From: a virus
Length of the DNA stretch: 23,395 nucleotides
IMG/VR virus record: IMGVR_UViG_3300001351_000055
Coordinates: 1-23,395 of that record
Direction: 5' to 3' (one strand)
In this document: positions 1-23,395 of the stretch, piece after piece
Position numbering within the stretch: the first letter of the stretch is position 1
Layout: every line of letters starts with the position of its first letter
Notes under the pieces: generated by a model
Database searches by the model: none
What the model was told of the DNA's origin: nothing
Seen by the model: only the letters and a program-made list of their open reading frames with translations
Translations under genes and position numbers: made by a program

Positions 1-11
1 ACCGTTTAGAA

Positions 12-275
12 ATGGGTGTTGATTTTAATAGCTTTGATCAAGGTAGCTACCAAGAAGGAGAATATACTGCTGATGAAGCAATGGAATTATACCGTAAAAT
101 ATCAGAAAGTGTAGTTAAAGAAGATTATAAAAATGACTATGCTAACAGTGAAGAAGATTTCACTGATGAGATGGTTGTAGAAAAAATAAAAGATATAATC
201 AAATATCACGAACTTGATCCACAGGATTTAATAGACGAAATTAGAATAGAATTTGGTTTAGATGCCATGGACTAA
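12..275 (+). CDS. Small acidic protein of unknown function, possibly 5'-truncated
   Basis: I do not recognise this 87-residue protein. It is rich in Asp/Glu and Tyr, with a predicted helical second half (around residues 50-85) and no membrane segment or cysteine. The reading frame is open from the ATG at 12 back to the window edge (the codons just before it encode R-L-E), so the true start may lie outside the window and this may be only the C-terminal part of a longer gene. It is followed by an A-rich 31-base gap and another small gene on the same strand. No function can be inferred. Confidence 0.6.
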   Translation: MGVDFNSFDQGSYQEGEYTADEAMELYRKISESVVKEDYKNDYANSEEDFTDEMVVEKIKDIIKYHELDPQDLIDEIRIEFGLDAMD

Positions 276-306
276 TATATAAAATAAAAATAAAAAATAA
301 AAATAA

Positions 307-588
307 ATGGATAATTTCGATTTAAGAAAATATTTAGCTGAAAGTAAGCTAATGGAGGAAGTTACTAGATTAAAAAAAGATTTAAATGTTAATCCAAATA
401 ACTTTACAAAGTTTAAAGTAGGAGATAAGGTAACTTACAACAATAAAGAAGCTATAGTTTTAGATATAAAGCCATTTATAAACCCCTATGATGGAAAATA
501 CACTTCAGATTCAATAACTATAAAATACAAAGATGTTAACGGTAATTGGAGAAAAAAAGATAAAAGAAGAGCTCAAGAATTAAAATAA
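307..588 (+). CDS. Small protein with capsid-targeting-like N-terminus and SH3/KOW-like core
   Basis: This is a 93-residue basic protein of unknown function. The N-terminus (MDNFDLRKYLAE) is a short amphipathic helix ending in L-A-E. That resembles the capsid targeting sequences of T4 internal proteins, which end in an I/L-x-E site cut by the gp21 protease. From about residue 35 the pattern FKVGDKVTYNNKEAIVLDI, followed by further beta strands and a Lys/Arg-rich tail, looks like a small SH3/KOW-type barrel. The gene is preceded by an A-rich leader without a Shine-Dalgarno site and followed by the hairpin cluster at 598-664. Packaging into the head is a hypothesis; the alternative is an ordinary small accessory protein. 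Confidence 0.65.
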   Translation: MDNFDLRKYLAESKLMEEVTRLKKDLNVNPNNFTKFKVGDKVTYNNKEAIVLDIKPFINPYDGKYTSDSITIKYKDVNGNWRKKDKRRAQELK

Positions 589-597
589 AAACATATA

Positions 598-664
598 GAC
601 AGATTCATAGCCTGTCGCGATTAAAAAATAAACAGATATCTGTGGCGTCTCATTTGGAGACGCC
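598..664 (+). terminator. Cluster of three hairpins, possible terminator or structured leader
   Basis: Three inverted repeats follow each other between genes: GACAG/CTGTC (598-602 with 612-616), the perfect palindrome ACAGATATCTGT (632-643), and GGCGTCTC/GAGACGCC (644-651 with 657-664, loop ATTTG). The last is strong, with eight pairs that are mostly G-C, but it is followed by ATTCTTAG rather than a clean T run, so intrinsic termination is uncertain. The cluster could instead protect the 3' end of the upstream mRNA or act in the leader of the gene at 707. Confidence 0.5.
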
Positions 665-672
665 ATTCTTAG

Positions 673-686
673 TTCGTATATTAACG
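673..686 (+). promoter_or_regulatory. Promoter-like motif TTCGTATATTAACG
   Basis: This 14-base sequence recurs with one mismatch at 2176-2189. Both copies sit 15-20 bases before a start codon, after a likely transcription break or gene end. The core is related to the ATATTTATAA motif seen before structural genes but carries ACG instead of ATAA. It may define a second, possibly earlier, promoter class. No -35-like element is evident. Confidence 0.35.
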
Positions 687-706
687 TGTTAAAAATAAAA
701 GTATAG

Positions 707-862
707 ATGGATATTGATAAAGAATTTTATTTAGTAAGAAAAAATGAAGGTAATTCATTTCAAAGATTAATGATGTTTTTTTTAGAACAAAACAAAAAAC
801 ATGGTGCTAGTTTTGGAGTAGCAGGAATGTGTAACACTTTAAATAGATTTTATGGCAAGTAA
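707..862 (+). CDS. Small unknown protein, 51 residues
   Basis: This short open frame starts at ATG 707 and ends with TAA at 860-862, overlapping the next gene's start (852) by 11 bases. The product begins MDIDKEFYLVRKNEG and contains a hydrophobic stretch, LMMFFLEQ, near residues 21-28, and the segment GASFGVAGMCNTLNRFYGK at the C-terminus. It is too amphipathic and short for a clear membrane helix. Support comes from its position 20 bases after the promoter-like motif at 673-686, an A-rich leader and the tight overlap, which suggests translational coupling to the oxidoreductase gene. I do not recognise the family. Confidence 0.55.
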   Translation: MDIDKEFYLVRKNEGNSFQRLMMFFLEQNKKHGASFGVAGMCNTLNRFYGK

Positions 863-2159
863 AAATGTAGTAATGGTTGGAGCAGGAGTAGCAAATGTAA
901 ACGCTGCTACTAAGCTAATTGATAATGGGTTTGATGGTAAAATTACCATAATTGATATGGGTAAAAACCCATACGATAGAAAATATAGTGAGGTAATGGA
1001 AGGTTTCCTAGGAGCAGGAGGTTGGTCTGATGGTAAATTAACATACCATACTTCAATTGGTGGTCAATTATCTAAGTATTGTGGTGAAGAAAAAGCAATG
1101 GAATTATTTGATCAGGTGATAGATAATTTTAAACGTTTCCACCCTAAACCAGAGGAAGTACAATGTTCAAATCCTATTGCAGAACCAGAATTTATTAAAC
1201 CATATTTTGGATTACGTTTATTCCCAGTATGGCACGTTGGTACAGATTATTTACATGAAATAGGTAAAAATTGGTATGACTTTTTAGTAGAAGGTGGTGT
1301 GGAATTTCACTGGGAACACAAAGTAATTGATATTGATTTTGATAATCAGGAATTAATAGCTGTCTGTGAAAACCCAAAGCTATCTTTGCAATGTAAATAT
1401 GATAAACTTATATTTGGTGTAGGTAAATCAGGTATTGACTTTGGTAAACAATTAGCTGAAAAATATGATTTACCAACTGAACCTAAACCAGTACAAATAG
1501 GTGTTCGATTTGAGGCACCACAAAAACACTTCCAAAAATTAATTGATGTGTCTTACGATTTCAAATTGTACCGTAAATATGAAGATAAAGGAGTATCACT
1601 ACGTTCTTTCTGTACAAACAACAATGCAGCATATGTTGCCGTAGAAGAAACATATGGAGATCATTCATATAATGGTCACGCTAAAAAAGATGAAGCATTC
1701 CGAAATGATATGACTAATTTTGGTATCTTAATGGAAGTTCAAGGTATTGAAAACCCATTTGAATGGTCTAGAGACGTAGTTAAAAACTTACAAATAGATG
1801 GTACAGGATTATATTATAGTCCAACTCGTAAACCATCTACAACCTCTGAAGGGGTAAATGTATCAGCTATTCAAATAGATACATTACACAAAATAGCAAA
1901 ATCAATGCAACCATACTTTATGTATGTATATGATTTTATTGAGGACATGAAAAAAGTGTTCCCAACATTAAAAGACGATTGGGGTATTTATGTACCTGAA
2001 GTAAAATATCTATCACCTGAGCCACTTGTCGATTATACCAATTTAGCACTCACCAAGTATCCTAACGTACACTTCGTAGGCGATGCTTTATCAGCTAGAG
2101 GTATAACGGTAAGTGGTGCACAAGGGACTTATGTTGCAGAACATATATTAAAAAATTAG
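852..2159 (+). CDS. FAD-dependent oxidoreductase, COG2509-like
   Basis: This 435-residue protein has an N-terminal Rossmann dinucleotide-binding fold (KNVVMVGAGVAN, residues 4-15). It also has GAGGWSDGKLTYHTSIGG (54-71), which resembles the G-G-A-x-x-x-S-D-G-K-L segment of uncharacterised COG2509 FAD-dependent dehydrogenases. Further family-like features are GVRFEAP (217-223), RSFC (251-254) and a C-terminal FAD motif, FVGDALSARGITVSGAQGT (408-426). There is no signal peptide, so it should act in the cytoplasm. The substrate is unknown for the family and here. The 852 start is chosen because it supplies the first Rossmann strand. It follows the 51-residue gene with an 11-base overlap. Within a phage it is best regarded as an auxiliary metabolic or modification gene; redox modification of a nucleotide, cofactor or host lipid is only speculation. 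Confidence 0.8.
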   Translation: MASKNVVMVGAGVANVNAATKLIDNGFDGKITIIDMGKNPYDRKYSEVMEGFLGAGGWSDGKLTYHTSIGGQLSKYCGEEKAMELFDQVIDNFKRFHPKPEEVQCSNPIAEPEFIKPYFGLRLFPVWHVGTDYLHEIGKNWYDFLVEGGVEFHWEHKVIDIDFDNQELIAVCENPKLSLQCKYDKLIFGVGKSGIDFGKQLAEKYDLPTEPKPVQIGVRFEAPQKHFQKLIDVSYDFKLYRKYEDKGVSLRSFCTNNNAAYVAVEETYGDHSYNGHAKKDEAFRNDMTNFGILMEVQGIENPFEWSRDVVKNLQIDGTGLYYSPTRKPSTTSEGVNVSAIQIDTLHKIAKSMQPYFMYVYDFIEDMKKVFPTLKDDWGIYVPEVKYLSPEPLVDYTNLALTKYPNVHFVGDALSARGITVSGAQGTYVAEHILKN

Positions 2160-2175
2160 GATAACGCGTATAAAT

Positions 2176-2189
2176 TTCGTATATTTACG
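2176..2189 (+). promoter_or_regulatory. Promoter-like motif TTCGTATATTTACG
   Basis: This matches the motif at 673-686 in 13 of 14 bases and lies 15 bases before the ATG at 2205, in the 45-base gap after the oxidoreductase gene. It partly fits the Bacteroidetes -7 element TAnnTTTG (TATATTTA here). Confidence 0.35.
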
Positions 2190-2204
2190 ACAAATAACAA
2201 TATT

Positions 2205-2471
2205 ATGAGCATAGAAACTGGACAAAAATATCCAAAATCAAGAAAATTAGTAAAAGTTGATGGTACCATTGCTTATACTTGGGACGGTAAATTACATAAT
2301 TGGGATGGACCAGCTTTAATCCCAGAGGGTAATACAAAACAAGCAGAGTATTATTTATATGGCTTTCAAAAAGATAAAGAAGATTGGAAAGAAATGAGAC
2401 GTCAAAGAGAAGGCATTCCTTTTTATAAGAACCAATCAATGAAAAATCAATTATCCGATTATAGAAACTAA
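2205..2471 (+). CDS. Small W/G-rich protein of unknown function
   Basis: This 88-residue soluble protein has a short aromatic-glycine core from residue 19: DGTIAYTWDGKLHNWDGPA, followed by a beta strand ending in YYLYG. The L-H-N-x-x-G-P-A ... Y-Y-x-x-G pattern resembles single MORN-like or WG-type repeats in phage and bacterial proteins that carry one strand-turn-strand unit. The remainder is basic and probably helical. It ends three bases before the P-loop protein, which suggests they are co-expressed. No catalytic residues are evident and the role is unknown. Confidence 0.65.
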   Translation: MSIETGQKYPKSRKLVKVDGTIAYTWDGKLHNWDGPALIPEGNTKQAEYYLYGFQKDKEDWKEMRRQREGIPFYKNQSMKNQLSDYRN

Positions 2472-2474
2472 GAT

Positions 2475-3005
2475 ATGAAAATAGGTTTATGTGGTACAAT
2501 GAGTGTAGGTAAAACTACATTAGTAAATGCTTTAAAAGAATTAGAGCAATTTAAGGGTTATAATTTTGCAACAGAACGTAGTCAACATTTAATGTCATTA
2601 GGTATTCCATTAAATACTGATTCTACATTAAAAGGTCAAACTATATTTTTAGCAGAGCGTTGTAGTGAATTAATTCAAGAAAATATTATTACAGATAGAA
2701 CTATAATTGATGTTATGTCGTTTACTCAAAATGCTAAATCTATCCCATATCAAGATAAAGAAGCATTTGAAAAATATGCTTCTGAATTTATTTATGATTA
2801 TGATGTTATTTTTTATATATCTCCTAAGGGGATAGATATTGAAGATAATGGTATTCGTGAAACAAATGTAGAATATAGAGATTTAATTGACGATACTATT
2901 GTAGAATTAATTCAAAAATATGGTCATAGAGCCGGTAATATAGAAATCATATCAGGTACAACAGAGGAACGAATCCAACAAATATTGAATATTACTAACC
3001 TTTAA
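2475..3005 (+). CDS. P-loop NTPase, AAA_28 / nucleoside-kinase-like
   Basis: This 176-residue protein has a clear Walker A motif, GTMSVGKTT (residues 7-15), immediately after the first strand. A D-R pair in IITDRTIIDVMSF (71-83) sits where nucleoside and nucleotide kinases bind substrate. The hydrophobic strand VIFYISP (111-117) is followed by a basic/acidic segment, with R128 and R135, that could be the lid. Size and layout fit AAA_28-type ATPases and small (deoxy)nucleoside or NadR-like ribosylnicotinamide kinases. The likely role is phosphorylating a nucleoside or cofactor precursor in the cytoplasm, but the substrate cannot be read from sequence. It is four bases downstream of the small W/G-rich gene. 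Confidence 0.7.
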   Translation: MKIGLCGTMSVGKTTLVNALKELEQFKGYNFATERSQHLMSLGIPLNTDSTLKGQTIFLAERCSELIQENIITDRTIIDVMSFTQNAKSIPYQDKEAFEKYASEFIYDYDVIFYISPKGIDIEDNGIRETNVEYRDLIDDTIVELIQKYGHRAGNIEIISGTTEERIQQILNITNL

Positions 3006-3006
3006 C

Positions 3007-3016
3007 ATATTTATAA
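3007..3016 (+). promoter_or_regulatory. Putative late promoter motif ATATTTATAA
   Basis: An exact copy of the recurrent ten-base motif, preceded by C and followed by an A-rich run, 22 bases before the ATG at 3039. It lies in a 33-base intergenic gap. Confidence 0.5.
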
Positions 3017-3038
3017 TAAAATCTAATTATATTATACA

Positions 3039-3776
3039 ATGAAAAAATCTGAATTAACAGCCTTTATTAAGGAAGAAATTAAATCATCACTAACAAGTGA
3101 AGATACTCAACAAGATATTAAGGATACAGAAGAGCTAACTAAAGTAGTAGCTGATTTAGCTAAAGCAAAAGAAGAAGCAGGTTTATCAGAAGAAAATATA
3201 GGTTTAGCTGATATTGAAGAAATGGGGTATGAAGCTGGAGAAAGAGCATTTGAAGAAATTAAAGGTAAATTCCAAAATCAACCAGACCATCAAGCATATA
3301 AAAAAGGATTTTTTCAAGGATATATAGATCAGGCAGATGCTTATGGTTTAAATGAAGCCGAAGATAAAGGTGGTAATTTTGCTGAATTAAAAAAATACCA
3401 AAAAATGCTTGATGATGCTGCTAAGTTTTTTAGAGAAAAAGCTGATGAATATGGTGTAGACGTTAAAACTTTTGGTGCATTTAATCAAGGAATTAATGAT
3501 TTAGTAGATTTTGTTTTTAAAGCTAACAATAAAAGATCAGGTGGTAAAATAGACGAAAATGAAGATAAAGAACCATCTAAAGCAGATCTTAAAAAAACAA
3601 AAGGTTTAGCTAAAGCAAAAGAAGAACTTGTATTATTAACTCGTGAAATGAAATCATTAGCTAGAGAATATTCAAAAGCTGAAGGTGAAGATAAAGAAAA
3701 ACTAGTTAAAACTTTAAAAGCAAAAACCAAATTAAAAAAAGAATTAGAAAGTATTCTAGATAATAAAAAGATATAA
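3039..3776 (+). CDS. Charged helical protein with capsid-targeting-like N-terminus
   Basis: This 245-residue protein of unknown function is very rich in Lys and Glu. The N-terminus MKKSELTAFIKEEIKSSL is an amphipathic helix containing I-K-E, comparable with T4 capsid targeting sequences (a helix ending in F-I-A-E that gp21 removes). The middle (around residues 60-115) has aromatic-glycine segments such as KKGFFQGYIDQADAYG. The C-terminal part (about 175-245) is a probable coiled coil. It has its own putative late promoter at 3007-3016, and its stop overlaps the ATG of the next gene by one base. A head-internal or core protein is plausible; an unrelated late protein is equally possible. Confidence 0.7.
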   Translation: MKKSELTAFIKEEIKSSLTSEDTQQDIKDTEELTKVVADLAKAKEEAGLSEENIGLADIEEMGYEAGERAFEEIKGKFQNQPDHQAYKKGFFQGYIDQADAYGLNEAEDKGGNFAELKKYQKMLDDAAKFFREKADEYGVDVKTFGAFNQGINDLVDFVFKANNKRSGGKIDENEDKEPSKADLKKTKGLAKAKEELVLLTREMKSLAREYSKAEGEDKEKLVKTLKAKTKLKKELESILDNKKI

Positions 3777-4135
3777 TGTCATCTAAAGAAAGGTTTTTAT
3801 ATGTGGCCTTAACTTTTTTAAGTGTTTATTACTTATTTAATATGTACTTATCAAGCGAGGAAAAATATGTTGATGAATATAATGTTAAAATAAAAGCATT
3901 AGAACAAAAAGTTGATTCATTACACCACATAAATGACGACCTAACTTTTAAAATTGATACATTAAATATACAAATAGTCAAATTAGACCAACAAATAGGC
4001 TCTAAAGATGATAAGATAAACAGCTTAAAATATGAAATCAATAAAAAAGTGGATGCTGTTGATAGTTTTAATGATGATGAGCTTGAAAAGTTTTTCACAG
4101 AACGTTACAGACAGTACAAAGATTCAATTAACTAA
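3776..4135 (+). CDS. Probable inner-membrane coiled-coil protein, spanin-like
   Basis: This 119-residue protein has a single N-terminal membrane segment (about residues 6-25, RFLYVALTFLSVYYLFNMYL), followed by a long coiled coil (about 38-90) and a polar C-terminus, DDELEKFFTERYRQYK. This is the architecture of an inner-membrane spanin subunit (Rz-like): anchored at the N-terminus with the coiled coil in the periplasm. It starts on the last base of the preceding stop (TAATG). Its last 104 bases are also read in another frame as the signal peptide of the next gene, like the nested Rz/Rz1 genes. The function is inferred from architecture only; no lysozyme or holin is seen nearby. Confidence 0.65.
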   Translation: MSSKERFLYVALTFLSVYYLFNMYLSSEEKYVDEYNVKIKALEQKVDSLHHINDDLTFKIDTLNIQIVKLDQQIGSKDDKINSLKYEINKKVDAVDSFNDDELEKFFTERYRQYKDSIN

Positions 4136-4445
4136 ACCTATTGTTAAGTTAGTAATTAAGGATCTTATAAAAGGAGATGGTGCTAAACAAGAATTAGTAC
4201 TTTTTGGTAGTAAAATCAAACTTCTAGAACAAAAGGTTTTTTTAAAAGATAGTGTTATTTTAAATTTGAATTCTAAAATCTACAATTTTAATTCTATATT
4301 AAATACTAAAGATAATCAATTATCTTTATCCCAAGAATTATCTAAAAAATTACAAAACGATCTTAAAAAACAAAAACTTAAGAATAAACTTACAGTAGGG
4401 GCAGGAGTAGTTGCCATAATAGTCACAGCACTTTTAGTAAAATAG
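4032..4445 (+). CDS. Secreted coiled-coil protein with C-terminal membrane segment, spanin-like partner
   Basis: This 137-residue protein starts inside the previous gene in a different frame. Residues 1-22 form a signal peptide: positive KSIKK, a hydrophobic core WMLLIVLMMM, and the end SLKSFSQ, a typical Bacteroidetes signal-peptidase I region. There is no cysteine for a lipobox. The middle (about 45-112) is a coiled coil, and residues about 118-136 (KLTVGAGVVAIIVTALLVK) form a C-terminal membrane helix. It is thus periplasmic with a C-terminal anchor, unlike a classical Rz1 lipoprotein. The start is chosen because it gives an intact signal peptide. The gene ends one base before terL. A spanin-like role in host lysis is the best guess. 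Confidence 0.65.
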   Translation: MKSIKKWMLLIVLMMMSLKSFSQNVTDSTKIQLTKPIVKLVIKDLIKGDGAKQELVLFGSKIKLLEQKVFLKDSVILNLNSKIYNFNSILNTKDNQLSLSQELSKKLQNDLKKQKLKNKLTVGAGVVAIIVTALLVK

Positions 4446-4446
4446 A

Positions 4447-6018
4447 ATGTCAGATCTAAAAAAAGTAATACGCCAAGAATACTTAAGATGTGCTAAGGAC
4501 CCTGTACATTTTATGCGTAAATACTGTTATATACAGCACCCACAACGTGGTCGCATACAGTTTAATCTGTACCCATTTCAAGAAAAAGTATTAACGTTAT
4601 TTCAAGAAAATGATTATAGTGCCATATTAAAATCTAGACAGCTAGGTATATCAACACTGGCATCAGGTTACTCACTTTGGTTAATGACCTTTCATAAGGA
4701 TAGAAACATACTAGCCTTAGCAACAACACAAGCAACAGCAAGAAACTTAGTAACAAAAGTACAATTCATGTGGGAAAATTTACCTTCATGGCTTAAAGTG
4801 GATTCTGCTGAAAATAACAAGTTATCTTTAAGATTATCAAATGGATCAAAAATCCAAGCCAAATCATCTAATGCTGATGCCGCACGTTCAGAAGCAGTAT
4901 CATTGTTAATAATTGATGAAGCAGCTTTTATTGATAATATTGCTGAGACATGGGCATCCGCTCAACAAACACTAGCAACGGGTGGTGGTGCTATTGTATT
5001 ATCTACTCCTTATGGTACTGGTAACTGGTTTCATCAAATGTGGGTTAAAGCCGAAGCAGCAGAAAATGATTTTTTACCTATTAAATTACCTTGGTATGTC
5101 CACCCAGAAAGAGATCAAAAATGGAGAGACGCTCAAGATGCCTTATTAGGAGATCCTAGATTAGCAGCACAAGAATGTGATTGCGATTTCAGCACCTCTG
5201 GTGATATAGTATTTTACAATGAGTATTTAGAATTTTACGAAAAGTCTCATATTAAAGAACCTATGGAAAGGAGAGGTGCGGATCAAAACCTATGGGTTTG
5301 GGAATCACCAGATTATTCAAGAGATTATATGGTTGTAGCTGATGTTGCTCGTGGTGATGGAAAAGATTTTTCTACCTGTCATGTTATAGACGTTGAAAAC
5401 AATGTTCAAGTTGCTGAATATAAAGGGCAACTAGGAACTAAAGAATTTGGTCATTTATTAGTAGGTTTAGCCACAGAATATAATGAAGCAATGCTTATTA
5501 TAGAAAATGCAAATATAGGTTGGGCTACAATACAGGTAGCTATAGATAGAGCATATCCTAACCTTTACTATTCACAAAAGAGTGACTCCCCAAATGCTGA
5601 TTCGTATTTTGACAAATATCAAGACCACTCAAGAATGACGGCTGGTTTTACTATGTCATCTAGAACACGTCCTATGGTAATAGGAAAATTTCAAGAGTAT
5701 ATAGCTGATAAAGGAGTAACAATACAATCAAAAAGGTTAGTAGAAGAAATGAAAGTGTTTATTTGGAAAAATGGTAGAGCAGAAGCACAAACAGGCTATA
5801 ACGATGATTTAGTTATGGCATTTGGTATTGCTATGTACATTAGAGATACGGCACTTATACAGAGACAACGTGGTTTAGATGTAACTAGAAATGCATTAAA
5901 TAATATATCAGTAAATAGAACTTCATACCAAGGAGGTCATTTTTCAAAAGGTGCGGATAATCCATACCATATGAAGACAGAAAATGGCGATGAAGATATT
6001 AGTTGGTTAATCAGATAA
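4447..6018 (+). CDS. 17: Terminase large subunit, gp17-like
   Basis: This 523-residue DNA-packaging motor has an N-terminal ATPase domain: Walker A-like KSRQLGIST (62-70), Walker B LLIIDEA (153-159, acidic D157-E158) and the coupling motif LSTPYGTGNWF (185-195). The C-terminal RNase H-like nuclease shows its acidic residues in VVADVARGDGKDF (296-308), IIENANIG (351-358) and GYNDDLVMAF (450-459). It cuts concatemeric DNA and pumps it through the portal into the procapsid. It is shorter than T4 gp17 (610 residues) but has both domains. It follows the spanin-like pair by one base and precedes the portal gene; no small terminase is recognisable nearby. Confidence 0.95.
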   Translation: MSDLKKVIRQEYLRCAKDPVHFMRKYCYIQHPQRGRIQFNLYPFQEKVLTLFQENDYSAILKSRQLGISTLASGYSLWLMTFHKDRNILALATTQATARNLVTKVQFMWENLPSWLKVDSAENNKLSLRLSNGSKIQAKSSNADAARSEAVSLLIIDEAAFIDNIAETWASAQQTLATGGGAIVLSTPYGTGNWFHQMWVKAEAAENDFLPIKLPWYVHPERDQKWRDAQDALLGDPRLAAQECDCDFSTSGDIVFYNEYLEFYEKSHIKEPMERRGADQNLWVWESPDYSRDYMVVADVARGDGKDFSTCHVIDVENNVQVAEYKGQLGTKEFGHLLVGLATEYNEAMLIIENANIGWATIQVAIDRAYPNLYYSQKSDSPNADSYFDKYQDHSRMTAGFTMSSRTRPMVIGKFQEYIADKGVTIQSKRLVEEMKVFIWKNGRAEAQTGYNDDLVMAFGIAMYIRDTALIQRQRGLDVTRNALNNISVNRTSYQGGHFSKGADNPYHMKTENGDEDISWLIR

Positions 6019-6027
6019 TATTTATAA
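6018..6027 (+). promoter_or_regulatory. Putative late promoter motif ATATTTATAA
   Basis: An exact copy 15 bases before the portal start. Its first base is the last base of the terminase stop codon, so the motif fills the intergenic gap. Confidence 0.5.
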
Positions 6028-6042
6028 TAATAATATAATAAA

Positions 6043-7941
6043 ATGGCAGAAAAAGGCTTATTTAGTAGACTACAGAGATTATTTTCAACAGACGTAATTA
6101 TTCGTAATGTTGGTGGAGATCAAATAAAGGTAATGGATAGTAACCAAATCCAAACCAATGGTAATCTAGAAACTAATTCACTTATAGATAGGTTTAATAG
6201 AATTTATTCTACTAACCCAACATCTTTATACGGATCACAATTTAATTTTAACTACCAATATCTTAGACCTCAATTATATTCAGAATATGATGTAATGGAC
6301 CAAGATGCAATTATAGCTTCGGCTTTAGATATTATAGCAGATGAGTCTACCTTAAAGAATGATATGGGTGAAGTGTTATCTATTCGTTCATCTAATGAAG
6401 CAATTCAAAAAGTACTTTATAATTTATTTTATGATGTTTTAAATATTGAATTTAATTTATGGGCGTGGGTTCGTTCAATGGCAAAATATGGCGATTTTTT
6501 CTTAAAGTTAGAAATTGCTGAAAAGTTTGGAGTGTATAATGTTATACCTTACAACGCATATCACATTGAAAGACAAGAAGGGCAAAATATTAAAAATCCT
6601 GCAGAAGTAAGATTTAAATACTCACCAGATGGTTTAGTAAATCCTAGTTCGGGTATGTATTCAACACCAGGCCAAAGGGATAACGAAAATGGTATTTTCT
6701 TTGACAATTATGAAATGGCACATTTTAGATTAATTGGTGATACTAATTACCTCCCATATGGTCGTTCATATCTTGAACCTGGACGTAAATTGTTTAAACA
6801 ATATACATTAATGGAAGACGCTATGTTAATCCATAGAATTGCACGTGCTCCTGAAAAACGTATTTTTTATATGAATGTAGGTGGTATACCTCCAAATGAA
6901 ATTGATGCTTTTATGCAAAAAACAATTTCTAACATGAAGCGTACACCTCATATGGATGAAAAAACAGGTGAATATAATTTAAAGTATAATATGCAAAACA
7001 TGATGGAGGATTTTTACATCCCGATTCGTGGAAATGATACAACAACAAAAATTGACACAACACCAGGATTAACATATGATGGTATTCAAGATGTTGAATA
7101 TTTAAGAGATAAATTATTCGCTGCTTTAAAGGTACCAAAAGCGTTTTTAGGATATGATGAAAATATAGAAGGAAAAGCAACATTAGCCGCCGAAGATATT
7201 CGTTTTGCACGTACAATTGAACGTCTTCAACGTATTTTAGTATCTGAATTAAATAAAATTGCATTAGTACATTTATATTCACAAGGGTATAGAGATGAAG
7301 CACTTACTAACTTTGATCTATCAATGCAAACACCATCAATTATCTTTGAACAAGAGAAAATTGAGCTAATGAAATCCAAAACCGAATTAGCAACGGCATT
7401 AATGGAGAAAAATTTACTCCCAACAGATTGGATATATGATAATATCTTCCACCTATCAGAAGATCAATATGATGAGTATAGAGACTTAATCCGTGCAGAT
7501 TCAAAACGTAAATTCAGAAATGACCAAATAGAAGCTGAAGGTAATGACCCAGTAGAAACAGGTAAGTCATATGGTACACCACACGATTTGGCCTCATTGT
7601 ATGGTAAAGGAAGAACAGCATCAGATCCAGGTAATGTACCTGATGGTTATAATACAGATGCTGATTTAGGTCGTCCTAAAGATTCAATATCTAACCACGG
7701 GACACAAGACAGTAACTTTGGTAAAGACCCACTAGGAACTAAACGTATGAAAGATACTGATAAAAATGATTCATCTAATAGTAGAACAGATACCAACAAA
7801 TCAGGGTTAGCTTTAGAAAACACTCAAATATCTTATTTAAAAAATAGGGATATGTTCAAGAAAATGAATGAAAAGGTATTAATATTTGAACAAGATAAAG
7901 ACGATAGTACACTTTTAGACGAAAAACAATTAAAGGAGTAA
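6043..7941 (+). CDS. 20: Portal protein, gp20-like
   Basis: This 632-residue protein forms the dodecameric channel at the DNA-entry vertex of the head, nucleates head assembly and docks the terminase. Family signatures include YDVMDQDAIIASALDIIADE near residues 83-102, HRIARAPEKRIFYMN around 267-281, MEDFYIPIRG near 320 and, further on, VEYLRDKLFAALKVP. These match the order of motifs in T4 gp20. It is about 100 residues longer than T4 gp20 (524). The extra length is largely a polar, Gly/Asp/Asn/Ser-rich C-terminal tail from about residue 505 that looks disordered. The gene has its own putative late promoter and is followed by a second copy before the next gene. Confidence 0.95.
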   Translation: MAEKGLFSRLQRLFSTDVIIRNVGGDQIKVMDSNQIQTNGNLETNSLIDRFNRIYSTNPTSLYGSQFNFNYQYLRPQLYSEYDVMDQDAIIASALDIIADESTLKNDMGEVLSIRSSNEAIQKVLYNLFYDVLNIEFNLWAWVRSMAKYGDFFLKLEIAEKFGVYNVIPYNAYHIERQEGQNIKNPAEVRFKYSPDGLVNPSSGMYSTPGQRDNENGIFFDNYEMAHFRLIGDTNYLPYGRSYLEPGRKLFKQYTLMEDAMLIHRIARAPEKRIFYMNVGGIPPNEIDAFMQKTISNMKRTPHMDEKTGEYNLKYNMQNMMEDFYIPIRGNDTTTKIDTTPGLTYDGIQDVEYLRDKLFAALKVPKAFLGYDENIEGKATLAAEDIRFARTIERLQRILVSELNKIALVHLYSQGYRDEALTNFDLSMQTPSIIFEQEKIELMKSKTELATALMEKNLLPTDWIYDNIFHLSEDQYDEYRDLIRADSKRKFRNDQIEAEGNDPVETGKSYGTPHDLASLYGKGRTASDPGNVPDGYNTDADLGRPKDSISNHGTQDSNFGKDPLGTKRMKDTDKNDSSNSRTDTNKSGLALENTQISYLKNRDMFKKMNEKVLIFEQDKDDSTLLDEKQLKE

Positions 7942-7951
7942 AAATTCTTTC

Positions 7952-7961
7952 ATATTTATAA
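7952..7961 (+). promoter_or_regulatory. Putative late promoter motif ATATTTATAA
   Basis: An exact copy preceded by C and followed by CAAAA, 18 bases before the ATG at 7980, in the 38-base gap after the portal gene. Confidence 0.5.
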
Positions 7962-7979
7962 CAAAATATATTTTTTTAG

Positions 7980-8846
7980 ATGAAAATCAAGCATTCAAAG
8001 TACAAAAACACGGGAATTTTATTTGAATTATTAGTACGTCAAATTACGGCTGATACTTTAAAAGGAGGAGATTCACCTGCTATCGATATATTAAAAGAAT
8101 ATTTCGTTAAAACCCCTTTGGGTCGAGAGTATAAATTATATGAGTCTGTTTTAAAATCTAAGGTTTTAAATGAAGGCAGAGCTAATATGGTAGTTAGTAC
8201 TATATTGGAAACCTCAAAAAGTTTTAATCGTACTACTTTAAAAAAACAAAAATATAATTTAATTAATGAAATCAAAAAACACTATGATATAGATGTATTC
8301 TTTGGTTCTAAAATTACAAATTATAAAGAATTAGCAGCCTTATATACCTTAATTGAAGGGTATAATATTAGTGGTAACACAAATGCTACTCAACTAATTG
8401 AAAATAAAATAACCTTACTAGAACATTTAACTAAACAAGAAGTAAATACTAAAGAAGTTAAAGAAGATGTTCTTAAAGAATTCCAAACATACGATAAAGA
8501 TTTAAGAATTCTTACTTATAAAGTTCTTCTAGAAAAATTTAACAGTAAGTATGATAATTTATCAAACGAACAAAAACTAGTCCTTAAAGAATATATCAAT
8601 TCAGTAGATTCTGCCCCAGGTTTAAGAAATTTTTACAATAGTAAAATAAATGAGTTAAAAACTATTCTAAGTAAAGAATCTAAAGGTATTAAAGATAAAG
8701 TTACACAGATTAAAATTACTGAAGTATCTAAATTTTTAGTGGAATTAGACAAAACATCTAAAGTTGATAGTGATAATTTAGTTGATTTATTACAATATTA
8801 TGAATTAGTAAAAGAAATCAAATCTACCAATGGCGTACAAATATAA
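7980..8846 (+). CDS. Unknown head-module protein, 288 residues
   Basis: This protein is mostly helical and Lys/Glu/Asn-rich, with no membrane segment. The N-terminus is distinctive: KYKNTGILFELLVRQITAD (residues 7-25), a segment I associate with unknown proteins next to portal genes in marine T4-like phages. Its position between portal and prohead protease corresponds to T4 genes 67 and 68 (prohead core), which suggests a role in head assembly, but there is no obvious sequence match. Its last 17 bases overlap the next gene. The C-terminus reads V-Q-I, as does the product of the gene at 9640. Confidence 0.65.
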   Translation: MKIKHSKYKNTGILFELLVRQITADTLKGGDSPAIDILKEYFVKTPLGREYKLYESVLKSKVLNEGRANMVVSTILETSKSFNRTTLKKQKYNLINEIKKHYDIDVFFGSKITNYKELAALYTLIEGYNISGNTNATQLIENKITLLEHLTKQEVNTKEVKEDVLKEFQTYDKDLRILTYKVLLEKFNSKYDNLSNEQKLVLKEYINSVDSAPGLRNFYNSKINELKTILSKESKGIKDKVTQIKITEVSKFLVELDKTSKVDSDNLVDLLQYYELVKEIKSTNGVQI

Positions 8847-9399
8847 ACTTAAAGAAATTGAAGTAGGTGATGTAAAGATTGATAATGGTACTAAATCTAC
8901 TGTTACCGATATTGACCCAACAACGGGTGCTATATCTTGGTCTCTTTCTCAAATACCTAATATAGATAGACTACTTGACGAATCTGATGATTTAGTTAAA
9001 ACTGCTAAAGGTGTATATCAAAAAGTTAAAGATGATAAAGTATTTTTAGATATTTACAAACAAGCTAGATCCCTTAGAAACGTTATTCGAACCCATACTA
9101 GAAACAACTACCCCGAAGAATATAAAAAATCTAGAGGAGTAAATGAAGAGGGTGTTGATGAAATGTCTACATCAGGTGGTGCCGGTGCTTATTTAACTAA
9201 AAATGCTTTTAAAAAACCCAAAAAACAAGAAAAATTACCTGAAGGTATAGGAGCAACATTAGGTCCTGGTCCTAAATCATCTGAAGAAGGTGTAAAAGAT
9301 AACTATTATGTTAAAAAATTCGCTTATAAATTAGTACCTAAAGACAAAAACGGTAACTATGTACAAAAGGGCAGTGGTTTAGAGGTAAAAAACTTTTAA
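8830..9399 (+). CDS. Unknown head-module protein with a Gly/Ala-rich MSTSGGAGAYLT motif
   Basis: This 189-residue soluble protein begins MAYKYKLKE and has a helical segment at about residues 42-90. It then carries EMSTSGGAGAYLTKNAFKKP (residues 111-130) and a basic beta-type C-terminus. Short S/T-G-A-Y motifs of this form recur in unknown proteins of marine T4-like phages; their function is not known to me. The gene overlaps the previous one by 17 bases and is separated from the next by one base, so it is part of a translationally coupled block between portal and protease. A prohead core or scaffold-associated role is inferred from position only. Confidence 0.65.
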   Translation: MAYKYKLKEIEVGDVKIDNGTKSTVTDIDPTTGAISWSLSQIPNIDRLLDESDDLVKTAKGVYQKVKDDKVFLDIYKQARSLRNVIRTHTRNNYPEEYKKSRGVNEEGVDEMSTSGGAGAYLTKNAFKKPKKQEKLPEGIGATLGPGPKSSEEGVKDNYYVKKFAYKLVPKDKNGNYVQKGSGLEVKNF

Positions 9400-9400
9400 T

Positions 9401-9640
9401 ATGTATAAGTATAAAGTAGTAGAACAAGAAGAAAAAATAAATAAATTCCATGATGAACGTATCATGGCTTTTGACTCCTTAGAAGCTAGATTAGAAGATA
9501 TAAAAAAAGTATTACGTCAAAGCAAAATTAAAACCATTAAATATTATAGAGAAAATCCAAATAGTTACGCAGTAGTAACAGGAACGGATTTAATCAACGA
9601 TTACATAAACGATATAGAAACTTTATTAAATAACCAATAA
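9401..9640 (+). CDS. Small helical head-module protein
   Basis: This 79-residue protein is probably two helices around a short strand-turn (YAVVTGTDLINDYI). It begins MYKYKVVEQEE, echoing the MAYKYKLKE start of the preceding gene product, so the two N-termini may be related. Its stop codon overlaps the next ATG by one base. No family is recognised. Its position equals that of the small T4 core proteins gp67/gp68, which suggests but does not show a role in prohead assembly. Confidence 0.6.
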   Translation: MYKYKVVEQEEKINKFHDERIMAFDSLEARLEDIKKVLRQSKIKTIKYYRENPNSYAVVTGTDLINDYINDIETLLNNQ

Positions 9641-10686
9641 TGAAAAAAGCAGAAAAACTATTTAAGGAATTAATCAATGAAAACTACATTGACCTTAAAC
9701 CTATTAATAAAATTGAAGCAACACCAAAAACTTCATTTGAAATTAAATTCGCAAAATATTTAGCTGAAGAGGCAAAAGCTGTGGAGAAAAAAACAACTAA
9801 AGAAGTTGATGAAGTTAATGAACATGGTTTTGATGCTAAAGATAAGTCAAATTTAGATAACCAAATTGGACAAGAAGTACAAAATGGTGTTTATTTTGAA
9901 ACAAAACAAAACCCAGATAAATCTATTGCTGAAATTAAAGAAATAGTTTCTAAAAATTTAGAAAAGGATGGACAATATTATATGAAGAATGCTGCATTCG
10001 GAATTGAAGGATTGGGATATCAAGAAGCTGAATTAGAAGAAGTTTCAGGTAAATATGCTTCTAGCGGGTACTCAGATAAACTTAAAAAAGTAGTTAAAGA
10101 ATCTTTAATTAAAAACCCTATAAAAGAAATCTCATCTGAAAGAGAGTATAATTCTTTACAAGATGTAATGGATAAACATGGGGTAGACCAAGAATTTATA
10201 AATACTTACCTTCTAAATATAGATGAATTATCCCCAGAAGAAATGGAAGATTTAGATTATGTAGAAGATAGAATAATGGCTCATTTATCCGATAAAGATG
10301 AATATGATGGTTTTGGGAATAGATTAAATGAAGGTAAAAAATCTAAAAAAGATTCTGTAGAATCAAAGTTAGCTGAAATCGATAAACAAGGTCAAGTTGT
10401 AGCTTTAGAAGCTAAAATGGATACTATCGATGAAATGATTGAAGCTAAAACACAACGTTTATCTATGGTATCTGAAGATGAAAATCTAGCTGAGTTAGTA
10501 GATAAAAAGGCTATCAAAGGAATGCAAAAAGAAATCAAGCTTTTAGAAAAAAGAAAAGCTAAGATGGAAAAAATGTATGAAAAAATGTGTGGTAAATCTT
10601 ATACTAAAACCGAGATTGTAGACGAAGCGGATGATGTAGAAGTAGAAGAAGTTGCTGGTTTAGAACATGGAGAAGTACAAATATAA
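9640..10686 (+). CDS. Large acidic helical head-module protein
   Basis: This 348-residue, highly charged protein is rich in Glu and Lys. The N-terminus MKKAEKLFKELINE is an amphipathic helix containing I-N-E, and KYLAEE follows near residue 40. Both fit the I/L-x-E preference of T4-type prohead proteases. The centre has GQYYMKNAAFGIEGLGY (about residues 111-127), and the C-terminal third (about 245-310) is a coiled coil with KxxK/E repeats ending in an acidic tail. It lies directly before the protease and scaffold genes, so it may be a prohead core or internal protein removed or trimmed on maturation. That role is inferred. Confidence 0.65.
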   Translation: MKKAEKLFKELINENYIDLKPINKIEATPKTSFEIKFAKYLAEEAKAVEKKTTKEVDEVNEHGFDAKDKSNLDNQIGQEVQNGVYFETKQNPDKSIAEIKEIVSKNLEKDGQYYMKNAAFGIEGLGYQEAELEEVSGKYASSGYSDKLKKVVKESLIKNPIKEISSEREYNSLQDVMDKHGVDQEFINTYLLNIDELSPEEMEDLDYVEDRIMAHLSDKDEYDGFGNRLNEGKKSKKDSVESKLAEIDKQGQVVALEAKMDTIDEMIEAKTQRLSMVSEDENLAELVDKKAIKGMQKEIKLLEKRKAKMEKMYEKMCGKSYTKTEIVDEADDVEVEEVAGLEHGEVQI

Positions 10687-10687
10687 C

Positions 10688-11296
10688 ATGAACAAAAAAC
10701 TCTTAATAGAAACCCATACAGTTAAACTATCATCTTCTGTATTAACCGAAAGTGTTAATAAAGAAAATGGTAATTTACTTGTCGAAGGGATACTAGCGAC
10801 TGCCGAAGTAAAAAATGGTAATGGTCGTTACTATTCAAGAGAACTATGGGAACGTGAAATGGATAGATACTCTCAAATCGTTAAAGAAAGACGAGCAATG
10901 GGAGAATTAGACCATCCTGAATCTCAGGTAATTAACCTAAAAAATGTATCACATCTAATATCAGAGTATTGGTGGGATGGAGATAATGTAATGGGTAAAA
11001 TAGAAGTATTACCAACACCATCAGGAAATATACTTAAAGAACTAATTAAAGCAGGTGTTACCGTAGGTGTATCATCTCGTGGTATGGGTTCCTTAGAGGA
11101 AAATAGAGAAGGTGTAATGGAAGTACAAGACGATTTCGAACTATTGTGTTGGGACTTCGTATCAACTCCATCAAACCCAGGATCATATATGACTACCTTA
11201 AATGAAGGTAAAAATATAGTTACTTATGATTATACAAATGTTAATAAAGTAATACACGAAATCCTTTGTTCAAAGGGTTCATGTCCTATCATATAA
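10688..11296 (+). CDS. 21: Prohead core protease, gp21-like
   Basis: This 202-residue serine protease degrades the scaffold and trims the head proteins inside the prohead. The MNKKLLIET start aligns with the T4 gp21 start MNEPQLLIE, so I prefer ATG 10688 over the in-frame ATG at 10667. The family segment GILATAEVKNGNGRYYS spans residues 34-50. The catalytic His lies in GELDHPE (His76) and the nucleophile Ser in GVSSRGMGSL (Ser129 or 130), the same motifs as T4 GELNHP and GVSSRG. Length is close to T4 gp21 (212). The gene is followed by a strong terminator at 11337, and the next gene has its own promoter-like motif. Confidence 0.92.
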   Translation: MNKKLLIETHTVKLSSSVLTESVNKENGNLLVEGILATAEVKNGNGRYYSRELWEREMDRYSQIVKERRAMGELDHPESQVINLKNVSHLISEYWWDGDNVMGKIEVLPTPSGNILKELIKAGVTVGVSSRGMGSLEENREGVMEVQDDFELLCWDFVSTPSNPGSYMTTLNEGKNIVTYDYTNVNKVIHEILCSKGSCPII

Positions 11297-11336
11297 AAAT
11301 ATTTTCTTCGGACGCTACCGACGGATTATAAACATT

Positions 11337-11358
11337 AGACGCCTTTTTGGCGTCTTTT
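11337..11358 (+). terminator. Intrinsic terminator after the protease gene
   Basis: Perfect 7-bp stem AGACGCC/GGCGTCT (11337-11343 with 11349-11355), loop TTTTT and a following T run. The stem core GACGCC/GGCGTC is also used in the hairpin at 644-664. Confidence 0.8.
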
Positions 11359-11379
11359 GTGTTCTTGAAAAATGTTTAT

Positions 11380-11389
11380 ATATTTATAC
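11380..11389 (+). promoter_or_regulatory. Putative late promoter variant ATATTTATAC
   Basis: This matches the recurrent motif in nine of ten bases. It sits 21 bases after the terminator at 11337-11358 and about 95 bases before the scaffold gene, so the scaffold and capsid genes could be expressed independently of the protease. Confidence 0.4.
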
Positions 11390-11396
11390 GCATAAT

Positions 11397-11458
11397 ACAC
11401 CATCTCTTATATGGTGTCAATAAAACAAATTAATTCTATTACGGTTCCTAATAACCGT
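11397..11458 (+). other. Two hairpins in the leader of the scaffold gene
   Basis: Inverted repeats ACACCAT/ATGGTGT (11397-11403 with 11411-11417, loop 7) and ACGGTT/AACCGT (11441-11446 with 11453-11458, loop 6) lie in the probable 5' leader. They could stabilise the abundant scaffold/capsid mRNA or tune translation. A 20-codon ORF (11411-11473) overlaps them, but I do not call it a gene. Confidence 0.45.
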
Positions 11459-11484
11459 ATTTCACAAATTTAAATTTTGCGATT

Positions 11485-12513
11485 ATGTCAAACAACAGAG
11501 ATTTGCTCAAAGAAGCAATTGCTGATGCTAAATCGGTTAAAGAAACCGCAATAGCAAACGCTAAAGCTGCTTTAGAAGAAGCATTTACACCCCACTTAAA
11601 ATCTATGTTATCTGCTAAATTGGAAGAAATGGATAGAGACGATGAAGACATCGACGAAACTATTACTAACGAAGTAGAAGAACTAGAAGAAGTAGAAGAA
11701 GTAAATGAAACTGAAGAAGTAGAAGAAGCTAAAAAAGAAGAGATTGAAGAAATCAATCTTGACGAGTTACTTGCAGAACTCGAAGGAAGTAAAGAAAAAG
11801 AAGAAGTTAAAGAATCTGAAGAAATTGAAGAAACTGAAGAAGTAACTGAAGAAGAAGAAGTTGAAGATGTAGAAATCGAAGACGAAGAAGCTGAAGGTGA
11901 AATGGAAGAAGAAGTTGATTTAGAAGACATGACTGAAGATGATCTTAAATCTTTTATCGAGGATGTAATTAAGGACATGGTAGAAGCTGGTGAGTTAGAA
12001 GCTGGAGAAGAAGTAGAATCAGAAGAAGAAGGCGAAGAAGCTGGATTAGAAGATGAAATGGATATCGAAATCGAAGACGAAGTAGAACCTATGATGGAAA
12101 AAGAAGAAGAAGTAGAAGAAGTAGTAGTAAGCGAAAAAGAAGAAGAAGTAGATGAAAGTCAAGTTTTATCTGCATTATCTGAAATTGAGGAACTTAAAAA
12201 GGAACTTAATGAAGTTAACTTATTAAACGCTAAATTACTTTATACTAACAAAATCTTCAAAGCTAAAAACTTATCAGAAGATAAGAAAGTAAAAGTGTTG
12301 AAAGCTTTTGATAAAGCCGCAACCGTAAAAGAAGCTAAAGTTATTTTTGAAACATTAAACGAAGGTATTTCATCTCAGATGACAAGACCATCAGTTAATG
12401 AAGTAAAAGGTAGTGCTTCAAAAGCAACAGGATTAACTCCTAATGCAAAACAACCAATCGTTGAAAACGATGCATTCATGAGAATGCAAAAATTGGCTGG
12501 TATTATTAAATAA
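11485..12513 (+). CDS. 22: Prohead core scaffold, gp22-like
   Basis: This 342-residue protein forms the internal scaffold on which the capsid assembles and is degraded by the gp21 protease before DNA packaging. The N-terminus is helical with L-L-K-E. Residues about 45-230 are extraordinarily acidic, with long runs of Glu encoded by GAA and many L-x-E/I-x-E cleavage sites. The C-terminal third is conserved: NEVNLLNAKLLYTNKIFKAK (about 247-266), then KVKVLKAFDKAATVKEAKV. This fits gp22-type scaffolds of marine T4-like phages. It is longer than T4 gp22 (269 residues). It lies between protease and capsid genes, as in T4. Promoter-like motif and hairpins precede it. Confidence 0.88.
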   Translation: MSNNRDLLKEAIADAKSVKETAIANAKAALEEAFTPHLKSMLSAKLEEMDRDDEDIDETITNEVEELEEVEEVNETEEVEEAKKEEIEEINLDELLAELEGSKEKEEVKESEEIEETEEVTEEEEVEDVEIEDEEAEGEMEEEVDLEDMTEDDLKSFIEDVIKDMVEAGELEAGEEVESEEEGEEAGLEDEMDIEIEDEVEPMMEKEEEVEEVVVSEKEEEVDESQVLSALSEIEELKKELNEVNLLNAKLLYTNKIFKAKNLSEDKKVKVLKAFDKAATVKEAKVIFETLNEGISSQMTRPSVNEVKGSASKATGLTPNAKQPIVENDAFMRMQKLAGIIK

Positions 12514-12542
12514 AAATAATTAAAAACTTAAAACTTAAAAAA

Positions 12543-14162
12543 ATGAGCTTAAATTCATTATTAGAAAGCGCAAACCCTTATCACTCAGTACAGAGTGACG
12601 CGGCTAGATTATCTAGCAAATGGGAAAAAACAGGATTATTAGAAGGAATTAAAGGTGCCCACAAAACAAACATGGGTATTATCCTTGAAAACCAAGCTAA
12701 GCAATTAGTAGTTGAGTCTTCTCAATCAGGTGGTGGTGTAGCAGGTGCTAGTTTCGCTACAGGAACAGGAGAACAATGGGCTGGTGTAGCTTTACCATTA
12801 GTACGTAAAGTATTTGGTCAAATCGCTGCTCAAGAATTTGTATCAGTACAACCAATGAACTTACCTTCAGGTCTTGTATTTTATTTAGATTTCCAATACG
12901 GAACTGGTAAATCAGGACAAGCTGAAAATGGGTCATTATATGGTACTGTAGACGGGTTTGCTTCAAATGACACTTCAGGTGGTCTTTATGGTGCAGGTCG
13001 TTTCGGATACTCAATTAATGAAGTAACAAAAACCGGAGCAACTGTTACTGAAGCTTCTGCTTCTTGGTCTGACTTAAATTTCGATTCAGAATATTCTGCA
13101 TCTGTAATTGCTGGATCTTCTTTGTATCAAACTATCACAGTTGCTGATACTGAATTAGTAAACTTAGATAAAGAAGGTGTAAGAGCTTTTCAATTGAAAG
13201 ATGGTGCTAATGACGTACAAATTTCTGCTTTCACTAAAAGAAATGCTGCTGACACTGCAACTGTATTTGTTGCTTTATTAGCAGATGTTACTGGTGCTAC
13301 TTTAGATGTTGCTTATCAACTACAAACAAAAGATAATGCACGTGGTGATTTCGAAGACGGAAATGCTGCCTTAACTCCAAAAGCTGCTGCAATCTCTATT
13401 CCAGAAATCAATGTACAGATGAAATCATCTGCAATCGTTGCTAAAACTAGAAAATTGAAAGCTGTATGGACTCCTGAGTTCGCACAAGATTTAAATGCAT
13501 ACCACGCTTTAGATGCTGAAGCTGAATTAACTTCTATCTTATCTGAATACATTTCTTTAGAAATCGATTTAGAGATCTTAGATATGTTAATGGAAAATGC
13601 TTCTGCTGGTAGCGAAGTATGGTCTGCAGTAAACAACAGATCAATCGTTGACAATGGTGCTGGTGGTGACATCAACAATAACTTAGGATTCTTTAATTCA
13701 CAAGGACAATGGTTCCAAACATTAGGAACTAAAATCCAGAAATTATCTAACGTTATTCACCAGAAAACTCTTAGAGGTGGTGCTAACTTTATGGTACTTT
13801 CTCCAGCAGTTTCTACAATCATCGAATCTATTCCAGGATTTGCAGGTGACGTAGATGGTGATGTTGAAAAATCAAACTATGCTTTTGGTGTACAGAAGAT
13901 GGGTGCATTAGGTGGTGGTAAGATCAAGGTTTACAAAAACCCTTACATGACTGAAAACCAAATCTTATTAGGATTTAGAGGAACACAATTCTTAGAATCA
14001 GGTGCAGTATTTGCTCCATACATTCCATTAATTATGACTCCTTTAGTATACGATCCAGATACTTTCACACCAAGAAAAGGATTGTTAACTAGATATGCTA
14101 AGAAAATGGTTCGCCCGGAATTCTATGGTACAATCAAAGTAGAAGGTTTAAATACTATCTAG
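12543..14162 (+). CDS. 23: Major capsid protein, gp23-like
   Basis: This 539-residue protein builds the icosahedral head. Its N-terminal delta domain (WEKTGLLEGIKG, then IILENQAK, residues 27-53) resembles T4 gp23 (WKPLLEGEG ... FENQEK) and should be removed by gp21. Candidate sites after I/L-x-E are E34 and E49; cleavage after E58 is possible but less canonical. Family signatures are VSVQPMNLPSGLVF and KTRKLKAVWTPEFAQDLNAYH, plus DAEAELTSILSEYISLEI. The region around residues 155-270 is Ser/Thr/Ala-rich and probably includes the surface insertion domain. The leader is A-rich with a tandem ACTTAAA repeat (12526-12539) and no Shine-Dalgarno site. A strong terminator follows. Confidence 0.95.
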   Translation: MSLNSLLESANPYHSVQSDAARLSSKWEKTGLLEGIKGAHKTNMGIILENQAKQLVVESSQSGGGVAGASFATGTGEQWAGVALPLVRKVFGQIAAQEFVSVQPMNLPSGLVFYLDFQYGTGKSGQAENGSLYGTVDGFASNDTSGGLYGAGRFGYSINEVTKTGATVTEASASWSDLNFDSEYSASVIAGSSLYQTITVADTELVNLDKEGVRAFQLKDGANDVQISAFTKRNAADTATVFVALLADVTGATLDVAYQLQTKDNARGDFEDGNAALTPKAAAISIPEINVQMKSSAIVAKTRKLKAVWTPEFAQDLNAYHALDAEAELTSILSEYISLEIDLEILDMLMENASAGSEVWSAVNNRSIVDNGAGGDINNNLGFFNSQGQWFQTLGTKIQKLSNVIHQKTLRGGANFMVLSPAVSTIIESIPGFAGDVDGDVEKSNYAFGVQKMGALGGGKIKVYKNPYMTENQILLGFRGTQFLESGAVFAPYIPLIMTPLVYDPDTFTPRKGLLTRYAKKMVRPEFYGTIKVEGLNTI

Positions 14163-14191
14163 TAGATATTTAAATATTTCTTAATAAAATT

Positions 14192-14216
14192 AACCCGGCT
14201 TAGGCCGGGTTTTTTT
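14192..14216 (+). terminator. Strong intrinsic terminator after the capsid gene
   Basis: Perfect 8-bp stem AACCCGGC/GCCGGGTT (14192-14199 with 14204-14211), tetraloop TTAG, then a run of T to 14216. It ends the scaffold-capsid transcript. Confidence 0.9.
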
Positions 14217-14225
14217 ATCCTTTTC

Positions 14226-14235
14226 ATATGTATAA
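14226..14235 (+). promoter_or_regulatory. Putative late promoter variant ATATGTATAA
   Basis: Nine of ten bases match the recurrent motif. With flanks, CATATGTATAATAAAA matches the copy at 3006 in 15 of 16 bases. It follows the capsid terminator, 114 bases before the PhoH gene and 24 bases before a small ORF at 14260. Confidence 0.45.
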
Positions 14236-14259
14236 TAAAAGTAATATGTTATAGTTAAA

Positions 14260-14340
14260 ATGTATGTTATATTATTAAAATTTATGTTTTTTAATGTATC
14301 TACAACATTACTATCCATCTTACATTTAATCTATCACTAA
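14260..14340 (+). CDS. Possible 26-residue hydrophobic peptide
   Basis: This short ORF starts 24 bases after the promoter-like motif, within the spacing seen for clear genes, and ends nine bases before the PhoH start. The product is strongly hydrophobic (MYVILLKFMFFNV, then TTLLSILHLIYH), long enough for one membrane helix. AT-rich non-coding DNA easily gives such ORFs, so this may be chance. The alternative is that the stretch is simply the PhoH leader. Confidence 0.25.
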   Translation: MYVILLKFMFFNVSTTLLSILHLIYH

Positions 14341-14349
14341 AACCAATAT

Positions 14350-15039
14350 ATGGCATCAAAACACCATACTGACGAAGTTTTCACACAAAAACGTAGACCA
14401 AATAAAAACCCTATTAAGTTTCAAGTACAACTAAATGAAGAACAAAAAGAAGCTAAAGCTCTAGTGGTAGACAACCCAATAACTGTTATACGTGGTTTAG
14501 CAGGTTCGGGTAAAACATTAGTAGCAACACAGGCGGCATTAGATTTTTTCTTTACAAAACAAGTAGAAAAAATAATAATTACAAGACCTACAGTTTCTAA
14601 GGAAGACATAGGTTTCCTACCTGGAGATTTAAAAGAAAAAATGGATCCTTGGTTAGCCCCAATATATCATAATCTTTATATGCTATATAATAGAGAAAAA
14701 ATCGACAAACACTTAGAAAAGGAAGATATAGAAATTGTACCCTTTGCTTTTATGAGAGGTAGAACTTTTACTAATTCCTTCATTATTGTAGATGAGGCAC
14801 AAAATGTAACACACTCTCAAATGGAAACAGTAATAGGTAGACTTGGGAAAGGTTCTATTATGGTAATTTGTGGGGATATGGGTCAAATAGATCTTAAAGA
14901 TAAAAGAGAAAGTGGTTTTTCATTTCTAAGTAGACTTGAAGAACAAGTGGAGGGTTTCAAAACTATTACACTAGAAAAAAATCATAGACATAGTATAGTA
15001 TCCCCAATACTTGGAGTATACCAGAAATTTAGGGATTAA
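14350..15039 (+). CDS. phoH: PhoH-family ATPase
   Basis: This 229-residue P-loop ATPase has Walker A in GLAGSGKT (49-56), ITRPTVSKEDIGFLPGD (77-93, typical of PhoH proteins), Walker B FIIVDEAQN (144-152), ICGDMGQID (173-181) and the NHRHSIV segment near residue 211. PhoH-like ATPases are common in marine phages; a helicase or RNA-related function is suspected but unproven, and the link to phosphate starvation is not established in phages. It lies between the capsid and neck genes, downstream of a strong terminator and a promoter-like motif, so it may be expressed separately from the capsid operon. Confidence 0.92.
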   Translation: MASKHHTDEVFTQKRRPNKNPIKFQVQLNEEQKEAKALVVDNPITVIRGLAGSGKTLVATQAALDFFFTKQVEKIIITRPTVSKEDIGFLPGDLKEKMDPWLAPIYHNLYMLYNREKIDKHLEKEDIEIVPFAFMRGRTFTNSFIIVDEAQNVTHSQMETVIGRLGKGSIMVICGDMGQIDLKDKRESGFSFLSRLEEQVEGFKTITLEKNHRHSIVSPILGVYQKFRD

Positions 15040-15050
15040 CTATTTTTATC

Positions 15051-15060
15051 ATATTTATAA
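15051..15060 (+). promoter_or_regulatory. Putative late promoter motif ATATTTATAA
   Basis: An exact copy preceded by C and followed by CAAAA, 12 bases before the ATG at 15073. It is the shortest spacing in the set. Confidence 0.5.
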
Positions 15061-15072
15061 CAAAAATATAGT

Positions 15073-16212
15073 ATGGCAAACATTCCCATATACGATGGTA
15101 GTCCAAGTTGGACCACAGGTTTAACACCTTTTGGTTTTTACGATAATGACCCTCAATTTCAAACTGATGCAGTTAAAGTAGCAAAATTTTGTGCTCAACG
15201 CTTAGGATACCCCCTAACTGATGTAGAACTCCAGGATATGAGTTTCTTTACAGCATTTGAAGAAGCAGTAACTGTATACGGTAATGAGTTATACTCTTAC
15301 CAAATTAGAGATAACCAACTTACATTAGAAGGATTACCAACTGGTAGTAACTTGAATACAAGTGTTATTACTCCTAGTTTTGAACCTATTGTTAAGTTAA
15401 CTGAAATGTATGGTGCTGAAGCTGGTACAGGGGGTAATGTAACTTATTATACTGGTTCTTTCCCCTTAACAGCAAGTAAACAAACTTACGATTTAAAAGA
15501 ATGGGCCATAGATCAAGGAATAACAGGTAGTATTGAAATTAAAAGAGTGTTTTATGAAAGCTCCCCAGCAATAGGTAAGATATATGATCCTTATTTAGGA
15601 AATGGTCTTAACTTAATGAGTAGCTTTGGTTTTGGTGGAATGAGCCCTGGTATTGGTGCATTTATGATGATGCCTACTAACTTCGATATGGCAATGATAC
15701 AAGCTATAGAGATAAGTGAACAAGTTAGAAGATCAAATTATAGCTTTGAATTAAAAAATAATAATTTAACCATTTTTCCAGTCCCAACAACAGGAAGTGG
15801 TAATTTTAGGTTTGAATATATTAATAGGGAAGAAAGAATAGCAGGTAGTGCTACAAACACTCCTGGAAATGTTACTAATGTTTCTAACTCTCCATATTCA
15901 AACCCAACATACACAAACATAAACTCAGTTGGTAGACAATGGATTTTTGAATATGCTCTAGCAATATCTAAAGAAATGTTAGGTTACGTTAGAGGTAAAT
16001 ATAGTAATATTCCAATTCCTAATGCCGATGTTACTTTAAATCAAGGGGACTTAATTACGGCGGCAACAGCCGAAAAGAATTCATTAATTGAAAGGTTAAG
16101 ATCTTATTTTGATGAAACATCTAGAAAGTCATTACTTGAAAGAAGATCACAAGAAGCAGAATTTAAACAAACGGAATTAAAACAAGTTCCATATACAATC
16201 TATATTGGTTGA
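15073..16212 (+). CDS. Probable neck protein, gp13-like
   Basis: This 379-residue structural protein is probably the head-completion/neck component. The N-terminal helix LTDVELQDMSFFTAFEEAVTVYGNE (split here as residues 48-60 and 61-72) resembles the D-x-x-L-x-D-x-I-x-x-A-L-x-x-Y pattern at the start of T4-like gp13. The C-terminal helix WIFEYALAISKEMLG and VTLNQGDLITAA, followed by a long charged helix, parallel gp13's C-terminal helices. It is longer than T4 gp13 (309), with Gly/Met-rich loops near residues 170-205. It is next to gp14-like and gp15-like genes, as in T4 (13-14-15), which supports the call. Homology is judged by eye only. The stop TGA overlaps the ATG of the remnant at 16212. 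Confidence 0.6.
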   Translation: MANIPIYDGSPSWTTGLTPFGFYDNDPQFQTDAVKVAKFCAQRLGYPLTDVELQDMSFFTAFEEAVTVYGNELYSYQIRDNQLTLEGLPTGSNLNTSVITPSFEPIVKLTEMYGAEAGTGGNVTYYTGSFPLTASKQTYDLKEWAIDQGITGSIEIKRVFYESSPAIGKIYDPYLGNGLNLMSSFGFGGMSPGIGAFMMMPTNFDMAMIQAIEISEQVRRSNYSFELKNNNLTIFPVPTTGSGNFRFEYINREERIAGSATNTPGNVTNVSNSPYSNPTYTNINSVGRQWIFEYALAISKEMLGYVRGKYSNIPIPNADVTLNQGDLITAATAEKNSLIERLRSYFDETSRKSLLERRSQEAEFKQTELKQVPYTIYIG

Positions 16213-16265
16213 TGAAAAGTTATTTAGTATATATAACAACTAACATTATTAATGGGAAAAAATAG
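16212..16265 (+). pseudogene. Probable remnant of a GIY-YIG homing endonuclease N-terminus
   Basis: Starting on the last base of the neck gene stop (TGATG), a 17-codon frame reads MKSYLVYITTNIINGKK and then TAG. This is the opening of Seg-like GIY-YIG endonucleases, where Y-x-Y-x-x-T-N-x-I-N-G-K-x-Y-I-G is the catalytic beginning. Just after the stop the frame continues with an Ile codon, as if a Tyr codon TAT had become TAG. Nothing else of the enzyme remains before the next gene at 16272. Freestanding homing endonuclease genes often sit between structural genes in T4-like phages. The similarity is short, so this is a cautious call. Confidence 0.45.
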
Positions 16266-16271
16266 ATAAAT

Positions 16272-16802
16272 ATGGCAATGTTTGGTCGCTCACGAGATGT
16301 GAGTTTAATACGAGGGTTAAATAGAGAGTTATTACATGACATTGTAACTCAACAAGCCGCTATCTATAAATTTAAATTAGAAGAAACTGGTGTAAGTATT
16401 TATGGGGAAGCAGCCGGTGAAAAATATTATGATGGTCCCTTCTTATTTAATTGTTTAATAAATAGACAAGACCAAGCATATACTGAAGGAGATGAAGGAG
16501 TTGGGTTTAATCAAGGGATTGAATTTTCATTTTTTAGAGATGATTTAGTAGATGCCAATGTGGTTCCTGAAATAGGAGATATTATACTATACCAAAAAAG
16601 TTATTATGGTGTAGATTCTACAGTATCTAACCAATATTTTGTAGGTAAAAACCCAGATTACCCAAATAATAATTCAGATGGTACTGCGAATCCACTAAAC
16701 CCAGGTTTAGAAGATTTTGGAGTTAGCTTATCTATTATAATTAAAACATATAAAATTCCTGACGATAAAGTAGCAATTTCACCTTATAAAGAAAGATTTT
16801 AA
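16272..16802 (+). CDS. Probable neck protein, gp14-like
   Basis: This 176-residue protein starts MAMFGRSRDVSLIRGLNREL. It then has KLEETGVSIYGEAAGEKYY (35-53), followed by the beta segments FSFFRDDLVDANVVPEIGDIIL (split: 86-95 and 96-107) and YYGVDSTVSNQYFVGK (111-126). The arrangement of a GED/GEA-type segment, then P-x-x-G-D-I-I-x-Y and Y-x-x-x-x-V-x-x-x-x-Q-x-x-x-G-K, resembles T4-like gp14 neck proteins that bridge gp13 and the tail. It is shorter than T4 gp14 (256 residues). Gene order between gp13-like and gp15-like supports the assignment. A generic head-tail connector is the alternative. It ends overlapping the next ATG by one base. Confidence 0.55.
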   Translation: MAMFGRSRDVSLIRGLNRELLHDIVTQQAAIYKFKLEETGVSIYGEAAGEKYYDGPFLFNCLINRQDQAYTEGDEGVGFNQGIEFSFFRDDLVDANVVPEIGDIILYQKSYYGVDSTVSNQYFVGKNPDYPNNNSDGTANPLNPGLEDFGVSLSIIIKTYKIPDDKVAISPYKERF

Positions 16803-17680
16803 TGGCTGATTTTAAACCATACCCTAAAAAACAAGTAGAAATTAGTAAAGGATTGCAAACCGCATTTGATACTGAAAGGGGAAATCCCAATAAAGATGTT
16901 AACCCCAATAAATCTCAAACTGGAATTGAATTTAATAGATCAACTAAGATCAGCCAAAAAGGAGATACTTCAAAAACATTTTCAGTAGGACTTAAAGATA
17001 TTGATGAGGCTGTATTTTACTATTTTAATAATGTAATTCAACCCTTTGTATATCAAAATGGAGAAAGAAGAACAGTCCCTATAATATATGGTAATCCTGA
17101 AAGATGGAAATCATATCAAAGAGATGGGTATTATAGAGATAAAGGAGGATCAGTAATGCTTCCAATTATAATAATAAAAAGAGATTCTATAGAAAAAGAT
17201 AGAAGTACTTACAATAAACTAGACTCTAATTCACCCAACTTATATGGAACTTTCCAACAGGGTTTCAATGCCAAAAACTCATATAATAACTTTAACTTAT
17301 TAAATAATAGAACCCCTACTAAACAATTTAACACCATAGTAGTTCCTGATTACCTTAATGTAACTTATAGTTGTATTGTTCAAACTTACTACATGGAACA
17401 ATTAAATAATATAATTGAGGCCGTAGAATATGCTTCTGATTCATATTGGGGTGATCCGGAAAGGTTTAAATTTAATACTAGGGTAAATTCTTTTACTACT
17501 GCTGCTGAAATGACAGCTGGTCAAGATAGACTAGTTAAAAGTACTTTTGATATTAACTTAAGGGGTTATATCATCCCGGACGTAATGCAGAAAGATTTAA
17601 ATTCCATTAAAAAACTGAATTCAAGATCCAAAATAAACATTACTACTGAAACTACTGGAAACATTAATGAAATTCCGTGA
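16802..17680 (+). CDS. Probable tail-completion/sheath-stabiliser protein, gp15-like
   Basis: This 292-residue protein probably caps the tail and joins it to the neck. The pattern VPIIYGNPERWK (92-103), LPIIIIKRDSI (120-130) and IVVPDYLNVTYSCIVQTYYMEQ (split around residues 179-200) followed by a helix and RGYIIPD (about 254-260) parallels T4 gp15: V-P-I-T-Y-A-S-K-E-H-F, P-R-I-N-L-H, then P-x-x-x-x-Y-E-L-x-x-x-T-R-Y and W-x-x-x-x-E-V-N-G-W-x-Y-P. Length is close to T4 gp15 (272). It overlaps the preceding gene by one base and precedes the glycosyltransferase genes by 31 bases. The C-terminal tail is polar and probably disordered. Confidence 0.65.
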   Translation: MADFKPYPKKQVEISKGLQTAFDTERGNPNKDVNPNKSQTGIEFNRSTKISQKGDTSKTFSVGLKDIDEAVFYYFNNVIQPFVYQNGERRTVPIIYGNPERWKSYQRDGYYRDKGGSVMLPIIIIKRDSIEKDRSTYNKLDSNSPNLYGTFQQGFNAKNSYNNFNLLNNRTPTKQFNTIVVPDYLNVTYSCIVQTYYMEQLNNIIEAVEYASDSYWGDPERFKFNTRVNSFTTAAEMTAGQDRLVKSTFDINLRGYIIPDVMQKDLNSIKKLNSRSKINITTETTGNINEIP

Positions 17681-17711
17681 TAAATTGAATTAGGTTCATT
17701 ATGTTGTACCT

Positions 17712-18794
17712 ATGAAAGTTTTATTTATAGCACCACATTTAAGTACGGGTGGAATGCCCGCATTCTTATTAAAACGTATACAAGCTCTACAACAATATAA
17801 CGACAATATTGAAATATTTGTTGTAGAATGGAAAATGTATAGTCCTACATTTGTGGTACAACGCAACCAAATCCAAGAACTATTGGGTGACAACTTTATC
17901 CCTCTTCATGGAAATAAAGAATTTCAACAAAATATTATAAAAATATGTTATGATAATAACATAGACGTAGTCCATATAGAAGAAATACCTGAAGGATTTG
18001 ATGGTCATAACCCGTTTCCATTTGAAATACAAGAACAACTATATGACTCCTCCCATCCTTGGGTCGTAGTAGAAACATGCCATAACATTTACTTTAATCC
18101 TAACGAACAAAAGAAATTAGAACCTAATGGGTATGCTTTTGTAACACCTCACCATTTAGAAAATACATTTAAAGATACAAAGGCATCAAAATCATTAATC
18201 CCATTCCCAATAGACCCTAGCATCCAATCAGACAAAACTCGAGAAGAAATTTTAGACGAAATAGGATATAGACATAAGGGAGAATTTCATATTCTTAATT
18301 TAGGACTATGGACCCCAGGGAAAAATCAAGCTTATGCTCTTAATATAGCTAAAAATTTATATGAAAAATATGGGTTTACTTACATATTTCATTTTGTAGG
18401 TAATCAAGCCCCCAATTTTAAAGAATATTGGGGTCCCTTAATGGAAGATATCTCACCAAATGTTTTAATTTGGGGTGAAAGGAGTGATACCGCAGAATAT
18501 TTAAAACTAGCAGATTTAATGTTATTTACTTCTACGTGGGAGTGTAATCCCATTGTATTAAAAGAAGCTATTGCAAATAATCTTAAAATCATGGCTAATA
18601 ATTTGGACCATTACGGAGATGAATATAAACCATTCATTACAGACATAACTGGAAACGATATTACTGATGTTAATAACTTAATTGATATCATCCATTCACC
18701 CATTAAATATTTAGATTACGACATAGGAAATAATATGCAAAAATTTGCTAAAAACCATATTGAATTTTACACCTCTTTACTAAATGAAAAATAA
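17712..18794 (+). CDS. GT4-like glycosyltransferase
   Basis: This 360-residue GT-B fold enzyme transfers a sugar from an activated nucleotide donor to an unknown acceptor. The N-terminal domain opens with MKVLFIAPHLSTGGMPAFLL, the glycine-rich loop typical of GT4 enzymes. The C-terminal domain has LGLWTPGKNQ (197-206, K204 in the donor phosphate site) and FTSTWECNPIVLKEA (272-286), a clear E-x7-E motif (E277 and E285). No membrane segment is visible, so it is cytoplasmic. Its final 11 bases overlap the next glycosyltransferase gene, which argues for co-translation and a shared pathway. It lies between neck and tail genes, so it is probably expressed late. Confidence 0.85.
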   Translation: MKVLFIAPHLSTGGMPAFLLKRIQALQQYNDNIEIFVVEWKMYSPTFVVQRNQIQELLGDNFIPLHGNKEFQQNIIKICYDNNIDVVHIEEIPEGFDGHNPFPFEIQEQLYDSSHPWVVVETCHNIYFNPNEQKKLEPNGYAFVTPHHLENTFKDTKASKSLIPFPIDPSIQSDKTREEILDEIGYRHKGEFHILNLGLWTPGKNQAYALNIAKNLYEKYGFTYIFHFVGNQAPNFKEYWGPLMEDISPNVLIWGERSDTAEYLKLADLMLFTSTWECNPIVLKEAIANNLKIMANNLDHYGDEYKPFITDITGNDITDVNNLIDIIHSPIKYLDYDIGNNMQKFAKNHIEFYTSLLNEK

Positions 18795-19872
18795 AATATT
18801 AATTTCTTTTCACTATGAACCTAAAGTAGAAATTAAGGGGGATATTGATAAAGAATATTTTGTAGAATTTATTAATGGTTACACTAATAAAGTAATCCAC
18901 TCCACCACTATTAGAAATAATATGTGGGCTAAATGTAATAAAAAATGGCATATTCCGTGGACTATTAAGATAAATGGTAATATCCACCATACTTGGGATT
19001 TGGAAAAACAAAATGTTAGAATTACATTAGATTCAAAATCTGTAGGAGATACATTAGCCTGGGCACCCCAAGCTGTTGAATTTGCTAAAAAATATAAATG
19101 TAAAGTAACTTTATCTACATTCCATAACTCATGGTTTAAAAATTTACCAATATATAACGATATTAACTTTATAGAACCTGGAGAAAATGTAGAATGTTAT
19201 GCCTCGTATAAATTGGGGTGGTATATAACTAATGATAAATGGGATGAAGGTGAATATCATCCAACATCACCTAATACTATACCACTTATTCAGGCGGCTA
19301 CTGATATATTGGATTTACCTTATAAAGAAATAAACCATGGTGTTAATTTCAAACCTGGTAAACGTCCTATAAAAGAAAAATATATTTGCATAGGTCCACG
19401 TTCAACTGCGGGGTTAAAAGAATGGCCTTATTATTATTGGGAACACTTAGCTAAAATGTTAAATGACATAGGTTATAAAGTAGTTAATATATCTTATGAG
19501 GGGTTTAACCATGCTAATATAATAAATAAGGAAAAATTAAATTGGCAAGATACTTATAACCATCTCCACCATGCTGAATATTTTATAGGATTAGGATCAG
19601 GTTTATCTTGGTTCAATTGGTCCATGAATAAACCAACATTAATGGTAAATAATTTTATTCCATATGGTTATGAGTTTACAAAGGGGTTAACTAAAGTAGA
19701 AGACTATTCAGTATGTAATAATTGTTGGGTAGATAAAAGAGTCCAATTTAATAAAGGAAAATGGGATTGGTGTCCAAGACATCAAGGCACTAATTCTGAA
19801 CATATATGTCATAAAAATATTAAACCTGAAAAAGTTTATGAAGTATTATTAAAACTATTAAAATTTAAATAA
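18784..19872 (+). CDS. TibC/BAHTCr-like protein O-glycosyltransferase
   Basis: This 362-residue protein closely resembles the autotransporter O-heptosyltransferase family (GT9-related, TibC/BAHTCr). The N-terminal beta domain, with residues 11-60 including FVEFIN and NNMWAK, fits the family. Residues 82-95, LDSKSVGDTLAWAP, contain D89 at the place of the GT9 general base. CKVTLSTFHNSWF (106-118) and YKLGWY (142-147), then IGLGSGLSWFNW (268-279), are further family features. The Cys cluster C311-x2-C314-x15-C330-x11-C342 with WCPR is the hallmark iron site; the spacing of the first three Cys matches TibC as I recall it. Known members add heptose to Ser of autotransporter adhesins. The donor and target here are unknown. 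It overlaps the GT4-like gene by 11 bases. Confidence 0.85.
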   Translation: MKNKILISFHYEPKVEIKGDIDKEYFVEFINGYTNKVIHSTTIRNNMWAKCNKKWHIPWTIKINGNIHHTWDLEKQNVRITLDSKSVGDTLAWAPQAVEFAKKYKCKVTLSTFHNSWFKNLPIYNDINFIEPGENVECYASYKLGWYITNDKWDEGEYHPTSPNTIPLIQAATDILDLPYKEINHGVNFKPGKRPIKEKYICIGPRSTAGLKEWPYYYWEHLAKMLNDIGYKVVNISYEGFNHANIINKEKLNWQDTYNHLHHAEYFIGLGSGLSWFNWSMNKPTLMVNNFIPYGYEFTKGLTKVEDYSVCNNCWVDKRVQFNKGKWDWCPRHQGTNSEHICHKNIKPEKVYEVLLKLLKFK

Positions 19873-19880
19873 AAATACAC

Positions 19881-19890
19881 ATATTTATAA
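19881..19890 (+). promoter_or_regulatory. Putative late promoter motif ATATTTATAA
   Basis: An exact copy preceded by C, 16 bases before the ATG at 19907, in the 34-base gap after the glycosyltransferase pair. Confidence 0.5.
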
Positions 19891-19906
19891 TTAAAACAAT
19901 TAAACA

Positions 19907-20158
19907 ATGAAGTTATCTAAAGAAGAATTACAATCAATTAATGATTTACAGTTACAAAGCGATCAAATTAAATTTGCTTTTGGAGAGTTAAAAATCCAAG
20001 AATTAAATTTATTTGAACAACTTAAAAGTGTAGGTGTGCAACAAAACGAATTAGGGGTAGTCCTTACTGAAAAATATGGAAATGGCCGAATTGACTTATC
20101 AACTGGGGAAGTTACACCTCTTGATGAAGAAAATACCACAACTCCAGAAACACCTTAA
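19907..20158 (+). CDS. Small coiled-coil protein before the tail sheath gene
   Basis: This 83-residue protein starts with a two-part amphipathic helix (about residues 3-50, rich in Gln/Leu/Glu) and then the conserved-looking turn EKYGNGRIDLSTGEVTP (55-71), followed by a disordered Thr/Glu tail. I have an impression that such K-Y-G-x-G-x-I-D-L-x-T-G-E proteins are frequent in marine phages but I know no function. It has its own late-promoter-like motif and sits just before the tail sheath gene, so a tail-assembly role is possible. Confidence 0.65.
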   Translation: MKLSKEELQSINDLQLQSDQIKFAFGELKIQELNLFEQLKSVGVQQNELGVVLTEKYGNGRIDLSTGEVTPLDEENTTTPETP

Positions 20159-20176
20159 TTTTTTGAGGTTTTTTTT
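20152..20176 (+). terminator. Weak possible terminator
   Basis: A 5-bp stem ACCTT/GAGGT (20152-20156 with 20165-20169, one G-T pair), loop AATTTTTT, followed by a run of eight T. The stem overlaps the stop codon region of the upstream gene. The T run is good but the stem is weak. Confidence 0.35.
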
Positions 20177-20177
20177 A

Positions 20178-20187
20178 ATATTTATAA
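20178..20187 (+). promoter_or_regulatory. Putative late promoter motif ATATTTATAA
   Basis: An exact copy directly after the T run of the weak terminator, 25 bases before the tail sheath start, the longest spacing among the exact copies. Here the flanking ATAAATA also gives TATAAATA on the + strand. Confidence 0.5.
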
Positions 20188-20212
20188 ATAAATACAATAA
20201 ATAACATATAAA

Positions 20213-22462
20213 ATGGCAGAAACATTAATATCACCTGGTGTATTGGCTCGCGAAAATGATCAATCTTTTATTCAAGGTCAACCAGTAGAAGCAGGAGCGG
20301 CTGTAGTAGGACCAGCGGCTAAAGGTCCTGTTGGCATTCCAACATTAGTAACTTCATTTAGTGAGTACAGAGCAATTTTTGGTGGAGCTATTACTAGTGG
20401 ATCATCAGAATACACTTACTTAACATCAATCTCAGCAAATAATTATTTTTCTCAAGGAGGAAAGTCATTATTAGTAACTAGAGTAGCAAAAGGTACATTT
20501 ACCGATGCTACATCTACGGATTTATATAATTCTGTAGAAACTGGGGATTTAGCATTAAAAACTTTATCTGTTACAGGTGGTGTAGGAGGAGTAGCTTCAA
20601 CTTATAGTAATGTTCCTTTAACAGCATCAAATGGTACTGAAGGTATTATTACTATTGTAAAAGGTTTAGCAGCAGGTAAATTAGACACCTCAGCAGATGC
20701 TTTGTTAAGTTCAATTTCACAACAATCTACAGGAGTAGCAGCTTCTACTTACGCAAGTGTTGCAACAACAACAAATGGCGCAGGTTCAGGAGCAGTATTA
20801 ACTTTAGTAGCTGATGGAACTGTTTCTTCAGTTACAGTAACGACACAAGGAAGTGGATATGCTGTTGGAGATGAGTTAGTTGTAGCAGGAAGTGCTATTG
20901 GATCATCATCAGATATTAAATTTATATTAGTAGCAGATGATATAGTAGTAGAAGTAGAAAGTGCAACTATTACTACAGCAGGAAGTGGATATGTTGTAGG
21001 AGAAACAATTTCAGTAGGATCAGCGGCGTTAGGAGGAGGAACAGATGTTTCTTATACTTTAACTGCTGGAGATATTGTAAATCAAGTTCCTTTTGTATTA
21101 TCTACTATATCTGAAGGAGTTATAATGAATAGTTCAGGTTCAGAAGTAGGAAATGGCGCTTTATCTTTAGGTACACAAGACAACATTCGATGGGAAATTG
21201 TTTCATCAAACGTAAATTCTGGTACATTTAGCTTATTAGTTCGTAGTGGTAATGATACTAACCGAAATAAATCAATTTTAGAAACTTGGACAAACTTATC
21301 ATTAGATCCAAAAGCACCTAATTATTTAGAAAAAGTAATTGGTAACACAAGCTATTCTATAGTAGTTGATGGTGTTGATTCTTACGTACAATCACAAGGA
21401 GAATATATTAATAAAAGTAAATACTTAAGAGTATCTGCAGTAACAGCAAAAACACCAGATTATTTCGATAATGCTGGAAATGCAAAATCAGCATATACTT
21501 CAAGCTTACCATTTGTAGGTTCAGGTTCATTTAGTGGAGCCGTAGGTACATTATTTGGTGCTGGAGCTAAATTTTATGATCAAATCACAGCAGCTGATAT
21601 CCAAGGATTAAGCCCTAGTGATTATACATCATCAATCACTTTATTAAATAATAAAGATGATTATAAATTTAATTTACTTACAGCCCCAGGATTAAATTCA
21701 TCTGATCACTCAACACCAGTAAATTTATTGGTTACAACAGCAGAAGCACGTCAAGATTGCATCGCTGTAGTAGACCTAGATGGGTATGGGACAGGAATTA
21801 GTACTGTAATTAATAACGCAGCTTCGTTTGATAGTTCATATGCAGCTACATATTTCCCTTGGTTACAAACATTAGATCCAAATACGGGACAAGCAGTATT
21901 CGTACCAGCTTCAACATTGATACCTGGTGTATATGCTTTCACAGATGCTTCAAGTGATGCATGGTTTGCACCTGCAGGTTTAACAAGAGGTGCTCTTGGA
22001 AATGTAACTAAAGCAGAAAGAAAATTAACAACAACAAACAGAGATTCACTATATGAAGCTAATGTAAATCCAATTGCAACATTCCCAGGAAATGGAGTTG
22101 TAGTATTTGGACAAAAAACATTACAGAAACGAGCTAGCGCATTAGATCGTGTGAATGTACGTAGATTATTGATTGCTCTAAAAGGCTATATATCTCAGGT
22201 ATCTGACAACTTAGTATTTGAACAAAACACGATTGCTACAAGAAATACTTTCTTAGCACAAGTAAACCCATACTTAGAATCAGTACAACAAAGACAAGGA
22301 TTGTATGCATTCAAAGTAGTAATGGATGATACTAATAACACTCCAGATGTAATCGATAGAAACCAACTAGTAGGTCAAATCTATTTACAACCAACTAGAA
22401 CAGCAGAATTTATTATGTTAGATTTTAATGTTTTACCAACAGGAGCAGTTTTTCCGGAATAA
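20213..22462 (+). CDS. 18: Tail sheath protein, gp18-like
   Basis: This 749-residue protein polymerises around the tail tube and contracts to drive it through the host envelope. The N-terminus ETLISPGVLARENDQS (3-18), then GPAAKGPVGIPTLVTSFSEY (33-52) and F-G-G, and a C-terminal domain with RRLLIALKGYISQVSDNLVF and DVIDRNQLVGQIYLQPTRTA are sheath signatures. Residues about 110-310 form an inserted, Gly/Ser/Val-rich beta region with an internal duplication: TTQGSGYAVGD at 210 and TTAGSGYVVGE at 254, a 44-residue period. It is longer than T4 gp18 (659) because of this insertion. The tail tube gene follows. Confidence 0.93.
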   Translation: MAETLISPGVLARENDQSFIQGQPVEAGAAVVGPAAKGPVGIPTLVTSFSEYRAIFGGAITSGSSEYTYLTSISANNYFSQGGKSLLVTRVAKGTFTDATSTDLYNSVETGDLALKTLSVTGGVGGVASTYSNVPLTASNGTEGIITIVKGLAAGKLDTSADALLSSISQQSTGVAASTYASVATTTNGAGSGAVLTLVADGTVSSVTVTTQGSGYAVGDELVVAGSAIGSSSDIKFILVADDIVVEVESATITTAGSGYVVGETISVGSAALGGGTDVSYTLTAGDIVNQVPFVLSTISEGVIMNSSGSEVGNGALSLGTQDNIRWEIVSSNVNSGTFSLLVRSGNDTNRNKSILETWTNLSLDPKAPNYLEKVIGNTSYSIVVDGVDSYVQSQGEYINKSKYLRVSAVTAKTPDYFDNAGNAKSAYTSSLPFVGSGSFSGAVGTLFGAGAKFYDQITAADIQGLSPSDYTSSITLLNNKDDYKFNLLTAPGLNSSDHSTPVNLLVTTAEARQDCIAVVDLDGYGTGISTVINNAASFDSSYAATYFPWLQTLDPNTGQAVFVPASTLIPGVYAFTDASSDAWFAPAGLTRGALGNVTKAERKLTTTNRDSLYEANVNPIATFPGNGVVVFGQKTLQKRASALDRVNVRRLLIALKGYISQVSDNLVFEQNTIATRNTFLAQVNPYLESVQQRQGLYAFKVVMDDTNNTPDVIDRNQLVGQIYLQPTRTAEFIMLDFNVLPTGAVFPE

Positions 22463-22477
22463 AAACAAAATATTTAA

Positions 22478-22487
22478 ATATTTATAA
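22478..22487 (+). promoter_or_regulatory. Putative late promoter motif ATATTTATAA
   Basis: An exact copy followed by TAAAA, 17 bases before the tail tube start, in the 42-base gap after the sheath gene. Confidence 0.5.
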
Positions 22488-22504
22488 TAAAATAAACACA
22501 TAAA

Positions 22505-22993
22505 ATGGCAGTATTAGATCCTAACGAAATATTTTATACGGCATTTGAGCCGAAACAAAAGAACAGATTCATCATGTATATTGATGGTTTCCCTTCATAC
22601 CTTATGAAAGGTGTAGGAGCTGTAACTGTATCACAAGGAACAGTACCTTTAAATCACATTAACGTTCAACGTTTTGTGAAAGGTAAAACAACTTGGGGTA
22701 CTATTCAATTTACATTATTTGATCCAATCACTCCATCTGGTGCACAATCAGTAATGGAATGGGTTAGATTACATCACGAATCAGTAACAGGTAGAGATGG
22801 GTATAGTGATTTCTATAAAAAAGATTTAACTATTAACGTATTAGGACCTGTAGGTGATATCGTATCTGAATGGATTATCAAGGGAGCATTAATTACAGAA
22901 GCTTCATTTGGAGATTACAACTGGGATACTGAAAATGCTGCTCAAGAACTTACAATGACAGTACAACCTGATTATTGTGTATTAAATTTCTAA
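22505..22993 (+). CDS. 19: Tail tube protein, gp19-like
   Basis: This 162-residue protein stacks as hexamers to make the inner tail tube through which DNA passes. Length matches T4 gp19 (163). It has the family layout: N-terminal F-E-P-K-x-x-N-R-F-I-M-Y-I-D-G (residues 14-28), VQRFVKGKTTWGTIQFTLFD (54-73), MEWVRLHHESVTGRDGYSDF (84-103) and KKDLTINVLGPVGDIVSEW, ending with beta strands TMTVQPDYCVLNF. It follows the sheath gene as in T4 and has its own promoter-like motif and a strong terminator downstream, which suits a very abundant protein. Confidence 0.93.
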   Translation: MAVLDPNEIFYTAFEPKQKNRFIMYIDGFPSYLMKGVGAVTVSQGTVPLNHINVQRFVKGKTTWGTIQFTLFDPITPSGAQSVMEWVRLHHESVTGRDGYSDFYKKDLTINVLGPVGDIVSEWIIKGALITEASFGDYNWDTENAAQELTMTVQPDYCVLNF

Positions 22994-23023
22994 TTTTTCA
23001 TTTTACTTTAAATAATAAACAGA

Positions 23024-23054
23024 AGGAGCTTGATTTGTCAAGCTCCTCTTTTTT
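23024..23054 (+). terminator. Strong intrinsic terminator after the tail tube gene
   Basis: Perfect 10-bp stem AGGAGCTTGA/TCAAGCTCCT (23024-23033 with 23038-23047), tetraloop TTTG, then C and six T. It is the longest perfect terminator stem in the window. Confidence 0.92.
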
Positions 23055-23065
23055 ATTCATATTAT

Positions 23066-23151
23066 CCCTTTAAGTAAGGGTGGAAGCTTCTACTATACCA
23101 ACACCCAACCCTTAACTGTAGAAGAGAACAGAAAAAAGAAAGATAGGTTGG
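23066..23151 (+). other. Structured non-coding stretch with interleaved stems
   Basis: This gene-free gap (23055-23218) contains several competing inverted repeats. TAAGGGT/ACCCTTA (23075-23081 with 23108-23114) and CTTCTAC/GTAGAAG (23087-23093 with 23118-23124) interleave, as in a pseudoknot. CCCTT/AAGGG (23066-23070 with 23076-23080) competes with the first, and CCAACC/GGTTGG (23105-23110 with 23146-23151) competes as well. No ORF of note is present. It could be a structured leader, a small RNA or a transcript-end element. Confidence 0.45.
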
Positions 23152-23178
23152 ATATTAGATAGATTTTTTTTATATTAC

Positions 23179-23188
23179 ATATGTATTA
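23179..23188 (+). promoter_or_regulatory. Possible promoter motif ATATGTATTA
   Basis: This resembles the recurrent motif and its PhoH variant (CATATGTAT shared with 14225) and continues as AACG like the motif at 673. It lies 30 bases before the ATG at 23219. Confidence 0.3.
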
Positions 23189-23218
23189 ACGAACAAAACG
23201 TTTTAATAAATAAAGATT

Positions 23219-23395
23219 ATGACTGAATTTAAATTCCCAACAGAAGAAATTGAATTACCCTCTAGAGGATTAATATACCCTCCCGACAACCCACTATCCA
23301 GTGGTAAAGTAGAAATTAAATATATGACTGCTAAAGAAGAGGATATTCTAACCAACCAATCTTACATACAGAAAGGTACAGTTTTAGATAAATTG
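23219..23395 (+). CDS. Baseplate-family protein, 5' part (runs off the window)
   Basis: The first 59 codons of a gene are present. The product begins MTEFKFPTEEIELPSRGLIY and has PLSSGKVEIKYMTAKEEDIL (25-44), followed by TNQSYIQKG. The L-P-S-x-G-x-x-Y-P ... K-Y-M-T-A-K-E-E-D-I-L pattern is typical of small T4-like baseplate proteins, often annotated as gp26/baseplate hub or T4_baseplate family. Its position after the tail tube gene fits a tail role. The exact T4 equivalent is uncertain because only the N-terminus is visible. It starts after a long structured gap with A-rich sequence before the ATG. Confidence 0.6.
   Translation, partial: MTEFKFPTEEIELPSRGLIYPPDNPLSSGKVEIKYMTAKEEDILTNQSYIQKGTVLDKL

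Follow-up and report, generated by a model that had tools for sequence, protein, structure and literature searches.

To our knowledge, glycosylation of virion proteins is known in few phages, and the enzymes have seldom been paired with their acceptors. In bacteria, serine-rich repeat and collagen-like surface proteins have long Ser/Thr/Gly repeats and are substrates of hyper-O-glycosylation; these are, however, cell-surface adhesins or spore proteins, and they are served by other glycosyltransferase families. The closest characterised enzyme is TibC of enterotoxigenic E. coli (PDB 4rap, 4rb4). D110 has been proposed as its catalytic base, T226 and K230 bind the beta-phosphate, W305 touches the heptose O4, P300 sets stereoselectivity, R286 contacts the adenine and is described as highly conserved in BAHTs, and C339, C342, C358 and C370 bind ferric iron (PMC4358343). 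AAH, which falls under the same TIGR04414 model, is a soluble enzyme whose targets are repetitive surface proteins (PMC4358343 and general knowledge of the family), and its known substrates are autotransporters.

For phages, glycosyltransferases of the mycobacteriophages Che8 and Rita are thought to modify the phages' own structural proteins (Freeman et al., 2023, cited in PMC11256854). There the glycans are reported on major capsid proteins, and the accessible part of that article describes neither a TibC-type enzyme nor a link to repeat fibres. In T4-like pelagimyophages, a host recognition cluster places glycosyltransferases amid tail-fibre genes, with rfaE among the LPS-related genes; the variable island between VrlC and gp14 was interpreted as serving LPS modification, and neither a TibC-type enzyme nor a Ser/Thr-repeat substrate was proposed (PMC7029224). 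Databases already apply automatic TibC names to phage proteins. TibC fold or sequence is found in A0A6J5SVC1 ("Glycosyltransferase Aah/TibC", uncultured Caudovirales phage), A0A7S9XE01 (Virus NIOZ-UU157) and WWT39291 of the Microcystis phage Mel-JY01, which are automatically annotated single records, usually of longer proteins with a GT1/GT4 domain. In our literature searches we came across no paper that deals with TibC homologues of phages, their context or their substrate, and no description of how broad the phage family is, of its link with Ser/Thr-repeat fibres or of its donor genes.

The locus analysed here lies on a 23,395-nucleotide stretch of viral DNA (IMG/VR record IMGVR_UViG_3300001351_000055, positions 1 to 23,395; hereafter the window). 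Its enzyme resembles TibC in fold over the whole length, in the catalytic Asp, the Thr/Lys pair and the Trp, and in the spacing of four cysteines. It differs in sequence (about 25% identity), in having Thr for R286 and Gly for P300, and in its setting, a phage late operon where the gene is coupled to a GT4 gene and no autotransporter is near.

The TibC-type enzyme and its gene neighbourhood

An earlier note, made from the DNA letters alone, had proposed a TibC-like glycosyltransferase encoded among the virion genes of a T4-like phage. The family profile, the predicted fold, the conserved residues and the gene order all bear this out. The reading frame is free of stops across 362 codons, and the opposite strand is crowded with them. 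TIGR04414 (NCBIfam, autotransporter strand-loop-strand O-heptosyltransferase) matches residues 24-355 over model positions 28-371 of 374 with an E-value of 6.1e-57; the score of 193.3 bits falls 6.7 bits short of the curated cut-off of 200 bits, which relatives on other phage contigs exceed (L172, 211.8 bits; L098, 317.8 bits). PF01075 also matches, above its gathering cut-off, and solved TibC (4rb4/4rap) is the best sequence match in the PDB (phmmer, residues 47-358, E 5.6e-29). An AlphaFold2 model built on a 26-row alignment reached a mean pLDDT of 93.6 and a pTM of 0.90, and Foldseek returned TibC as its top match (TM 0.88, E 1e-31, 378 columns); the overall TibC fold, including the N-terminal beta-barrel and the GT-B core, is present in the model. 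The LPS heptosyltransferases WaaF and WaaC rank after TibC with TM of about 0.5. A GT9 identity of this kind was rejected, since TIGR02193 scored 19.3 bits against a cut-off of 185.3 and TIGR02195 12.3 against 134.6. No PHROGs family includes the enzyme. Judged by sequence and predicted structure, it represents a branch, found in phages, of the BAHT (TibC/AAH) family, whose members are soluble GT-B protein O-glycosyltransferases with an iron finger, and we infer the corresponding activity.

The motifs pointed out earlier are exactly in place: SKSVGDTLAW occupies residues 84-93 and includes D89, and the four cysteines C311, C314, C330 and C342 are accompanied by WCPRH at 329-333. Their spacing of 3, 16 and 12 is that of the TibC iron ligands, so that metal binding is predicted. 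The catalytic Asp and the donor-site Thr, Lys and Trp are likewise kept (D89, T208, K212, W276), and by its conserved residues the enzyme looks intact. The position of TibC R286 is different. Arg was found there in none of 19 phage sequences compared (A1), which have Thr, Ser, Leu, Val, Ala or Ile instead, and it is kept in most, not all, cellular homologues. Because this residue is T257 in the window enzyme, the donor nucleotide is uncertain and ADP should not be assumed.

Table 1. Features of the glycosylation locus and its flanks; positions refer to the window.
Feature	Position	Strand	Basis
gp15-like neck/tail-completion protein, left edge of variable slot	16802..17680	+	conserved position
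GT4-family glycosyltransferase, 360 aa	17712..18794	+	PF13692/PF00534 above cut-off
TibC-type (BAHT-like) glycosyltransferase, 362 aa: N-terminal beta-barrel, GT-B catalytic domain, iron-finger insertion	18784..19872	+	TIGR04414, PDB TibC, AlphaFold2 model
Codon of D89, equivalent of TibC catalytic base D110	19048..19050	+	phmmer alignment; invariant in 26 homologues
T208...K212, equivalents of TibC donor-phosphate-binding T226, K230	19405..19419	+	comparison with TibC
T257 at the place of TibC R286 (adenine contact), not conserved	19552..19554	+	comparison with TibC
G271 (TibC P300, stereoselectivity site) and W276 (TibC W305, heptose O4 contact)	19594..19611	+	comparison with TibC
Predicted iron-finger cysteines C311, C314, C330, C342 with WCPRH	19714..19809	+	TibC-like spacing; invariant in 26 homologues
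83-aa protein, conserved between TibC and sheath	19907..20158	+	position kept in relatives
Tail sheath, gp18-like, 749 aa, Ser/Thr/Gly-rich insertion at about residues 120-290	20213..22462	+	PF04984/PF17482, phrog_23
Tail tube, gp19-like	22505..22993	+	phrog_4542

Terminase, portal, prohead, major capsid, PhoH and neck genes lie 5' of the glycosylation genes, and the 83-aa gene, sheath and tube follow on the 3' side (Table 1). The 23-kb window contains virion genes and no autotransporter. The gp15-like protein matched no PHROG or Pfam family. The GT4 gene overlaps the TibC start by 11 bp, and in other phages GT4 and TibC are joined as one protein (L016, L281-L286, contigs G013-G015 and G018), the GT4 part being of the window's own type in L016 and L281-L286. 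The nearest isolate is Flavobacterium phage immuto (57% by capsid, 53% by sheath), and a Bacteroidota host is therefore likely; immuto itself gave no TibC match.

Relatives are widespread, with at least 590 IMG/VR stretches encoding one (profile scan, confirmed). The order neck, glycosylation genes, 83-aa gene, sheath and tube is conserved: a sheath gene lies 3' of TibC in 69 of the 80 loci examined, 47 of them with just the 83-aa gene between. We distinguished three architectures, namely separate GT4 and TibC genes as in the window, proteins of about 760 aa with an N-terminal GT4-type domain (L172), and proteins of about 1240 aa. In the tree the window protein falls in an 18-row clade (support 100/100) drawn entirely from phage contigs, 17 rows being window or IMG/VR sequences and one coming from L097, a MAG contig with the same sheath and tube genes. 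GT9-like genes occur in the slot of TibC-less phages too.

Several records among the relatives deserve mention. L031, L032 and L033 are close relatives cleanly without GT4 and TibC, the gp15-like gene being followed by the 83-aa gene, and thus represent natural deletions. L097, L098 and L099 are filed in bacterial MAGs and look like phage contigs; sheath and tube genes adjoin TibC in the first two, and L099 has phage-like repeat and GT4-TibC genes. A MAG contig of the archaeon Candidatus Nitrosotalea (L120:8001-9044) encodes a protein resembling TibC, iron-finger cysteines included, close to a short ORF rich in Ser/Gly, and may be viral or contamination. WWT39291 of Mel-JY01 (L019:4750-8430) is annotated "methyltransferase FkbM", which is likely a misannotation: Pfam gives an N-terminal GT4 and a C-terminal TibC domain, and no FkbM match at E 0.01.

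A scan for promoters and terminators near the glycosylation genes returned signals at or below chance. The motif TATTTATA occurs at window positions 3008, 6019, 7953, 15052, 19882, 20179 and 22479, some 13-26 bases 5' of seven late-gene start codons. It precedes the 83-aa gene and the sheath, not GT4 or TibC. Its total count is not above chance and the placement alone is striking; it could be a late promoter or a processing site. Elsewhere in the window, two overlapping small ORFs at 3776-4445 resemble an overlapping spanin pair, one with an N-terminal transmembrane segment and a coiled coil, the other with a signal-like N-terminus and a C-terminal hydrophobic segment. An FAD-dependent oxidoreductase-like protein (852-2159) is encoded beside the packaging genes, as in most relatives that have this region.

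Sugar donor and the GT4 partner

The heptosyl specificity proposed earlier has indirect support: HldE-like genes adjoin TibC in close relatives, whereas the adenine-contacting Arg of TibC is replaced here. Directly 3' of TibC, contig L029 shows successive matches to HldE domain II (E 5e-34), a HAD phosphatase of capsule type (E 3e-4) and HldE domain I (E 1e-31). The HldE-like nucleotidyltransferase, HAD phosphatase and PfkB kinase genes of this contig (L029:4188-5651) lie between TibC and the sheath. L030, L040 and L179 have a like set in the same place, by size and order in all three and also by sequence in L040 and L179; that of L179 includes a WbuC-type cupin. A kinase, a phosphatase and a nucleotidyltransferase carry out the three steps that follow the isomerase in NDP-heptose synthesis, and we regard the set as candidate genes for such a pathway encoded by the phage. 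Their presence next to TibC in these near relatives points to a heptose-type donor. Since all these HldE-like proteins score below the equivalog cut-offs, heptose is likely but not certain. As far as the window shows, its phage would rely on the host for NDP-heptose.

GT4 and TibC would together form a small glycosylation cassette among the late structural genes. TibC would add the first sugar, probably of heptose type and donated by an NDP-heptose, to Ser/Thr residues in a virion protein of repetitive sequence, in the cytoplasm during virion assembly late in infection. GT4 would attach a second sugar, the order of the two transferases being the one we infer.

Candidate acceptors

On balance we lean towards a virion-glycosylation cassette in which TibC and GT4 place a heptose-type sugar on what would most likely be a long Ser/Thr-repeat tail fibre. 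Stalks built of Gly-X-Y units in which X and Y are Ser/Thr would lend themselves to such modification, and one may speculate that the glycans stabilise or hide them. The most complete clusters combine fibre and glycosylation genes, as in the slot of contig L585: gp15 is followed by two (G-S/T-S/T)n repeat fibres, GT25, a GT9-like gene, a joint GT4-like and TibC unit, a PIG-L-domain protein, the 83-aa gene and the sheath. At their C-terminal end the repeat fibres have a chaperone domain, either of S74 type or homologous to it. More generally, giant tail-fibre ORFs with collagen-like (Gly-Ser/Thr-Ser/Thr)n repeats, some with S74-type C-termini, occur at L267:3083-7351 and many other loci, and at least 120 IMG/VR stretches match a DNA pattern of these repeats.

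When only the slot was considered, the repeat was absent from all 39 TibC-positive loci whose slot is visible back to the neck gene. We therefore examined long contigs and also scanned in reverse, starting from the repeat. Among the loci checked in which TibC is not at the sheath, L013-L015, L218, L225, L229, L239, Mel-JY01, LR756501 and G013-G015 have a repeat ORF in the vicinity, with LR756504 as the single exception. Outside the window's near clade, all surveyed TibC-positive contigs contain repeat ORFs (G009, G012-G020, Mel-JY01), and none was found in about 350 kb of TibC-less immuto, G007 and G008. In Mel-JY01, the only named TibC-positive isolate that we came across, the repeat protein is 1016 aa long. 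In the reverse test, TibC was present on 23 of 50 repeat-bearing contigs of at least 20 kb and on none of 33 controls picked by a P-loop pattern (Fisher p 6.5e-7), an association that shared lineage can inflate because the controls were not lineage-matched. The repeat ORF lies no more than about 10 kb from TibC in 12 of 20 cases. The other 27 repeat contigs show no TibC, and many of them are fragments.

The window's own near clade has no repeat fibre in the slot. The GSS repeat was not found in the 20-77 kb of seven contigs of this clade, the N-terminal module of the repeat fibres had no match in window-type contigs, and the longest contig examined of the window's phage (L002, 36.6 kb, incomplete) is without a Ser/Thr fibre. 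Contig G002, whose TibC is 71% identical to that of the window, ends in a protein of at least 408 aa with 64% Ser/Thr and (STTTTFNTSRS)n repeats (L244:16239-17465, corresponding to G002:76239-77465), cut off by the contig end. Four genes of the slot's glycosylation cluster have homologues next to it, with 38-61% identity. Because a Ser/Thr-repeat protein here stands beside slot-cluster homologues elsewhere in the genome, the sequences suggest that the fibre and the extra glycosyltransferases were relocated while GT4-TibC stayed in the slot. A Ser/Thr fibre may likewise be encoded in the genome of the window phage, whose contig is too short to tell.

In 47-69 of 80 loci TibC is followed by the 83-aa gene, the sheath and the tube, and this arrangement extends to the window clade, which has no fibre gene close by. 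It would fit an acceptor among the neighbouring core tail proteins (sheath, tube, the 83-aa or the gp15-like protein), with the glycan shielding or stabilising the tail. Genes inherited together in a variable slot would account for this synteny just as well, and off-sheath TibC genes adjoin Ser/Thr-repeat ORFs (among them L013-L015, L218, L225, L229 and Mel-JY01), so that we consider a core tail acceptor unlikely. The sheath insertion, which had been named as a possible substrate, was rejected as a general acceptor because its presence does not track TibC: L031-L033 have the insertion without TibC, and L056-L058 and L166 have TibC with a short sheath. Nor did we notice a comparable link between capsid protein and TibC. 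The broader proposal, O-glycosylation of a phage structural protein, stays plausible and is favoured by the gene neighbourhood.

Alteration of host surface glycans, on LPS or surface proteins, for example as a block to superinfection, a role suggested for glycosyltransferases of the pelagimyophage host recognition cluster, appears quite unlikely to us. GT9-like, GT25, HldE-like and PseB-like genes found as neighbours are types known from LPS and capsule pathways as well, and O-chain modification is favoured in one published reading of glycosyltransferases in the fibre clusters of T4-like phages (PMC7029224). The characterised members TibC and AAH, however, act on proteins (PMC4358343), and the TibC gene lies amid late virion genes. 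Moreover, its enrichment on contigs with Ser/Thr-repeat fibres would not be predicted by LPS modification. Finally, T4-like phages are known for DNA glucosylation (T4 alpha- and beta-glucosyltransferases) and the GT4 superfamily is broad, but it is very improbable that the pair glycosylates phage DNA or another small acceptor, given an N-terminal barrel and iron finger typical of a protein glycosyltransferase, the lack of a base-modification gene nearby and the location in a late structural block.

Implications for phage fibres

Taking the fibre as the preferred acceptor, we tentatively extend the reading to a widespread hyper-glycosylation of phage fibres, in which TibC-type and GT4 enzymes, sometimes with NDP-heptose genes of the phage's own, would act on (Gly-Ser/Thr-Ser/Thr)n or Ser/Thr-rich stalks, and in which the fibre gene of the window phage would have moved out of the slot. 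This wider picture we hold as a possibility rather than as our expectation. A mechanistically well-characterised protein O-glycosyltransferase fold is now tied to hundreds of environmental phage contigs, and many TibC-positive phage contigs hold an obvious repetitive candidate acceptor. This offers a possible reason why Ser/Thr/Gly-repeat fibres and "LPS-type" glycosylation genes travel together in phage genomes. If true, the glycan would stiffen or protect the fibre stalk and mask it from the host or the environment.
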